64,000 nucleotides of DNA from Natronoflexus pectinivorans. Its GTDB lineage: Bacteria > Bacteroidota > Bacteroidia > Bacteroidales > Marinilabiliaceae. Where the stretch lies: the NCBI RefSeq assembly GCF_004345615.1, contig NZ_SLWK01000003.1, positions 310,001 to 374,000 of the forward strand, given 5' to 3'. The notes under the pieces were generated by a model. The model worked only from the letters and a program-made list of their open reading frames with translations. It was not told where the DNA came from and made no database searches. The translations under genes were made by a program, and so were the position numbers. Shown here in pieces: positions 1 to 64,000 of the stretch; the first letter of the stretch is position 1, and every line of letters begins with the position of its first letter.

Positions 1-2647
1 CAACAGATAATTCTATGATAAGGTTTGTACTTCCCGTTTCACAAATTGCCGCATCCTCCAATGAAATGATCGCTGTAGGCTGAGGATTGACAGTAAACTC
101 AAGTTCTTCAAAATCCTCACAACCATTTACATCAACTATTTCAACGCGAAGGGTATAATCACCGTCAGTCAATGCAGGATCCGTGGTGTATTCAAAATCA
201 GCTGACCAACCCTGAACTTCAGACCCATCCAATAAGAATCGGTAAGAAACTCCTCCTCCGGCAATATAAGTCTCAGTAGTTGTTTCGCAGAATGATGCAG
301 CTCCGGACAAAGTGGCTATTGCCTGTGTTACTTCAACGTCCAATTCATCAGAATCACTAAAGCAACCGGTATCAATATTTGTTACAATAACACTATAGGT
401 TCCTGCATCATCTAAGGTTACGTTACTTAACGTTAATGTTGAACCAGTTTCGGATAACACATCCGCTCCATGAAACCACTGGTAAACATAATTACCAACA
501 GCAGGGTCGGGTGTAGCCGTTAAAACAATAGTTCCATCCAAACAAACTTGGTGTGAAGGAGTGTTATCACTATCAATAAATACAGTTGGATTCTCATTCA
601 CAATAAGTTCAATCTCCAAACCTACGGGGAACAATTCACATCCATTGGTATCTTCAACAGATATAATACTATATGTAGTATTTTCTGTAGGTGATACGGA
701 TATTGAAAAGGTATTACCGGGAATATTACTTTCGGTAAAAGAGTCTGTTCCATCACTATAAGTAACTGTCCAAGGTGCCGTACCTGTTGTTAATTGAATA
801 ATTAGGTTGGTATTGCTACCTGCACAGATTTCAGGGTCTTCAAGTGAAATAGAAACAACAGGAAGTGGATAAACTTCAACAGAGATATCTGTTGTATCGG
901 TACAACCATCATTTGTATGAACTACAACGCGAATCACACGAATTCCTACGTCACCAACAACAGGAGTATATTCTATAAAATCTATCGTGGATTTTGCCTG
1001 TACCAACGAACCATCGATGAAAAATTCATATTCATCGCCACCCGATCCAGTGTAGGTTCCTGTTGAACCAACACACAATTCATCTAATCCCAAAAGCTCT
1101 GCTTCAGGATTGTCAAAAACCACAACAATTTGTGATTCTACATCGCTAAAACAACCATTGCCATCTTCAACAATAACAGTGTAAGTCCCGGCATCGGTTA
1201 ATGAAACCGGATTGATTGTTAAGGTTCTTGAGTTATTAGGAATGGGCATACCACCTAATTCCCAATGATAAGTATAATTTCCATCACCATTGGTTGGTTC
1301 ATCAATTGAAAGTGTGATTGAACCGCCTTCACAAACATCTCCCGTGTAATCAATCGCGCTAATTTGTGGTCTTGGATTGATGGTAATGTTAGTTGAAGCT
1401 TCATCAGAGCCGCAACCATTGTTGTCGGTAACTACAACAGTATAAATACCGGAATCGTTTACAACATCAGCTCCATTAATTGAAATTGTAGATGTGGTAG
1501 ATGGCAACCCCATGTCATCTCCATCTTTTTCCCAGTAATACGAGAAAGGGCCAGTACCTCCATCAACAATTGCCTGAATTGTAAAATCCGAATCCTCACA
1601 AGCTTCTTCAGGAGCTATGATGGAAACTTCAGGGTTTTCATTAACGGTAATATTTATTGTTGTGGTGTTTTCACAACCATTTGCATCTCTTACAAACAAC
1701 GAAAACTGGCCATGATGGTCAGCTCTGGAAGCATTTGATATAATAGGGTTTTGATCAGTTAATGTGGTTGCACCATCAGGGAATGTCCATTCATATAGAA
1801 CCATTCCGTCAGGTTCTGCAGAGAGTTTAATTTGATCTCCTTCGCAATATGTAGGTTCATCGGAGGAAGCTATTGGAGTGGGTAGAGGGTAAACTTCGAG
1901 ATCAATCTCCCCGTTCATAACTGCCTGGCATCCACTGGCAACAATCTCAGCTCGTACAGTGTATAATCCCGATGTACTAATATTAGGAAATGAAATAGGA
2001 TCACCTGTACCATCGATAAGAGTAAAAGTATAAACATCATCTCTAAAAAGTCGATAGCGTACTGCTGTTTGACTACCACTTAAATCAAGAGTAATTGGAG
2101 ATCCAGAACAAGTTTCTTCTTCGCCGGTTAAATTAAAAATAGTAGGTATAGGTAGAACCGTAGTTTCATCACTCATTGATGTGGAACGAAATCCAGTACT
2201 TGTAACCTGGAAGACCTCGAATTTGAGGGTTCTGCTTAAATAAACATCTGCAAGCAATTCAGGATTAAAGTAAAACTCAGCATCTAGTCCCTCTCCTATC
2301 TTGGTAATTAAATTTTCTGGAGTATTTATAATCACACCACCAACACTAATTTCCCACTCAAACCCCACAGTTGAACCTAGTATGGTCCAATCATCATTTG
2401 GATATAACAGGACAGATCCAGAATTTTGGCAATAAGCTGGCTCAAGACAGTCCAGAATATCATTGATCCCCGCAAGAATAATATATTCTCCAATATCACC
2501 TTTTTCCAGTGCCTCTCTAGCTTCCTTTCTAATTCTCTCATATTCCGAAAGAGTTGATGTTTCTCTTTCTTGCGCAAAACCAACGAATAAGCTGCAAAAA
2601 GAAAAAATCAACATAAAAAACAATCGCAGTAAATATCTATAATTCAT
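1..2647 (-). CDS. Giant secreted Ig/PKD-like repeat protein, N-terminal part (runs off the left edge)
   Basis: The frame is open from an ATG at 2647 to the window edge, about 882 codons, and has no stop inside the window. It begins with a hydrophobic signal peptide (residues about 1-26, ending FVGFAQ) and a short charged helical stretch. Successive beta-sandwich-like units of roughly 80-90 residues follow. They share a recurring pattern: a Cys early in the unit (for example EETCSGSP, EPTYCEGDQ, GDVCEGGS), a central W or Y, a closing DAGTYTVIV-type strand and a DxNGC motif. This is typical of Bacteroidota extracellular adhesin-like proteins, which usually end in a type IX secretion or gliding-motility-associated C-terminal domain. 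That end lies outside the window, so secretion through T9SS is inferred. Paired cysteines suggest disulfide-stabilised domains. No enzymatic motif is seen. Confidence 0.8.
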   Translation of the reverse strand, partial: MNYRYLLRLFFMLIFSFCSLFVGFAQERETSTLSEYERIRKEAREALEKGDIGEYIILAGINDILDCLEPAYCQNSGSVLLYPNDDWTILGSTVGFEWEISVGGVIINTPENLITKIGEGLDAEFYFNPELLADVYLSRTLKFEVFQVTSTGFRSTSMSDETTVLPIPTIFNLTGEEETCSGSPITLDLSGSQTAVRYRLFRDDVYTFTLIDGTGDPISFPNISTSGLYTVRAEIVASGCQAVMNGEIDLEVYPLPTPIASSDEPTYCEGDQIKLSAEPDGMVLYEWTFPDGATTLTDQNPIISNASRADHHGQFSLFVRDANGCENTTTINITVNENPEVSIIAPEEACEDSDFTIQAIVDGGTGPFSYYWEKDGDDMGLPSTTSTISINGADVVNDSGIYTVVVTDNNGCGSDEASTNITINPRPQISAIDYTGDVCEGGSITLSIDEPTNGDGNYTYHWELGGMPIPNNSRTLTINPVSLTDAGTYTVIVEDGNGCFSDVESQIVVVFDNPEAELLGLDELCVGSTGTYTGSGGDEYEFFIDGSLVQAKSTIDFIEYTPVVGDVGIRVIRVVVHTNDGCTDTTDISVEVYPLPVVSISLEDPEICAGSNTNLIIQLTTGTAPWTVTYSDGTDSFTESNIPGNTFSISVSPTENTTYSIISVEDTNGCELFPVGLEIELIVNENPTVFIDSDNTPSHQVCLDGTIVLTATPDPAVGNYVYQWFHGADVLSETGSTLTLSNVTLDDAGTYSVIVTNIDTGCFSDSDELDVEVTQAIATLSGAASFCETTTETYIAGGGVSYRFLLDGSEVQGWSADFEYTTDPALTDGDYTLRVEIVDVNGCEDFEELEFTVNPQPTAIISLEDAAICETGSTNLIIELSV

Positions 2648-3114
2648 ATCCCATAAATTAGGGTAAGACATTCAATATCATTAAAAACAAAAATGCTCGT
2701 AATTGAGTCCAGAATAAATGGTTGTTTGAAAAATATTTAACCTTCTTGTAACCATTACATTCCATATAACCCGTTAAATCTTCACAAAAATAATGGAATT
2801 CGCCTATTGAAACGCGATTCTAAAGGATAAAGTGCAGTAATTAATCAAAAAAACACCTCTTGCAATGATTTGATGTTAGACATATCACTCTTATAAAATC
2901 AGTAATTTGTCACAATTGAAATTCCACCAAACCATAACAATGTAATAATCTTTCAATTACCACACAGATTTTTCATCCATTTTGTGAATTGCATATACTT
3001 AAATAATCCTCTTTAGAATTATTTTAATCTATAAACATTTTTTACGATAAATTTCACTATATGTTACAAAATGCTCTAATTCTAAGCACATTTCTTAATT
3101 GCAAAAACAAATAA
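2648..3114. other. Intergenic, AT-rich, no gene seen
   Basis: This 467-base gap lies between the start of the giant secreted protein and the stop codon of the coiled-coil protein. It must hold the promoter of the giant gene. The best -7-like box on the minus strand is CATTTTTG (complement of 2688-2695), 7 of 8 matches to TAnnTTTG, without a clear -33 box. No convincing ORF, hairpin or RNA gene is visible. Confidence 0.4.
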
Positions 3115-3786
3115 CTACACTCTTAAACGACGAAAAAGCTCTGGTTGCTCATCCAATGCAATTTTTGCAATCTTCAAATAATCACTCACCCACTCTTGCA
3201 ACTCTTTAACTTTCTTGCGCTTAACGGCAGTTTGGTTTTTGGATTCGTTTTTAAGTTTTTCACATTCCAGAGCCTTCGCTCGCAATTTATCCAGATCGGA
3301 CAAAAGTGTTGCGACATCCTTTTTACTGATGCCATATTTCTTGAGAACAGAGATCCATCTCTCCTCTCCCAATAGACGATTACCAAAAACTGAAACCTGA
3401 TTCATCCAATCATCAAGTTTAGTTTCTCGAGGACCTTCAAGCTGCAGTGCTTTTGAAATGATGATATCTTTATCGAAAGCAATTCGCGCTATCTGCAACA
3501 TTTTCATGTATTGTTTTCGAACCAGATTATGCAATTTCTTTCTCTCTTCATGTGCTTTGATCTTGTCTTGTATGACTTTTTCCTGAGCATCATTAAATTG
3601 CTTTACCTTCCGGTAAAACATCTCCCCCTCTTTAATTCTGGTTTCATCATAGCCAAACCTACCAGTTGCTTCGACAATACGCGTCTCATTCAGCGAATTA
3701 CCAATCAGACCAGCCACTTTGACCATAAAATCATCAAACGACAGTTTTGAAAAATGCATCGTTAATAAATTTTGTCTATACAGCAT
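3115..3786 (-). CDS. Helical, highly charged protein of unknown function
   Basis: A 223-residue protein that I do not assign to a family. It has no signal peptide and no membrane segment. The sequence is rich in Lys, Glu, Arg and Leu, and heptad-like stretches suggest mostly alpha-helix and coiled coil, especially residues about 60-105 and 150-205. The listed ATG is at 3786. An internal Met at residue 10 (MHFSKLSF) could be the true start, because the first nine residues are not obviously part of the fold. The gene stands alone, flanked by very AT-rich gaps of 467 and 521 bases, which is compatible with an acquired or orphan gene. Codon use resembles the neighbours. Confidence 0.6.
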   Translation of the reverse strand: MLYRQNLLTMHFSKLSFDDFMVKVAGLIGNSLNETRIVEATGRFGYDETRIKEGEMFYRKVKQFNDAQEKVIQDKIKAHEERKKLHNLVRKQYMKMLQIARIAFDKDIIISKALQLEGPRETKLDDWMNQVSVFGNRLLGEERWISVLKKYGISKKDVATLLSDLDKLRAKALECEKLKNESKNQTAVKRKKVKELQEWVSDYLKIAKIALDEQPELFRRLRV

Positions 3787-4307
3787 TCTACAAATCTATA
3801 ATTAATTATTTATTTCAACAAAATTTTTATTTACTTTTTTTATATTTTTATTGATCTATTATAATATTCTAAATTAATCTATTCAATATTTATTCATTTT
3901 TCTAATTTAAATTTGAAAAATTTATTTCTGATTATTAATTTTTAAACAATATACCCATTTCTTATTAAAGATTATAAATTATAATTATATCCCTATAATT
4001 TTTATATCAGAATCACTAATATTTGATACACAATTCATTTTTTTATATAAAGATATATCAAATTTTAGTTCTACATAAAAATATTCTTCTAACGATTAAT
4101 AGAAACTTAAGTAGCCTTATAAATTTTATTTAAGCATTATAATTTTATTATTAGACAACATTTATTTAATTACAGATAATATTAAGGCTCTTCAGACTTG
4201 AAAGTTTTAATTCCGCAAGAGTTGGCAAACTACCATTTTGACATACATCATAGGCGGATAAATAAAATTGACCCATATTTGCACATTGGAATGTTAATCA
4301 TGCAGAA
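3787..4307. other. Very AT-rich intergenic stretch
   Basis: These 521 bases are dominated by A and T runs (about 3790-4160) with no supportable ORF. The right end carries the probable promoter of the MATE gene, listed separately. A mini-frame at 4291-4311 (MLIMQK then stop) ends in the TGA that overlaps the GTG start of the MATE gene. Confidence 0.5.
4236..4270 (+). promoter_or_regulatory. Candidate Bacteroidota promoter for the MATE gene
   Basis: TTTTG at 4236-4240 is followed after 22 bases by TAAAATTG at 4263-4270. The second box matches the -7 consensus TAnnTTTG at 7 of 8 positions and the spacing is close to the usual 19-21. The start codon lies 38 bases downstream of the box. Confidence 0.3.
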
Positions 4308-5657
4308 GTGAGAGTAAAAAAATATTTCAGCGAATTTAAATCGAACTACAAGGCAAACTCCAAACTTGCCATACCGGTAATTTTATCTCAGGCAGGTCAG
4401 GTTATAGTTGTTCTGGCAGATAATTTAATGGTTGGCCGTTTGGGAGCAACTCATTTAGCAGCCGCAGCATTAGCAAACAGTATATTTATAGTTGGAATGA
4501 TGTTCGGAATCGGTCTGGTTACCGGACTTACTCCTTTAAGTGGAAAAGCTTTTGGCGGAGGCAACAGAAAAGAGGCAACGGAATGGTTTAAGCAGGGAAT
4601 ATTCACATTCCCTGTATTGGCAGTCATTCAAACCATCATATTGGCTGGAATCGCATTGTTAATCCCTTACATGGGACAGCCAAAAGATGTTGTCGATCTG
4701 GCTATTCCCTATTATCTGATTCTGGTTCTCACACTTGTTCCTTTCCAGATTTTTTTCATATTTAAGCAATATGCAGAAGGATTAGGTAATACACGAATTG
4801 CCATGGTAATTACCATTACAGCCAATTTTCTGAATATTATCCTGAATTACATATTAATTTATGGGAAGCTGGGTCTGCCTGCTTATGGGTTGATGGGAGC
4901 CGGATACGCAACTTTTATAGCTAGATTTTTTATGATGGGAATCTTTGTCTGGTTCTTTTTTAAATTTAGTTTTTTCAAAAAGGATATAATATACTGGCGC
5001 TACACCCGCTTTAATCTTTCAAAGTCAATCAAATTATTAAAACTTGGAATACCGATTGGTGGTCAGTACATTGTTGAGATGCTTTCGTTCAGCCTCGGTA
5101 GTATTATGATGGGATGGATCAGCGCAAATGCCTTAGCTGCTCACCAGGTTGTTATGAGTCTTGTGAGCTTCACCTATATGATTTCAGCAGGTTTGGCAGC
5201 GGCAACCACCATAAAGGTAAGTCATTTCAGAGGTCAGGAAAATTTTCAGCAGGTTAGAAAATCCGTTTTTGCTTCCCTGCATATGGTCATTGCCTTCATG
5301 ACTTTTAGCCTTATTATATTTTTGGCTTTTAGATTTAAAATCCCGGCACTATTTGTACCAGCTATTGAAACGGAGGTCATTGCCATTGGTGCAAGTCTCA
5401 TGTTTATTGGTGGGATGTTTCAACTGTTTGACGGAGTCCAGGTGGTATCTCTTGGTGCTTTACGCGGTCTTGAAGATGTGAAAATACCTACCATAATGGT
5501 AATTGTAGCCTATTTTATTATAGCACTGCCTGTAAGTTATGTGGCTGCTTTTATTTTCAAACTGGGTCCGCAAGGGATATGGCTTGGTTACATGTCGGGT
5601 TTAATGATGGTCAGCATGCAACTTCTGTTTAGATTTTTGTGGTTAAATAGGGGGTGA
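4308..5657 (+). CDS. MATE family multidrug/cation efflux transporter
   Basis: A 449-residue integral membrane protein with about 12 hydrophobic segments in two six-helix halves, the usual size for the MATE (NorM/MdtK-type) family. These inner-membrane antiporters expel organic cations, drugs or metabolites using Na+ or H+ gradients. The N-terminal signature is visible: a short amphipathic lead, then AIPVILSQAG, then DNLMVGRLG and the small-residue-rich ALANS. The start is GTG at 4308. Upstream in frame there is no ATG before a stop at 4269-4271, and the next Met lies inside the first helix region. The gene is monocistronic, with a repeat-rich gap behind it and convergent murB. The substrate cannot be read from the sequence. 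Confidence 0.9.
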   Translation: MRVKKYFSEFKSNYKANSKLAIPVILSQAGQVIVVLADNLMVGRLGATHLAAAALANSIFIVGMMFGIGLVTGLTPLSGKAFGGGNRKEATEWFKQGIFTFPVLAVIQTIILAGIALLIPYMGQPKDVVDLAIPYYLILVLTLVPFQIFFIFKQYAEGLGNTRIAMVITITANFLNIILNYILIYGKLGLPAYGLMGAGYATFIARFFMMGIFVWFFFKFSFFKKDIIYWRYTRFNLSKSIKLLKLGIPIGGQYIVEMLSFSLGSIMMGWISANALAAHQVVMSLVSFTYMISAGLAAATTIKVSHFRGQENFQQVRKSVFASLHMVIAFMTFSLIIFLAFRFKIPALFVPAIETEVIAIGASLMFIGGMFQLFDGVQVVSLGALRGLEDVKIPTIMVIVAYFIIALPVSYVAAFIFKLGPQGIWLGYMSGLMMVSMQLLFRFLWLNRG

Positions 5658-5661
5658 AGTA

Positions 5662-5735
5662 GATGGTTGATGCGAAGTTTGAAGTTTAAGGTTTAAAGTT
5701 ATAAGTTTGAGGTTTAAGGTTTGAGGTTTGAATAT
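5662..5735. repeat. Degenerate tandem oligonucleotide repeat
   Basis: Irregular tandem copies of a unit close to GAAGTTTAAGGTTTAA or GAGGTTTAAGGTTT fill the gap between the MATE gene and convergent murB. The unit differs from those in the other intergenic repeats of this window. It is non-coding. Confidence 0.7.
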
Positions 5736-5828
5736 TGCGGTACTTCGAGGCTATTTAATTTTAAATTCTGAATTATCTGAGACGTCAGAGTTCGTTCGCT
5801 ATTTACATATGTGATTACAAAGGATCTA

Positions 5829-6845
5829 TTATCCAACCACATTTACCTCTCTTTCAAGTTTTATGGAAAAGGCATAAAAAACATCGTTTTCAATGCGCTC
5901 GGCAAGTTCAACAATTTCGTTTCCTGAGGCATTCCCAAGGTTCACAAGAACCAGGGCCTGTTTATGATGAACACCTGCATTGCCTATTGATTTTCCTTTC
6001 CAGCCACACTTTTCGATGAGCCATCCGGCCGGAATTTTCACCAGTGAGTTCTTTCCCAGTATGAAATGAGGGATTTCAGGAAATGATTTTTGAAGATTTA
6101 GAAATTGAGTGAATGAAATTACCGGATTCTTAAAAAAACTGCCGGCATTCCCAAACTCTTCCGGATCCGGCAGTTTTGACTGCCGGATTTTTATCACAGC
6201 CTGACGCACATTTTCAAGAGTTGTTTCTCCAAGCTTATTGACTTCATCAACAAGTGATCCATAATCAAGAATAAAACCTGGTTGCTTTTTCAGTCGAAAA
6301 TATACGTTTGTTATGACTACCTCTCCTTTCAATGAGGTCTTAAATATGCTTTGCCGATAATCAAACTGACACTCATTACCCGGAATAACAAAATGAGATG
6401 CGTCATTAAGGTATAATCCCTCAACTTTTTCAATTACATCCTTAACCTCCACACCATAGGCTCCAATGTTCTGAACTGGTGCAGCTCCCACGTTTCCGGG
6501 AATAATTGAAAGATTTTCCAGTCCATAAAAGCCATTTTCAACAGACCAATTTACAAGATGATCCCAAACAACTCCCGCTCCAACTTTGATTATTACCTCC
6601 TGATTATTTTCCTGAATCTTTTCAATACCTTGAATCCCGGAATGCAAAACAACCCCGTTAAAATTGGAAACAAACAGTAAATTGCTTCCCCCACCTAAAA
6701 TTAATATTGGCACATCTCTAATCTGATCTGAGTCAATGATATGTTTCAACTCATCTTCTGAGGTGTAAAAAATATATCTATCTGCGCTGGCATCAATCCC
6801 GAATGTGTTAAGGTGCTTTAATGAGAAATTGGAGAGTATCTTCAT
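5829..6845 (-). CDS. murB: UDP-N-acetylenolpyruvoylglucosamine reductase
   Basis: MurB uses NADPH and FAD in the cytoplasm to reduce the enolpyruvyl group of UDP-GlcNAc-enolpyruvate to UDP-MurNAc, the second committed step of peptidoglycan synthesis. The 338-residue length and layout fit the type I (E. coli-like) enzyme. FAD-binding motifs are GGGSNLLF (51-58) and NLSIIPGNVGAAPVQNIGAYG (111-131). Catalytic residues in family-typical contexts are Arg164 (FDYRQSIFK), Ser236 (NAGSFFKNP) and a C-terminal Glu (331 or 333, EREVN). The ATG at 6845 gives a family-like N-terminus. The gene lies 68 bases downstream of the BY-kinase gene on the same strand, so co-transcription is possible although the functions differ. 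Confidence 0.96.
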   Translation of the reverse strand: MKILSNFSLKHLNTFGIDASADRYIFYTSEDELKHIIDSDQIRDVPILILGGGSNLLFVSNFNGVVLHSGIQGIEKIQENNQEVIIKVGAGVVWDHLVNWSVENGFYGLENLSIIPGNVGAAPVQNIGAYGVEVKDVIEKVEGLYLNDASHFVIPGNECQFDYRQSIFKTSLKGEVVITNVYFRLKKQPGFILDYGSLVDEVNKLGETTLENVRQAVIKIRQSKLPDPEEFGNAGSFFKNPVISFTQFLNLQKSFPEIPHFILGKNSLVKIPAGWLIEKCGWKGKSIGNAGVHHKQALVLVNLGNASGNEIVELAERIENDVFYAFSIKLEREVNVVG

Positions 6846-6913
6846 TCTTATGTTTATCTAAACTCTTTCTTTTATAATAATGTTGAATAATTCAAGCAGT
6901 CATGACTGCTTGA

Positions 6914-9298
6914 TCAGCTCTTACTCTGAAAATAACCTGATGCATAATAACCGTAGCCCTGTGGCGCCGATGCAACATCATTCATCACCACCCCAATGCA
7001 TTTAACATCTTCGGCAATTAAATTGCTTAGAGTAATACCAAAATGCTCTTTATTGGTCACACCAGCTCGAACGACATAAAGATGACATTCAGCCAGATCC
7101 ATTAATATTCTTGCATCAGAAACCAGGCCAACAGGTGGTGTATCCACCACAATGATATCAAAGTTATCCTTTAGTTTTTCAAAGAAATAGACGGTATTAG
7201 AACCGGAAATAAGTTCAGAAGGATTGGGCGGTATGACTCCGGCAGGAATAACAAACAGGTTCTCATGGTTTGTTGGTCTTACAATATCATCAAACTCCAC
7301 CTGACCAATTAAATAGTTGCTGATTCCCGGATGATTTGCGACATCAAAAATTGCTGAAAGCCTTGGTTTCCTTAAATCAAACCCAACCACAGCGGTTTTT
7401 TTACCTGATATGGCAAAAACCGAAGCCAGATTTATGGAGCAAAAGGTTTTCCCTTCGCCTGTGTTGGTAGAGGTAACTGAAATGACTTTACCCGGATTTT
7501 GAGATAACAAAAAGCGAAGTTTTGCACGAAGTGACCGAAATGATTCAGCTACAACAGAGTTTGATTGATCAAGAACAACGTTCTCTCCCCCATCCCGGTT
7601 TCGCAAAATATCTCCTACAATTGGTACATTGTTTAATATTCCCTGTAAGTCTTCACGGTCTCTGACTCGCGTATTGAACAGCTCCTTTAACCCAATGATG
7701 AGAGCTGGGATAATAAGACCTGCCATTAAGCCTTTTGTGTAATTACTTCTTTCGCTTGGAGTAATGGGGCCACTAACCGAAGCCTGGTCAAGTACTTCAT
7801 TATCGGGCACATTGCTTGCCTTAGCAATTTGCATTTCAGAACTTTTCTGCAACAAAAAGGTATAAATGGCATCATTCAGTTTATGAGTTCTTTCCAAAGC
7901 AAGAAAATCACGCTCCAATTCGGGCAAATCTCCTATTTCCCTGGTAAGCAAGCCAATGTGCCGATCAATCTCTGCACGCTGCATATCAATGGTTTCCATC
8001 TGCTTTCGAATGGCAGTCAGCAAGGTTTTTTCCGAAAGCTCAATTTGCTTTCTTAACTGCTGCTGATATGGATTGGCTTCTCCAGCCTGACCTGCAATCA
8101 ATGTTAGTTCATTAAGTAATGCCAGATGATCCCTGACAAACTGCTGAACAATCCCTGCAGGTTCACTGGAAAAAACCGGGAGAAGATAATCATCCTCATT
8201 CAGGTCATTATCCTGTATACGTTGTTTAATAATGGTAAAATACTCATAACTAACATCAAGCAATCGCCGTTCTCTTTCCTTCTGAAAAAATTCTGACGAC
8301 AAACGCTGTGACACTTCAGATGGCATCATAAAACGGTTTTCACGCCTAAAATCCATCAACTCCTGCTGGGTTACCTGTAGTGTATCCGAAACTTGATTCA
8401 ACTGTCGCTGAATAAAGTCGATGGATCGAGTGGCCATATCGTTCTTCCTCTCCAGGTTGTTGATGATGATTTCCTCTGAAAACACATTTAAAAATCTGAC
8501 CAATTTTCGAGGTTGAAACCCTGTAACAGAAATAAATGTAATAGAGGAACCTTCCCGATAAGGAGAAACCGATAAACGTGAGCGAAAACGGGAAGCAAGT
8601 GCTGCATGGGAGTTGAAAACGATATAGTAATTTCCTTGTTCTATTCTACCATTGGCTGAAGTAGGATTAACCGAAAATTTAAATGCACTATGCTGAATGG
8701 TATCTCCAAATGAAATTGTTCTGTCAAAACTTACCGGACCCGAAAATGACTCATTAGCAGAAGTTTTATAATTGTGCAGCCAGTTTCCATCACTTTTTAC
8801 TGAAACCTGAATTTGTCCATTTCCTAAAACATCAATATTAATAGGCGTGTTTAGAAGTTGTGGATGAAGCGAGTCGAATTTGATTTCAAAAGGCGTTGGG
8901 TTGTAGAGCTCGGTATCTTTAAATCTGCCACGTGCATAGTAGGCTACACCAAAATCCAACCGGTCAATGGCACGTCGCACCATTGACTGTGACCGTATGA
9001 TAAAACTTTGATTCTCAAAACTTCTCATCTCCGGCGAGAGGCCAAAACCTTCGGTCAGTACCGAACGCGAAATAGAACGCTCGCTGCTGATCTGGAATAA
9101 CATGGTGATGGATGCACGATATTCAGGTGCGGTATAGCGATGGTAAAACCAGGCGGCGCTTAATCCCATTGGAATAAAAATGACGAACAAATACCAGTGC
9201 GCCAGAATGAGCCGAATGATTTTTCGTATATCGGAAAATCCATCGGTTCGATGGTTTACTGGTGTTTTGATTCCTCCCTGGTGTGTTGGTACAGCCAT
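6914..9298 (-). CDS. Polysaccharide co-polymerase / tyrosine autokinase (Wzc-type BY-kinase), copy 1
   Basis: This 794-residue inner-membrane protein probably controls chain length and export of an exopolysaccharide through cycles of tyrosine autophosphorylation. It has an N-terminal Wzz-like segment with a transmembrane helix at about 32-50 and a long periplasmic region with coiled coil at about 280-470. A second transmembrane helix lies at about 515-535, followed by a cytoplasmic BY-kinase domain. Kinase motifs: Walker A TNTGEGKTF (Lys617), Walker A' GFDLRKPRL (about 639-647) and Walker B IIVVDTPP (715-722). The C-terminal tail is short with four tyrosines (782, 784, 785, 789), much poorer than the paralogue at 12758. 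It reads away from the GT2/WecA genes on the same strand, after a 356-base gap. Confidence 0.92.
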   Translation of the reverse strand: MAVPTHQGGIKTPVNHRTDGFSDIRKIIRLILAHWYLFVIFIPMGLSAAWFYHRYTAPEYRASITMLFQISSERSISRSVLTEGFGLSPEMRSFENQSFIIRSQSMVRRAIDRLDFGVAYYARGRFKDTELYNPTPFEIKFDSLHPQLLNTPINIDVLGNGQIQVSVKSDGNWLHNYKTSANESFSGPVSFDRTISFGDTIQHSAFKFSVNPTSANGRIEQGNYYIVFNSHAALASRFRSRLSVSPYREGSSITFISVTGFQPRKLVRFLNVFSEEIIINNLERKNDMATRSIDFIQRQLNQVSDTLQVTQQELMDFRRENRFMMPSEVSQRLSSEFFQKERERRLLDVSYEYFTIIKQRIQDNDLNEDDYLLPVFSSEPAGIVQQFVRDHLALLNELTLIAGQAGEANPYQQQLRKQIELSEKTLLTAIRKQMETIDMQRAEIDRHIGLLTREIGDLPELERDFLALERTHKLNDAIYTFLLQKSSEMQIAKASNVPDNEVLDQASVSGPITPSERSNYTKGLMAGLIIPALIIGLKELFNTRVRDREDLQGILNNVPIVGDILRNRDGGENVVLDQSNSVVAESFRSLRAKLRFLLSQNPGKVISVTSTNTGEGKTFCSINLASVFAISGKKTAVVGFDLRKPRLSAIFDVANHPGISNYLIGQVEFDDIVRPTNHENLFVIPAGVIPPNPSELISGSNTVYFFEKLKDNFDIIVVDTPPVGLVSDARILMDLAECHLYVVRAGVTNKEHFGITLSNLIAEDVKCIGVVMNDVASAPQGYGYYASGYFQSKS

Positions 9299-9381
9299 CA
9301 GTTTAAATATTTAACAGCAATTGATCCAATGCTTATTCAGAAATTAGACAACAAAAAAAATTAATATCTTAAGGTTAACGG

Positions 9382-9389
9382 CAAATATA
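9382..9389 (-). promoter_or_regulatory. Candidate -7 promoter box for BY-kinase copy 1
   Basis: On the minus strand the bases read TATATTTG, a full match to TAnnTTTG, 83 bases before the ATG at 9298. No -33 TTTG is seen at the usual distance, so the call is tentative. Confidence 0.35.
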
Positions 9390-9582
9390 CAAAAGCTTTA
9401 TAACAATATTTAAGGTTCGCCAAAATCAACTGAACAATTTACAGACTGTTTAAATTTTGTAATAAATCTGCATTGAAGATTTATAGTCCAGATTCACTCG
9501 GGATTAGACTGATAAACAAGATTAAACAGAAAACATGATCAATCTAACCATCTTCCCCAACTGCCCTACCTGCCTGATATCT

Positions 9583-9648
9583 ACTAGTCTAATATCTAAT
9601 CCCTAATGTCTCGGGAAAAGTCTAACGTTCTATTGTTCTATTGATAGA
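9583..9648. repeat. Degenerate oligonucleotide repeat (TCTAATATCTAA / GTTCTATT type)
   Basis: Short irregular repeats such as TAGTCTAATATCTAATCC followed by GTTCTATTGTTCTATTG lie directly after the stop codon of the GT2 gene. Similar words recur at 45490-45510 and around 62430-62520, and in rearranged form at 18097-18150. Confidence 0.6.
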
Positions 9649-9654
9649 TAAAAC

Positions 9655-10431
9655 TTATTTACAGAAAAACTGACCCACTTTTGAAAAGTTTTTCAAAAAT
9701 AACGTTCCAATGCCTCCAATTTTATTTCTACGAATGATAAGAAAATCTTCAGAAGATTTTCTTAAAATATTCCCCAAACTTCTATTACTGGCTCCACCTG
9801 TGGGCATAAGCACCATGATTTTGTCTAAATAGAATATTTTCAGATCCTCTCTTTTTAAAGTTCGTACCAACCAATCGTAATCGGCAGCAATTTGGTAATT
9901 GGTATCAAATAAGCCTGTGAGGTTCAAAACCTCCCGCCGGAAATATACAGTTGGATGCGGTGGCATCCAACCATTTGAAAGCCTGGATTTTGAAAAGCAT
10001 CCGCTTTTCCAATGACGAACAACTTCGGTGGAATTTTTGGAGGAGATATACTGAAGATCGCCATAAAGAAATTCGAAACCATCGTAAGAAAGTTTTTTTG
10101 CTACCGATGACAACACATCAACAGAAGCAAATCTGTCACCTGCATGTAAAAAACCAATCACTTCTCCGGTTGAAATATTTAATCCTTTGTTCATGGCATC
10201 GTATATGCCATGATCAGGTTCACTGATCCATTTAGAAATCAGATCCGTATTCTCCTTAATAACTTCAATGGTATTGTCCGTGCTTCCGCCATCAATAATA
10301 ATATACTCAATAATCGGAAAGTTCTGATTTCTTATTGAATCAAGAGTAACACGTAAATCTTCTGCACAATTATAAGTAACCGTAATTAAAGAAATCTGCA
10401 TTTCAACCGGATTGAGAGTTTGATTATACAA
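9655..10431 (-). CDS. Family 2 glycosyltransferase
   Basis: A GT-A fold glycosyltransferase that probably adds a sugar to an undecaprenyl-linked intermediate on the cytoplasmic face of the membrane. Motifs: N-terminal ISLITVTYN strand, IIDGGSTDNT (nucleotide-binding Asp), EPDHGIYDAMNKG, then FLHAGDRF (the DxD-like position) and MPPHPTVYFRR. The first ATG (10431) overlaps the upstream WecA-like gene by 8 bases. The family N-terminus usually begins directly at the ISxITVTYN strand, so the internal Met at residue 12 (10398, MQISLITV) is a credible alternative start. It is translationally coupled or closely linked to the WecA-like gene. The donor and acceptor are not readable. Confidence 0.9.
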   Translation of the reverse strand: MYNQTLNPVEMQISLITVTYNCAEDLRVTLDSIRNQNFPIIEYIIIDGGSTDNTIEVIKENTDLISKWISEPDHGIYDAMNKGLNISTGEVIGFLHAGDRFASVDVLSSVAKKLSYDGFEFLYGDLQYISSKNSTEVVRHWKSGCFSKSRLSNGWMPPHPTVYFRREVLNLTGLFDTNYQIAADYDWLVRTLKREDLKIFYLDKIMVLMPTGGASNRSLGNILRKSSEDFLIIRRNKIGGIGTLFLKNFSKVGQFFCK

Positions 10432-11530
10432 TTTTATGTCGATTTTTACTTCTCAACATTTTCTTACGTCTTCGACCAATAGCGAAAGATGGCACTTGAA
10501 AAATCAGAAATCCCAGTACCAGATTTAGTATTAAAAGCTTGAGCATTCCAAAGTCACGCAAAATATAGGAAAGAAATATAAAAATAAGATTGACTGACCC
10601 AAGCAAGATGGCAATTTGGATGTGTGAAAACCCTAACGTGAGCATTCTGTGGTGAATGTGTCTTTTATCGGCAACAAAAGGCGACTGACCTTTTGATATT
10701 CGGAAAAAGAAAACCCGGATGGTATCTACTATCGGAACGATTAAAATGCCTAAAGCCACCGCCGGTGCCGATGTCATAGTATAAGTAAGAGCAGGACGCA
10801 CCGACTCAGCATTATACTCCATAAATCTAATGGCAAACACAGAAACAATAAAACCTATCAATAAAGATCCGGTATCTCCCATAAAAATTTTCTGAGTTCT
10901 GGAAAATACATTAAAATATAAAAATGCAAGCAACGAACCAATTAATATGGCTCCCAGAACAGGCATGGCGTGATCTCCATTAATAAAAAACCAAAAAGAA
11001 AAAGCAGCAGTGGAAATGATGCCTGTTACAGCTGCCAATCCGTCAACACCGTCGATCAGGTTAAATCCATTGATAATAAACACCACAAATACAATGGTAA
11101 ACGACATGCTTACAAAATAATCTGGTTGCAAACCAAAAAAGCCATGAAAATCGGTAATTCTGAGGTCACCAAAGCCAACTATAATAAAAGCGGCTAAAAG
11201 CTGTCCCAAAAGTTTCATAATTGGTGCAGTCACCATAATGTCATCTTTAATTCCAATAGAAAACACAATAAGCAGCGCGGGAATCAAAAACGGAATGGTT
11301 CTGTGATCAAACCAATCTAAATAAAATAAATAGGTAAAAATAATTCCAAAAAATATGGCTAATCCTCCCAGCGTGGGGACATTCTCTTTATGTACACGTC
11401 GTCTGTTCGGAACATCAAACAAATTCTTGGAATACGATACTTTTAATATGGTGGGAATAGAGATAAACACCAATATAAAAGAGAGAAGTCCGGCAGAAAG
11501 AATTTGTAAAATGATGGTATAATTGTTCAT
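10424..11530 (-). CDS. Undecaprenyl-phosphate sugar-1-phosphate transferase (WecA/MraY family, GT4)
   Basis: A polytopic inner-membrane enzyme with about 10-11 helices that transfers a sugar-1-phosphate, often GlcNAc-1-P, from a UDP-sugar to undecaprenyl phosphate. This starts synthesis of an exopolysaccharide or O-antigen unit. Family motifs: PNRRRVHKENVPTLGG (41-56), KDD (95-97), NGFNLIDGVDG (154-164), FMGDTGSLL (216-224) and the C-terminal DKRHIHH (288-294) that marks the bacterial WecA-like branch. It lies just upstream of the GT2 gene with an 8-base overlap and is divergent from the Wza-like export gene. This places initiation, extension and export in one locus. Substrate specificity is not determinable by eye. 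Confidence 0.93.
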   Translation of the reverse strand: MNNYTIILQILSAGLLSFILVFISIPTILKVSYSKNLFDVPNRRRVHKENVPTLGGLAIFFGIIFTYLFYLDWFDHRTIPFLIPALLIVFSIGIKDDIMVTAPIMKLLGQLLAAFIIVGFGDLRITDFHGFFGLQPDYFVSMSFTIVFVVFIINGFNLIDGVDGLAAVTGIISTAAFSFWFFINGDHAMPVLGAILIGSLLAFLYFNVFSRTQKIFMGDTGSLLIGFIVSVFAIRFMEYNAESVRPALTYTMTSAPAVALGILIVPIVDTIRVFFFRISKGQSPFVADKRHIHHRMLTLGFSHIQIAILLGSVNLIFIFLSYILRDFGMLKLLILNLVLGFLIFQVPSFAIGRRRKKMLRSKNRHKIV

Positions 11531-11694
11531 CTTTTTCTTAGGCTTTTGGTAATTTTAAACGGGTATTTTGGGTTTTAAATATCAATTTCGCACAAATTTA
11601 CAAAAAACATCATTATCCATCATATTTACACTTTAATTTATCAAAAAGTTACGATATTCAGATAAAAAGGATGTTACACCCTAGAATAATTTAC

Positions 11695-11702
11695 TATTTT
11701 TG
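11695..11702 (+). promoter_or_regulatory. Candidate -7 promoter box for the polysaccharide export gene
   Basis: TATTTTTG matches TAnnTTTG completely and lies 78 bases before the ATG at 11780, in the gap between two divergent genes. No good -33 TTTG is seen at the expected distance. Confidence 0.35.
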
Positions 11703-11779
11703 ATGTTTGAACAATCATCAAAAATTATTTGCAAATTGCATCTATTCAATTATTAAACATATAAATAGACCAAAAACAT

Positions 11780-12565
11780 ATGTCTTTGTTTACAAGTAAC
11801 AAAATAAAGATCCTCAGTCCTGTTCTAATACTGTTTATGCTATATTTCAACAGTTGTATTCCACATCGTGAAATCATCTATTTCCAGGATCTTGAAGATA
11901 CAAAAGGATATGATAATCCTTTTGGTGAGTTGGAAACAGTCACAGAAAGATACATTTTGCAGCCCAATGATGCTCTGATTATTAGAGTCAGGACATCAAA
12001 TCCTCAGTTGTATGAGTTTTTTAACATGACCTCTTCTCAAAATGTTGCTCAGGCCACACAATGGACATATCCAATCGATGATAATTACGAAATAGACTTT
12101 CCCTTTGTTGGTAAAATCAACTTGAAAGGTTGCACCAGACAGGAAGCAAAAGAAAGAATTATTGAAGCATTGCTTCCATTTCTAAGTGATGCACAAGTGA
12201 CGGTACGCATAGCGAACCCCTCATTTGTTGCTCTTGGAGAGTTTACAAGTCGTGGCCGAATTGCCATGGGGCGCGATCAGGTAAATATTTTTGAAGCCGT
12301 TGCGCTGGCAGGTGATGTGAGACCTTTTGGAAAAAAACGCGAATTAACCATTATCAGACCAACAATGGATGGTTCTGAAACTATTGTTGTTGATTTAACT
12401 GATAGGAACCTGATTGATTCCGATCATTTTTACATTTATCCCAATGATATTCTTTATATCAGACCAATGAGAGCCCGACAGTGGGGAATTGGAGAGTCAT
12501 TCTCCTTTGGAATATTGACATCACTTATTGCATTTTATTTTACGTTAAACGCGATATTGAACTAA
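11780..12565 (+). CDS. Wza-like polysaccharide export lipoprotein
   Basis: A 261-residue outer-membrane export protein through which a capsule or exopolysaccharide probably leaves the cell. The N-terminus is a lipoprotein signal with the acylated Cys in FNSCIPH (about residue 26). It is followed by an HREIIYFQDL segment typical of Bacteroidota export proteins. A poly-export domain follows (YILQPNDALIIRV, then YEIDFPFVGKINLKG with the TRQEAKERI helix), then an SLBB-like domain at about 145-225 (IAMGRDQVNIFEAVALAGD). A single C-terminal hydrophobic segment (residues about 240-260) resembles the outer-membrane-spanning helix of Wza. It precedes BY-kinase copy 2 on the same strand, the classic Wza-Wzc pairing. 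Confidence 0.93.
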   Translation: MSLFTSNKIKILSPVLILFMLYFNSCIPHREIIYFQDLEDTKGYDNPFGELETVTERYILQPNDALIIRVRTSNPQLYEFFNMTSSQNVAQATQWTYPIDDNYEIDFPFVGKINLKGCTRQEAKERIIEALLPFLSDAQVTVRIANPSFVALGEFTSRGRIAMGRDQVNIFEAVALAGDVRPFGKKRELTIIRPTMDGSETIVVDLTDRNLIDSDHFYIYPNDILYIRPMRARQWGIGESFSFGILTSLIAFYFTLNAILN

Positions 12566-12630
12566 AACAACCTGCTTAGGCAAGAGTAGTCAATGAAGCT
12601 TTGTTTGAGAAATTTATAATGAACTTTTTT

Positions 12631-12648
12631 GTGGTTGAGACCAACCAC
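12631..12648 (+). promoter_or_regulatory. Small hairpin between export protein and BY-kinase genes
   Basis: GTGGTTG (12631-12637) pairs perfectly with CAACCAC (12642-12648) around a four-base loop. No T-run follows, so it is not a clear terminator. Confidence 0.4.
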
Positions 12649-12669
12649 AAATGAAACTAAATCGACCAA

Positions 12670-12697
12670 AAATACTAACACCTACGTGTTAGTATTT
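12670..12697 (+). promoter_or_regulatory. Perfect 12-bp hairpin in the leader of BY-kinase copy 2
   Basis: AAATACTAACAC (12670-12681) and GTGTTAGTATTT (12686-12697) form a perfect 12-base-pair stem with a CTAC loop, 60 bases before the kinase start. It could be a weak terminator or processing site that tunes the kinase relative to the export protein, or a protein-binding palindrome. Which one is not decided by the sequence. Confidence 0.5.
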
Positions 12698-12757
12698 AAC
12701 ATCAATACCAGAATTTAATATTTAGCCCAAAGAATTGGGATTAATGATCTTTTTTAA

Positions 12758-15193
12758 ATGAACTATCAGCTAAAACCTAACAATAATAATAAGCAGCCAC
12801 TAAAAAGTGACTCAACATCACCGTTTGTCCTGGATTACAAAAAAATTCTGGTTGATATTCTACGTTATTGGTGGTTGTTTATCATTACATTGGGTTTGTC
12901 ACTGTTTACGGTGTTTATGATGCATCGCTATGCACAGCCCGTTTATCGTGCATCAATGACTATGCTGATGGAGGAGCGAGGAACCGATACACCCCAAAGA
13001 AATATGATGGAAGGGTTCGGGTTGAGTGGTGCAATGCGTAGTACAGATAACCAAATCGCTATCCTGAGATCGTTTGAAACAATACGTGAAGCCATTGAGG
13101 AATTGGACTTCCATGTTTCTTACTATAAAACCGGAAGGGTTAAAAGCACCGAATTGTACGGAAACGTTCCTTTTACAGTTCATTTCGATTCAATTTCTCC
13201 GCAGATAATTAACACCCCAATTTACTTGTCTATTATAAATGAGAACACCTTCAGACTCAATATAGACACAGAACAAGCTGCCACTTTTCATTACGGACGC
13301 AATCAGGTTCTGGGCAATACAGGCTCCCTTAGTTTCTCGGAAACGTTTCGTTTCAATGAGCCCATAATGACCCCTTTCCTATCTATTATTGTTGAAAACC
13401 ACAATCTTAACAGACCCGAAGAGAGAGGGTATTATTTTCAATTTAACAACCCAAATATACTGGCATCTTCATACCAGTCCAGATTCAGCGCTCCCCGCCC
13501 CAGCGAAAACACTTCAATTGTAAGGCTTTTTGTTACAGGACATAACAACACTAAAAATATAACATTCCTGAATAAATTGGCCGAAGTCTTCATCAGAATC
13601 AATCTTGAACGGAAAAACCAAATAGCCACAAACACCATTCAGTTTATTGAACAACAGTTGATCATTATCTCTGATTCCTTGGCAGAAAAAGGAACTGAAT
13701 TAAGTCAGTTCAGAACAACGCATCAGATTCAGAGTGTGTCGGCACAAGCAAATCTCTTGTTTTCAAGGCTCGAGAATTTGGCCAATCAATCAACGCAAAT
13801 CATGCTCACCAGGCAGTATTATGAATACTTGAAGGACTATTTTAGCGCAGACACTATTTTTAATCAAACACTTGCACCCGCTAGCTACCCGGTGGATAAC
13901 GTTACCATTTCGGCACAAATAAGCAAACTCACAGAGTTAAACATGGAGCGACAGGCTTTAAAGTACACCCTGAATCGTAATACACACAACCCTTATTTTG
14001 TAGAATTGGAGCATAGAATGGAAGTTGCAAGACAAACTTTGCTGAGAGGTATTGAGAATCAGGTTGCATTGATTAATGAAGAACTCAGTCGCATAGACGA
14101 GAAGCGAGAATTAACCACCAACGAGCTTTACCAGTTACCTGAAAAAGAGCGTCAGCTCTTTGGAATTGAACGTCAATTTGACCTCAACAATGAAGTTTAC
14201 ACTTTCCTTTTACGGAAGCGCAGCGAGGCGCAAATTCAGAAAGCCTCAAACACTCCCGACCACAGCGTATTGGAGTCAGCTCGTGCCACAGGTATGGTAT
14301 CGCCCACAATCAGCAGCGACAGACAACGTGCCATTCTTATTGGTTTAGTCTTGCCTTTGATTTTTATTGTAATCAGGCAACTTCTTAACAACAGGATACA
14401 AACACCCGATGATGTTGAAAGAATTACCAATTTGCCAATCATTGGTCACATCATCCACAACCCAAAGGAGCTTGATAATGTGGTATATAACTACCCAAAA
14501 TCGATAATAACCGAAACCTTCCGAAGGGTACGATCCCGTTTGGAGTATTTAACGGGAGATAAAGAATCTCCCATAATAGCAGTATCTTCATCCATGCCGG
14601 GTGAAGGCAAAACATTTTGTGCACTGAATCTGGCCTCTGTATTTGCAATCAGTGGAAAAAAGACCCTGCTGGTTGGTTTCGATATGCGAAAACCAGGGCT
14701 GAATCGTGTTTTATCATTCGATGACAGTTACAAAGGGCTTTCAAACTATCTGATAGGGAAAGCTAAGCTTAAAGAAGTTATTCAACCCGGAAATCCTGAG
14801 AATTTATATATTTTACCCTCAGGAACCATTCCCCCAAATCCGGCAGAACTTATCGGTAGTCCCAGAACAGAGGAATTATTTAAAAAATTAAGAGAAGAAT
14901 TTGATATTATTTTACTGGATACACCTCCAATGGGTGTTGTGGCCGATGGTTACCTGCTAGCAAGACATGCCGACTCTGTGGTATTCCTAACTCGTCAGAA
15001 CATTACCATTAGAGAGGTTTTTGCTCACACCGTCAGACAAATGAATGAAGAAGGGATAAAAAATATCGGTGTTCTGATTAACGACATCAATATTAAAAAA
15101 GGAATTCTTGGATATAACTATGGATATGGGTATGGATACGGATACGGGTATGCTTACGGGTATGGAAACGGATATGGTTATTATGAGGAGTGA
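12758..15193 (+). CDS. Polysaccharide co-polymerase / tyrosine autokinase (Wzc-type BY-kinase), copy 2
   Basis: This 811-residue paralogue has the same layout as the kinase at 6914: Wzz-like N-terminus with a transmembrane helix at about 38-58, a periplasmic coiled-coil region at about 285-480, a second helix at about 530-545 and a BY-kinase domain. Motifs: Walker A SMPGEGKTF (Lys618), Walker A' GFDMRKPGL (about 640-648) and Walker B IILLDTPP. The C-terminal tail (from about residue 786) holds 12 tyrosines in 24 residues in a GYGYGY pattern, the autophosphorylation cluster expected of an active Wzc. The tail is encoded by a short tandem DNA repeat (TATGGATACGG-like, about 15115-15183) that could change length. 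It follows the Wza-like gene by 192 bases. Confidence 0.94.
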   Translation: MNYQLKPNNNNKQPLKSDSTSPFVLDYKKILVDILRYWWLFIITLGLSLFTVFMMHRYAQPVYRASMTMLMEERGTDTPQRNMMEGFGLSGAMRSTDNQIAILRSFETIREAIEELDFHVSYYKTGRVKSTELYGNVPFTVHFDSISPQIINTPIYLSIINENTFRLNIDTEQAATFHYGRNQVLGNTGSLSFSETFRFNEPIMTPFLSIIVENHNLNRPEERGYYFQFNNPNILASSYQSRFSAPRPSENTSIVRLFVTGHNNTKNITFLNKLAEVFIRINLERKNQIATNTIQFIEQQLIIISDSLAEKGTELSQFRTTHQIQSVSAQANLLFSRLENLANQSTQIMLTRQYYEYLKDYFSADTIFNQTLAPASYPVDNVTISAQISKLTELNMERQALKYTLNRNTHNPYFVELEHRMEVARQTLLRGIENQVALINEELSRIDEKRELTTNELYQLPEKERQLFGIERQFDLNNEVYTFLLRKRSEAQIQKASNTPDHSVLESARATGMVSPTISSDRQRAILIGLVLPLIFIVIRQLLNNRIQTPDDVERITNLPIIGHIIHNPKELDNVVYNYPKSIITETFRRVRSRLEYLTGDKESPIIAVSSSMPGEGKTFCALNLASVFAISGKKTLLVGFDMRKPGLNRVLSFDDSYKGLSNYLIGKAKLKEVIQPGNPENLYILPSGTIPPNPAELIGSPRTEELFKKLREEFDIILLDTPPMGVVADGYLLARHADSVVFLTRQNITIREVFAHTVRQMNEEGIKNIGVLINDINIKKGILGYNYGYGYGYGYGYAYGYGNGYGYYEE

Positions 15194-15194
15194 G

Positions 15195-15245
15195 GAAGGG
15201 TTTAGAGTATTCAAGTATTGAGTTGAGAGTTGAGAGTTAAGTTTG
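15195..15245. repeat. Degenerate intergenic repeat (GAGTTGAGAGTTGAGAGTTAAG type)
   Basis: A short run of GAGAGTTGAGAGTT-like units lies just after the BY-kinase stop codon. It belongs to the same general class as the other intergenic repeats but with its own unit. Confidence 0.5.
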
Positions 15246-15320
15246 AGTCCCGCGTTTCGTGAAAGGATTTGTGATTCTTTATAAGACGTGAATGGTATAT
15301 GGTTTCTTTTAAATTTATAG

Positions 15321-16967
15321 ATGATGGAACGATTCTCTAAGGTTTCTGGAGTTTTGAAATATGTTGTTGCAATATCATTCCTTTGGATTATATCTCTTTC
15401 AGTTTATGGTCAACGATATAGCATTTACAACCACCAATTTTATGACCCAATAACAAGGGAATTGTATAAACCGGGCTTAAATATTCATACCTCCATCAAG
15501 CCGTTACGGCTTGATCAGGTTGAGAGACATTTCGACACAGATTCTCTTATTCGAAGAGGTATAAGCAAACCTGAGGGGAATCTAAATGTATGGCAAAGGT
15601 TCATACATGATGATCTTTTTAGATGGGAAAAAGATGTTGATGGCCCCATCATGATCAGGGTCAACCCAATGTTCAACCTCGAATTGGGAAAAGAGATGGA
15701 TGAAAGCATCAATACCTGGACAAATACCCGTGCCATCATGTTAGAAGGAAATTTAGGCGAAAACCTTGCCTTTTATGCCGACTTTCATGAAAACCAGGCT
15801 GTTTATCCTCGATATATACGGGAGTTTGTAGATGAACGCGGGATCATTCCGGGTCAGGGAAGAACAAAACCATATGGTGATGACGGATTTGACTACTCTC
15901 AATCAACAGGTTACTTATCTTACAACGCCGGAAACTGGATAAATCTTCAACTGGGCTATGGTAAAAACTTCATAGGAGATGGACACCGTAGTCTCTTATT
16001 GTCTGATAATACTTTCAGCTATCCATATTTTAAAATGACTGCCACTTTCTGGAATCTGAAATACATGGTTATGGTGAGTCAGCTTCAGCACAAGAACACC
16101 ATTCGGATTGGTGGAGATGAGAGGTTCGACTATAAATACGGCGTATTTCATTATCTATCATGGAATATTGGAGAACGTTTTTCCTTAGGCCTTTTTGAAA
16201 GTGTAATTTGGGCAGCCGAAGATGAAACTGGATACCGCGGCATGGACATGAATTACCTGATACCAACAGTTATATACCGTCCTGTAGAGTTTTCTCTTGG
16301 TTCTCCCGATAATGTCACCATGGGATTAAACCTACGTTACATTCCCTGGAATGATGCAGCTTTTTATGCTCAATATGTAATGGGCGAGTTCAAATTTGAC
16401 GAAGTTTTTAGCGGGGACAAATGGTGGGCCAATAAACAAGGATTCCAGATTGGTTATAAAGATTATAACTTTTTGAACATCAGAAATCTTGACGTGCAAA
16501 CTGAATACAGTCAGGTTCGACCCTATACTTATTCACATTACTACCCCATCACCAATTATGGTCATTTCAATCAGGAGTTAGCGCACCCGTTGGGTGCTAA
16601 TTTCAGAGAAAGCGTATCGTTTTTAACATACAGGTGGAATCGCTGGTACCTTCACCTAAATACCATGTACGCCATCCATGGTAAAGATTTTAACGACAGC
16701 GATGATCAATATAGTTATGGAGGCAATATATTTGCTCCAAATCTGGAGAGACCTTACACCTATGGTCATGAGATTGGTCAGGGATTACGCACAACCATTA
16801 CTCAGGCCGGAGGAGCCGTTTCATTCTTAATCAACCCGGTTAATAATATGAACCTAAGTATGGGATTAAACATCAGAAGTGAGGTGAATGACATAATTGA
16901 CAGAACGGATACGCATTTCTATGTTGCATTCAGGACTTCTCTGAGAAATATTTATTATAATTTTTAG
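15321..16967 (+). CDS. Wzi/RemB-like outer-membrane beta-barrel protein, capsule assembly
   Basis: A 548-residue protein with a signal peptide (residues about 1-30, ending SLSVYGQ), then a 120-residue N-terminal region and many amphipathic beta strands up to a C-terminal aromatic residue (NIYYNF). The segment GYGKNFIGDGHRSLLLSD (about 213-230) is characteristic of Bacteroidota barrels in the Wzi capsule-assembly family, which includes the gliding-related RemB proteins. Such proteins bind or anchor surface polysaccharide. The position right after Wza- and Wzc-like genes supports a role in attaching the exported polymer to the cell surface. Two ATGs at 15321 and 15324 are equivalent. Wzi versus RemB cannot be resolved by eye. 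Confidence 0.8.
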   Translation: MMERFSKVSGVLKYVVAISFLWIISLSVYGQRYSIYNHQFYDPITRELYKPGLNIHTSIKPLRLDQVERHFDTDSLIRRGISKPEGNLNVWQRFIHDDLFRWEKDVDGPIMIRVNPMFNLELGKEMDESINTWTNTRAIMLEGNLGENLAFYADFHENQAVYPRYIREFVDERGIIPGQGRTKPYGDDGFDYSQSTGYLSYNAGNWINLQLGYGKNFIGDGHRSLLLSDNTFSYPYFKMTATFWNLKYMVMVSQLQHKNTIRIGGDERFDYKYGVFHYLSWNIGERFSLGLFESVIWAAEDETGYRGMDMNYLIPTVIYRPVEFSLGSPDNVTMGLNLRYIPWNDAAFYAQYVMGEFKFDEVFSGDKWWANKQGFQIGYKDYNFLNIRNLDVQTEYSQVRPYTYSHYYPITNYGHFNQELAHPLGANFRESVSFLTYRWNRWYLHLNTMYAIHGKDFNDSDDQYSYGGNIFAPNLERPYTYGHEIGQGLRTTITQAGGAVSFLINPVNNMNLSMGLNIRSEVNDIIDRTDTHFYVAFRTSLRNIYYNF

Positions 16968-17042
16968 ATGATTAGGCCAAGAGGTAGAAAGGTTGTGTGG
17001 TTGGGGGATAAGATGAAGTGAAGCGCAGTACAGTTTGGAATT

Positions 17043-17099
17043 CATGTAATAGATTTCTCGCTTCGCTCGAAATGACAATCTGTTATTTTGAGAGAGGTA
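17043..17099 (+). repeat. Half copy of the terminal-inverted-repeat element
   Basis: The sequence TCATGTAATAGATTTCTCGC followed by TTCGCTCGAAATGACA matches, in inverted orientation, the right arm of the elements at 36149-36340 and 48530-48730. The match continues for about 57 bases, to GAGAGAGG. The partner arm is absent, so this is a solo or decayed arm. Its reverse translation gives the spurious SFRAKREI peptide often predicted from such repeats. Confidence 0.75.
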
Positions 17100-17110
17100 A
17101 TACTTAATTG

Positions 17111-17719
17111 TTATTCTGCAATACTCCGATCTCTGACTTTTATCGCAGGGTTTCCGCGATAAATACCATACGGCTCCAATATTTTTGAAGATACACTGCT
17201 AACACTTAATACAGAGTACGTACCACATAAAGTTCCGGGTGTAACCACGGCATGAGCGCCAATCCATACGCCATCTTCCAAAATGACAGGCTTCACCTGT
17301 AAATCAAACGTGGGTTTAGAATAATCATGATTTCCGTTTAAAATCATGGCACCTTGCGAAAGGCAACAATTGGCCCCAATTTTCACGACTCCAAGACTAT
17401 CGATCCAGACGCGCTCACCAATCCATGTATTATCACCAATCTCAATATTCCAGGGATATTTAATGTTAACACCTGGCTTTACCACAACCCGTTTTCCTAC
17501 TTTGGCTCCAAACATGCGAAGCAGAATAACTTTTATGCTGGATGAAGGATTCAACGCATTGATAAAAAACAGAGCGTTTATAATAAACCATAATGAACGA
17601 ATGATCGCTCCCCGCCCGGGGTTGAACCAACTATTATCGTATCTCGATAAATCTACTGCTTCCATTAAACTATATGATTTGTTTAATTGTATATTTGCTG
17701 ACGAACAAATATACAACAA
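17111..17719 (-). CDS. wcaF: WcaF-type acetyltransferase (left-handed beta-helix)
   Basis: This protein probably transfers an acetyl group from acetyl-CoA to a sugar of the exopolysaccharide, as WcaF does in colanic acid synthesis. The C-terminal two thirds show hexapeptide repeats (IEIGDN, IGERVW, VKIGAN, ILEDGV, WIGAHA) with the conserved GNHDY segment and the closing GNPAIKVRDR typical of the WcaF/NodL group. The N-terminal LLRMFGAKVGKRVVVKPGVNIKYPW matches the WcaF lead-in well. The longest frame starts at 17719, but Met19 (17665, MEAVDLSRYDN) better fits the family N-terminus. It is convergent to the Wzi-like gene and closes the polysaccharide region. Confidence 0.88.
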   Translation of the reverse strand: MLYICSSANIQLNKSYSLMEAVDLSRYDNSWFNPGRGAIIRSLWFIINALFFINALNPSSSIKVILLRMFGAKVGKRVVVKPGVNIKYPWNIEIGDNTWIGERVWIDSLGVVKIGANCCLSQGAMILNGNHDYSKPTFDLQVKPVILEDGVWIGAHAVVTPGTLCGTYSVLSVSSVSSKILEPYGIYRGNPAIKVRDRSIAE

Positions 17720-17761
17720 AGATAAAAATTTAAGCGAACAGCTATTTCGGAGTTTTTTATC

Positions 17762-17792
17762 TTGTTTATCTCAATCAAAATTCGTTATTTTG
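17762..17792 (+). promoter_or_regulatory. Candidate promoter for the metallothionein-like gene
   Basis: TTG at 17762-17764 is followed after 20 bases by TTATTTTG at 17785-17792, a 7-of-8 match to TAnnTTTG. The ATG lies 26 bases after the box. It sits in the divergent gap with wcaF. Confidence 0.3.
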
Positions 17793-17817
17793 TCATACGA
17801 ACTAAAATGGAAGACTT

Positions 17818-17976
17818 ATGAGCAATTCATATGAAACAGACAAAGGGGAAGTTTACGTATATACCGGAGCTACCCAGCAGAATGAGCAATCGAAATGTGG
17901 TTGCGGAGGAAACTGCGCTTGCAAAAGCGGTTCGGGAGGGTCTTGTAAATGCGGTGGAAACTGCAAATGTAAATAA
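17818..17976 (+). CDS. Small Cys-rich metallothionein-like protein
   Basis: A 52-codon frame starts with ATG at 17818-17820 and ends with TAA at 17974-17976. The first 26 residues are polar (start MSNSYETDKGEVYVYTG). The rest holds two near-identical clusters, CGCGGNCAC (27-35) and CKCGGNCKC (43-51), joined by KSGSGGS. All eight cysteines are in CxC pairs. This is the pattern of a small metal-thiolate protein binding Zn, Cu or Cd in the cytoplasm. It resembles CxC-rich plant and fungal metallothioneins more than the cyanobacterial SmtA type, whose His residues are absent here. The in-frame stop just upstream (17803-17805) fixes the start. The shape is seen directly; metal binding is inferred. 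An alternative is a Cys-rich linker peptide. Confidence 0.75.
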   Translation: MSNSYETDKGEVYVYTGATQQNEQSKCGCGGNCACKSGSGGSCKCGGNCKCK

Positions 17977-17990
17977 ACATCCAACCCGGA

Positions 17991-18090
17991 AGTTAAGGAG
18001 CCTACGGATACTTTACATCGACATCTCACTTCAAAATACATTCGTTCAACCTGTTGCTTATAATCAAAGTATCCGTAGGTGCTTACTATA
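17991..18090. repeat. REP/MITE-like inverted-repeat element
   Basis: CCTACGGATACTTT (18001-18014) is repeated in perfect inversion as AAAGTATCCGTAGG (18066-18079), and the outer flanks (AGTTAAGGAG versus the complement of TGCTTACTA) are also partly complementary. The 51-base interior has no coding sense. It could fold as a long-loop hairpin after the metallothionein-like gene. Confidence 0.6.
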
Positions 18091-18096
18091 GACCAA

Positions 18097-18150
18097 TAGA
18101 TTACTAGATATTAGATTATTAGATATTAGATTGTTAGATATTAGATATAA
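18097..18150. repeat. Tandem repeat of TTAGATATTAGAT type
   Basis: About four irregular copies of a 12-14 base unit (AGATTATTAGATATTAGATTGTTAG and so on) lie immediately after the inverted-repeat element. Non-coding. Confidence 0.65.
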
Positions 18151-18257
18151 ACAATCTTCTTATTATCATCTGATTGAACAATGTGATCAAAAAGCATTAT
18201 ACACTTGTCAATCTAGCATATATACATTATAAAAATATTGACATACCTTAAAAACTG

Positions 18258-18280
18258 AAATTCCGTGAAACGGAATTTTT
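18258..18280. terminator. Terminator-like hairpin
   Basis: AAATTCCGT (18258-18266) pairs with ACGGAATTT (18270-18278) around a three-base loop, with T-runs on both strands. It may end transcription from the Cys-rich gene, about 280 bases upstream, or insulate the EamA gene. Confidence 0.45.
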
Positions 18281-18454
18281 CACAAGTTCACCACTCAGGG
18301 CCTCAGCAAGAACGATACTCAATCTAACTTCTAAGAGCTTTCATTTCATTAAAAATAAATAACCACATTGTTTTCTTATAGAAATCATGTAAAATTTCAT
18401 CAAATTAGTTTTTCTTTGTGATCACCAAAAACCACATACAAAGAACAGCTTCAG

Positions 18455-19363
18455 ATGAATGAATTTGTCTCCGGAAATCTGGGAGAATTATCCGCATTAT
18501 TAACAGCATTCTGCTGGACTTTTACCAGTCTTGCCTTTGAATCCGCAGGGAAAAAAGTAGGATCACTACCCGTCAATCTGATTCGTCTTGTAATGGCACT
18601 TTTCTGGCTCGGTTTTTACACACTTATTACCAACGGACATTTTTTCCCGCAAAACGCATCCACGCATGCATGGGTTTGGTTAAGCGTATCCGGTTTAATT
18701 GGCTTCGTCATCGGTGACCTGCTTCTATTTCAGGCGTTTGTGGTTACAGGTGCAAGAATATCTATGTTACTTATGTCGCTTTCGCCCCCATTAACAGCCC
18801 TGTTTGGCTGGCTAATTATTGGTGAAAAATTATCCATTGCAAATTCTATCGGAATGTTCGTTACAATTTGGGGAATTGCACTGGTCATATTAGCCAAACC
18901 TGTAAAAGGGAGAAAAATGCAATTTCACTACCCCGCAAAAGGAATTCTTTTAGCTCTGGGTGGAGCTGCAGGTCAAGGCCTCGGACTGGTACTTAGTAAA
19001 TTCGGAATGCAGGACGCCGATCCTTTTATGTCGACACAAATTAGAGTGATAACTGGCATTATAGGTTTTTCAATTCTCTTCACGATAACCGGAAAATGGT
19101 ATCAGGTAAAAGCAGCCATGAAGCATACCAAAGCCATGTGGCATATTACAATCGGCTCATTTTTCGGTCCATTTTTGGGTGTTTCGTTAAGCCTGTTGGC
19201 CATAAAATATACCACCACGGGTATTGCATCAACGCTGAACTCTCTAACACCTGTACTCATCATACCCCTGGCATGGTATTTTTTCAAAGAAAAAATAACC
19301 ACTAAAGAAGTTATTGGAGCCTTTCTGGCAGTAGCAGGTGTTACAATCTTTTTTATTTACTAA
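18455..19363 (+). CDS. EamA/DMT superfamily transporter
   Basis: A 302-residue inner-membrane protein with about ten hydrophobic segments in two EamA repeats, the usual size for drug/metabolite exporters of this superfamily. The N-half carries the characteristic GELSALLTAFCWTFTSLAFE opening. The ends of the two halves show the family-typical pattern of a TxP-containing loop, a hydrophobic stretch and GExL or KEK (LTALFGWLIIGEKL at about 109-122, LTPVLIIPLAWYFFKEK at about 265-281). Substrate unknown; amino acids or other small metabolites are usual in the family. It is convergent with a second, distantly related EamA gene. Confidence 0.88.
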   Translation: MNEFVSGNLGELSALLTAFCWTFTSLAFESAGKKVGSLPVNLIRLVMALFWLGFYTLITNGHFFPQNASTHAWVWLSVSGLIGFVIGDLLLFQAFVVTGARISMLLMSLSPPLTALFGWLIIGEKLSIANSIGMFVTIWGIALVILAKPVKGRKMQFHYPAKGILLALGGAAGQGLGLVLSKFGMQDADPFMSTQIRVITGIIGFSILFTITGKWYQVKAAMKHTKAMWHITIGSFFGPFLGVSLSLLAIKYTTTGIASTLNSLTPVLIIPLAWYFFKEKITTKEVIGAFLAVAGVTIFFIY

Positions 19364-19419
19364 AAACCCTCCTACCATTCCACCCTCTCACAATATCACC
19401 TTTTCACCTTATCCCCTAT

Positions 19420-20310
19420 CTACCCCATCATCAAAATGATAATACCAATCAAAATCCCGGCTAATAAAATCCCTTTTCGGCCAATGTTGACCTCATGAAA
19501 CAACATAGCTCCAAAAAAGAATGCCACAACCACACTACCTCTGCGAAGTGTAGACACAACCGAAATAAGTGCTTCAGGAAAATCCAGTGCGTAGAAGTAC
19601 AAATAATCGGCAATTACCAGAAAAAGGCCAATTAGAGGAATGCTCCAACGCCAAATCAGGGGAAGTGGATTCGCCATAGTCTTTCTGATCACAAAAACAA
19701 CCGGCAACAGGAGTACAATCTGATAAACGCTAAAAAAAGCCTGAACCGCCATTCGATCGACGGTCTGAATAAGAAACTTATCGAACAGTGCACTGGCAGA
19801 GGCAAACAATGTACCTAAAACAGCAAACCAAACCCATTTATTATGCCGGAATGAAATGCCCTCTTTGCGACCGGCAGTTGAAAACATAAAGAAAAAGAAA
19901 AGAGTAATGGTTAACCCAATCCACTGAACAATGCTCAACCGCTCAGAATAAATAATCAAAGCTCCCATGAGTGTCCAGACTGGAGCTGTTGCACGGATGG
20001 GTGAAGCAATGGTTATGGGTAGATGCTTCAGTGAGAAGTATGAAAAAATCCATGATGTTAAAACAATAATAGTCTTGGATAATATCAACAAATGCTCATG
20101 AAACGAAATCACTGGCACATATAAATGGCTGCCTGCCTCAATAATCCCTGCTCCGGAAAGAATAATAAGTGGCAGAAAAACAACACTACTGCTGAAAGTA
20201 CTGTACAACAACACCAACCACACAGCATTATCTTTTAGCGCATGTTTCTTAATAACTTCGTATATACCCAGAAAAACTGCGGAAGACAACGTAAGGAATA
20301 ACCAGACCAT
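19420..20310 (-). CDS. EamA/DMT superfamily transporter
   Basis: A 296-residue protein with about ten hydrophobic segments and the two-repeat EamA layout. The N-half ends in APVWTLMGALIIYSERLS (about 107-124) and the C-half in RRGSVVVAFFFGAMLFHE (about 255-272), the family GExL-like positions. The sequence is clearly different from the convergent transporter at 18455, so this is a separate family member rather than a recent duplicate. The gap between the two stop codons (56 bases) is a C-rich low-complexity stretch. Substrate unknown. Confidence 0.86.
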   Translation of the reverse strand: MVWLFLTLSSAVFLGIYEVIKKHALKDNAVWLVLLYSTFSSSVVFLPLIILSGAGIIEAGSHLYVPVISFHEHLLILSKTIIVLTSWIFSYFSLKHLPITIASPIRATAPVWTLMGALIIYSERLSIVQWIGLTITLFFFFMFSTAGRKEGISFRHNKWVWFAVLGTLFASASALFDKFLIQTVDRMAVQAFFSVYQIVLLLPVVFVIRKTMANPLPLIWRWSIPLIGLFLVIADYLYFYALDFPEALISVVSTLRRGSVVVAFFFGAMLFHEVNIGRKGILLAGILIGIIILMMG

Positions 20311-20453
20311 ATCATCAAATTTGAGGCGACAAATTTAATACATATTTAACCGGATTGAAATCTTTATTTAATTTTATTAAATCTGATAATGGACATGAAG
20401 TTTGACTAATTCGATAATAATCCATATTTTTAATAAAGCAATTAACGGATAAC

Positions 20454-21653
20454 ATGCAATACACACTGTTATGCAATGGAAAAATAGTTGCCGGAAACAC
20501 TCTATTTACCGGTGATATTCTTATTGGTAATAGCAGAGTAATTGAGATTGCAAAAACCATCAGGAAGCCAACTCCAGATACATTAATCATTGATGCTGAA
20601 AACAAATACTTACTACCGGGATTAATTCATTACAATTGCCCGTTTCTCAAATCAGATGAGGAACCAATATCCTCAGCCATCTATATTGCTCTCTCACATG
20701 GAGCTACATTTTTAATGGATACTCTGAAGATTAAAAGAGATGAATTCAGCCTTGAAAAGATCAGAACTCTTAAAAACGACTGCCTACCTATTATATCCGA
20801 TTTCGGTCTTCATCTGGATGCACTCAGGAGCAGTAAACTAACCAAAGATGAACTCGAATTAGGCCATTTGAGAGGTGGCATCACCTCTCTACTGTTGAAG
20901 TTTAAACATCTGGACAAATTCATATCAGGAGAATTTAATGATTTAATTGATATGATATCTGAAGAAGAGCTACTCCTGATTTGTGAAACCAGATTTTGCA
21001 ATCAACAGACGAACATCAAACCGGGGAAGCATGCTTCTGATTTGACAATGCTTAACCAAATCGTTCATACAGTAAGAAAAAAAAGAACCAATGTTCTTTT
21101 TTTAGGGATTTGCAGTTCCGAAGAACTTGAAATTATCAATCCGGGTGGTTATCAATCTGAAAACATCTATGCATCTCTGGATATAAATAACATGATGCAG
21201 TCAAATGCATCTGAAGTTTACAAGAACCTGGATAAATATCATGCTAATAAGAACTTGCTTATTTCTCCACCAAAACTCGAACCACCTGGAATAAAACAGG
21301 ATAATTTCATAGAAAACAGTCAACACTTGTCATTCATTTCTGAAACGCTGAAATCAGGTGAGCCGGAAATAGGCTCACTGATAGATCTTTGTGACATGTA
21401 CGCAACGCGTCCGGCTAAGTTGTTGGGAATCTATCCGCAAAAAGGTCTGTTACAAGCGGGATCAGATGCCGATATTATTATATGGGATCCGGAAAAAATA
21501 AATGCGGAGACACCACTGGGTGCAAATCTCTCTCTTTTCCGAAAAGACATTTTTGGACTGATATTGAATGGACATTTCATTAGTGAGGATCAACTGATCA
21601 GCACCAGGGAAATGACCGGCAGATATATCCCAAGAAATACAGTTACAGTATAA
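20454..21653 (+). CDS. Amidohydrolase-fold protein (dihydroorotase/hydantoinase-like) lacking metal ligands
   Basis: A 399-residue protein with the architecture of dihydroorotases and dihydropyrimidinases. It has an N-terminal small beta domain (NGKIVAGNTLFTGDILI), a LLPGLI strand, a TIM-barrel region and the closing ATRPAKLLGIYPQKGLLQAGSDADIIIWDP segment that is diagnostic of the family. The metal-binding DxHxH after LPGLI is replaced by HYNCPF (59-64). The segments corresponding to VHAE and ATDHCPF are also degraded (LICETRF, and no DHC motif). A carbamylated-Lys-like LLLKFK is still present. I infer a non-catalytic or repurposed member, comparable to PyrC-like pseudoenzymes that assist aspartate transcarbamoylase or to CRMP proteins. 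Its stop overlaps the convergent Smr gene by 11 bases. Confidence 0.8.
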   Translation: MQYTLLCNGKIVAGNTLFTGDILIGNSRVIEIAKTIRKPTPDTLIIDAENKYLLPGLIHYNCPFLKSDEEPISSAIYIALSHGATFLMDTLKIKRDEFSLEKIRTLKNDCLPIISDFGLHLDALRSSKLTKDELELGHLRGGITSLLLKFKHLDKFISGEFNDLIDMISEEELLLICETRFCNQQTNIKPGKHASDLTMLNQIVHTVRKKRTNVLFLGICSSEELEIINPGGYQSENIYASLDINNMMQSNASEVYKNLDKYHANKNLLISPPKLEPPGIKQDNFIENSQHLSFISETLKSGEPEIGSLIDLCDMYATRPAKLLGIYPQKGLLQAGSDADIIIWDPEKINAETPLGANLSLFRKDIFGLILNGHFISEDQLISTREMTGRYIPRNTVTV

Positions 21654-22728
21654 CCATGGTTGCGCCATAACCATATTCACGAAAAGAGGCATCCTGATAG
21701 TATAGTCCTTTATACTTGCGATCTAACTGTTTTCGGATTTCGGTTTTCAGCGTACCATTGCCAACTCCATGAATGAATACAATTTTTCGCCCCTTATTCT
21801 TTATGTTTTCTGCCATGATGGTGTGGAATTTATCCATCTGAATTTGCAAAATTTCACCATTTGACAAACCAGAAACAGAATCAATCAACTCATGTATATG
21901 AAGATCAATTTCAAGTAATTCCGGTGTGGATTTGCGCTTAACTTTGGCAGGACGCGGTTCGCTATTTCCTTCTTTCTCTTTTATAATGGCCGTGGTTTCC
22001 TTTTCAGTTAAAAGTTCCAATTTCTGTTCCAATTCATTTTTTATGATGGAAATTAAAACTGCAGGCTGATAAAAGAAATCGTTATTGGTAAAGCTGTTCT
22101 CCTTATAAAATTTTCGTGCTTTAATGGAAACGGAAGTCGATACTGGTTTTATGGCAGGATATGGCTTACCCTTTCGGAACAAAATCAATTGAACGTCCCA
22201 TGTAACATCCAATTCCTGTGCTGCAACCTGATCCACAGGAATTTTCGTATTTGGTTCAATTATTCCCTGGTGTAAGGCATACATATATCCATCCTCACGC
22301 AATTCAGAAATGAGATATGAGCAGTAATAATTGCTATCGTTGATTAGATATTGCTCCAGTTCAGACTGGTCTTTTCCGGCTTTAATAAATCCAAGGTAAA
22401 ACCTTGGATTGAAGTCGTCATGCCCCTCCTCTTCCATCTCTTCATGATAGGCTTCAGGTTCAGAAACCTTTTCGTTTCTCGTAACAACTTGTTGTTTTAT
22501 TGGCGATTCTATGATATTATCGGATACAATTTGATTTGCTTTTTCAACAATAACCACTTCAAAAATGGGAGCAGGTACTTCAAAACCATCTTCGTCTTCC
22601 ACAAAAACAAGATTTCCCTCGGTTCGGGTAACAATACCACCACCCACTTCATTTAAAAACCTGACTCTATCGCCTTTCTCTACGCGCATAACATGATAAT
22701 TTACCGGATTTAACTCTTTGTTTCGCAA
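21643..22728 (-). CDS. Smr-domain protein with DUF2027-like N-terminus
   Basis: The 361-residue frame has three parts. An N-terminal small beta domain (GDRVRFLNEVGGGIVTR, then VEDEDGFEVPAP) is of the kind found in Bacteroidota DUF2027 proteins. The middle beta-rich domain covers about 105-240. A C-terminal Smr domain (about 272-361) carries the DLHIHELI, FIHGVGNGTLK and YGYGATMVIL motifs of the MutS2/Smr nuclease family. Smr domains bind branched DNA or collided ribosomes; the role here is not established. The longest frame starts at 22728, but Met14 (22689, MRVEKGDRVRF) is the family-like start and the preceding residues look unstructured. It is divergent from queA. Confidence 0.88.
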   Translation of the reverse strand: MRNKELNPVNYHVMRVEKGDRVRFLNEVGGGIVTRTEGNLVFVEDEDGFEVPAPIFEVVIVEKANQIVSDNIIESPIKQQVVTRNEKVSEPEAYHEEMEEEGHDDFNPRFYLGFIKAGKDQSELEQYLINDSNYYCSYLISELREDGYMYALHQGIIEPNTKIPVDQVAAQELDVTWDVQLILFRKGKPYPAIKPVSTSVSIKARKFYKENSFTNNDFFYQPAVLISIIKNELEQKLELLTEKETTAIIKEKEGNSEPRPAKVKRKSTPELLEIDLHIHELIDSVSGLSNGEILQIQMDKFHTIMAENIKNKGRKIVFIHGVGNGTLKTEIRKQLDRKYKGLYYQDASFREYGYGATMVIL

Positions 22729-22735
22729 AGTTAGT

Positions 22736-22743
22736 TATTTTTG
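22736..22743 (+). promoter_or_regulatory. Candidate -7 promoter box for queA
   Basis: TATTTTTG matches TAnnTTTG fully, 26 bases before the queA ATG. A TTTG at 22717-22720 is 15 bases upstream, shorter than usual, and is part of a small inverted repeat CTTTG/CAAAG (22716-22730). Confidence 0.4.
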
Positions 22744-22769
22744 CAGCCGAAAAAAGAAGAAAATCAATT

Positions 22770-23972
22770 ATGCCTGTTCCGGAAATAAATATTTCAGATT
22801 TTAACTATCATCTACCTGACGAGAGAATTGCCAAGTATCCTTTAGCCAATAGGGACGAATCCAATTTATTGGTTTACAAAAACCTGTCAGTAAATCATAC
22901 AAATTTTAAAAATTTGACGGAGTATTTACCTGATAACACTATGTTGGTTTTCAATAATACAAGGGTCATCAGAGCCCGCATCCATTTTTTTAAATCAACC
23001 GGTGCTAAAATTGAGATATTTTGTCTGGAACCACACAGTCCATCAGATGCGGCAATGGCATTTCAGCAAACCCATGAAGTAGAATGGGTCTGTTTGGTAG
23101 GAAATTTAAAAAAATGGAAAGGGGAAACTCTATCCGCCGTTGCCAATACAGCAGTTGGCGATGTAGAAGTTTCTGCTCTGTTGACAGATAGAATTAATGA
23201 TGCATGCATCATTAAATTCTCATGGAAAAACCAGCATGTCAATTTTGCAGACATTTTGGAAGGAATGGGACAAACCCCTATCCCACCTTACCTCAACAGA
23301 AAATCTGAAATCATTGATACTGAAAGGTATCAAACAGTATATTCAAAACTCAATGGCTCGGTGGCAGCTCCCACTGCAGGTCTCCATTTCTCCGAAGCCA
23401 TTCTGAAAAAAATCGAAGAACAAAACCATAAACGACTGGAAATCACTTTGCATGTCGGAGCAGGCACTTTTCAACCCGTGAAAAGTGAAAAGATAAGTGG
23501 TCACGCCATGCATACAGAGCAGTTTGAAATAAGCTGTACATCCATTGAAAAACTCATCAACCACAACAACCCGGTTGTTGCTGTTGGTACCACGTCGGTT
23601 CGTACGCTCGAGTCGCTTTACTATGCCGGAGTCAGGATTATTAATGGATTGCCATACAATAAAATAGAACAATGGGATGGTTTTGAATTACCTTCGGATG
23701 CGTCTGTAAAATGTGCCTTAACATCTCTTTTGAACCAGCTGAAACGATCAAACGAGGACAGTTTTAAGGCATCCACCTCTATCATGATTGCACCCGGCTA
23801 CAAATTTAAAATCGTACATGGCCTGATTACCAATTTCCATCAGCCAAAAAGCACGCTTTTATTGCTTATTAGCGCACTTATAGGCGATAACTGGAAAGAG
23901 GTTTACGAATACGCCATGAATAACGATTTCAGGTTCTTAAGTTACGGAGACAGTTCTATTTTGATTCCTTAA
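22770..23972 (+). CDS. queA: S-adenosylmethionine:tRNA ribosyltransferase-isomerase
   Basis: QueA moves the ribosyl part of SAM onto preQ1 at tRNA position 34 to form epoxyqueuosine, in the cytoplasm. The 400-residue protein is slightly longer than typical enzymes (about 345-360). Family motifs are all present: NYHLPDERIAKYPLANRDES near the N-terminus, NNTRVIRARI, GQTPIPPYLNR, the active-site segment SVAAPTAGLHF, LHVGAGTFQPVK, the GTTSVRTLES block, NFHQPKSTLLLLISAL and the C-terminal FRFLSYGDSSIL. The extra length lies in the mid-part around the CLEPHSPSDAA insertion and near residues 295-340. It is divergent from the Smr gene by about 40 bases, and its stop overlaps the small convergent Fe-S gene by 4 bases. 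Confidence 0.96.
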   Translation: MPVPEINISDFNYHLPDERIAKYPLANRDESNLLVYKNLSVNHTNFKNLTEYLPDNTMLVFNNTRVIRARIHFFKSTGAKIEIFCLEPHSPSDAAMAFQQTHEVEWVCLVGNLKKWKGETLSAVANTAVGDVEVSALLTDRINDACIIKFSWKNQHVNFADILEGMGQTPIPPYLNRKSEIIDTERYQTVYSKLNGSVAAPTAGLHFSEAILKKIEEQNHKRLEITLHVGAGTFQPVKSEKISGHAMHTEQFEISCTSIEKLINHNNPVVAVGTTSVRTLESLYYAGVRIINGLPYNKIEQWDGFELPSDASVKCALTSLLNQLKRSNEDSFKASTSIMIAPGYKFKIVHGLITNFHQPKSTLLLLISALIGDNWKEVYEYAMNNDFRFLSYGDSSILIP

Positions 23973-24223
23973 TTACCGCCGGATTTTCTACGCTCAAGCT
24001 CCTCTTCCAATATCTCTTCAATGTCGGCTACACAGGTACCACAGATGGTTCCGGCATCTGTTTCGTCCTGTATTTCAGAAAAAGAGGTCAACTCTTTTTC
24101 GCGTATCACACGAACAATATCGCCCTTAGTTAACTGCATGTGGCGACATACAAATTCATCATTTTCAAACATAGTCTCATAAATTTTAAGTTCAAATTTA
24201 AATGATTCAGCCATATTTTCCAC
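23969..24223 (-). CDS. BFD-like small iron-sulfur protein with a CxH...CxxC motif
   Basis: An 84-residue protein whose core (about 22-72) resembles the BFD-like [2Fe-2S] domain of bacterioferritin-associated ferredoxin, NirB and NifU: VCRHMQLTKGDIVRVI, then TDAGTICGTCVADIEEIL. Canonical domains use CxC...CxxC. Here the second position is His, giving Cys26, His28, Cys61 and Cys64. This could be a 3Cys/1His cluster or a Zn site. A redox or iron-handling role is inferred from the family only. The start may be at 24223 or at Met4. It is convergent with queA (4-base overlap), and its upstream gap is shared with the divergent moxR operon. Confidence 0.75.
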   Translation of the reverse strand: MENMAESFKFELKIYETMFENDEFVCRHMQLTKGDIVRVIREKELTSFSEIQDETDAGTICGTCVADIEEILEEELERRKSGGN

Positions 24224-24328
24224 AAAAAATCTGGTTCAGAATATGCTGACATCATAAAAAAATGGAACAATTATTGATATGAAAACGGCGACAGGAAAAT
24301 CAGCCACCGCCTAGTTTTAACAAACATT

Positions 24329-24356
24329 AACAGCCATCACTCCGTTTTTGGCTGTT
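24329..24356. promoter_or_regulatory. Inverted repeat near the moxR promoter
   Basis: AACAGCCA (24329-24336) and TGGCTGTT (24349-24356) form an 8-base inverted repeat with a 12-base spacer, overlapping the likely -33 region of the moxR/bat promoter. It could be an operator. Confidence 0.35.
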
Positions 24357-24363
24357 GCTTATA

Positions 24364-24371
24364 TACTTTTG
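24364..24371 (+). promoter_or_regulatory. Candidate -7 promoter box for the moxR-bat operon
   Basis: TACTTTTG fits TAnnTTTG fully, 54 bases before the moxR ATG. TTTTTG at 24345-24350 is only 13 bases upstream, so the -33 assignment is unsure. Confidence 0.4.
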
Positions 24372-24425
24372 ATAAACGTTATCAGAAATTAAACATAATT
24401 CGCTAATCGGAAAAACGATAAAATT

Positions 24426-25421
24426 ATGAATCAAACTGTTGACATCAAAGAACTTAATGAAAGAATAAAGCAGGAAAGTTCGTTCGTGGACCTGTTGACC
24501 ATCGAGATGAACAAGGTAATAGTTGGTCAGAAACACTTGGTTGAAAGTCTTTTAACCGGACTACTAAGCGATGGACACATCCTTTTGGAAGGTGTTCCCG
24601 GACTAGCAAAAACCCTTGCAATTAACACTTTGGCAAGCATAGTAGATGCCAAATTCAGCAGAATTCAGTTTACCCCAGACTTGCTGCCGGCCGACCTTTT
24701 AGGTACGATGATTTACAGTCAGAAAAACGAAGAGTTCGTGGTAAAAAAAGGTCCATTGTTTACCAATTTTGTATTAGCGGATGAGATAAACCGTGCCCCT
24801 GCAAAAGTGCAAAGTGCACTTTTAGAAGCAATGCAGGAAAGACAGGTTACCATTGGCGATAAAACCTACAAACTACCTGAACCATTTCTTGTATTGGCCA
24901 CGCAAAACCCCATTGAACAGGAAGGAACCTATCCCCTCCCCGAAGCTCAGGTGGACAGGTTTATGTTGAAAGTGGTGATTTCATACCCACAAAAAAACGA
25001 AGAGCAGGAAATCATTCGTCACAATCTTGCTCAAACTTTCCCAAAAGCATCCACAATACTTAAGCCCGATGACATCATCAGAGCCAGAAAGGTTGTAAAG
25101 GATGTATATATGGATGAAAAAATTGAGAAATACATTGTTGATATTGTATTCTCCACTCGATTCCCCGAGAATTACAAATTGGAGAAATACAAAGATATGA
25201 TATCCTATGGAGCCTCTCCACGTGCCAGCATCAGTCTTGCCATGGCATCAAAAGCTTACGCTTTTATAAAGCGTCGCGGATATGTCATTCCTGAAGATGT
25301 GAGAGCCGTTTGCCATGACGTTATGCGCCACAGAATAGGACTATCTTACGAAGCAGAAGCCAACAACATCACATCAGAGGAAATCATCAGCGAAATTTTG
25401 AACACTGTGGAAGTACCATAA
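24426..25421 (+). CDS. MoxR-family AAA+ ATPase
   Basis: A cytoplasmic chaperone-like ATPase that normally works with von Willebrand factor A proteins, here the Bat proteins downstream. The 331 residues show Walker A GVPGLAKTL (about 57-65), Walker B FVLADEINRAP with the following KVQSALLEAMQE, the sensor LATQNPIEQEGTYPLPEAQ (about 157-175) and the QVDRFMLK arginine-finger region, then the C-terminal lid (ISYGASPRASISL). It is the first gene of a same-strand series moxR-DUF58-BatA-E, the common Bacteroidota arrangement. Confidence 0.95.
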   Translation: MNQTVDIKELNERIKQESSFVDLLTIEMNKVIVGQKHLVESLLTGLLSDGHILLEGVPGLAKTLAINTLASIVDAKFSRIQFTPDLLPADLLGTMIYSQKNEEFVVKKGPLFTNFVLADEINRAPAKVQSALLEAMQERQVTIGDKTYKLPEPFLVLATQNPIEQEGTYPLPEAQVDRFMLKVVISYPQKNEEQEIIRHNLAQTFPKASTILKPDDIIRARKVVKDVYMDEKIEKYIVDIVFSTRFPENYKLEKYKDMISYGASPRASISLAMASKAYAFIKRRGYVIPEDVRAVCHDVMRHRIGLSYEAEANNITSEEIISEILNTVEVP

Positions 25422-25427
25422 TCAGGG

Positions 25428-25538
25428 AGCAATGAGCAGTGAGCAGTGATAACGAGCACTAACACCTGAACACTGATAACTGACAACTGAACATTGATAA
25501 CTGATAACTGGTAACTGGTAACTGACAACTGAATATTC
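25428..25538. repeat. Degenerate repeat (TGATAACTGACAACTGA type)
   Basis: The gap between moxR and the DUF58 gene is built almost wholly from GAGCAGTGAGCAGTGATAAC and TGATAACTGACAACTG-like units. It is non-coding; translation in other frames gives the spurious QLSVISYQ-type peptides known from such repeats. A related run lies at 33275-33345, after batE. Confidence 0.75.
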
Positions 25539-25539
25539 A

Positions 25540-26406
25540 ATGGATACAACCGACATATTAAAACGAGTTCGACAAATTGAAATAAAAACGCGCGGTCTCT
25601 CCAGCAATATTTTCGCGGGAGAGTACCATACCGCGTTTAAAGGTCGCGGAATGATGTTTAGTGAAGTTCGGGAATATCACTATGGTGACGACATCAGGAA
25701 CATCGACTGGAACGTAACAGCCCGTTTCAATCACCCTTATGTTAAAGTTTTCGAGGAAGAGCGGGAGTTAACAGTCATGTTGCTGATTGACGTATCAGGC
25801 TCACGGGAGTTTGGAACAACCTGGAGATTCAAAAAGAACATCATCACCGAAATAGCGGCGGTATTGTCCTTTTCAGCAATACAAAACAACGATAAAACCG
25901 GTGTCATATTCTTTTCAGACAAAATTGAAAAGTTTATTCCGCCCAAAAAAGGCCGTAAGCACATCCTTCATATAATAAGGGAGTTAATCACATATACACC
26001 CGAACGAAGAGACACCAACATTTCTGAAGTATTGCGCTACCTGACCAACGCCATAAAAAAGAGATGTACTGCTTTTGTTATTTCTGATTTTATTGACGAC
26101 AATTTTGAGGATGCACTGAAAATTGCCAACCAAAAGCATGACTTGGTAGCTCTGCGTGTTTATGACCCAAGGGAGACACTCCTTCCGGATATAGGATTTG
26201 TGCAGTTTAAAGATGCGGAAACAGGAGAGAACCAATGGATAAACACATCCAACAAAAACACACGGCAAGCTTTTAATACATGGTGGGAGGAGAATGAAAA
26301 AAATCTCTACTCCACATTTACAAAATGTGGGGTTGATAACGTTTCAGTCAGAACCGATGAGGATTATGTAAAAGCATTGATGTCGCTATTCAAAAAAAGA
26401 AATTAA
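25540..26406 (+). CDS. DUF58 domain protein of the Bat operon
   Basis: A 288-residue protein without a signal peptide or membrane helix, of the DUF58 family that accompanies MoxR ATPases. The family motif is clear: GEYHTAFKGRGMMFSEVREY and YGDDIRNIDWNVTARF (about 49-64). A vWA-like core with LLIDVSGSREFG follows (the DxSxS site at about 84-88). It probably acts as an adaptor between MoxR and the membrane Bat proteins, which is inferred from conserved synteny. The next gene starts one base after its stop codon. Confidence 0.92.
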   Translation: MDTTDILKRVRQIEIKTRGLSSNIFAGEYHTAFKGRGMMFSEVREYHYGDDIRNIDWNVTARFNHPYVKVFEEERELTVMLLIDVSGSREFGTTWRFKKNIITEIAAVLSFSAIQNNDKTGVIFFSDKIEKFIPPKKGRKHILHIIRELITYTPERRDTNISEVLRYLTNAIKKRCTAFVISDFIDDNFEDALKIANQKHDLVALRVYDPRETLLPDIGFVQFKDAETGENQWINTSNKNTRQAFNTWWEENEKNLYSTFTKCGVDNVSVRTDEDYVKALMSLFKKRN

Positions 26407-26407
26407 A

Positions 26408-27439
26408 ATGACAGGAAAGAAATTACTGAACGCTAAAATACTTCCGGCATTGTTGCTGATGTTCATTTTTCCGGCCATTCATATTGCCCAGAATGTTACT
26501 GTATCGGCAAAACTCGATTCCACTCTGATGGTTATTGGCGGACAGATGGATTTTACCATTGAAATATCGCAACCGGATAATATTCAATTGGCATTTCCAA
26601 ACATCAGCGATACCATTACAAAGAATATTGAGGTGGTAAGAGAATCAAGACCGGACACAACACACCTCGACAATCAAAGACTTGCCATTACAAAGCGATA
26701 CAGAATTACATCCTTCGACAGCGGCTTGCATTATATACCACCATTGAGGTTTGAATACATGGAAGGTGAACTTGCCAGGCGCGCTGAAACCCAGTCGTCT
26801 GCCTTGCTGGTGGTAAACCCATTTACAGAAGTTGACCCTTCCAAAGGTTTTTTCGATATCAAGTTGCCGTTTAATCTGCCCTTCTTACTATCAGAATTGT
26901 GGCGATTCAAATATTGGATCCTGTCCATTCTGATTATTGGTTTGTTGGCATATTTTGGATACTATTTCTATAAAAAGCGGGAGATTCCAGTAAAAGAAAT
27001 CTTTTTTCCCACCAAACCCAAAGAGCCGCCACATATTATGGCTCTTAAATCACTGGACAAAATTAAGAGTGAAAAATTGTGGCAATCGGGACAAGTTAAA
27101 TCATACTATTCGCAGCTTACAGATACTTTGAGGCGATATATGGAGGATAGATACAACTTCCCGGCCATGGAACAAACCACAGGGGAAATCATGAGTGCAC
27201 TGAAATATCAGGAGTTACCTGATAAAAATCTCTTTCATAAAATGGAGACAGTTCTTAGCACAGCAGATTTGGCAAAATTTGCCAAATATGAACCATTGCC
27301 GGATGAAAATGACAACTGCCTGATTTCAGCTTATTTCTTCGTAAATCAAACAAAGGAAGAGCCTGTACCAACCAGGGAAGCACTGGAAAAAGAGTTAAAG
27401 GAAGCATCCTCCGAAGACAAGCAGGAGGAACGAGACTAA
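26408..27439 (+). CDS. Membrane protein of the Bat operon, BatD-like short form
   Basis: A 343-residue protein with an N-terminal signal (about 1-28) and a periplasmic beta-rich domain (about 29-150) that begins VTVSAKLDSTLMVIGGQMDFTIEI. One transmembrane helix (about 168-188, WILSILIIGLLAYFGYYF) and a cytoplasmic helical domain with RRYMEDRYNFPAMEQTTGEI follow. The same layout occurs, longer, in BatD at 30477. A gene of this kind commonly sits between the DUF58 gene and batA in Bacteroidota. The function within the presumed MoxR-Bat envelope complex is unknown. The C-terminus is very acidic and charged. Confidence 0.8.
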   Translation: MTGKKLLNAKILPALLLMFIFPAIHIAQNVTVSAKLDSTLMVIGGQMDFTIEISQPDNIQLAFPNISDTITKNIEVVRESRPDTTHLDNQRLAITKRYRITSFDSGLHYIPPLRFEYMEGELARRAETQSSALLVVNPFTEVDPSKGFFDIKLPFNLPFLLSELWRFKYWILSILIIGLLAYFGYYFYKKREIPVKEIFFPTKPKEPPHIMALKSLDKIKSEKLWQSGQVKSYYSQLTDTLRRYMEDRYNFPAMEQTTGEIMSALKYQELPDKNLFHKMETVLSTADLAKFAKYEPLPDENDNCLISAYFFVNQTKEEPVPTREALEKELKEASSEDKQEERD

Positions 27440-27483
27440 AATTTGTTTTTACAGATTTTCCATGATTAAATGAGAACTTTAAT

Positions 27484-28473
27484 ATGAACTATACATTTCT
27501 TCATCCAAACTATTTCTATTTGTTGTTGTTGCTGATACCAATGATAGCATGGTACATCTGGAAGCAAAAAACCGCTTATGCATCGCTGCAGATCAGTACC
27601 CTGAGAGGGTTTGCAAGTTTAAAAAAGTCGAAGAAAACTTATCTCAGGCATCTGCCTTTTGCCTTAAGATGTCTGACTCTCATATTTTTAATTATAGCCC
27701 TTGCAAGACCACAAAGTACCAACCGGCTTCAAAATGTAACCACCGAAGGGATTGACATCATGATATCTTTAGATATTTCCGGTAGTATGCTAGCCATGGA
27801 TTTTGAACCAAACCGCATGGAAGCAGCTAAAGAAGTCGCTATTGATTTCATCAGAATGCGACCACATGACCGGATCGGGTTAACCATCTTTGCAGGTGAA
27901 GCATTTACTTTATCCCCTTTGACACTCGACCACAGCGTGTTGATAAATTTAATGCGGGATGTCAGAACCGGCATGGTGGAAGATGGCACAGCCATCGGAA
28001 TGGGGCTAGCTGCAGCGGCTAACCGTCTTAAAGACAGCGATGCAAAGAGCAAAGTAATTATTCTCTTATCGGATGGAGAAAACAACCGTGGACAAATAGC
28101 ACCACTTACCGCAGCCGAAATTGCCAGAACCTTCGGCATAAGGGTTTACACAGTTGGCGTTGGTTCCATCGGGACTGCACCATTTCCCGTTAATACTGTT
28201 TTTGGAACCCAAATACAGAATGTTGAAGTGCGAATTGATGAAGATATGCTGACCGAGATTGCAGGTTTAACTGGAGGAAAATACTTTAGAGCGACCGACA
28301 GAAGCGGACTAGATGCCATTTACAGAGAAATTGACGAATTGGAGAGACACCAGATTGAAGTTCAGGAATACACGAGGCATTCGGAAGAGTTTCTTCCATT
28401 CGCACTACTCGCCATGCTCTTTTTGTTAACTGAAATATTGTTGAGAAATACAGTTTTTAGGACGTTGCCTTAA
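27484..28473 (+). CDS. batA: BatA, membrane-anchored vWA protein
   Basis: A 329-residue inner-membrane protein with two N-terminal hydrophobic segments (about 10-25 and 57-75), a von Willebrand factor A domain (about 90-290) and a C-terminal transmembrane helix (about 303-323). The metal-ion-dependent adhesion site is intact: LDISGSM (Asp97, Ser99, Ser101), with the downstream Thr (DGTAIGMG) and Asp (LSDGENN). Bat proteins were linked to aerotolerance in Bacteroides fragilis and to envelope stress or virulence in other bacteria. The exact biochemical role is unknown. BatB follows after a repeat-containing gap. Confidence 0.94.
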   Translation: MNYTFLHPNYFYLLLLLIPMIAWYIWKQKTAYASLQISTLRGFASLKKSKKTYLRHLPFALRCLTLIFLIIALARPQSTNRLQNVTTEGIDIMISLDISGSMLAMDFEPNRMEAAKEVAIDFIRMRPHDRIGLTIFAGEAFTLSPLTLDHSVLINLMRDVRTGMVEDGTAIGMGLAAAANRLKDSDAKSKVIILLSDGENNRGQIAPLTAAEIARTFGIRVYTVGVGSIGTAPFPVNTVFGTQIQNVEVRIDEDMLTEIAGLTGGKYFRATDRSGLDAIYREIDELERHQIEVQEYTRHSEEFLPFALLAMLFLLTEILLRNTVFRTLP

Positions 28474-28550
28474 GAAGTTTAAAAGTTTTAAGTTGGAAGT
28501 TTAAGGTTTTAGTTTGGTGGGTGATTAGGTTGTAGGGTTTAGATTTTTGT
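28473..28550. repeat. Degenerate repeat (GTTTAAGTTGGAAGTTTAAGG type)
   Basis: The batA-batB gap contains AAGTTTAAAAGTTTTAAGTTGGAAGTTTAAGG and then TTAGGTTGTAGGGTTTAG, a low-complexity run of the same style as 5662-5735. Non-coding. Confidence 0.6.
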
Positions 28551-28586
28551 AAAGATTATTATTGAATAAATAAAAAAGATATAGCC

Positions 28587-29648
28587 ATGTTTCGATTCGG
28601 AAATCCGGAATATTTATACTTGCTTTTGCTGATACCGGCATTGGCGTTTATTCAGCTCATTTTCAGCTATCGCAAACGAAAGGCACTTGAACGGTTCGGC
28701 AACACCGAACTGCTCAGTCATCTGATGCCGGATGTATCAATGTATCGGCCTGTTGTGAAGTTTTATCTGTTGTTGTTGGCATTAATGGGACTTATATTCA
28801 CGTTGGCAGCACCACAATTTGGGACACGTCTTCAAACTGTTCAGCGACAAGGAATTGAAATCATGATTGCGTTAGATGTTTCCAATAGTATGAACAGTCA
28901 GGACATACAACCAAGCAGGCTGGAAAGAGCCAAACAGGCCGTAGCCCGTTTAACCGATCGTTTGGTAAACGATCGGATCGGGATTGTTGTATTTGCGGGA
29001 AATGCTTATGTTCAGCTACCCATTACATCAGATTATGCATCGGCAAGAATGTTCCTCAACAACATCACAACCGATATTGTACCAACCCAGGGAACAGCCA
29101 TCGGACGAGCTATTGAATTATCCATGCAGTCCTTTACTCAACAGGAAGATGTAAACCGCGCCATCATAGTTATCTCTGATGGAGAAAATCATGAGGATGA
29201 TGCGATTGGAGCAGCACAACGTGCTGCTCAAAATGGGATTCTTGTATATACAGTTGGTATGGGATCGCCTGAAGGAGGCCCTATTCCTGTAGGTGGTTCA
29301 GGGAATTTCCTTCGCGATAGAAACGGGAATGTGGTAATAACCAGGCTCGATGAACAGATGCTTGCAGATATAGCACATGCCGGTAACGGGGAATATATTC
29401 CAGCAAATAACATCAGAGCAGGCATCAACCAATTAATGAACGAACTTTCGGATTTGGAACGAGCTGATTTTGAAACAAAAGTCTATACCGATTTTGAAGA
29501 TCAATTCCAATACATCGCTTTTTTGGTGCTGCTGATTCTGATTATTGATTTTATTATTCTTGAAAGAAAAAATAAACTCCTGAGGAACATTGACTTATTT
29601 ACAGTTAATAAAATTGAGAAGGAAAAAGGAAGTTTAACGGTGAAATAA
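28587..29648 (+). CDS. batB: BatB, membrane-anchored vWA protein
   Basis: A 353-residue paralogue of BatA with two N-terminal hydrophobic segments (about 8-26 and 58-76), a vWA domain and a C-terminal helix (about 310-330). The MIDAS site is intact: LDVSNSM (Asp97, Ser99, Ser101), TQGTAIGRA and ISDGENHED. It probably forms a complex with BatA in the inner membrane with the vWA domains in the periplasm. Only two bases separate its stop codon from the batC start, so the two are tightly linked. Confidence 0.94.
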   Translation: MFRFGNPEYLYLLLLIPALAFIQLIFSYRKRKALERFGNTELLSHLMPDVSMYRPVVKFYLLLLALMGLIFTLAAPQFGTRLQTVQRQGIEIMIALDVSNSMNSQDIQPSRLERAKQAVARLTDRLVNDRIGIVVFAGNAYVQLPITSDYASARMFLNNITTDIVPTQGTAIGRAIELSMQSFTQQEDVNRAIIVISDGENHEDDAIGAAQRAAQNGILVYTVGMGSPEGGPIPVGGSGNFLRDRNGNVVITRLDEQMLADIAHAGNGEYIPANNIRAGINQLMNELSDLERADFETKVYTDFEDQFQYIAFLVLLILIIDFIILERKNKLLRNIDLFTVNKIEKEKGSLTVK

Positions 29649-29650
29649 TC

Positions 29651-30370
29651 ATGGCGGTTATGAAGATCAATAAAAATATAATAAACGTATTCATTATCTT
29701 TTTTCTGCTGCTTTTTACAGCAGAAACATTTGCGCAGGATGAAAGAAGATTTGTGCGAAGAGGTTTGGAACTCATGGAAAAGGAAGAGTATGAACAGGCC
29801 GAAGTCCAATTCCGCGAAGCATTACGTCGCAATCCAAGTTCTTTTGAAGCCGGTTACAACCTTGCTTCAGTTTTATTCCGTCAGGAGAGATTCGACGAGG
29901 CCATTGAGCGTTTTCAGGCCATTGCTCCACTTACCAACGATCCTGAATCGCTTGCCAGATTATATCATAACTTAGGGAACAGTTTTTTATACAGTCAGGA
30001 ATTAGAACAAAGTATTGAATCCTATAAAGAGTCGCTTCGACATAATCCTCTTGATGATGAAACCAGGTATAATCTAATCGCTGCCAAAAAGCTGAGAGAT
30101 CAGCAAGAAGAACAGCAAGATCAGGATCAGGATCAGGATGATCAGCAACAAGAACAGCAACAAGAGCAACAGCAACAACAAGAGCAGGATCAACAGGAAC
30201 AGGAGCAGGATCAACAAGATCAGCAACAACAACAGCAGGAAACGGAAGGGATCAGCAGAGAAGCTGCGGAACGATTATTGCAAGCTGTTGAGGAGAATGA
30301 AAGAGACATCATGGAGAAAATGAATCGTCATCAGGACGAACAACCTGTAAGAATTGAGAAAAATTGGTAA
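29651..30370 (+). CDS. batC: BatC, TPR protein with Gln/Asp/Glu-rich tail
   Basis: A 239-residue exported protein with a hydrophobic N-terminal signal (about 8-27, ending AETFAQ) and three TPR-like helical pairs (about 32-140, such as AEVQFREALRRNPSSFEAGYN). A low-complexity segment (about 150-195) is made almost only of Gln, Asp and Glu. A conserved-looking C-terminal helix follows (ISREAAERLLQAVEENERDI). The low-complexity part is encoded by CAGCAA and CAGGATC repeats (about 30105-30240) that could vary by slippage. BatC probably bridges BatA/B to other envelope partners. ATGs at 29651 and 29660 are both possible. Confidence 0.92.
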   Translation: MAVMKINKNIINVFIIFFLLLFTAETFAQDERRFVRRGLELMEKEEYEQAEVQFREALRRNPSSFEAGYNLASVLFRQERFDEAIERFQAIAPLTNDPESLARLYHNLGNSFLYSQELEQSIESYKESLRHNPLDDETRYNLIAAKKLRDQQEEQQDQDQDQDDQQQEQQQEQQQQQEQDQQEQEQDQQDQQQQQQETEGISREAAERLLQAVEENERDIMEKMNRHQDEQPVRIEKNW

Positions 30371-30410
30371 TTTTATTCCGAAAAACTCAAACTAAAATGA
30401 TTTTCAGAGC

Positions 30411-30437
30411 GTTTTTTGCGTAAAGCGCGCAAAAAAC
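30411..30437. promoter_or_regulatory. Hairpin in the batC-batD gap
   Basis: GTTTTTTGCG (30411-30420) pairs perfectly with CGCAAAAAAC (30428-30437) around a seven-base loop. It has no strong T-tail. A role in partial termination or mRNA processing inside the operon is possible. Confidence 0.5.
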
Positions 30438-30476
30438 AGAATTTTACCAAAAGGAACTTAATCAAATCATCTAATT

Positions 30477-32318
30477 GTGAAAAAATTAACCATATATATT
30501 TTAGCATTACTGTCCGTATGTACCTCAGCATTGGCTCAGGAAACTGAATTTAAGGCCACTGCACCATCAACAGTTGTACAGGGAAACCGGTTTCAATTGG
30601 TATATACCATTAACAAGGAAGCCGATGACATACGCGTTCCAGACATTACTGATTTTCAAATATTAATGGGGCCAACCATATCTCAAAGTTCATCTGTCCA
30701 AATAATCAATAATCAGGTGAGCAGATCTACACAATACTCATACACTTATGTACTAAGAGCAGATAATACAGGAAGGTTCACAATCCCTGCTGCAACCATC
30801 CAGGTCAATGGCCAGAGGGTACAGAGCAATCCTGTTACCATTGAAGTCATTGAATCCGAAGCCGATGCTCCTGCATCTCAACCCGGACAGCAATCTCAGC
30901 CATCAGGAGGAACCTTGTCCGATGATGATATTTTTATCACCATGACGGCCAACAAAAGCGAAGTCTGGCAGGATGAACCTCTGGTTGTTACCACAAGAAT
31001 TTATACAAGAGTTAATCTTGAGGGGATTGCCGATGTTAGGCAACCGGAGTTAAGAAATTTTTTGGTTGAAGAGTTGGAGTCTGAATCGGGGAGCATTCAA
31101 TGGAGCATGGAAAACATCAGAGGTAGAAACTACCGGGTTGGAACATTTAATCAAAGAGTTTTATACCCACAAACCACCGGGAGAATAACCATAGAGCCAA
31201 CATCCATTGAATTTTTGGTAAGGCAAAGACAGGCAAGACAGTCACACAGCATATTTGGTGACTTTTTTGACTCATACAGAACGGTAAGAAAAAGAGTTTC
31301 CACCGATCCAATTACCATACAAGTAAAACCTCTACCCTCTCCCCGTCCGGCTAATTTTTCGGGGGTAGTTGGAAATATTTCACTCAATGTGACAGCATCA
31401 GCAACAGATGTAAAAGTAAACGATGGAATTACTGTTAGAGCAGAGATTTCCGGAACGGGGAATCACAGGCTTGCGCGCAATCCTCAATTTAACTTTCCTC
31501 CCGATTTTGATGTCTTTGACCCAAATGTATCAAACAACATCAGGCAAACTGCCCAGGGAGGAAGAGGGACTCGCACCGTCGAAACACTGATTATTCCCAG
31601 ACATTCAGGCACCTTTGAAATTCCACAAGTCGAGTATAGCTATTTCAATCCTTCAACCGGAAGATATCAAACACTCAGAAGTGAACCAATAACTATAAAT
31701 GTTGAACGTACAGCTGGTGTATCAGATGCCACAACCCCTGTTGCGGCATCTCCCGGCAGAGCCGCAACCCGTGAAAGTGTAAGGGTTTTGGGACAAGACA
31801 TCAGGTTTATTCGAACTTCTCCAATGGTTCTGCAACCAGGAAATGTCTTCCTTTTCGGTAGCAGATTGTTTGTGTTGGCATACGTTGTGCCAATCATTCT
31901 GTTCTTTATCATCTTCTTCCTCAACAAAAAAAGAATTAAAGAAAACGCAGATGTTCAAAAGGTACGTAACAGAAGAGCCAACAGAATTGCCAGAAAAAAC
32001 CTTAAAAAATCTGCTCAATTACTTAAAAAGGGTGACCAGGAAGGATTTTACGAAGAGCTGGCAAGAGCTCTTTGGGGGTATACAAGCGATAAACTTTCAA
32101 TACCCCGTGCTGAACTCAATAAAGATAATGCAAGAAACATCCTAATCAACAGTGGAGCAGAAGAACAAATTTCTGATGAGTTCCTGGGAATAATAGACAC
32201 ATGTGAGTATGCCCGCTATTCTCCGCAAAACGACCACAGTGAGAGAGATGAACTTTATAAGAAAACTCTGACAACCATTAGCAAACTTGAGCAACAGTTG
32301 AGAAAGAGGAAAGGTTGA
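30477..32318 (+). CDS. batD: BatD, large periplasmic-domain membrane protein
   Basis: A 613-residue protein starting with GTG at 30477 followed directly by a signal peptide (residues 1-20, LLSVCTSALAQ). The long periplasmic part contains several Ig-like beta domains (ATAPSTVVQGNRFQLVYTIN, then ITMTANKSEVWQDEPLVVT, then SLNVTASATDVKVNDGITV). One transmembrane helix lies at about 462-482 (VLAYVVPIILFFIIFFLN). The C-terminal cytoplasmic helical domain resembles that of the 343-residue protein at 26408. It belongs to the BatD oxygen-tolerance family. The GTG start is supported because it places the signal peptide at the very N-terminus and no ATG lies nearby in frame. Confidence 0.93.
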   Translation: MKKLTIYILALLSVCTSALAQETEFKATAPSTVVQGNRFQLVYTINKEADDIRVPDITDFQILMGPTISQSSSVQIINNQVSRSTQYSYTYVLRADNTGRFTIPAATIQVNGQRVQSNPVTIEVIESEADAPASQPGQQSQPSGGTLSDDDIFITMTANKSEVWQDEPLVVTTRIYTRVNLEGIADVRQPELRNFLVEELESESGSIQWSMENIRGRNYRVGTFNQRVLYPQTTGRITIEPTSIEFLVRQRQARQSHSIFGDFFDSYRTVRKRVSTDPITIQVKPLPSPRPANFSGVVGNISLNVTASATDVKVNDGITVRAEISGTGNHRLARNPQFNFPPDFDVFDPNVSNNIRQTAQGGRGTRTVETLIIPRHSGTFEIPQVEYSYFNPSTGRYQTLRSEPITINVERTAGVSDATTPVAASPGRAATRESVRVLGQDIRFIRTSPMVLQPGNVFLFGSRLFVLAYVVPIILFFIIFFLNKKRIKENADVQKVRNRRANRIARKNLKKSAQLLKKGDQEGFYEELARALWGYTSDKLSIPRAELNKDNARNILINSGAEEQISDEFLGIIDTCEYARYSPQNDHSERDELYKKTLTTISKLEQQLRKRKG

Positions 32319-32406
32319 AAGGGTTGGAAGGTTGAAAGGGTTGGAAGGTTGAAGGGTTGGAAAGGTTGGAAGGGTTGGAAGGGTTGGAAGGGTTGGAAGG
32401 GTTGAG
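32313..32406. repeat. Tandem GGTTGGAAG repeat between batD and batE
   Basis: About ten imperfect copies of GGTTGGAAGG or GGTTGAAAGG follow the batD stop codon in a near-continuous purine-rich array. The opposite strand gives a spurious LPTLPTLPT peptide. Non-coding. Confidence 0.8.
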
Positions 32407-32505
32407 AGGTGGTTAGGAAGGGAATTGTCTAGATTTTTGGACAAATAAACAAATAAGAGATAAGGATTAATGTTTTGTAGTTAAATTGCAAACTATATAA
32501 AAGCT

Positions 32506-33267
32506 ATGAAGTTAAGTCATATATATATTGTAACTATTCTGTTTATTTTCACTTCATTTAGTGTTAAGGCTGATTTTAACCTGATCATTGAACAGGCAAA
32601 CCAGCATTACATGGAAAGTGAATATGGAGAAGCCATTGAACTGTATGAAGAAGTTCTAAAATCGGGAATGGTTTCGGCAGATTTATACTACAATCTCGGA
32701 AATGCTTATTACCGGCACGGATATCTGCCATCAGCCATCTTAAATTACGAAAGAGCTCTTTTGCTTGCACCTCAGGATAGAGATATCAGGCATAATCTGA
32801 ATCTGGCCTACAGCCAGATTACTGATAACATTGAACCAGTTGGTGAGTTTTTTCTGGTTCGTTGGTTTGCTTCATTCCGCAACAGCGCAAATCCGGATAC
32901 CTGGGCATGGATATCAATTATTACTTTTATCCTGTTTCTTGCCGGACTTTTATTCTATTTCTTCTCAAGAAGCATCCTTTTTCGTAAAATCAGTTTCTTC
33001 TTTGCTCTACTGGCTGTTTTAGTTTCAGGTATTTCTTTTGCATTTGCAAACAATCAAAAACAACGACTCGAGAACCGCAACAGAGCCATCGTATTTTCAC
33101 CATCGGTAACAGTGCGAAGTGCACCTGAGGCTCGCGGAACTGAGCTGTTTGTGTTACATTCAGGAACTCGCGTTCGAATACTTCAGGTGATGGGTAATTG
33201 GTACGAAATTGAAATTGAAGATGGAAATGTTGGCTGGGTGCATGCAGAACACCTTGAGGTGATTTGA
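32506..33267 (+). CDS. batE: BatE, TPR and SH3b membrane protein
   Basis: A 253-residue protein with a signal peptide (1-22, ending FSVKA) and TPR repeats (about 24-115, YYNLGNAYYRHGYLPSAIL). Two transmembrane helices (about 136-155 and 160-180) precede a C-terminal SH3b domain (about 195-250: VTVRSAPEARGTELF, then VGWVHAEHLEVI). SH3b domains often bind cell-wall or envelope polymers. It is the last gene of the Bat operon. Confidence 0.93.
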   Translation: MKLSHIYIVTILFIFTSFSVKADFNLIIEQANQHYMESEYGEAIELYEEVLKSGMVSADLYYNLGNAYYRHGYLPSAILNYERALLLAPQDRDIRHNLNLAYSQITDNIEPVGEFFLVRWFASFRNSANPDTWAWISIITFILFLAGLLFYFFSRSILFRKISFFFALLAVLVSGISFAFANNQKQRLENRNRAIVFSPSVTVRSAPEARGTELFVLHSGTRVRILQVMGNWYEIEIEDGNVGWVHAEHLEVI

Positions 33268-33274
33268 AGAGTTC

Positions 33275-33345
33275 AAGTATCAGTTATCAGTGGACAGTGA
33301 GCAATGTTCAGTTAGCAGTGGGCAGTTAGAAATTGAAGGTTAGAT
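33275..33345. repeat. Degenerate repeat (CAGTTATCAGTGGACAGTGAGCA type)
   Basis: AGTATCAGTTATCAGTGGACAGTGAGCAATG, then GTTAGCAGTGGGCAGTTAG, fills the gap behind batE. It shares words with the repeat at 25428-25538 on the complementary strand. Confidence 0.65.
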
Positions 33346-33405
33346 AAATTTTACTGCCCAACATCTTTTGGAGGCACCAAACCAACCACAAAAAGATTAT
33401 TAAAC

Positions 33406-34743
33406 TTACCATCTTACAAAGAACTCAGTTCTTCCGGGAACTGAATTGCAGCCAATTGAACCACCGTGTGCTCTTAATATTTGTCGTGAGTAGCTTAATC
33501 CGATACCCGATCCATCTTCCCGCGTGGTGAAAAAAGGCACGAATATTTCATCTTTTATTTCATCCGGAATTCCCGGCCCATTATCAACAACAATGATTTC
33601 AGTAACATGGTCGGATAGCAGTCGACCCGAAATTTCTATTATATTGTCTCCCTCCTCATCAAAAGCTTGTATGGAATTCTTTATCAAATTAATAATAACC
33701 TGAACCATCAATTGCTCATCCATTCTGGCTTCAAAATCTGTTTCGGGTTTTGAAAAATGTATTGATACTTTTTTCCCTTCTTTCATGGGAGAAATAAGTA
33801 TGCTGATGCGATCGAAAAAGGCAGAAATTCCAACTGCTGACAATCGTAAATCAGGCATTCGCGAAAATAGCCGATAGCTTTCAACAAAGCGCATCAAAGC
33901 ATCTCCCCGTTCTTCTATGGCATCCAAACCATTGATGGTTTGCTCAACAATGCGGGGCTTTATCTCATTTATCGGATTATTCTTCCACATTTCACCCAAT
34001 GACTGTGCAATGGAGGTAACAGGAGTGAGTGAATTCATAATTTCATGATTCAACACCCTTATAAGCTTCAACCAAGAATCCAACTCTTTGCGCTCCAGCT
34101 CCCCCTTAATATCTTGCATAGTTACCAGTATAACAGTTTCATCGCGCAACCTGATGGCCGTACTTCTCACGATTAATTGCAAGGTTTCTTTCTCCTTCCT
34201 TATAACTATGCTTCGCTCCTTGTGGTTCTCTGAGTTCAAGAGCAGATTTCTCAACGAGGGGTTTACTTTATCAAGCTGACGCAGATGCGTCAGTGTGGAT
34301 AATCCCAATAACTGAAGAGCCGATTTGTTGTTGTTAAGAACAAACTCCTTTTCGTTAAAGACCAAAACCGCAGTGTCTATGTGTTGCAAAATTTCACTAA
34401 AATACCGTTCAGCCATGCGAACTCTGATGCTTTTTTCCTGAATGATGCGATTAAGATTGTTTAATGAGCTATGCAGCTCATTTAAAAATGCGCTTCCGGT
34501 TTTGGTAGAAAAAAGGGTGCTGGTATCATCATTCTTAATGGATTCTATAAAATAATGAAGCTTTTTATATGGTTGCTGAATATACTTGATTAATCTGCCG
34601 GTCATCCAGATGGTAATCAATGAAATGGTTATAACAATCCAGACATCAACATTTCTGCCAATTAGTACACCAATTGTCAGCGATGCCAATACAATAAAAG
34701 AGATGCGCCAAACCACGCTGTTTCTAAGCAGTTTATAAATCAT
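33406..34743 (-). CDS. Sensor histidine kinase, NtrY-like
   Basis: A 445-residue inner-membrane kinase with two close N-terminal helices (about 11-29 and 34-50). A linker (about 50-110) and a PAS-like domain (about 115-215, ILQHIDTAVLVFNEKEFVLNNNKSA) follow, then the transmitter. The H-box is LIRVLNHEIMNSLTP with His233; the N-box NLIKNSIQAF, the G1 box VDNGPGIPDE and the G2 box GSGIGLSYSR are intact. The tiny periplasmic part suggests sensing within the membrane or cytoplasm. The start overlaps the response regulator stop by 11 bases, so the two are translationally coupled. The likely target is the divergent efflux operon. Confidence 0.93.
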   Translation of the reverse strand: MIYKLLRNSVVWRISFIVLASLTIGVLIGRNVDVWIVITISLITIWMTGRLIKYIQQPYKKLHYFIESIKNDDTSTLFSTKTGSAFLNELHSSLNNLNRIIQEKSIRVRMAERYFSEILQHIDTAVLVFNEKEFVLNNNKSALQLLGLSTLTHLRQLDKVNPSLRNLLLNSENHKERSIVIRKEKETLQLIVRSTAIRLRDETVILVTMQDIKGELERKELDSWLKLIRVLNHEIMNSLTPVTSIAQSLGEMWKNNPINEIKPRIVEQTINGLDAIEERGDALMRFVESYRLFSRMPDLRLSAVGISAFFDRISILISPMKEGKKVSIHFSKPETDFEARMDEQLMVQVIINLIKNSIQAFDEEGDNIIEISGRLLSDHVTEIIVVDNGPGIPDEIKDEIFVPFFTTREDGSGIGLSYSRQILRAHGGSIGCNSVPGRTEFFVRW

Positions 34744-36091
34744 ATTTCTTAATTTTATTGTATAAGGTTTGTCTCGTAATCCCCAATTGCATGGCCACTG
34801 ATGTCATATTCCCCTGGTGTCGCATAATCGCTTCTTCAATCAAACTTTTCTCCATCTGCTCCAATGTACCATTAAACTGGTTCATGCTTTTTTTGCTCTC
34901 AATTTCACGAAACATGAAATCAGCAGGTTGTATTTTTTCCTGATCACTTAATATTACTGCCTTTTCTATGGCATGTTGTAATTCGCGCACATTTCCCGGC
35001 CAATTGTACGATAGCAAAAGCTCCATGGCTGAATCTGATATGGTCAACCCTGTTTTATGATACTTTTCGGTATATTTTAAAAGAAAATAGTTTACAAACC
35101 CCGGGATATCAGCTTTCCGTTGTCGGAGAGGAGGAATTTCTATATGAATGGTATTGATTCGATAAAGTAAATCTTCACGGAAATTTCCGTTATCCACCAT
35201 TTTGGGCAGCTCTCCATTTGTGGCTGAAATTAACCGGATATTTACCGGACGAGGGTCATTTTCACCCAACCGCGTAACCGTTCTGCTTTGCAGAACGGTT
35301 AACAGCTTTGCCTGCATGGGCAAAGGCATGTTTCCTATTTCATCAAGGAAAAGAGTGCCTTCATTGGCCTCTTCAATTTTTCCGATTCTATCGTTTTTAG
35401 CATCGGTAAAAGCCCCCTTTTTATGTCCAAACAACTCACTTTCAAACAAACCCTCAACAATTGCTCCCATATCAACCATCACCATGGAATTTTGTTTTCG
35501 AGCGGATAACTGATGTATCTTTTTCGCAACAACCTCTTTTCCTGTGCCGTTTTCTCCGGTAAGCAACACATTGGCATCAGTTATCGCAACTTTTGAGATG
35601 ATTTGCAAAACCTTCTTCCAACTGTCGGACTCTCCTTCAAAAACTTCATCTTTTGAATCAGCAGATTTGCTTTTTACGCTGACATCGCCTTTTGCTCTTT
35701 TTCTGCCGGCAGATACCCGGCAGGCCGATTCAATGACCTGAAGCATTTTCGCATTCTCCCATGGTTTGGTAACAAAATCGGCAGCACCCATTCGAACAGC
35801 TTTAACGGCAAGTTCAATTCCACCATACGCAGTGATCATGATCACACTTAAGCTGGGATATTTATCCAGAACCCGCTTTAACCAATATATTCCCTCGTTG
35901 CCGGTATTGATTCCGGCAGAGTAATTCATGTCGAGCAAGAGGAGATCATAATTGGTTTTTCCCAATTCGTGTAGAAGTGAATTGGGAGATGCCAATGTTT
36001 TTACTTTGCGGCATTTGCCGCAAAGCAATAGCTCAAGGGCAGTTAATATACTTTTATTGTCATCTACAATGATGATTGATGAATCTTTCAT
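34733..36091 (-). CDS. Sigma-54-dependent response regulator, NtrC family
   Basis: A 452-residue activator with three domains. The receiver domain (1-120) has the acidic pocket DDN at 10-12, phosphoacceptor Asp54 (LLLLDMN) and Lys109 (VTKPWEN). The AAA+ domain (about 150-385) has Walker A GENGTGKE (179-186), Walker B GTLFLDE (245-251) and the sigma-54 contact loop GAFTDA (226-231), a variant of GAFTGA. A Fis-type helix-turn-helix lies at the end (about 425-450, MTSVAMQLGITRQTLYNK). It would activate RNA polymerase with sigma-54 at -24/-12 promoters. A promoter of that form lies in front of the divergent efflux operon (36521-36537). Confidence 0.95.
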   Translation of the reverse strand: MKDSSIIIVDDNKSILTALELLLCGKCRKVKTLASPNSLLHELGKTNYDLLLLDMNYSAGINTGNEGIYWLKRVLDKYPSLSVIMITAYGGIELAVKAVRMGAADFVTKPWENAKMLQVIESACRVSAGRKRAKGDVSVKSKSADSKDEVFEGESDSWKKVLQIISKVAITDANVLLTGENGTGKEVVAKKIHQLSARKQNSMVMVDMGAIVEGLFESELFGHKKGAFTDAKNDRIGKIEEANEGTLFLDEIGNMPLPMQAKLLTVLQSRTVTRLGENDPRPVNIRLISATNGELPKMVDNGNFREDLLYRINTIHIEIPPLRQRKADIPGFVNYFLLKYTEKYHKTGLTISDSAMELLLSYNWPGNVRELQHAIEKAVILSDQEKIQPADFMFREIESKKSMNQFNGTLEQMEKSLIEEAIMRHQGNMTSVAMQLGITRQTLYNKIKKYDL

Positions 36092-36148
36092 ACTTCTTGC
36101 TCTGATAAAATGAATTAAAATCAGTGTCTGCTACATGTAAAATCACTA

Positions 36149-36340
36149 CTACTGATCGACTATTTAATTTAGATTTCTCGCTCTGCTCGAAATGACAAAA
36201 CGTTTTGGAAATCAAGGCGGATGATGGCGGCTTCGCCGCCATCATCCGCTCACCTCTTACAACGTAACATCCTGTCATTTTGAGCGAAGTGAAAAATCTA
36301 TTACATGATTATCATTATAAAAAACTTAGTCGGTCAGTAG
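36149..36340. mobile_element. MITE-like terminal-inverted-repeat element, copy 1
   Basis: The left end reads CTACTGATCGACTA and the right end is its near-perfect inverse TTAGTCGGTCAGTAG. Inside, AGATTTCTCGCTCTGCTCG near the left end is mirrored by the complement of GAGCGAAGTGAAAAATCT at the right. The centre is a perfect 15-bp hairpin (36217-36231 with 36235-36249, TTC loop). The element has no transposase and the style of a non-autonomous MITE or BIME. A second copy is at 48530-48730 and a solo arm at 17043. A target duplication is not evident. Confidence 0.8.
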
Positions 36341-36520
36341 AGATAAATAACTAAAACTATGCCTGAGATCAAATCCAAATGTAAAAACCTGACGACTAAC
36401 CGATTAATTATTGTATAAAGATAGCACATTGTACAAATTTCATACATCAGGTGTCTAATTATTTTACAATGGCAACCATGCATTATACATATAGCACTGT
36501 ATTTGTGATTATTACACAAC

Positions 36521-36537
36521 TTGGCACACTATTGGTT
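36521..36537 (+). promoter_or_regulatory. Candidate sigma-54 promoter of the efflux operon
   Basis: TTGGCAC (36521-36527) is a perfect -24 element. Five bases later TGGT (36533-36536) stands where TTGC is expected; read one base earlier, TTGG fits with a four-base gap. The ATG is 34 bases downstream of the -12 position. The divergent gene encodes a sigma-54 activator, which strengthens the call. Confidence 0.5.
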
Positions 36538-36569
36538 TTGACTGATGCATAACCAAAAAACTGATTGAT

Positions 36570-37892
36570 ATGCGTTGGCTGATTTTCATTACATTTTCGA
36601 CTCTCTGTTTACAGTTAGCTGTTGCACAATCCGAAGGATTGTGGACGCTTGACAGATGTATTCAGCATGCACTTGAACATAATCTGGATATTCAGATACA
36701 GCAAAATCATCATAGAAAAGCAGAATTAAGTCATCAACAAAGCAGATGGAACTTACTACCATCCATAAATGGTTATGGAAATTCAAATTTCGATTTTCAA
36801 AGATCGACCAACCAATTTAATCAAATAACTTCAGGCAATTCCTATAATGTACAATATGGCATTGTTGGCTCATTAGATCTCTTTGCAGGATTCATAAAAC
36901 AAAACCATATTTCTGCGCAAAGATATTACGCACTTGCCGTAAACGAACAGAGCGCCTACTCAAAGTTCTCTCTTATCAACCAAATAACAGAACTATACGC
37001 TTTGACAGCGTATCAGAAGGAATTGATATCGGTTCTGGAACAGCAAATTGAGAATAACCAAAATGAACTGGATAGAGTGATGGCCTACATCAACATTGGA
37101 AGAGTCGAGCCGGTTCTTGAATATGAAATAAGGGCTCACCTTTCAATGAGTCAACTTGAACTGACCAGAGCCATTAACCAATACCGTCTGTTGAATCTTC
37201 AATTGGCACAGACCATTCATTATCATGAAAGAGATTTTGAAATATCAGGTTTGGATCTGTTGCTTGCTGAGCCTGCAATGATTCATCAGAATACCGATTC
37301 TGTCTATATGATGGCAGTAAATACCTATCCGCTTATATTAAAACGAGAGTTGGAATTGAATTACTACGAGAAAGTCCTCGACATCTCAAAAGGAAGGCAA
37401 TCACCATCCCTTCAACTGAATGCGGGTTATCATTCAGCATTCTTTTCAACCGATACACTTCCTAACGGGGGACAAACTTCTTTCGGAACCCAATTCGATA
37501 ATTACCTGAACCCTTCGGTTTCAGTATCGCTAAACATACCAATATTTAATGGCAGGCAAAAAAGAACCGAAATTAACAGAAGTAAAATTGACCTGGAAAA
37601 CGCTCATTTGAATCTGCAAAACGAAAAGCTAACAATAAAACGAGAAATAGAAGAGGCTGTTTTAAAGTTAACGAACCTGCATATGGAATATAAAAACTCG
37701 TTGGACAACCTCAAATTTAACGAAAAATCATTTGAGATACATCAGGAAAAATTTCGCCTGGGATTAATCACAACAAATGATTTTATGAATACTCAGTTAC
37801 AACTTTCGCAGGCAAAAGCAACCATGTTGCTTTCCAGATACAGTTGGGTTGTACAGAAAAAGACATTAGAACTATATATGCAGGGAATTTGA
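36570..37892 (+). CDS. TolC-family outer-membrane efflux protein
   Basis: A 440-residue outer-membrane channel with a signal peptide (1-19, LQLAVAQ) and the typical TolC lead GLWTLDRCIQHALEHNLDIQ. Long alternating helical and strand regions in two repeats follow (LLPSINGYGN at the first barrel, SPSLQLNAGYHSAFF and SVSLNIPIFNGRQKRTEI at the second). The length is normal for the family. As first gene of the operon it should receive substrate from the adaptor and ABC components downstream; the adaptor gene starts 27 bases later. Confidence 0.94.
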   Translation: MRWLIFITFSTLCLQLAVAQSEGLWTLDRCIQHALEHNLDIQIQQNHHRKAELSHQQSRWNLLPSINGYGNSNFDFQRSTNQFNQITSGNSYNVQYGIVGSLDLFAGFIKQNHISAQRYYALAVNEQSAYSKFSLINQITELYALTAYQKELISVLEQQIENNQNELDRVMAYINIGRVEPVLEYEIRAHLSMSQLELTRAINQYRLLNLQLAQTIHYHERDFEISGLDLLLAEPAMIHQNTDSVYMMAVNTYPLILKRELELNYYEKVLDISKGRQSPSLQLNAGYHSAFFSTDTLPNGGQTSFGTQFDNYLNPSVSVSLNIPIFNGRQKRTEINRSKIDLENAHLNLQNEKLTIKREIEEAVLKLTNLHMEYKNSLDNLKFNEKSFEIHQEKFRLGLITTNDFMNTQLQLSQAKATMLLSRYSWVVQKKTLELYMQGI

Positions 37893-37919
37893 TTTAGAAT
37901 CACTTCAAAAAAAGAAACG

Positions 37920-39170
37920 ATGGACAAGATAATTGAAAAAAAGAAGGGGTTGAAGAGAAGCACCATAATTAAAATTGCTGCATCAGTGGTAGTAGTGGGT
38001 GCTTTGGTATGGATGATTACATCGACCAACACTTCAACATTCAGAACCAGCAAAGAGAGAATAACCATAGCAAACGTTGAATATGGTCAATTCATGGATT
38101 ATATCTCCGTGGTAGGAACAGTTGCTCCTATTACCACCATCATGCTGGATGTGGAAGAGGGCGGTAAAGTTATAGAAAAAGTGGTTGAAGAAGGCGCCTT
38201 GTTAAATAAAGGGGATGTCATTGTTCGTCTTGAGAATAATGACCTAAATCTTCAAATACTCAACAGCGAATCTCAACTTGCGTATCAGTCCAATGAACTG
38301 AGGAACACCATGATCAATATGGAACAGCAAAAAATTAATAACAAACAACAGTTACTAGCCATTGACTATGAAATTAGAAGACTTCGCCGAACTTATGAAC
38401 AGAATAGGGAATTAAAGGATAAAGGATTTATTGCCGACGAAGATTATCTCATTGCAAAGGAAAACTATCAGCTAGCCTTGGCTGAAAGAGAACTCCGCCA
38501 CCAGCGAATGGTTCAGGACTCAATTTTCCGTGAAAATCAGCAGGTGCAAATGAACAACAGCCTTGTAAATATGGAACAAAACCTTAAAATCGTTCGCCAA
38601 AGATTGGAAAAACTCAATATTCAGGCTCCAAGCAATGGTCAATTGGGTAGTCTTAATGTAGAACCCGGACAACTGATCTCCAGAGGTGAAAGAATAGGAC
38701 AATTGCACATTCTTGATGACTACAAAATCAGCGCCGATATTGACGAGCACTACATTGACAGAGTACGACACGGATTAAAAGCATCATATCAGCGACAAAA
38801 TGAGCGCTACGAAGTAGAGGTTTTTCGAGTTTACCCAGAGGTACGAAACGGCAGATTTCAGGTAGATTTCACATTCACAGGAGAAACACCACAAAACCTG
38901 AGAACCGGACAAACCTATCATTTGAGCCTGGAATTGGGACAGCCGGTAGAAAGCGTAATCATACCTCGGGGAGGATTTTTTCAAAGCACAGGGGGACAAT
39001 GGATTTTTGTGTACAACGAATCTTCCGGAATTGCTACCAAGCGAAACATCCGCATCGGCAGACAGAATCCCACCCACTATGAAGTCATGGAAGGCCTCGA
39101 ACCAGGCGAAAAAGTAATTACCAACAATTACGATATGTTTGGACGAAATGAGAGGATTGAGGTGAGGTAG
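37920..39170 (+). CDS. HlyD/MacA-type periplasmic adaptor subunit
   Basis: A 416-residue membrane-fusion protein with an N-terminal transmembrane helix (about 16-38). The first half of the lipoyl domain (about 65-105, MLDVEEGGKVIEKVVEEGALLNKGDVIVRLEN) precedes a coiled-coil hairpin (about 108-225). The second lipoyl half is APSNGQLGSLNVEPGQ (about 233-248). Beta-barrel and membrane-proximal domains follow (VIIPRGGFFQS, EVMEGLEPGEKVITNN). It links the inner-membrane ABC permeases to TolC. The next operon genes follow after a repeat array and an inserted small gene. Confidence 0.93.
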   Translation: MDKIIEKKKGLKRSTIIKIAASVVVVGALVWMITSTNTSTFRTSKERITIANVEYGQFMDYISVVGTVAPITTIMLDVEEGGKVIEKVVEEGALLNKGDVIVRLENNDLNLQILNSESQLAYQSNELRNTMINMEQQKINNKQQLLAIDYEIRRLRRTYEQNRELKDKGFIADEDYLIAKENYQLALAERELRHQRMVQDSIFRENQQVQMNNSLVNMEQNLKIVRQRLEKLNIQAPSNGQLGSLNVEPGQLISRGERIGQLHILDDYKISADIDEHYIDRVRHGLKASYQRQNERYEVEVFRVYPEVRNGRFQVDFTFTGETPQNLRTGQTYHLSLELGQPVESVIIPRGGFFQSTGGQWIFVYNESSGIATKRNIRIGRQNPTHYEVMEGLEPGEKVITNNYDMFGRNERIEVR

Positions 39171-39235
39171 GGAAAAGATGGGAAAGGTGGGAAGGTGGGA
39201 AGGTAAAAAGGTAGGAAAGGTGGGAAGGGTGCGAT
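39163..39235. repeat. Tandem GGGAAGGTGGGAAGG repeat
   Basis: Directly behind the adaptor stop codon lies a purine-rich array of GGGAAAGGTGGGAAGGTGGG-like units, about 70 bases. It is like the batD-batE repeat in style but with another unit. Non-coding; the other strand gives a spurious LPTFPTF peptide. Confidence 0.75.
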
Positions 39236-39312
39236 GGTAAATGATTGCTTGATATATGAAAGCCTGAAAATGATTTAATTTATCTTTATTCATTAACTCA
39301 AAAAAATGAATT

Positions 39313-39672
39313 ATGAATAATCGTATAGAGAAGTTTGAAGACTTGCAAATATGGCAAAACAGTGTAGATCTTTCAGTTAAACTTTATACAAGACTCAAGA
39401 ATTGTCGGGATTATGGATTGCGAGATCAAATACAGCGTTCAGCGGTATCGATCCCTTCAAATATTGCAGAGGGTTTTGACCGAAATTCAAACAAAGAGTT
39501 TATACGTTTTTTGAGAATTGCCAAAGGTTCATGTGCTGAACTGAGAACTCAATTAATTATTGCTGAAAGAATTAACCTTTTTGAAACTATAAATCTAATT
39601 GAAGAAACTCAGAAGCTTTCAGCAATGATACAAAAAATGATCAACTATAGAGAAAGCCTTGAAAAACAGTGA
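39313..39672 (+). CDS. Four-helix-bundle protein (23S rRNA intervening-sequence-protein family)
   Basis: A 119-residue helical protein with the family hallmarks: KFEDLQIWQNSVDLSVKLY near the N-terminus, LRDQIQRSAVSIPSNIAEGF (about 37-56) and the FLRIAKGSCAELRTQL block (about 69-84). These proteins were first seen inside 23S rRNA intervening sequences and are now known as widespread free-standing genes; their function is not settled. It sits between the adaptor and the ATPase genes of the efflux operon and is flanked by low-complexity sequence, as if inserted. The reading direction matches the operon. Confidence 0.92.
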   Translation: MNNRIEKFEDLQIWQNSVDLSVKLYTRLKNCRDYGLRDQIQRSAVSIPSNIAEGFDRNSNKEFIRFLRIAKGSCAELRTQLIIAERINLFETINLIEETQKLSAMIQKMINYRESLEKQ

Positions 39673-39738
39673 TTAAATATTAACCTATTTTCTTGTTACC
39701 CATTTACCCTGTTACCCTCCAACCATAATACCATAAAA

Positions 39739-40446
39739 ATGATAAAAATGATACAGACAAAAAACCTTACAAAAATCTTCAGAACTGAAGAGATTGAAAC
39801 GTTGGCACTGAACAGCGTAAATTTTGAAGTGAAAAACGGCGAATTTGTTGCCGTCATGGGTCCTTCGGGATGTGGAAAATCCACTTTACTCAACATCATT
39901 GGCTTGTTGGACAATCCGGATGAAGGGAATTACTTTTTTGATGGAACGGATGTAGCCGGTTATAGAGAAAGCCAGCGCACCAACCTCAGAAAGGGGAATA
40001 TCGGATTTGTTTTTCAAAGTTTTAATTTGATTGATGAATTGAATGTTTTTGAAAATGTAGAGCTTCCGTTGATGTACCTTAAAATTCCTCAAAAGAAGAG
40101 AAAAGAGATGGTACTTTCGGTTTTAGACCGAATGAATATCAGCCACCGGGCAAAACATTTCCCTCAACAGCTTTCCGGCGGTCAGCAACAGCGCGTTGCC
40201 ATTGCTAGGGCGGTTGTTGCCAACCCAAAATTAATCCTAGCCGATGAGCCAACAGGAAACCTGGATTCCAAAAACGGCCTAGAAGTGATGAATCTCCTTA
40301 CAGAACTTAACCGCGAGGGAACAACCATTGTAATGGTTACACACTCCTTGCACGATGCAGGATTTGCGCACAGAACCGTCAACTTATTTGATGGACAGAT
40401 AATTACCGAGGAATACAAAAAAGAACTGGGCGATGCTTTGCTATAA
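39739..40446 (+). CDS. ABC transporter ATP-binding protein (MacB/LolD type)
   Basis: A 235-residue cytoplasmic ATPase that energises the two FtsX-like permeases downstream. Motifs: Walker A GPSGCGKST (about 38-46 when counted from the first Met), Q-loop FVFQSFNLIDELNVFENVELPL, signature LSGGQQQRVAIARA, Walker B LILADEPTGNLDS and H-loop VMVTHS. The GNLDS ending and ENVELPL are typical of the MacB/LolD branch. The frame starts at 39739, but Met4 (39748, MIQTKNLTKIF) is the family-like start. The permease gene begins 9 bases after the stop codon. Confidence 0.95.
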   Translation: MIKMIQTKNLTKIFRTEEIETLALNSVNFEVKNGEFVAVMGPSGCGKSTLLNIIGLLDNPDEGNYFFDGTDVAGYRESQRTNLRKGNIGFVFQSFNLIDELNVFENVELPLMYLKIPQKKRKEMVLSVLDRMNISHRAKHFPQQLSGGQQQRVAIARAVVANPKLILADEPTGNLDSKNGLEVMNLLTELNREGTTIVMVTHSLHDAGFAHRTVNLFDGQIITEEYKKELGDALL

Positions 40447-40455
40447 AATACAGCT

Positions 40456-42786
40456 ATGAAAACAATCAATTATATATTCAGGAAATTGCAAAAGGATAAG
40501 GTTCCAAATTATCTTGGCATTGCAGGTTTAGCAACCGGACTGGTTTGCGTATTATACATCTTCTTCTGGGTAACGAATGAAATAAACTATGATCGTTTCC
40601 ATGAAAATATCGATGAGATATTTGTTGTTCATGCAATTTTGGAAGGTGGAGATGAACCCATCATATTTCAAGGAGCGCCTCCTGCAGTAGCAGGAGCCAT
40701 TGAAAATGAATATGCTCAGGTCTCCAAAACAGCCAGAATGATGCCTGCATTTGCAGAATGGATGCTTTCACATAATGGCGAAAAGCAAATGCGTTACACT
40801 GCATTTGCTGATTACAGCATTTTCGACATTTTCTCATTTGAATTTATATATGGCAGTCCCGGCGAACCTACTGTAAGAAACCAGATCGTCATCACCGAAT
40901 CAACTTCGGTAAGCCTTTTCGGCGATAAAAATCCTGTTGGTGAAATCATTAACTTCAACAATATGGAAAACGTTGTGGTTAGCGGTGTTATAAAAGACAT
41001 CCCACATAACTCATCCATTCAATTTCAGGCATTAATTCCTCTTGAAATACTGACAATTGTTTTTGACAATGACAATTTCCTAAATACATGGTACAATAAT
41101 GCTTTCATGACCTTTGGTTTATTAAACGATGCAAATAATTTTCCAATAATTGATGAAGCTGTAAAAAATCGAATTCAACAAGTATATCCTGATTCAACAA
41201 ATTTTCTCAGAGCATATAAGTTTAAAAATGCCTGGTTATACGAAATGAACAACATCAGAAACATAAGAATTTTCTCATTCATCGGTATCTTGATATTGTT
41301 AACAGCAATACTCAATTTTATAAATCTTAACACGGCACGCTCTGCTCGCCAAATAAAGGAGAATGGAATTAGAAAAAGTCTTGGAGCAGTTAAAAGCAAT
41401 TTGGTTAAAATTGTTTATTCTGAAATTTCGGTTGTTTGTCTGATTGCTTTTTTCATTGCACTGGTTGTAACAATCATCGGGCTGCCTTCATTCAACCAAC
41501 TCATAAATAAAGAAATATCAATTACCACTTTATTGAATTGGCAACCATTAATAATTTTAGGAATTATTCTGGTTTTAACAATCGCATTATCCGGCCTCTA
41601 CCCTGCTCTTATTTTATCAGATTACTCGCCGGTTCAATCGCTTAGAACCACCTATCAAAGCATGAAAAACCGTGGTATACTAAGGAATACATTGATTATC
41701 ACAATTTTTGCAATGTCAATTGCTCTGTTAAGTTCAACCTTTGTAATAAACAGCCAAATATCACATTTACAAAAACTTGACCTTGGATTTACAAAAGATC
41801 ACATTGTCTATTTACGTCTCAATGGTCAACTGCAAAGCCAGGCTTCAACGTTACAGAACGAATTAACACGAAATCCAAACATTCAATCTACAACCATACT
41901 TTCCAACCTTCCAAATGCCATTGGAAATAATGGCGAAGGATGGAACTGGGAAAACAGAAACATTGAGTTCAGACCGTTGGTATATAACTGGTACGTTAGT
42001 CCGGATTTATTGAATACGCTTGAAATCGAATTAAAGGAAGGAGAATTTTTCAGAGAAAATCAACAAAATGCAGTTGTCATTAACCGAACATTTGCAAGGA
42101 TGATTGGGTGGGACAGCTTCCAGGGGAAAAGCATTACAAATTGGGACAACAGCTATGAAATAATGGGGGTGGTTGAAGATTTTCATTTTAATAATATTGG
42201 AACTGCCACAGATCCAATTGCCATCTTTCCAGCCGCCAGAGATTGGGATGCAAATTTCATAGCCATAAAAACAACATCGCAAAACATCAGTGAAACGCTC
42301 AATTTCATTAGAGAAGCAGCCATTGGCATTGAGCCTGCATTCCCCATTCAACTTTCATTTTTGGATGATGAATATAAAGTCATGCTTGAGCCGGAAAATA
42401 ATTTAAAAACACTCATATCAATATTCACCCTTTTTGCCATAATAGTTTTGACATTGGGATTAACAGGATTGATTATGTTTATGGCAGAACAAAAAACAAA
42501 GGAGATAGGCATCAGAAAATCGTTGGGAGAAGAAACCGGATCTATCATTTTACGGCTTTTGAAGCCATTCTTTATGGCAGGATTGATATCATCGCTAATT
42601 GCCATACCACTTTCGTGGTACGCCATGAGCAAATGGCTCGAAAACTATGCACAAAGAATTACACCGGGAGCAGACACATTCTTCATTGCCGCCATTTCAA
42701 CCATATTATTAGCCATTATAACAGTCAGCATACAGAGCTGGAATGCAGCCCGAAAAAATCCCATACATGCTTTACGTAATGAATAA
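40456..42786 (+). CDS. FtsX/MacB-like ABC transporter permease
   Basis: A 776-residue inner-membrane permease with the duplicated layout common in Bacteroidota. A first transmembrane helix (about 18-38) precedes a MacB-type periplasmic core (about 39-275) and an FtsX domain with three helices (about 280-430). A second periplasmic core (about 450-650) precedes a second FtsX domain (about 660-776). The conserved amphipathic stretches RQIKENGIRKSLGA and KEIGIRKSLGEE precede the helices. It closes with NPIHALRNE, the family tail. It likely acts in tripartite efflux or extraction of a lipid or peptide rather than channel transport. Confidence 0.94.
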   Translation: MKTINYIFRKLQKDKVPNYLGIAGLATGLVCVLYIFFWVTNEINYDRFHENIDEIFVVHAILEGGDEPIIFQGAPPAVAGAIENEYAQVSKTARMMPAFAEWMLSHNGEKQMRYTAFADYSIFDIFSFEFIYGSPGEPTVRNQIVITESTSVSLFGDKNPVGEIINFNNMENVVVSGVIKDIPHNSSIQFQALIPLEILTIVFDNDNFLNTWYNNAFMTFGLLNDANNFPIIDEAVKNRIQQVYPDSTNFLRAYKFKNAWLYEMNNIRNIRIFSFIGILILLTAILNFINLNTARSARQIKENGIRKSLGAVKSNLVKIVYSEISVVCLIAFFIALVVTIIGLPSFNQLINKEISITTLLNWQPLIILGIILVLTIALSGLYPALILSDYSPVQSLRTTYQSMKNRGILRNTLIITIFAMSIALLSSTFVINSQISHLQKLDLGFTKDHIVYLRLNGQLQSQASTLQNELTRNPNIQSTTILSNLPNAIGNNGEGWNWENRNIEFRPLVYNWYVSPDLLNTLEIELKEGEFFRENQQNAVVINRTFARMIGWDSFQGKSITNWDNSYEIMGVVEDFHFNNIGTATDPIAIFPAARDWDANFIAIKTTSQNISETLNFIREAAIGIEPAFPIQLSFLDDEYKVMLEPENNLKTLISIFTLFAIIVLTLGLTGLIMFMAEQKTKEIGIRKSLGEETGSIILRLLKPFFMAGLISSLIAIPLSWYAMSKWLENYAQRITPGADTFFIAAISTILLAIITVSIQSWNAARKNPIHALRNE

Positions 42787-42835
42787 AGAATCCCATACTG
42801 GACAAACTAATTAACTACCTAAAAAATAAATAAAA

Positions 42836-45181
42836 ATGAGCCCTTCTCAAATCATCAGATTTCTAAAGCGAAATCCTCTATTGGTGTACGTTAATATTCC
42901 GGGCATGGGCATTGGTTTAACTGTGGTTTTACTACTTCTGGTTTATATAAACCAGGAGATGAGTTACGACCAGCACTTTGAAACCAAAAACAGAGTTCTC
43001 CGATTATACAATTCGGTAAATGACCAAGGAAGAATAACTAATTACGGAATCGGGTTGCGTTCTTCCTACACGGACATTCCCTTACATGTACCTGAAATAG
43101 AATCGGCTACTCAAATTTATCGGGGATGGGATGTGAATTTAGAGATGAAGAACCAAACTTTTTACAATCTTGATTTACTATATGCTGATCCCGGTTTTTT
43201 TGATGTTTTTAATCTGAATCTGATGCGTGGCGACAAAACAAAAGCATTGTCAGGTTCACATCAGATCATAGTAACGGATATTTTAGCAAAGAAAATATTT
43301 GGGACTGATGATTGCCTTGGAGAAATACTTACCATTTTTGATGAAGATTACACCGTTACCGGTGTAATCAGGAAGTTGCCAAGAAACACACATTTCAACT
43401 TTGACATGTTGGCCTCCATGCAAACTGAAAACCCCGATGAATTTGAAGGATTAGAGTTTTATACATATTTTCTTATTAATAAAAAAGCGGACATTGCCAA
43501 TGTATCAAAATCCATTGAATCAATCAACAACAAGTTAATGGAACCTTGGGCAAAAAGAGTTGATGTAGAAGTATCGTCCCGAACAGAGTTATTGAAAAAC
43601 ATTTACATGCACAGCAATGTAGATTACGATTTATCTGAAAAAGCCAACTATACCGCTATAATAGTTATGATATTGATTGCTCTGTTTGTGTTGATTATAG
43701 CAATCATCAATTATATAAACATCTATATTTTGCAGGGAGAAAAAAGGCTATCGGAGATTGCAACAAGAACCTCCCTGGGTGCAAGTAAATTAAAACTGGC
43801 CAAATTATTCTATACAGAAACCGGGATCATCAGTACCCTGGCTTTCATGATGGCCATTATAATGGCCATCATGGTAAAACCCTTATTCGAAAATTTATTA
43901 AACACCTCCATTGATGATTCTGCATTCTTTTCATTAAATAACATCGTGTTGCTATTATCAATTTTGGCATTTATAATAGTCGTTTCGGGTGCATACCCCT
44001 CCTTTTATTTAACCCGATTCAATCTGACAAATGCGCTTAAGGGAAAGACCAATAACGTTAACAGGAAGCATATAATGAGCTCTTCAGCCGTTACTCTTCA
44101 ACTCACCATCTCCATATTTTTAATCACGTCGTTTATAGTCATATTGTCGCAGGTAAACTATTTAAAATCCATTGATATGGGGTTTAATCCTGAAAAAGTT
44201 GTCGGTTTCGATGTTTTCAGACCTTCACTATTCAGAAATCATGAAAGCATAGAAAACGAACTTTCAAAACTTCCGTTTATAACACAAATAGGATGGTCGG
44301 CACATTCAATGGGTGGAGGTTGCAGCGGACAAAGCATTAAAATGTACGGTTCCAATCAAGCTTCAAGATCCATCGATGAATACAAAGTACTCCCGGGATT
44401 TGCTGAAACCATGCAACTTCAAATCATCTCAGGTCGATTCTTTAACAAAGGCATTGCAGATGTAGATAAATTAATCATCAACGAGGCTGCTGCGAGACTT
44501 CTGGGTTTAGATGATCCGGTTGGAAAAATAGCAGATATGTTTAATCAACCGGCTGAAATCATTGGACTCGTTAGGGATTTTCCATACAGGAACCGTCCGG
44601 GTATGGAAATTGAGCCGTTGGTTTTAAACAATTACGGCGGATATCCAATGATGCTTTATGTCCGAACAGACAGAAATGTTACCAAAGAAATGATTGAAAG
44701 TATTGAGTCCGTTTTGAGAGAATACGATCCCGAATACTTCTCTAATCATCACCTTATTAGCGACCTATACGCAGAAAAATTGCAAAATGAGAAACAGCTC
44801 ATTAAAATGGTCTCAACAGGCGCTTTGCTGGCATCAATTATCAGTTTCATTGGGCTTCTTGCACTCTCTGTATTAAAAGTGAACAGGAGAACCAAAGAAA
44901 TAGGCGTGCGAAAAGTTCTCGGAGATTCTGAAATCGGCATTTTAAACATGCTCCTTAGAGAGACACTGGTATTGCTCCTTTTATCAATGATAATTGCTTT
45001 TATTACAAGTTACATCGCAATGAATTATTGGTTGTCGGGGTTCTCAGACAGAATTTCATTGAATTGGAGCCATTTTTTAATAAGCGGATTTTCAGCAGCA
45101 ATCATCATGATGTTATCTGTTGGTTGGCAAAGTTGGAGAGCAGCAAGGAGGAATCCGGTAGAAGCTCTCCGATATGAGTAA
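42836..45181 (+). CDS. FtsX/MacB-like ABC transporter permease, second copy
   Basis: A 781-residue permease with the same double MacB-core/FtsX layout as the gene before it but well diverged. It has a first helix at about 18-38 and a periplasmic core to about 280. The first FtsX helices lie at about 283-430, after GEKRLSEIATRTSLGASKLK. The second core is at about 440-660 and the last helices follow RTKEIGVRKVLGDS. The final NPVEALRYE is family-typical. The two permeases probably form a heterodimer served by the single ATPase. It is the last gene of the operon; a hairpin follows 47 bases later. Confidence 0.94.
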   Translation: MSPSQIIRFLKRNPLLVYVNIPGMGIGLTVVLLLLVYINQEMSYDQHFETKNRVLRLYNSVNDQGRITNYGIGLRSSYTDIPLHVPEIESATQIYRGWDVNLEMKNQTFYNLDLLYADPGFFDVFNLNLMRGDKTKALSGSHQIIVTDILAKKIFGTDDCLGEILTIFDEDYTVTGVIRKLPRNTHFNFDMLASMQTENPDEFEGLEFYTYFLINKKADIANVSKSIESINNKLMEPWAKRVDVEVSSRTELLKNIYMHSNVDYDLSEKANYTAIIVMILIALFVLIIAIINYINIYILQGEKRLSEIATRTSLGASKLKLAKLFYTETGIISTLAFMMAIIMAIMVKPLFENLLNTSIDDSAFFSLNNIVLLLSILAFIIVVSGAYPSFYLTRFNLTNALKGKTNNVNRKHIMSSSAVTLQLTISIFLITSFIVILSQVNYLKSIDMGFNPEKVVGFDVFRPSLFRNHESIENELSKLPFITQIGWSAHSMGGGCSGQSIKMYGSNQASRSIDEYKVLPGFAETMQLQIISGRFFNKGIADVDKLIINEAAARLLGLDDPVGKIADMFNQPAEIIGLVRDFPYRNRPGMEIEPLVLNNYGGYPMMLYVRTDRNVTKEMIESIESVLREYDPEYFSNHHLISDLYAEKLQNEKQLIKMVSTGALLASIISFIGLLALSVLKVNRRTKEIGVRKVLGDSEIGILNMLLRETLVLLLLSMIIAFITSYIAMNYWLSGFSDRISLNWSHFLISGFSAAIIMMLSVGWQSWRAARRNPVEALRYE

Positions 45182-45227
45182 ATTTAATGAATAATAAGAA
45201 AACAATGGGTGAAAATGAAAATGCAGT

Positions 45228-45255
45228 CCTTACAAAATAGAACGATTTTGTAAGG
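45228..45255 (+). terminator. Hairpin after the efflux operon
   Basis: CCTTACAAAAT (45228-45238) and ATTTTGTAAGG (45245-45255) form a perfect 11-bp stem with a six-base loop, 47 bases after the last permease stop. No T-run follows, so termination would not be classical. Confidence 0.5.
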
Positions 45256-45583
45256 AAGAATGGACAGAGAAATATGGAGATAAAAGAAATGCCGGTAAAA
45301 CAGCAATTAATCGATATAAACGGCTATTTTCATAAATAATAATTCGTTAATCTTTATTATTTACCTAATTATCAAAAGTTTATGAATTCGCCGCAGTGTT
45401 ATACAATTAGCTGATAATAAGAAACTTACTTGTGGCTAAGCCCGCTGATCGGGACTTCGCTGTGCTCAGTGTCTTACATCTATAATTCTAAAAGTCTAAC
45501 GATCTATTGTAAAAAACAACAATAAGAAAACTACAAGATCAGTGATTGGATACTATATCTTATTAGTTTTATGACCCGTAAAA

Positions 45584-45626
45584 AATATTTTAATGCGCCT
45601 TATAATATTTTTTAATGCGCCTTAAT
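45584..45626 (+). repeat. Direct repeat AATATTTTAATGCGCCTTA upstream of the HU-like gene
   Basis: AATATTTTAATGCGCCTTA is followed by AATATTTTTTAATGCGCCTTA, two near-identical copies about 24 bases apart ending 34 bases before the ATG. The position suggests a protein-binding site, but no known operator is recognised. Confidence 0.6.
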
Positions 45627-45659
45627 ATTATATTATGTAACTTCTAAATATCAAGTATT

Positions 45660-46052
45660 ATGGCTTTAAAGTATAAAATTGTATCCACATATAGTCCCGG
45701 TGAGGGCAAGAAAGGTAAGCAATTATGGTTTCCAAAAATTACGGGTTCATCTCAAATAAACCTGAGGGAAATTGCCAAAATATTACACAAAAGATCCACC
45801 GCCAGTGAAAGTGATGTTTACCTGATTGTAAAAGGCCTTGTTGACCTGATCCCCGAACTGCTGGCCGATGGATATACGGTAAAACTCGATGAACTGGGAA
45901 CATTCCGGTTACATACCAAAGTTAACACCAGCGATTCTCCCGAATCTGTTTCAGAGAAAAACATTAATAAGTTAAGGCTCAGTTTCAGGCCTGATAATTT
46001 TATTAAAGAGGGATTTAAGAATATTAAAATAGAACCTGATAAAAGTAAATAA
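45660..46052 (+). CDS. HU-family DNA-binding protein (Bacteroidota HU-like)
   Basis: A 130-residue protein with an HU/IHF fold: an N-terminal strand-rich lead (ALKYKIVSTYSPGEGKKGKQLWFPKI) of the type seen in Bacteroidota HU-HIG proteins, helices around INLREIAKILHKRSTASESDVYLIVKGL, then LLADGYTVKLDELGTFRL (about 70-87). This is the classical GETVKLPGFGTF-like arm base. The C-terminal extension is Lys-rich (IKIEPDKSK). It would bend or compact DNA. It stands alone between two gene-poor gaps; copies of such genes often lie beside mobile or surface-polysaccharide loci. Confidence 0.9.
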   Translation: MALKYKIVSTYSPGEGKKGKQLWFPKITGSSQINLREIAKILHKRSTASESDVYLIVKGLVDLIPELLADGYTVKLDELGTFRLHTKVNTSDSPESVSEKNINKLRLSFRPDNFIKEGFKNIKIEPDKSK

Positions 46053-46501
46053 TCTTTACCAGCACAAGCATGAGTCTTTGCTTTAAGTGCAATATCATTA
46101 ATAACAATCGTACTATTGAGCTCAGGCTACCAAACATTAAAAGCAGCCAGTCAAAACCCTATTAAAAGTCTTCGATCAGAGTAAAGCAGCTATTAAGATT
46201 TATTGACTTAGAAAAGAAAAGTAAAATCAGATAATAAAAAAGGAGGCTGCCCAGAAATGAAGTTTACCTTTAAAGATCAAAACAGCAAGCATTTTATTTC
46301 TTGTGTTTTATCATTATAAATCTTTTTTAGATAGCTTCGATCGACGAACTTTGGAATTAAGAAATAGAGAAATGAGAAAGAAGAAAAAATCCATTAATCC
46401 ATTTTTATTTCCTTCTTATTCATGTTTTTTTTATGATATTTAAGTAATTTGTACTTTATTTGAAAATTATTAATTATGTTTACAATTAAAACGAAAATAA
46501 C
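46053..46501. other. Intergenic, no gene seen
   Basis: These 449 bases lie between the HU-like gene and the GH43 gene. They are AT-rich with only very short frames. A GGAGGCTGCCCAGAAATG word (about 46242-46260) has no inverted partner here, so it is not called as an element or terminator. The GH43 promoter must lie in the right part, but no full TAnnTTTG box stands at a sensible distance. Confidence 0.4.
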
Positions 46502-48250
46502 ATGAAAAATTATTTATTTATCATTAGTGCCATTTTTCTTTTTTCCTGTAGTAATAATTCAACGATTAAAGTGAATCCAGGAGAAGCATATTTCGAATAT
46601 GTAAAATATACAGGAAGCGATCCCTATTATGACCAACATCCTCTTGGTGAAGGGCAATTTTATAATCCTATTCTTCCGGGTTTTTACCCTGACCCATCCA
46701 TTTGCCAGAAAGGAGATGATTATTATTTAGTTAATTCAACATTCTCGTTCTTTCCGGGAGTACCTATCTTTCACAGTACCGATTTAGTGAATTGGACACA
46801 ATTAGGGCATGTACTTGACCGCCCTTCTCAATTTAACAATGATTCATTACCCGTATCGGCAGGTATTTTTGCTCCGCAAATTTCATACAATCCTCATAAC
46901 GACACTTTCTATATGATTACAACTTATGTAAGAGGTGGAGGAAATTTCTTTGTCACTGCCAAAGACCCGGCAGGACCATGGAGCGATCCTATTTGGTTGC
47001 CTGAGGTGCCAGACATCGACCCATCAATTTTCTTTGATGACGACGGCAGAGCCTATATTACAAATAATCAAGATCCTGAAGGAGGATCTACATATGTAGG
47101 ACATAAAGCTACCTGGATACAGGAATTTGACTGGAAAAACAATAAAACTGTTGGTCCTCGCAAAATGATTCGTGATGGTGGCCATGACTTATCAGAGAAA
47201 CCCGTTTGGATTGAAGCACCCCACATATTTAAATTACATGGTTATTACTACTTAACAACTGCTGAAGGTGGAACATCTATACACCATTCGCAGGTAATTT
47301 TCCGCAGTAAGGACATCTGGGGGCCATATGAAACCAATCCCAATAATCCAATCTTAACGCAACGCCATCTGCCGGCTGACAGAGAATTTCCTGTTACCAA
47401 TGTAGGTCATGCAGATTATGTACAAACAAGTGAGGGTGACTGGTATGCAGTGTTTTTAGGATGCCGGCCTTACACGGTTAATAATGAGTACAATATCGGT
47501 CGTGAAACGTTCCTTTTGCCCTTCAACTGGGACAACGAATGGCCCGAATTCCTGCCCATGGATGCAACGATACCTCTAACACTCGACAAACCAAATTTGG
47601 AAAATAAACTTCCAAGTGATAAACCTGTAATGGGGAATGGAAATTTTTCATGGACTGAAAATTTCATTGGCGGCGAGCTTGCTTTCGATTGGGTATTTTT
47701 AAGGACATTGCGCGAAAAATGGTATACTCTGGAAGAAGGAAAACCGGGAATATCGATTAAACTTAGAGATGTAAATATCAGGGAATTAAAACAACCATCT
47801 TTTTTAGCTCGTCGTCAACAGCATCATAACATGACGATAGAAACTAAGCTGGTTTTTAATCCTCAAAATGAACAAGAACTTGCAGGACTTCTTCTATTCC
47901 AAAATGAAGCTTATCATCTGACTTTAGGTGTTACTAAAATTGATGGAAAAACCCATGTGGTTGTTCAAAACGCAAAGGAAGACCCAAGCATTGTGCGCAA
48001 TATGTCAGGTGATAATTTTGACGGCACAGTAGAAAAAGTAATTTTGGCTCAAAAAGATATATCTGATCATTACAAGGGTGAAATTCTTTTAAGGGCATCA
48101 ATGAAGGATGGCGAATTTAGCTTTGAAGCCAATTCAAATGGGAAATGGGAAACACTTGCAGATGGAATCGATGCCACTTATTTGAGTACCGAAAAAGCAG
48201 GTGGATTTATTGGCACAATGATGGGGCTGTATGCCTCTTCAAATGAATAG
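46502..48250 (+). CDS. Glycoside hydrolase family 43 lipoprotein (xylosidase/arabinofuranosidase-like)
   Basis: A 582-residue surface or periplasmic lipoprotein with signal and lipobox LFSC (Cys16). The catalytic five-bladed propeller (about 50-360) starts FYNPILPGFYPDPSIC with the general-base Asp. The middle Asp that tunes the acid is in VPDIDPSIFFDDDGRAY, and the general-acid Glu is in WIEAPHIFKLHGYYYL. The C-terminal beta-sandwich (about 375-580) is the usual GH43_C2 partner. The family removes xylosyl or arabinofuranosyl residues from plant or algal glycans; exact substrate unknown. No SusC/SusD pair lies next to it, which is unusual for a polysaccharide-use locus in this phylum. Confidence 0.93.
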   Translation: MKNYLFIISAIFLFSCSNNSTIKVNPGEAYFEYVKYTGSDPYYDQHPLGEGQFYNPILPGFYPDPSICQKGDDYYLVNSTFSFFPGVPIFHSTDLVNWTQLGHVLDRPSQFNNDSLPVSAGIFAPQISYNPHNDTFYMITTYVRGGGNFFVTAKDPAGPWSDPIWLPEVPDIDPSIFFDDDGRAYITNNQDPEGGSTYVGHKATWIQEFDWKNNKTVGPRKMIRDGGHDLSEKPVWIEAPHIFKLHGYYYLTTAEGGTSIHHSQVIFRSKDIWGPYETNPNNPILTQRHLPADREFPVTNVGHADYVQTSEGDWYAVFLGCRPYTVNNEYNIGRETFLLPFNWDNEWPEFLPMDATIPLTLDKPNLENKLPSDKPVMGNGNFSWTENFIGGELAFDWVFLRTLREKWYTLEEGKPGISIKLRDVNIRELKQPSFLARRQQHHNMTIETKLVFNPQNEQELAGLLLFQNEAYHLTLGVTKIDGKTHVVVQNAKEDPSIVRNMSGDNFDGTVEKVILAQKDISDHYKGEILLRASMKDGEFSFEANSNGKWETLADGIDATYLSTEKAGGFIGTMMGLYASSNE

Positions 48251-48529
48251 ACTGGTTAATCCTTAAAACAGTTCAGAAAGCTTGATATTTATGCAGCTTT
48301 ACTTTTTCAGTTTTTGCTTTCCATATTTTACTAACAAGATTCTGAGATTCTAAACATACTGAATTGGAATGGTTATGATAATTATCATCATAACCATTCC
48401 ATTTTTTTTGCATTTCAATAGGTAAAAGGGGCAACAAGTATTTACAATTTGAAAATCTCCCAAAGAGAAGTGCCAAATTGCTGATGCAACCTAAATGCAC
48501 TTCCATAGTTAATCTTAAAAACTTTGTCA

Positions 48530-48730
48530 CTACTGACCGGCTAATTAATTTAGATTTCTCGCTCTGCTCGAAATGACAAAACGTTCAGGAGGTCAAGGCG
48601 GATGAAGGGGTGATGGCGGCTTCGCCGCAATAGCCCCTTAACCTCTCACAACGTAACAGCTTGTCATTTCGAGCGAAGCGAGAAATCTATTATATGATTA
48701 TCATTAAAAAAAATCTTAGTCGGACAGCAG
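48530..48730. mobile_element. MITE-like terminal-inverted-repeat element, copy 2
   Basis: The left end is CTACTGACCGGCTAATTAATTT and the right end TTAGTCGGACAGCAG, with AGATTTCTCGCTCTGCTCG and GAGCGAAGCGAGAAATCT as inner mirrored blocks. It aligns with copy 1 over nearly its whole length. The central hairpin is less perfect here (GATGGCGGCTTCGCCGC, with an AAGGGGT/AGCCCCTT insertion). The outer flanks AACTTTGT and AAAGTTTG are also mirrored. Confidence 0.8.
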
Positions 48731-48760
48731 TGAAAGTTTGTATCAAAAAACTTAACACAA

Positions 48761-48810
48761 AAAAAAATCGCAACTCCTCAGCATTATATGCAAAGAGTTG
48801 CGATTTTTTT
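48761..48810. terminator. Bidirectional intrinsic terminator
   Basis: AAAAAAATCGCAACTC (48761-48776) and GAGTTGCGATTTTTTT (48795-48810) form a perfect 16-bp stem with A/T-runs on both sides, 15 bases after the end of the beta-helix gene. It can stop transcription from both convergent genes. Confidence 0.9.
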
Positions 48811-48825
48811 ATATATACTATTCTC

Positions 48826-50655
48826 TTATGGAGCTATTGCGCCTATAAATGGTTCTTTGTCTATACTAACTCCCATCATGGTTAAAACCTGTTCAGGTAT
48901 TCTTGTAGGATTACCTAATCCTACAAAATCAGTAGATAACTTAAAAATATTATTTTCGATATCTACAAAAACATCTCCTTCATAATTATCAATGTAAATA
49001 CAATCAGAAGAAAACTGAGAAAGGAATTCGTTAAGTTCACCAGAAGTATAAAACTTCCTCAAACACTCCTCATTCGAGTAAGGGCTCCAATCTATCAATG
49101 CAGGCTTATCCCCTTCAACATTATAATACCTTACAAAAACATTGTTGTTGAATGTTGAAAAATGAGGCGTAGTTAATCTGTCGCACATATGAGCAGGCTG
49201 ACCTGCCATGACCATTGGCGAATCATTATCCTCAGTCATAATCATCAGGTTATTCACAAAAATGTGCCTGTCTCGTTCTTCTACACCAGGACCCAATGTT
49301 ACATGCCATCCAAAAGTTCCTAGCTGATCTCCTCTGCTGTCGCGACGAACGTTCACTTTACTGTTAATCATTGTGTTGTTGTAGATTTTTGCATTTGCAG
49401 CATTCAACACAAAAATACTTTGATCACAATTAACAAATACGTTGCCGGCTACAGTGATACGATCCGAAATTTCATGAAAGAATCCACTATGAGCAACATT
49501 CTCAACATGGTTATTAATGAAAAATCCATCGAGGTTACCCACATCCCACCAAACTCCATTGGAATGAGCATGATTTCGCACAAGGTTCTCCCTGACAACT
49601 GCTCTGTGACTTTGATTAAATATTTTCACTGAAGAAGGGTAAAAACCAGTCCATTGCTCAATGTTGTTGTTTTCAAAGATATTTCTTTCCAGAAGAACAT
49701 CGTTTGACGCAACAACATAAACACCTTCAGCATTTGTATTAAACACATTGCAATTTCTCATTACCAGACTATCACTCAGGGCGAACATGGCAATTCTAAA
49801 ATTGTTTGAGAATGTACAATTCTCAAATTTGGTTCCTACAACATCTCTTCCATGTTGATCAATGGCAAGCCCCACGCCTCCAATGTGTACCATAGTATCC
49901 GGATACTGGGTAAAAGTGATTCCACGAATGATTGGACCCCTATCGTCAGGAGTCTTACCATGTACAGAATATGTCACCCTGTGTAGAGCTTTTCTAAATG
50001 CAGTGATTTCAATTGATTTTCCTTCAGGATTAACTCCAATATAAATCTTGTTATTGTCATAATCAACGAAATAGGTTCCTTCATCAACCTCATCGGTGCT
50101 TCCGGCAGACTGAAGAAATTGACCATCTACAAAAATGCCATCATTATTAAAACGGTGCATTGGTGTAAACTCCTCATTTCTTTCTCTGTGCCACCAATCT
50201 TCTGGTCCGGCAGGAAATAAGAATTCCCAATTGGTTGCCCATAAGCCCTCCTCTATAAGTTCCCATGAGTCAGCTACGAGGGTTCCATTTAATATTGGTT
50301 TCTCATCCCGATAAGCCTGAATGGTAATTCCCTGATTGAACATTAAATCTCCGGTACGATAGGTACCGCCTCTTAAAACAATGGCATCTCCACCCACAAC
50401 ACGACTGAAAGCTTTCTCTATTGTAGTTGGCTGCTCAGGTGTTGACCCATCTGAAGCTGCATCTCCATTTGGAGAAACAAAATAAATGGTACCGGAAACA
50501 TCAGGCAATTGATATGTTTTCTCAATCGGGCCATAAACAATTTCAGTATCCTTTTCAACAGGTTGGGTACAAGATTTCAATGTAATAAACATCAAAAGAA
50601 ACATCCACAATGGGATGAAACCAGGCATTGACTTCATTCTTCGTTGACTTTTCAT
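48826..50655 (-). CDS. Right-handed beta-helix lipoprotein, putative polysaccharide-active
   Basis: A 609-residue lipoprotein with a signal peptide and lipobox LKSC (Cys29). After a short linker, GTIYFVSPNGDAASDGSTPE and FSRVVGGDAIVLRGGTYR mark the start of a parallel beta-helix of the type seen in PL6/chondroitinase-B-like lyases and related glycosidases. The helix rungs follow (FENCTFSNN, MRNCNVFNTNAEGVYV, LLERNIFENNNIEQW, VVRENLVRNHAHSNGVWW). A WDVGN segment near the middle and an Arg/His-rich region are candidates for the active site, but no family-specific catalytic set is certain. It is convergent to the GH43 gene, which suggests related glycan work. It may be a lyase, a hydrolase or a binding protein. 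Confidence 0.8.
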   Translation of the reverse strand: MKSQRRMKSMPGFIPLWMFLLMFITLKSCTQPVEKDTEIVYGPIEKTYQLPDVSGTIYFVSPNGDAASDGSTPEQPTTIEKAFSRVVGGDAIVLRGGTYRTGDLMFNQGITIQAYRDEKPILNGTLVADSWELIEEGLWATNWEFLFPAGPEDWWHRERNEEFTPMHRFNNDGIFVDGQFLQSAGSTDEVDEGTYFVDYDNNKIYIGVNPEGKSIEITAFRKALHRVTYSVHGKTPDDRGPIIRGITFTQYPDTMVHIGGVGLAIDQHGRDVVGTKFENCTFSNNFRIAMFALSDSLVMRNCNVFNTNAEGVYVVASNDVLLERNIFENNNIEQWTGFYPSSVKIFNQSHRAVVRENLVRNHAHSNGVWWDVGNLDGFFINNHVENVAHSGFFHEISDRITVAGNVFVNCDQSIFVLNAANAKIYNNTMINSKVNVRRDSRGDQLGTFGWHVTLGPGVEERDRHIFVNNLMIMTEDNDSPMVMAGQPAHMCDRLTTPHFSTFNNNVFVRYYNVEGDKPALIDWSPYSNEECLRKFYTSGELNEFLSQFSSDCIYIDNYEGDVFVDIENNIFKLSTDFVGLGNPTRIPEQVLTMMGVSIDKEPFIGAIAP

Positions 50656-50830
50656 AGTAAGAAAATTATAATGTTTAGTATTAAAATAGTGTTAAGTAAT
50701 TATTACAAATTGCTAAATTATAAAGTCTGAGCAATAATGAAGGGTAGATATTTGTTTATGAGGTGTAATTTTTATTAAAATGCGGGAATCATAGCTTCTT
50801 TTTAATAAAAATGACGTTATAAAAATAAAA

Positions 50831-50856
50831 GTGGGAGGCTGATACCAGCCTCCCAC
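50831..50856 (-). terminator. Intrinsic terminator of the fasciclin gene
   Basis: GTGGGAGGCTG (50831-50841) pairs with CAGCCTCCCAC (50846-50856) around an ATAC loop. On the minus strand it is followed by TTTTATTTTTAT, so it ends the gene at 50882. Confidence 0.9.
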
Positions 50857-50881
50857 ATAAAACAAGGATCAAAATTAATCA

Positions 50882-53800
50882 CTATCTTACCACTTGTATT
50901 TTAGATACAGATTGCTGCTGACCGGATTTAATTACCACGAAATATATTCCGGGGATTAAATCAGTTACAGACTCTGTGATGGTATTGTATCCCGAAGGCA
51001 AATTACCAATGGTTCGTCCTCCAACTCTTTGTCCGGTTACATTAAATAATTCTAATGAAACTGTTCCGGCTGAAGTAAGTTCAAATTGGATATTCACCTG
51101 ACCTCTTGCGGGATTCGGGAATACAGAAGCTCTTAAATCTCCAACATAAACATTTCCAATGCTGGTGTCTGTTTCAGGTACAAGAACGGCATCAATCACA
51201 TGAACAACACCATTCTGTGCCTCTAGATTAGCGAGAATCACCTCTGCACCATTAATAAATACGCCATCTTCGTTTATAATTACGGTTACTTTACCATCGG
51301 CCAAAAGGGTTTCTATTTCCTGACCGTCGCTCAAATCTGTTGAAAAAGCTTTTGCTCCTACAACATGGTAAAGAAGGATGTCTGTCAAAGTTCCACTTGG
51401 ATCAGCAAGTAAGTCATCCAACAATCCGTCTGGAAGTGCGGCAAATGCTGCATCGGTTGGGGCAAATACGGTAAATGGACCTTCGCCTTGCAGTGTCTCA
51501 ACCAAACCTGCGGCGGTTACGGCTGTGGCCAAGGTGGTGTGTACATCGCTGCCGACAATAATATCAACAACTGTTGCTGGAAGTTCTTCTGCTTCAGGAA
51601 CAAGAACTGCATCAATTACGTGTACAACGCCGTTATCAGCTTCAAGGTCGGCAATTATTACTTGTGCATCGTTAATAAATACACCGCCTTCGTTAATGGT
51701 AACGGTTACTTTACCATCGGCCAAAAGGGTTTCTATTTCCTGACCGTCACTCAAATCTGTAGAGAAAGCTTTTGCTCCAACTACATGGTAAAGAAGAATG
51801 TCTGTTAAAGCTCCACTTGGATCAGCAAGTAAGTCATCCAACAATCCGTCTGGAAGTGCGGCAAATGCTGCATCGGTTGGAGCAAATACGGTAAATGGAC
51901 CTTCGCCTTGCAGTGTCTCAACCAAACCTGCGGCGGATACGGCTGTGGCCAAGGTGGTGTGTACATCGCTACCTACCACAATATCAACAACTGTTGCAGG
52001 GCCAGGTGTAATCACCGCGTCAATAACATGAACTACGCCATTGTCGGCTTCAAGATCGGCAAGAACCACATGAGCATCGTTGATGAATACGCCATCATCG
52101 TTGATGGTGATTGTTGCTCTTTGTCCCTGAACGGTGGTAACAATCATGCCATCGCTTAAATCATCGGAGAATACTTTTCCGCCAGCTACATGGTAAAGAA
52201 GAATATTAGTAAGTGCTCCTTCCGGATCAGCAAGTAAGTCATCCAACAATCCGTCTGGAAGTGCGGCAAATGCTGCATCGGTAGGGGCAAATACGGTAAA
52301 TGGACCTTCGCCTTGCAGTGTCTCAACCAAACCTGCGGCGGTTACGGCTGTGGCCAAGGTGGTGTGAACATCGCTACCTACCACAATATCAACAACTGTT
52401 GCAGGGCCAGGTGTAATCACCGCGTCAATAACATGAACTACGCCATTGTCGGCTTCAAGATCGGCAAGAACCACATGAGCATCGTTGATGAATACGCCAT
52501 CATCGTTGATGGTGATTGTTGCTCTTTGTCCCTGAACGGTGGTAACAATCATGCCATCGCTTAAATCATCGGAGAATACTTTTCCGCCAGCTACATGGTA
52601 AAGAAGAATATTAGTAAGTACTCCTTCTGGATCAGCAAGTAAGTCATCCAACAATCCGTCTGGAAGTGCGGCAAATGCTGCATCGGTTGGAGCAAATACG
52701 GTAAATGGACCTTCGCCTTGCAGTGTCTCAACCAAACCTGCGGCGGATACGGCTGTGGCCAAGGTGGTGTGAACATCGCTACCAACCACAATATCAACAA
52801 CTGTTGCTGGACCAGGTGTAATCACCGCGTCAATAACATGAACTACGCCATTGTCGGCTTCAAGATTGGCAAGTACAACCTGAGCATCGTTGATGAATAC
52901 GCCATCATCGTTGATGGTGATTGTTGCTCTTTGTCCCTGAACGGTGGTAACAATCATACCATCGCTTAAATCATCGGAGAATACTTTTCCGCCAGCTACA
53001 TGGTAAAGAAGAATATTAGTAAGTGCTCCTTCTGGATCAGCAAGTAAGTCATCCAACAATCCGTCAGGAAGTGCGGCAAATGCTGCATCGGTTGGAGCAA
53101 ACACGGTGAATGGACCTTCGCCTTGCAGTGTCTCAACCAAACCTGCGGCAGTTACGGCTGTGGCCAAGGTGGTGTGTAGATCGCTGCCTACCACAATATC
53201 AACAACTGTTGCTGGACCAGGTGTAATCACCGCGTCAATAACATGAACTACGCCATTGTCGGCTTCAAGATTGGCAAGTACAACCTGAGCATCGTTGATG
53301 AATACGCCATCATCGTTGATGGTGATTGTTGCTCTTTGTCCCTGAACGGTGGTAACAATCATACCATCGCTTAAATCATCGGAGAATACTTTTCCGCCAG
53401 CTACATGATAGAGAAGAATGTTGGTTAATGCTCCTTCCGGATCAGCAAGTAAGTCATCCAACAATCCGTCAGGAAGTGCGGCAAATGCTGCATCGGTTGG
53501 AGCAAACACGGTGAATGGACCTTCGCCTTGCAGTGTCTCAACCAAACCTGCGGCAGTTACTGCTGTGGCCAAGGTGGTGTGTACATCGCTGCCTACCACA
53601 ATATCAACAACTGTTGCTGGACCAGGTGTAATCACCGCGTCAATAACATGAACTACGCCATTGTCGGCTTCAAGATTGGCAAGTACCACCTGAGCATCGT
53701 TGATGAATACGCCATCATCGTTAATGGTGATTGTTGCTCTTTGTCCCTGAACGGTGGTAACAATCATACCATCGCTTAAATCATCGGAGAATACTTTTCC

Positions 53801-54529
53801 GCCAGCTACATGGTAAAGAAGAATATTAGTAAGTGCTCCTTCTGGATCAGCAAGTAAGTCATCCAATAATCCGTCTGGAAGTGCGGCAAATGCTGCATCG
53901 GTTGGAGCAAATACGGTAAATGGACCTTCGCCTTGTAGTGTTTCTACCAAACCTGCGGCGGTTACGGCTGTGGCCAAGGTGGTGTGAACATCGCTGCCAA
54001 CCACAATATCAACAACTGTTGCTGGACCAGGTGTAATCACCGCGTCAATCACATGAACTACGCCATTGTCGGCTTCAAGATCGGCAAGAACCACATGAGC
54101 ATCGTTGATGAATACGCCATCATCGTTGATGGTGATTGTTGCTCTTTGTCCCTGAACGGTGGTAACAATCATGCCATCGCTTAAATCATCGGAGAATACT
54201 TTTCCGCCAGCTACATGATAGAGAAGAATGTTGGTTAATGCTCCTTCCGGATCAGCAAGTAAGTCATCCAACAATCCGTCTGGAAGTGCGGCAAATGCTG
54301 CATCCGTTGGGGCAAATACGGTAAATGGACCTTCGCCTTGCAGTGTTTCTACCAAACCTGCGGCGGTTACGGCTGTGGCAAGAGTTTCATGAACCTCACT
54401 GCCCGTGATGATGTCAACGACTGTTGCAGGAAGTTCTGCATGTGTCATCTGGAATGACACAAAGAATGCTAAAACTATTCCTGATAGCTTTAGAATTCCT
54501 TTTTTAAAAAAATTGTTTAAGTGTTTCAT
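50882..54529 (-). CDS. Eight-repeat fasciclin (FAS1) adhesin with T9SS sorting domain
   Basis: A 1215-residue secreted protein with a signal peptide (1-31, ending MTHA). Eight FAS1 domains of about 135 residues follow, each opening ATVVDI and carrying GPFTVFAPTDAAF, LLYHV and NGVVHVIDAV. The C-terminal type-A sorting domain (about 1130-1215) starts VFPNPARGQVNI and includes GIYFVVIKSG. It should be exported by the type IX system and attached to the cell surface; FAS1 domains mediate adhesion. Domains 1-6 are almost identical, while 7 and 8 share a different second half (AFSTDLSDGQEIETLL). Near-identity at the DNA level points to recent duplication or gene conversion. Open frames on the other strand within the repeats are shadows. 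Confidence 0.96.
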   Translation of the reverse strand: MKHLNNFFKKGILKLSGIVLAFFVSFQMTHAELPATVVDIITGSEVHETLATAVTAAGLVETLQGEGPFTVFAPTDAAFAALPDGLLDDLLADPEGALTNILLYHVAGGKVFSDDLSDGMIVTTVQGQRATITINDDGVFINDAHVVLADLEADNGVVHVIDAVITPGPATVVDIVVGSDVHTTLATAVTAAGLVETLQGEGPFTVFAPTDAAFAALPDGLLDDLLADPEGALTNILLYHVAGGKVFSDDLSDGMIVTTVQGQRATITINDDGVFINDAQVVLANLEADNGVVHVIDAVITPGPATVVDIVVGSDVHTTLATAVTAAGLVETLQGEGPFTVFAPTDAAFAALPDGLLDDLLADPEGALTNILLYHVAGGKVFSDDLSDGMIVTTVQGQRATITINDDGVFINDAQVVLANLEADNGVVHVIDAVITPGPATVVDIVVGSDLHTTLATAVTAAGLVETLQGEGPFTVFAPTDAAFAALPDGLLDDLLADPEGALTNILLYHVAGGKVFSDDLSDGMIVTTVQGQRATITINDDGVFINDAQVVLANLEADNGVVHVIDAVITPGPATVVDIVVGSDVHTTLATAVSAAGLVETLQGEGPFTVFAPTDAAFAALPDGLLDDLLADPEGVLTNILLYHVAGGKVFSDDLSDGMIVTTVQGQRATITINDDGVFINDAHVVLADLEADNGVVHVIDAVITPGPATVVDIVVGSDVHTTLATAVTAAGLVETLQGEGPFTVFAPTDAAFAALPDGLLDDLLADPEGALTNILLYHVAGGKVFSDDLSDGMIVTTVQGQRATITINDDGVFINDAHVVLADLEADNGVVHVIDAVITPGPATVVDIVVGSDVHTTLATAVSAAGLVETLQGEGPFTVFAPTDAAFAALPDGLLDDLLADPSGALTDILLYHVVGAKAFSTDLSDGQEIETLLADGKVTVTINEGGVFINDAQVIIADLEADNGVVHVIDAVLVPEAEELPATVVDIIVGSDVHTTLATAVTAAGLVETLQGEGPFTVFAPTDAAFAALPDGLLDDLLADPSGTLTDILLYHVVGAKAFSTDLSDGQEIETLLADGKVTVIINEDGVFINGAEVILANLEAQNGVVHVIDAVLVPETDTSIGNVYVGDLRASVFPNPARGQVNIQFELTSAGTVSLELFNVTGQRVGGRTIGNLPSGYNTITESVTDLIPGIYFVVIKSGQQQSVSKIQVVR
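51390..54440. repeat. Tandem 405-bp coding repeats (FAS1 domains)
   Basis: The block ending in CTTGCAGTGTCTCAACCAAA recurs at about 51911, 52316, 52721, 53126, 53531, 53936 and 54341, exactly 405 bases apart. The last interval (51491 to 51911) is 420 bases. Copies differ mostly by a few silent or conservative changes, such as TCGGCAAGAACCACATGAGC versus TTGGCAAGTACAACCTGAGC, arranged in a mosaic way. Confidence 0.95.
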
Positions 54530-54943
54530 GTTTTTTATTTTTTGATGAACATTAAATTATAAACACAAAAACTATTTATTTGTTCTTAATATAACTGTTA
54601 AAATTTCATTTTTAACTGTTTAACTTGCTTATATCATAGCTAAAAACATCTTACAATACGGATATAGTCTAATATTTATTGTTTCATCATATATTATTTA
54701 ATCTATACACGTACCATATTACTTAAATTGAATAATTGCAATTTCCCATTTACAAGCTTATATTTGATTGTATCTAGTAAACCATCTATAGTCAATTTCA
54801 CTCAAGGCCACCATGAGTTTATTCTATTAGTAACCAATAATTATATGAAACGAGCAATAAGAACCAATTCTCATACAGGCGATGATTATCTGGGAAGTTC
54901 TCCCGAGGCTTCAGGGGGAACTAAAAAACACATTATAGAGTAT
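54530..54943. other. Divergent gap upstream of the porin
   Basis: These 414 bases are AT-rich and should hold promoters for both the fasciclin gene and the porin. A frame is open from 54728 into the porin, but its first 72 residues have no signal or domain, so I treat it as non-coding leader. On the minus strand, TAGTTTTTG (complement of about 54569-54577) is close to a -7 box for the fasciclin gene, with one extra T. Confidence 0.4.
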
Positions 54944-56188
54944 ATGAAAAAGCTAACCTTCCTTTCAATACTCCTTTCCCTTACAACTGTAATATCATTA
55001 GCTGACACCCCCAATGGAACGGACGATTATCTTGATATTGGAGGAGCTGTTCGTTTTAACGTCATAAGCCAAAACTATGAAAACCCAAAAACAGCGGAAT
55101 CAACCAGTGCAACATTAGATACGTGGCGGCTGAATGTGGCAGCACGCTACAGTGGTATTGTGCTAGATTTCGAATACCGCTTTTACCCTACTTTCAACAC
55201 ACATTTTATTCATCATGGATATATCGGTTATAATTTCACAGATGAGCTAAACATACAATTGGGAGTAACGCAGGTTCCGTTCGGAAACCTGACATACAAT
55301 TCACATAGTTGGTGGTTTCTTATACCATACTATCTTGGTTTGGAAGATGATTATAACATGGGAATCAAACTAAGTTATGATATAAACAGCCGGTTAAATT
55401 TGATGACAGCTTACTTTCGTCAGTCAGAACCGGCAGGGCCATCGTATGGACAAGCAAGTTTTGGAGGACCTGGAGCAGGAACTTATTCCTACAATGTCAT
55501 CCCTGACGAAGACGGCGCACTATCAGAAAATGGAAGCCCAGCGAATCTGCGAGAGCTGAACCAATACAATCTGCGTTTGGGATATATGCTATTTGAAGGC
55601 ACGGAAATTGGGATCTCGGGACAAATCCAGGGTTTATACAATTCAGTATTGCAGGACATAGAGTACGGCCATGCTTTTGCCGCTCATATAAATTCTGACT
55701 TTAACAACTTCAATGTAAAGGTTCAATACACCAACTATAATTACAAAGCTAGAGATGATGAAGGTAATTTATTAAAGCGTGTTCAAATGGGCGCCTACGG
55801 CGACCCATATTATGGAGATGGAGTAGCTGCAAAGGCTGATATATTAACTGCCGGCATTTCATACAGCCATGATGTTGAATGGGGACCAATTAGTAATATT
55901 CAACCCTATTTCAATTATTCTGTAATGAATAAAAATGGAAGTTTAAATGTAAATGGCACCCAACATCGATTTGAAAATTCACTGATGATGGTTCCCGGAT
56001 TCCTGATTACAGCCGGAAACATATTCACTTACGTGGATTGGGCTTTTGGAAAAAACCAACCATGGTTAACCGACTATTTCGGAACAGGGTTGGGTGCAGG
56101 GCACCTGGATGAAAACGGAATTCCTGTCCCGGCTAATGAACTATCATGGAACAAGCGCTTTAACATCAACATCGGCTACTATTTCTAA
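54944..56188 (+). CDS. Outer-membrane porin, OprO/OprP-like
   Basis: Starting at the ATG 54944 the product is about 414 residues with a clear signal peptide (MKKLTFLSILLSLTTVISLA). The longer frame from 54728 adds 72 residues that hide this signal, so it is rejected as the start. The mature protein is a run of amphipathic strands: YLDIGGAVRFNV, DFEYRFYPTFNTHFIHHGYIGY, IQLGVTQVPFG, LNLMTAYF, then FNINIGYYF with an aromatic end. The FYPTFNTHFIHHGYIGYNF and GVTQVPFGNL motifs fit the phosphate-selective-porin-like group, although the substrate is not determined. It is divergent from the fasciclin gene. Confidence 0.85.
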   Translation: MKKLTFLSILLSLTTVISLADTPNGTDDYLDIGGAVRFNVISQNYENPKTAESTSATLDTWRLNVAARYSGIVLDFEYRFYPTFNTHFIHHGYIGYNFTDELNIQLGVTQVPFGNLTYNSHSWWFLIPYYLGLEDDYNMGIKLSYDINSRLNLMTAYFRQSEPAGPSYGQASFGGPGAGTYSYNVIPDEDGALSENGSPANLRELNQYNLRLGYMLFEGTEIGISGQIQGLYNSVLQDIEYGHAFAAHINSDFNNFNVKVQYTNYNYKARDDEGNLLKRVQMGAYGDPYYGDGVAAKADILTAGISYSHDVEWGPISNIQPYFNYSVMNKNGSLNVNGTQHRFENSLMMVPGFLITAGNIFTYVDWAFGKNQPWLTDYFGTGLGAGHLDENGIPVPANELSWNKRFNINIGYYF

Positions 56189-56522
56189 ACTAATAAATCT
56201 CTGAGATTTATTACAAACTGATTCAAACATGGGGATTTGTTCCTTGCTTCCCTTACATTAACACGCATTAACACCGTCAACATAAGACCTGATATGCAAC
56301 AGGTTAACACAACACACAACGTATATTTAATCATTTTGAATATTGGGAAATTAAACCACCTTAACTAATTAATTGTCTTTATTATATACCCTTAAGCGAA
56401 AAAACCTGACAGGTTTTTTCCGGTAACGATTGATATTATTTCTTTTTTCATCCTGTCCTAATAAGAATATCGAAACCTGTCAGGTCTTAACTAAACGATA
56501 TTGAATAATAAAACAAAAAAAG
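56189..56522. other. Intergenic region with ACCTGACAGGT palindromes
   Basis: These 334 bases hold two related palindromes (listed separately) and otherwise AT-rich sequence. No ORF is supported. Confidence 0.5.
56399..56490. repeat. Paired AAACCTGACAGGTTT palindromes
   Basis: AAAAAACCTGACAGGTTTTTT (56399-56419) is a near-perfect palindrome with T-rich ends. GAAACCTGTCAGGTCTT (about 56472-56488) is a second copy of the same core with the central base swapped. The pair resembles REP-type repeats seen in many Bacteroidota gaps and may also act as a terminator for the porin gene. Confidence 0.55.
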
Positions 56523-59033
56523 ATGCAACAAAAAAAGCAGATTCTTACTCTCATCACGTTACTATTCTTCACCCAACTGACAATTAACTCACAAAACACA
56601 ATAACCGGATACATAAGAGATGCATCCACCGGCGCACCGGTGGAGTTTGCGCAGGCTGCAATAATGCAGCCTGCCGACAGCTCTCTCATTACAGGTGCAT
56701 TGACAGATTCACGAGGTCGCTTTGAAATCAACACCTCACATTCAGGGGAATCTATTCTCCGATTAAGCTATATTGGGTATGATAATTTGTATCAAACGGT
56801 GGAGCTTAATCCTGGAACGAATCGTGTTGGATACATCAATCTTTCTCCAGCAGTCACCGAACTGGGTGAAGTTCAGGTCACCGCAGCTGCTGCACTTTTT
56901 AGAAGTGAAGCAGACCGCCGAATTTACAATGTTGAAAACATCACCATTGCCGAAGGAGGCACGGCCGTTCAGCTGCTTGAAACACTGCCATCAATTCAGG
57001 TCGATGAGGAAGGAAACATCTCCATGCGAGGCAGCGGAAACATCCTGATATATATCAATGGCCGACCAACGAACCTTTCCTCTGATGATACAGAATCAAT
57101 TCTTGAACAGTTCCCGGCCAATGCCATCAGGGAAGTTGAACTCATCACAAATCCTTCTGCACGTTATGATGCAGAAGGTGTTGGGGGAATTATTAACATC
57201 GTTCTCCGGGAACAACGCTTACAGGGAATAAATGGCCAATTTAATTTATCTGTCGGAACCGGCAATAAATACACTTTCGGCACCAATCTCAATATGCGCC
57301 AGAACAACTGGAATCATTTCTTAAGCTATTCGTACCAATATCGTGAGTTTTGGGAAGAAAACGATACCTGGCGGGAAACCTCACTCCCGGGATTCTCTCC
57401 AATAGTTGACCAGGACTACTATACAGAAAACTTTAACCATTCTCACCTGGTTCGCCTTGGAACTGAATATGAATTAAATGACAACTCTTCTGTCAGGTTA
57501 TATTCTTCTTTAAATGCACGCGGACGCGACCGTGAAAGAATTTATAACATCAGAAACCTTTCTGCACCAAACATGCTCGATAGCATGTACACCCGCTTAT
57601 TGGAAGAAGACCAAAGTCGGGTAAATTATGAAATTGGAGCAGGTTACAACTTCAACAACGGAAATGGTCAGGCGTTAAGTCTTAATGCTACTGCTGCGTG
57701 GGACAGTCAGGACAGAATTGAGTATTTCACCCAAAACTATTTCATTGATGATTTAGATGGCGGACTCACGGAAATATCAGAAAAATTTGAAGACCAGTTT
57801 TATGAACGTCCGCTCACCAGCCGCATGCTTGTTTTTGATATTGATTACGAACAAAACGCCGGCGATGCACTTAAAATTGAAACAGGACTCAAGGCAACCC
57901 TCCGAAACGATGACAGGTCGCAAAATTTTGGATGGCGACACGATGTGTCGCAACCATTTCAGGAGCGCATCTTAAACGGAATACCTGTAAACAATCAATT
58001 TATCAGAGATGAAAACATCTATGGAGCTTATTTCATACTGAGCAATAACAATACAGACAACGGGAACAACCGATTCAGCTATATGGCCGGAATACGTGCC
58101 GAATTATCTGAGATAAAAACCTATCAGGAATCAGGTCTTAGAGCCGGATTTTTACAGGATGATGCTTTCATTCCGGCAGTGGACACCTCCACAACCAATC
58201 ATTATTTTGATCTCTTCCCAAGTCTGTTTCTAAGTTTTGAAATAAGCCCCAACCAGGACATTCAGGCCAATTACAGCCGTAGAATCAGACGCCCCGGCGT
58301 TGGAGCGATGATGCCATTTTTAAATGCACAGGATTTTTACAATTTACGATTGGGAAATCCATATTTGGAAGCGGCATATACAAATAATTACGAACTGAAC
58401 TACATCCGTGCATGGGAGCGTTATATGGTAACAGGAAGTCTTTTTCACAGGCACACCACAAACGGTATCACCCGTTTGTTTGTTCCCTTCGAACAGGGAA
58501 CCATGGTAACCTGGACAAATGCAGCAACAACCAACTCTACCGGATTTGAACTTATCAATTACTTTACTCTGAACAGCAACTTTGATGCAACATTAACAGG
58601 TAATTATTTCTACTCCATGGTAGAGGGAGAATTAGAAGGAAGCGAGTATAAAAACGAAAGCTATTCATGGAACCTAAACCTTATGACCAACATCAACATC
58701 CCCCGGTGGTTTCGAACGCAACTATCAACCAGCTACTGGGGACCACGTGTAATTCCGCAGGGAGAAATCAAACCGGTATTCAGTATGAATGTTGGATTGC
58801 GAAGAAACGTACTAAACAACCAGGGAACCATCAGCCTGAATGTCAGCGATGTATTTAATACACGGAGATTTACGCTTGAAACCAATGATGGGAATGTTTA
58901 CCAGAAAAGAGATTTTACACGCGAATCTCGCATAGCAACCATATCATTCACATGGAGATTCAGAAATTTTAGAGAGCAAGTTGAACGTGCAGGCCCGAAT
59001 GGAATTGATGGAGATATCAATGGATTATTCTAA
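56523..59033 (+). CDS. TonB-dependent receptor, outer-membrane beta-barrel family
   Basis: An 836-residue receptor with a signal peptide (1-23, LTINSQN) and an N-terminal carboxypeptidase-regulatory-like domain (about 25-110: ITGYIRDASTGAPVEFAQAAI). A plug domain follows (about 130-225: GTAVQLLETLPSIQVDEEGN, RGSGNILIYINGRP, ARYDAEGVGGIINI). The large C-terminal barrel ends FTWRFRNF followed by a short tail. The plug lacks a clear SusC-type signature and no SusD neighbour exists, so it belongs to the smaller outer-membrane beta-barrel-3 group whose substrates are mostly unknown. Its stop overlaps the convergent NlpC gene by 4 bases. Confidence 0.93.
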   Translation: MQQKKQILTLITLLFFTQLTINSQNTITGYIRDASTGAPVEFAQAAIMQPADSSLITGALTDSRGRFEINTSHSGESILRLSYIGYDNLYQTVELNPGTNRVGYINLSPAVTELGEVQVTAAAALFRSEADRRIYNVENITIAEGGTAVQLLETLPSIQVDEEGNISMRGSGNILIYINGRPTNLSSDDTESILEQFPANAIREVELITNPSARYDAEGVGGIINIVLREQRLQGINGQFNLSVGTGNKYTFGTNLNMRQNNWNHFLSYSYQYREFWEENDTWRETSLPGFSPIVDQDYYTENFNHSHLVRLGTEYELNDNSSVRLYSSLNARGRDRERIYNIRNLSAPNMLDSMYTRLLEEDQSRVNYEIGAGYNFNNGNGQALSLNATAAWDSQDRIEYFTQNYFIDDLDGGLTEISEKFEDQFYERPLTSRMLVFDIDYEQNAGDALKIETGLKATLRNDDRSQNFGWRHDVSQPFQERILNGIPVNNQFIRDENIYGAYFILSNNNTDNGNNRFSYMAGIRAELSEIKTYQESGLRAGFLQDDAFIPAVDTSTTNHYFDLFPSLFLSFEISPNQDIQANYSRRIRRPGVGAMMPFLNAQDFYNLRLGNPYLEAAYTNNYELNYIRAWERYMVTGSLFHRHTTNGITRLFVPFEQGTMVTWTNAATTNSTGFELINYFTLNSNFDATLTGNYFYSMVEGELEGSEYKNESYSWNLNLMTNINIPRWFRTQLSTSYWGPRVIPQGEIKPVFSMNVGLRRNVLNNQGTISLNVSDVFNTRRFTLETNDGNVYQKRDFTRESRIATISFTWRFRNFREQVERAGPNGIDGDINGLF

Positions 59034-59596
59034 AAAATACGTGTACCATAAATAAATTTCTCATTCCACCAGGGATTACTTATAGGCGTAATTACTACGC
59101 CATTCGATGATGATGCATGAATAAATTCTCCATTACCAAGATATATACCTGAATGAGTAATAAAATTACTCGTTCGGTATGAACGAATAAAAAAGACCAA
59201 GTCGCCACGTTTAAGCTCATTCATATTCGGTATAATTTTCCCATATCGCGCCTGTTCCTGGGAGTTGTGCGGTAATTGAATGTTATGAGCTGCAAAAACT
59301 GCCACCAACAAGCCGGAGCAATCCATACAGCGGGAAGTTTTCCCTCCCATACAGTGCGGAACCCCTAAATATTGTCTGGCCGAGCTAATTACTGCATTGG
59401 CATTTGTATGGGAGGTCCTCAACGATTTCTCTACTCCACCTGCTAAGAAATTGTCCAGTTGGCTTTTTTCTCTTGAAGAATTAACATTGCTGTACGTATG
59501 CGAACCAAAGGCCTGTCGGGAACAGGAAGTCAACCCACATTGCAGAAAGAGCGTTACCCAGAAAAGGTATTTGAGAGAAAAGATTACAAACTTCAT
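59030..59596 (-). CDS. NlpC/P60 family peptidoglycan endopeptidase lipoprotein
   Basis: A 188-residue lipoprotein with lipobox LTSC (Cys25) and a C-terminal NlpC/P60 domain (about 65-188). The catalytic triad is visible: Cys93 in MDCSGLL, His148 in THSGIYLG and His160 in FIHASSS. It should cut D-Glu-diaminopimelate-type bonds in peptidoglycan at the envelope. The start ATG at 59596 gives the signal peptide directly. It is convergent with the TonB receptor (4-base overlap) and shares a gap with the DJ-1 gene upstream. Confidence 0.94.
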   Translation of the reverse strand: MKFVIFSLKYLFWVTLFLQCGLTSCSRQAFGSHTYSNVNSSREKSQLDNFLAGGVEKSLRTSHTNANAVISSARQYLGVPHCMGGKTSRCMDCSGLLVAVFAAHNIQLPHNSQEQARYGKIIPNMNELKRGDLVFFIRSYRTSNFITHSGIYLGNGEFIHASSSNGVVITPISNPWWNEKFIYGTRIF

Positions 59597-59661
59597 TTAT
59601 CTTACATACTGATTATTAATTGTAAACGAATTTGGAATGATTTTATTGGATGGTTACAAAT

Positions 59662-59692
59662 AAAAAAGAGGCGATGCATCGCCTCTTTTTTT
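59662..59692. terminator. Intrinsic terminator
   Basis: AAAAAAGAGGCGA (59662-59674) pairs perfectly with TCGCCTCTTTTTT (59679-59691) around a TGCA loop, with T-runs on both strands. It lies 21 bases beyond the DJ-1/PfpI gene end on the minus strand. Confidence 0.93.
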
Positions 59693-59712
59693 ACTTTAAA
59701 TCAACAAATTTC

Positions 59713-60321
59713 TTACAGAGCATCAAAAATAGCCCGCGAAAAGTCGTTCAAATCACGAGGTACCCTAGAAGTAATCAAATTTCCATCAACCACAACAGAT
59801 TGGTCAAGAAAATTAGCGCCTGCGGCAACCAATTCATCTTCAACAGACCCAACAGCTGTGCAACTCTTGCCTTCCATTACACCTGCAGTGATTAAAACCT
59901 GAGGTCCATGACAAATGGCAGCAGTTGGTTTTCCGGATTTGAAAAAGTCGCGTGCAAAAGCTACTACCTCATCAATGTCCCTAAGAACTGATGGTGCATG
60001 CCCCCCGGGAAGTATCAGCGCATCGAAATCATCAACAGACACTTCGGATACGGCTTTTTCAATTTTAATGGTGAAATCGCTGTTGTAAGCTTTTACTTCG
60101 CCCCTCTCAGGACCAATTACGGTAACTTTAATCCCTCGATTGGCAAGAAATCCCATTGGCATGTAGGCTTCTCCATCATGAAATCCTTCACCAACAAGCA
60201 CTGCAACACGTTTAACATCTTCCTTTTCTAATACAACAACTCTCTCTTCGGCAGTTTTACAGCCTGCAAAAAACAATATTGCGGCTGAAATAACACTCAA
60301 AAAATACTTTTTCAGTTTCAT
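59713..60321 (-). CDS. DJ-1/PfpI family lipoprotein
   Basis: A 202-residue protein with the DJ-1/PfpI (type 1 glutamine amidotransferase-like) fold. RVAVLVGEGFHDGEAYMP carries the conserved Glu51; DALILPGGHAP follows; the nucleophile elbow is AAICHGPQ with Cys137 and His138. Most family members are cytosolic. Here a lipoprotein signal with lipobox FAGC (Cys21) precedes the domain, so the product should be membrane-anchored outside the cytoplasm. The likely role, by family, is protease, glyoxalase-type deglycase or stress protein; none is proven. It is monocistronic with its own terminator. Confidence 0.9.
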   Translation of the reverse strand: MKLKKYFLSVISAAILFFAGCKTAEERVVVLEKEDVKRVAVLVGEGFHDGEAYMPMGFLANRGIKVTVIGPERGEVKAYNSDFTIKIEKAVSEVSVDDFDALILPGGHAPSVLRDIDEVVAFARDFFKSGKPTAAICHGPQVLITAGVMEGKSCTAVGSVEDELVAAGANFLDQSVVVDGNLITSRVPRDLNDFSRAIFDAL

Positions 60322-60813
60322 CCTTATATGTTTTAATTGTTAGGCCGGATAGCACCTGCATGATAAGTATCCATCCTGGTTTCCGTTCACGAATCATGCT
60401 CGTTTAATATATCAAGAAAGCATTATAAGTTGTGCAATAGCACAATCACAAATAATCAAATCTCATACCAAATTAGCAATAAAATAATTGATTTGCAATA
60501 CTTTACAATATTTTTTAAAACATTTTTACACCTATAACGGTATTCATTGTTCCCATGCCGTAGCCTGCAAATGGAGCTACAACAGCACAAATCAATTTCC
60601 CCAATCATAAACTATCAATCCAAAACTCCACAAATCCAGTTTTCGGTCTCGGCTCTCCCTCACAATCCTTTATGGTAAAAAAATGAAAAATTAAGTTTCT
60701 TGAATGAAAGAATTAAGTAATCGGGAAAAAATTCTTTAATTTTACGGTGAAAATTTAAACTGGTGCCGCATACTCGGCACTTTTTTCTCACACCATTATA
60801 GAAACTCATACTT
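60322..60813. other. Intergenic, fumarase leader
   Basis: These 492 bases upstream of the fumarase gene are AT-rich and hold no ORF. TAATTTTA at 60737-60744 is 7 of 8 matches to TAnnTTTG. A terminator-like hairpin (listed separately) lies between that box and the start codon. Confidence 0.5.
60763..60786 (+). terminator. Terminator-like hairpin in the fumarase leader
   Basis: GTGCCG (60763-60768) pairs with CGGCAC (60775-60780), followed by six T (60781-60786), only 27 bases before the fumarase ATG. If transcription starts at the box near 60740 this could act as an attenuator; otherwise it blocks read-through. Confidence 0.6.
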
Positions 60814-62418
60814 ATGGCTGATTTCAAGTATCAAAAACCGTTTCCCATTAAAAAGGATACAACACCTTATCGACTTTTAACCAAAGAACATGTCTCCACA
60901 ATTGAAGTTGAAGGCCGAAAAATTCTGAAAATTGATCCTAAAGGACTTACACTTTTGGCTCGTGAGGCCATACATGATGTTTCATTTTACCTAAGGCCAA
61001 CGCATTTGGAAAAGTTGGCCAACATACTTAAAGATCCTGATGCATCGGATAACGACCGATTTGTGGCTCATACCATGCTGATGAATCAGGTTGTTGCAGC
61101 CGAAGGAGAGTTACCCACTTGTCAGGATACTGGAACAGCCATTGTCATTGGCAAAAAAGGTGAAAACGTGTGGACCGGATCAAATGATGCTGAATCACTA
61201 TCGAAGGGGATATTCGAGACATTTAAAGATAAAAACCTGCGCTACTCGCAGGTAGTACCTTTTTCAATGTTCGAAGAGAAAAACACCGGCACCAACCTTC
61301 CTGCTCAAATTGATATTTACGCAGAAGAAGGCAACAGCTACGAATTCTTGTTTATAACAAAAGGTGGAGGCTCGGGCAACAAAACTTTCCTCTATCAGCA
61401 AACTAAAGCTCTCCTTACCGAAGAAGCACTGACCAAATTCGTCAAGGAAAAAATCAAGGATCTGGGAACATCAGCATGCCCTCCTTATCACCTTGCATTG
61501 GTAATAGGCGGGACATCAGCGGAGGCCAACCTTGCAACAGTCAAAAAAGCATCGGCAGGATATCTTGATCATCTTCCAACAGAGGGTAACGAAGGCGGAC
61601 AAGCCTTCCGTGATCTTGAATGGGAGGCCAAAGTGCAGAAAATTTGCGAAGAGAGTACTATTGGAGCTCAGTTTGGTGGAAAATACTTTGTTCACGATGT
61701 ACGTGTAATTCGCCTGCCCCGTCACGCCGCTTCATGTCCGGTTGGTTTGGGTGTTAGCTGCAGTGCCGACCGAAACATTAAGGCAAAAATTACTGAAGAG
61801 GGAATATTTGTTGAAGCTCTGGAAAAACAACCTTCACGATATGCTCCCGAAAGAGCTCCCGAATTGGCTCCTCCGGTAAACATAGATCTTGACCAACCAA
61901 TGGAAGATGTTTTAAAGGAACTCTCAAAGCATCCCGTAAAAACCAGACTCAACCTAAACGGTACTCTAATTGTAGCCAGAGATATTGCCCACGCCCAGAT
62001 AAAGAAGATGCTGGACGAAGGCAAACCAATGCCGGATTACATGAAAAAACACCCGGTATATTATGCCGGTCCGGCAAAAACTCCATCCGGCATGGCATCC
62101 GGAAGTTTTGGCCCCACCACCGCCGGACGAATGGATTCATATGTTGACCTGTTTCAGAGCATGGGCGGATCGCTCATCATGCTAGCTAAAGGAAACCGCT
62201 CGCAAGCTGTAACGGATGCTTGTAAAAAACATGGAGGATTTTACCTGGGATCAATTGGCGGCCCTGCTGCAATTCTTGCAAAAGAGAGCATTAAATCAGT
62301 TGAGATTGTTGATTTTGAAGAATTAGGCATGGAAGCCGTTCGTAAAATCAAGGTTGAAAACTTCCCGGCCTTTATTATTGTTGATGATAAAGGAAATGAT
62401 TTTTTTGCTGAAATATAA
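60814..62418 (+). CDS. fumA: Class I (iron-sulfur) fumarate hydratase
   Basis: A cytoplasmic oxygen-sensitive enzyme converting fumarate and malate in the (reductive or oxidative) TCA pathway. The 534-residue length matches FumA/FumB-type class I fumarases with fused alpha and beta parts. The three [4Fe-4S] ligands are clear: Cys103 in [11 protein letters not shown], Cys222 in GTSACPPYH and Cys316 in LGVSCSADR, at the same spacing as E. coli FumA. Other motifs are [27 protein letters not shown] and, in the beta part, [11 protein letters not shown] and ILAKESIK. Use of the class I enzyme fits an anaerobic or microaerobic lifestyle. It is monocistronic, with a hairpin in its leader and a strong terminator downstream. 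Confidence 0.96.
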
Positions 62419-62534
62419 TAATATTAGATCGTTAGTCCCGAGATATTCGGGATTAGATTATAGATCTATAGATTTTAGACAGATAGAACAGTTTATAAAG
62501 ATAATTAACGAACTAATAGAATTAGATTAATGAC

Positions 62535-62586
62535 GCAAAGCCGCACGTACCACGTGCGGCTTTGCTGCTTTACAACACTTTTTTTT
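62535..62586 (+). terminator. Terminator after fumarase
   Basis: GCAAAGCCGCACGT (62535-62548) pairs perfectly with ACGTGCGGCTTTGC (62552-62565) around an ACC loop, and a T-run follows at 62579-62586. It ends the fumarase transcript and may serve the other strand too. Confidence 0.85.
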
Positions 62587-62653
62587 GAAATTTATTTTTT
62601 ATTATCTATTTTAGGATCGTAAATTATAATCAACCTATACCTTAGCCTAAACA

Positions 62654-64000
62654 ATGACTCAAATAACCATATATCCAATCACCCATCGACAAGAGAAGCG
62701 CATTGCTCTACAATGCAGCCTCTATCCTAAAGACAGTCCTGTAGACAAAGCCATCAGAAAACTCAATGGTAGAAGATACAGCAGTACTCTGAAAGTTTGG
62801 CATATTCCGTATCATGAAAATTACCAGGAGTTAATTCTATCGCATTTCAATTCAATAGAGAATCTCAATTTATCATTTGAGCCAATCACAGAACTAGAAA
62901 TTCCCCAGATTATATCATCAGAACAGGAAGTGAAAATCATAATCAACAAAGCCGACAAACGCTTTTATGTGATTCATGGTTACTCTCCCGCATTGTTTAA
63001 AGCGTTGTTAAATACCCGCAGTGGCTTTTGGGATAAAAAAAGGAAACGATGGATATTTAAAGGAGACAATGACTTGTACCTTAAAGTTACTGAAATTATT
63101 AAAAATGAGAACTTGAAATTTTCAACCCTTAAGGAAGAAATTGAGCCACATGACAACACAAGAAAACTTTTGGCTTCATTATCTCCCGAGCAATTGAAAA
63201 TACTCAGCTTTTTTAAAACTACGTTGATTTTAAAACGATTGAGTCAACGCACTCAGGAGATTTACACCAGTCGTTTCATATACTTTTTGGCCGATCATAC
63301 CGGCATTGAAATAGATCATTTAACTTTTAAACAGCTACTTAAATATACAAGAAGATTATCAGGTGAATTAAGTGACACACTTCTCAACCAAACCATTGCA
63401 GCCATAAAGTTTTATTATGAGCGCGGACTGGGAAGAGGTAAAATGTTTTTCTCCATTAAAAAACACAAAACTGCTCCAAAGAAAATTTTGTATCTAACAT
63501 ATTCGGAAGTGGTAGATGTTTGCCAAAACATCGAATCTGCTGAAGATAAGATGCTTTTATTTTTATGTTATCATGCCAATCTTACAATATCGCAGATCAA
63601 AGAAATTCCGGCAAATTGTTGTAATATCTTTACGGATCAGTTCAAACTTCCCGGATCTGACAGTGAGGCCATTGAATACTTTAAAACTCTCCAAACTAAA
63701 ATTATCCAAACAACAAATCCCAAAAGCTATCTATTTGAGCAAGATGGAAAAGCTTACGATGCGGATTTGATGAGGATAAAAATCTATCGGTTATTTGAAA
63801 AATACAAACTTGAAGCGATATACAAAAAGCAGTACCAACTTATATTAAGCCATACAGACTACGGCTCAAAAACCATAAAAATGTACTTAAGTACATTTAT
63901 GAGGTTCCTTAAGCACTATGAATACAGGCATCCTGCATTCATTTCGGATGAAGAGATCAGGGATTACATGATTCTCCACAGGGAGAAATCCACTTCACAC
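62654..64000 (+). CDS. Tandem tyrosine-recombinase-like protein, first unit degenerate (runs off the right edge)
   Basis: A frame of 449 codons is open from ATG 62654 to the window end. The N-terminus has two related modules of the kind that precede Bacteroidota integrases, each with a W in a basic context (STLKVWHIPYHENYQEL and FWDKKRKRWIFKGDND). A SAM-like core-binding domain follows (about 185-265, LSQRTQEIYTSRFIYFL to TIAAIKFYYERGLGR). A catalytic-like segment comes next (about 275-375, LTYSEVVDVCQNIES to SYLFEQDGK). There the catalytic Arg of the GLRxSE motif is replaced (ANLTISQ) and no HxxR or Tyr box follows. A second SAM-like domain begins at about residue 395 (GSKTIKMYLSTFMRFLKHYEY). 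The real catalytic domain, if any, lies beyond the window. Confidence 0.75.
   Translation, partial: MTQITIYPITHRQEKRIALQCSLYPKDSPVDKAIRKLNGRRYSSTLKVWHIPYHENYQELILSHFNSIENLNLSFEPITELEIPQIISSEQEVKIIINKADKRFYVIHGYSPALFKALLNTRSGFWDKKRKRWIFKGDNDLYLKVTEIIKNENLKFSTLKEEIEPHDNTRKLLASLSPEQLKILSFFKTTLILKRLSQRTQEIYTSRFIYFLADHTGIEIDHLTFKQLLKYTRRLSGELSDTLLNQTIAAIKFYYERGLGRGKMFFSIKKHKTAPKKILYLTYSEVVDVCQNIESAEDKMLLFLCYHANLTISQIKEIPANCCNIFTDQFKLPGSDSEAIEYFKTLQTKIIQTTNPKSYLFEQDGKAYDADLMRIKIYRLFEKYKLEAIYKKQYQLILSHTDYGSKTIKMYLSTFMRFLKHYEYRHPAFISDEEIRDYMILHREKSTSH

What the first reader, a model, noticed from the sequence alone, without database searches (positions are those of the whole stretch)
17818..17976. 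Small metallothionein-like protein with two CxCGGNCxC clusters
Seen directly: a 52-codon frame with eight cysteines in two matching clusters (CGCGGNCAC and CKCGGNCKC), no other obvious domain, a clean start fixed by an upstream in-frame stop, and a plausible promoter. The CxC-rich form resembles plant and fungal metallothioneins rather than the bacterial SmtA/BmtA type that uses Cys plus His. Genes this short are easily missed by length cut-offs, so relatives could be widespread in this clade but unannotated. It lies between wcaF and an exporter gene without a recognisable metal regulator.
Basis: partly seen in the sequence, partly recalled or inferred. Interest (0 to 1): 0.75.

Follow-up and report, generated by a model that had tools for sequence, protein, structure and literature searches.

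The report
Clade-specific bacterial metallothionein-like gene
This short gene makes a tiny cysteine-rich protein that very probably grips metal ions; it is a real, selected gene found so far in one group of bacteria and matched by none of the family libraries tried, with its own tightly conserved control switch.

Summary
The 52-codon frame at 17818-17976 belongs to a family of 48-53 aa proteins, one copy each in 17 of 71 genomes of the host's family. All eight cysteines in two CxCGGxCxC-type clusters are invariant. dN/dS is 0-0.16 in the 8 of 14 pairs where dS was computable.

No Pfam, NCBIfam, PHROGs or PDB entry matches convincingly; a few members show sub-threshold similarity to eukaryotic metallothionein profiles. 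Draws from order, phylum and class gave no convincing relative outside the family.

Sixteen of 17 copies share an operator-like element abutting the -33 position, at fixed spacing to a Bacteroidota-type -7 box. No other site of comparable score appeared in 71 genomes. This predicts gene-specific control.

Best reading: a cytosolic metallothionein-type metal buffer, outside the SmtA/BmtA family. Metal, inducer and transcription were not testable. Unexpectedly, in eight relatives a 39-nt stretch, identical in all eight, and a terminator-like hairpin follow the gene: a candidate small RNA, absent from this window.

The parts
17818..17976 (+). CDS of the metallothionein-like protein, 52 aa, 8 Cys, 0 His, 5.3 kDa
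   Evidence: open and conserved in 17 of 71 family genomes, dN/dS 0-0.16 in the 8 of 14 pairs where computable
17896..17922 (+). first Cys cluster, CGCGGNCAC (residues 27-35)
   Evidence: all four Cys kept in 17 of 17 copies
17944..17970 (+). second Cys cluster, CKCGGNCKC (residues 43-51); resembles the first (19 of 27 bases identical)
17745..17764 (+). operator-like conserved element TTTCGGAGTTTTTTATCTTG (family consensus TTTCGGACAAATTTGTCTTG, imperfect dyad), its TTG end in the place of the -33 element
   Evidence: mean information 1.60 bits per column against 0.56 just upstream, 16 rows; no other site of comparable score
17786..17792 (+). -7 promoter box TATTTTG (TAnTTTG type), 21 nt after the operator-like element, as in 16 of 17 copies (13 exact, 3 degenerate)
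   Evidence: Bacteroidota consensus TAnnTTTG / TTTG from a passage of PMC7366714
17803..17805 (+). in-frame TAA that fixes the start codon
18001..18079 (+). downstream stem-loop (14-bp arms 18001-18014 and 18066-18079, 51-nt loop, no T run); possible end of the transcript, inferred
   Evidence: z -3.4; this pair of arms occurs once in the genome

Best explanation
It is a cytosolic metallothionein-type protein. Shown: a one-copy gene, conserved with all eight Cys in two CxCGGxCxC-type clusters, under purifying selection, behind a conserved promoter whose -33 region is embedded in a conserved element of which no comparable second site was found. Inferred: it is transcribed alone; the unfolded chain wraps its eight thiolates round thiophilic d10 metal ions, either as two M(II)Cys4 sites (Zn/Cd) or as one or two Cu(I)-thiolate clusters, and so buffers or detoxifies them. 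I put Cu(I) and Zn/Cd at about even. Also inferred: a regulator encoded elsewhere binds the element and switches this gene on under metal excess or a related stress. The conserved N-terminal 20-25 residues, of unknown role, may be a docking or stability segment.
For: 17 of 71 family genomes hold one copy open over its whole length. All 8 Cys, the Lys after the first cluster and a Lys, Arg or His after the second are kept. dN/dS is 0-0.158 in the 8 of 14 pairs where dS was not saturated. Mass is 4.9-5.5 kDa, Cys 15-17%, with no F, Y, W or H after the first Cys in the window protein. The N-terminus is hydrophilic, with no signal peptide by eye. The promoter element keeps its 21-nt spacing in 16 of 17 copies. 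The 52-position promoter profile finds those 16 at E 2.3e-9 or better (15 were training rows), and the next best match in 71 genomes has E 0.003. A perfect stem of 8 bp or more lies within 260 nt downstream in 15 of 17 copies, terminator-like by eye in about 10; no shuffled control was run. A few members match metallothionein profiles below threshold.
Against: No metal-binding, structural or expression data. No family model reaches its cut-off, PHROGs gave none at E 1, and no solved structure matches at E 10. Three Tyr lie in the N-terminal part, where classical metallothioneins have few or no aromatics (recalled). The folded model is poor (pLDDT 51.5, single sequence) and says nothing about the Cys part. 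No metal transporter or metal regulator was recognised among the eight neighbours scanned. The one RND pump scanned (beside the G013 copy) scores best with multidrug-type models, above CusA/CzcA, all below cut-off. The operator scan at 2 mismatches itself finds only 10 of the 17 copies, so degenerate sites at other genes could have been missed.
Confidence: 0.82

Rival explanations
1. A metallochaperone or structural zinc protein: the two clusters hold one Zn each in fixed sites and the conserved N-terminal part docks on a partner, so the protein delivers metal or scaffolds rather than buffers.
For: The N-terminal 20-25 residues are conserved beyond what a pure metal buffer needs (Tyr15 in 14 of 15 aligned rows; a GEV motif followed by aromatic and aliphatic residues in one subgroup); the weak model shows two strands there.
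Against: CxCGGxCxC places four Cys within nine residues, with CxC spacing unlike the CxxC of zinc ribbons (recalled); no neighbour gene is shared by all copies.
Confidence: 0.1
2. [quoted passage not shown]
For: PMC7387436 (abstract and introduction read) reports this for a bacterial metallothionein without a metal-responsive regulator beside it; here too none was recognised among the neighbours scanned.
Against: An element apparently private to this gene points to control by one signal rather than a general stationary-phase programme; which signal is unknown.
Confidence: 0.1
3. A chance frame without a product.
For: Short; overlaps an 86-codon frame on the + strand and a 62-codon frame on the - strand.
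Against: Open in 17 of 17 copies, length differences in whole codons, Cys invariant, dN/dS far below 1, conserved promoter.
Confidence: 0.01

Closest known systems
SmtA/BmtA-type bacterial metallothioneins (cyanobacteria, Pseudomonas; Pfam name Metallothio_Pro recalled)
   Same: Small, Cys-rich, bacterial; the Pseudomonas type also lacks an adjacent metal-responsive regulator (PMC7387436).
   Different: No profile match; no His in the window protein, and none shared by the whole family although 8 of 17 copies have a His before each cluster, while SmtA has a zinc-finger fold (PMC7558416 section 4.3) and the Pseudomonas protein a Zn3Cys9His cluster (PMC7387436); no SmtB-type repressor among the four window neighbours scanned.
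MymT, copper metallothionein of mycobacteria
   Same: About 5 kDa, from an overlooked short frame, Cys-rich; predicted to bind up to six Cu(I) (PMC7558416 section 4.3).
   Different: Not compared by sequence here (not fetched); metal unknown here.
Plant metallothioneins (Pfam PF01439, PF02068)
   Same: CxC-rich, Gly-rich Cys clusters joined by a linker (recalled); 2 of 15 members match PF01439, best E 0.01.
   Different: Match not significant and not by the window protein; different kingdom; best read as convergence.
Csp copper storage proteins
   Same: Cytosolic (Csp3) thiol-based metal store (PMC7558416 passages).
   Different: Csp is a pre-folded four-helix bundle forming tetramers; this chain is 52 aa and Gly-rich.

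Membership tests
Metallothionein superfamily (functional class) | Low mass and high Cys content | tested here: met
   5.3 kDa, 8 of 52 residues Cys (15.4%); family 4.9-5.5 kDa, 15-17%
Metallothionein superfamily (functional class) | CxC motifs conserved across relatives | tested here: met
   Four CxC, all Cys kept in 17 of 17 copies
Metallothionein superfamily (functional class) | Few or no aromatic residues (recalled) | tested here: inconclusive
   No F, Y, W or H after the first Cys in the window protein, but three Tyr before it
Metallothionein superfamily (functional class) | Binds several d10 metal ions in metal-thiolate clusters | not testable with these tools
   Needs purified protein
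SmtA/BmtA bacterial metallothioneins | Match to the family profile | tested here: not met
   No such match in Pfam or NCBIfam for the window protein or for any of 15 members at E 1
SmtA/BmtA bacterial metallothioneins | His among the metal ligands (zinc-finger fold) | tested here: not met
   No His in the window protein or in 5 further copies; 3 copies have one and 8 have a His before each cluster, so it is not a family-wide feature
SmtA/BmtA bacterial metallothioneins | Adjacent SmtB-type repressor (many cyanobacterial cases) | tested here: inconclusive
   Neighbours were grouped by similarity; the 8 scanned, four from the window and four from one relative, show no regulator; other neighbours were not scanned
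MymT | Sequence relation to mycobacterial MymT | not tested
   MymT was not fetched
Plant metallothioneins PF01439 | Convincing match to the family profile | tested here: not met
   2 of 15 members, best E 0.01, not the window protein

The most novel reading that the evidence does not exclude
A clade-private metallothionein with a one-gene regulon, controlled by an undescribed metal sensor at a new operator (TTTCGGACAAATTTGTCTTG). In three genera it is coupled to a downstream, almost unchanging small RNA that carries the same stress signal to other genes, so that metal buffering and RNA control travel together.
Probability: 0.12. Interest if true: 0.75.

Novelty: new variant of a known kind. 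Interest (0 to 1): 0.45.

Why it matters
The function of only a few bacterial metallothioneins has been studied; PMC7387436 names two before its own. The parts of papers I read (PMC10612145 and PMC7558416 passages; PMC7387436 introduction; PMC7558416 section 4.3) describe SmtA-type proteins and MymT as the bacterial examples and mention no Bacteroidota family. If this protein binds metal as predicted, it is a further solution in a lineage whose one named host here, A. saponilacus, is listed among isolates from a soda lake with very high sulfide in its lower layer (PMC4237134 passages). The conserved element, apparently private to the gene, gives a direct handle for finding a new regulator, by pull-down with a 50-bp DNA. 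It also shows that a family of about 50 residues under strong selection can be missing from Pfam and NCBIfam.

Tried and rejected
Chance frame: rejected by conservation and dN/dS. SmtA-type membership: rejected. A wider regulon for the element: the consensus scan of 71 genomes at up to 2 mismatches gave 13 places, 10 at this gene and 3 elsewhere (G008, G071, G036), against 17 places for the reversed control; 7 of the 17 copies, the window's among them, exceed 2 mismatches, so this scan is not very sensitive. A scan with the promoter box included, 3 mismatches, in the 17 genomes gave 162 places against 217 for the control; all listed places with at most one mismatch are at the gene (15 genomes seen; the list was cut before G018; G002 has none). 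The profile search found nothing near (its stricter filters can lose weak sites). My first pattern had one base too many between the halves and was uninformative.

Mobile spread: no match on plasmids; in viral contigs 254 stretches matched a peptide pattern and none encoded a relative. A functional link to the RND pump: the pump genes are convergent, present beside 6 of 17 copies within the stretches fetched, and the one scanned scores best with multidrug models. A riboswitch: only two sub-threshold snoRNA matches near the gene, none at gathering score in the window. Structure prediction: uninformative. A search for remote Cys-rich genes at the EamA locus of 15 genomes without the gene: 13 had an EamA match at E 1e-30 (one, G006, only 36% identical); no CxCGGxCxC-like frame lay within the loci. 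One of them (G007) has the wcaF-EamA pair less than 100 bp apart without the gene. Paper searches for a Bacteroidota metallothionein (listings seen) showed none; most subscription papers, such as the 2011 Blindauer review cited, were not read.

Full report
What is there. The frame 17818-17976 (+) reads MSNSYETDKGEVYVYTGATQQNEQSKCGCGGNCACKSGSGGSCKCGGNCKCK. An in-frame TAA at 17803-17805 fixes the start. It is the only one of 1006 stop-to-stop frames of 30 codons or more in the window with four CxC motifs, and 20 base-shuffled windows gave no CxCGGxCxC. The window lies in contig C3 of a 4.47-Mb genome with a single copy. Its nearest relative (G001) appears to be Alkalitalea saponilacus: the named record NZ_FUYV01000004.1 carries the near-identical copy on a contig of the same length.

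Relatives. A profile search found the gene once in 17 of 71 genomes of the same family (7 of 21 genera), each open over its whole length; two further weak matches contain stops. In A2 (15 different proteins) all eight Cys, the Gly after the second Cys, the Lys after the first cluster and Gly-Gly of the second cluster are invariant; Tyr15, Gly31 and Asn32 nearly so. G028 has CGEN and G076 CGGS instead of CGGN. Outside the family nothing convincing was found. In the order draw 3 of 393 genomes matched, all from the family. In the phylum draw 2 of 395 matched: the window genome and one match with a stop inside. In the class draw with the Cys part alone, 4 of 395 matched, two from the family; of the other two, one has no CxCG..CxC in any of six frames of its 3-kb locus and one has a stop inside. 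These draws are samples of larger groups. The scan of the 84,980-species collection, which needs short exact peptide matches, confirmed one locus, in A. saponilacus. Plasmids and viral contigs gave none.

Selection. Fourteen pairs were compared. dS was computable in 8, with dN/dS 0, 0, 0.057, 0.058, 0.111, 0.111, 0.154 and 0.158; in 6 it was saturated. The two values of 0.111 come from near-duplicate pairs, and counts per pair are small. The window copy and its sister differ by four synonymous changes, one replacement and one codon-length indel.

Composition. Mass is 4.9-5.5 kDa and Cys 15-17% in all 17. His is absent from the window protein and five others; three copies have one, and eight (G013, G028, G023, G032, G018, G075, G076, G002) have a His before each Cys cluster, where it could serve as a ligand in that subgroup.

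Family libraries. No Pfam or NCBIfam family reached its cut-off for the window protein, and PHROGs gave none at E 1. For 15 members Pfam gave PF01439 in 2 (best E 0.01), PF02067 in 1 (0.043) and PF02068 in 1 (0.37), all weak; NCBIfam gave two unrelated weak families. No PDB sequence matched at E 10.

Control region. Upstream sequences align on TTTCGGACAAATTTGTCTTG followed by TAnTTTG. In 16 of 17 copies the box lies 21 nt after the element: 13 with exact TAnTTTG, three degenerate (G018, G076, G072). The exception, G002, carries the element in the opposite orientation near the start codon, and a weak forward form. Mean information per column (16 rows) is 1.60 bits over the element, 0.97 in the spacer, 1.72 in the box and 0.56 in the 26 columns upstream. 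The last TTG sits where the -33 element is expected for the Bacteroidota sigma factor (-7 TAnnTTTG, -33 TTTG; passage of PMC7366714). GA and TC at the ends of the dyad are invariant, but the inner left half is degenerate in the window copy (GGAGTTT), so the dyad is imperfect. If the box spans -11 to -5, the dyad centre falls near -41.5, the usual place of an activator that touches the polymerase (recalled); this is inference.

Apparently private to the gene. At up to 2 mismatches the 19-base element occurs at 13 places in 71 genomes, 10 of them at this gene; the reversed control occurs at 17 places. Seven of the 17 copies have more than 2 mismatches and are not found this way. With the box included and 3 mismatches there are 162 places in 17 genomes against 217 for the control; all listed places with at most one mismatch are at the gene (list cut by the tool). 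A 52-position profile gives 16 copies E 1.8e-14 to 2.3e-9, and the next match in any of 71 genomes 0.003. Fifteen of the 16 were training rows, so the result is the absence of others, not the finding of these. I infer a dedicated site, or one much stronger than the regulator's other sites.

Neighbourhood. Two main settings occur. In the window and 7 other genomes a WcaF-type acetyltransferase gene lies divergently before it (window copy: NF007797, 222.7 bits, cut-off 192), and EamA exporter genes (PF00892) follow. In 6 genomes a convergent TolC/RND/adaptor set lies after it, with an EamA gene beyond in 5. G028, G018 and G002 differ. No neighbour is shared by all. A perfect stem of 8 bp or more lies within 260 nt downstream in 15 of 17 (no control run), so the gene is most likely transcribed alone. 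On a tree of the EamA protein (23 rows) the label needs two changes (shuffled mean 7.9), compatible with one gain and a loss in G007. That genome, a long branch in the tree, has the wcaF-EamA pair less than 100 bp apart without the gene.

Mechanism. With no signal peptide by eye, the protein should be cytosolic. Eight thiolates in two four-Cys clusters suit two Zn/Cd sites or a Cu(I) cluster; I could not decide between them. Gene-specific induction is inferred from the promoter. AlphaFold2 on the single sequence gave pLDDT 51.5, with two strands in residues 2-16 and nothing in the Cys part.

An unexpected neighbour. In the eight genomes of genera g5, g13 and g18, TCTTTGGGTTTTTGAAGGAAGTGAAGTTGCCTGAAGAGA follows the gene, identical in 8 of 8, and a terminator-like hairpin comes next. 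One hairpin pair changes on both sides in two rows (G-C to A-T, G005 and G018); other arm changes, as in G023 and G075, are not compensated (read by eye). Some gene pairs within this set are saturated at synonymous sites (G013/G023, G005/G076), others are close. The 62-nt RNA with the hairpin folds well (z -4.8). A model of it, run on the window and 31 loci, finds the eight; the rest are mostly the hairpin read on the other strand or chance matches. One search found it in no other locus then held. Rfam has no match at threshold. Plasmids, phages and viral contigs gave none. It sits beside the metallothionein gene in all eight and beside the RND set in six, so it goes with the former. Whether it occurs elsewhere in those genomes is untested.

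Verdict. The finding is real and slightly better than described. It is a new bacterial metallothionein-like family, of a known functional kind, with unusual and testable control. It is not a member of the SmtA/BmtA family by the tests run here.

Noticed in passing
L069:7982-8062 (and L068, L070, L071, L072, L073, L075, L076): 39-nt stretch identical in 8 of 8 genomes (three genera) just downstream of the metallothionein gene, followed by a terminator-like hairpin; candidate small RNA without a Rfam match at threshold; not found in the window or the other loci tested.
   Followed up: partly
window 18001-18079: Unusual stem-loop: two 14-base arms CCTACGGATACTTT with a 51-nt loop and no T run; this pair of arms occurs once in the genome and is shortened to 11 bp in the sister species.
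   Followed up: partly
window 18099-18148: Imperfect tandem repeat of about TTAGATATTAGAT between the gene and the EamA gene, seen by eye.
   Followed up: no
window 18455-20310: Two EamA-family transporter genes convergent to each other, near the metallothionein gene in many relatives (first in 12 of 17, second in 9 of 17 stretches fetched).
   Followed up: partly
L110:1380-1530 (G007): The wcaF-EamA pair less than 100 bp apart without the metallothionein gene between them, an empty site in a relative.
   Followed up: yes
L069:7822-7971 (G013 copy) and seven other copies: In 8 of 17 family members a His stands shortly before each Cys cluster, absent from the window protein; may mark a subgroup with other metal ligands.
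   Followed up: no
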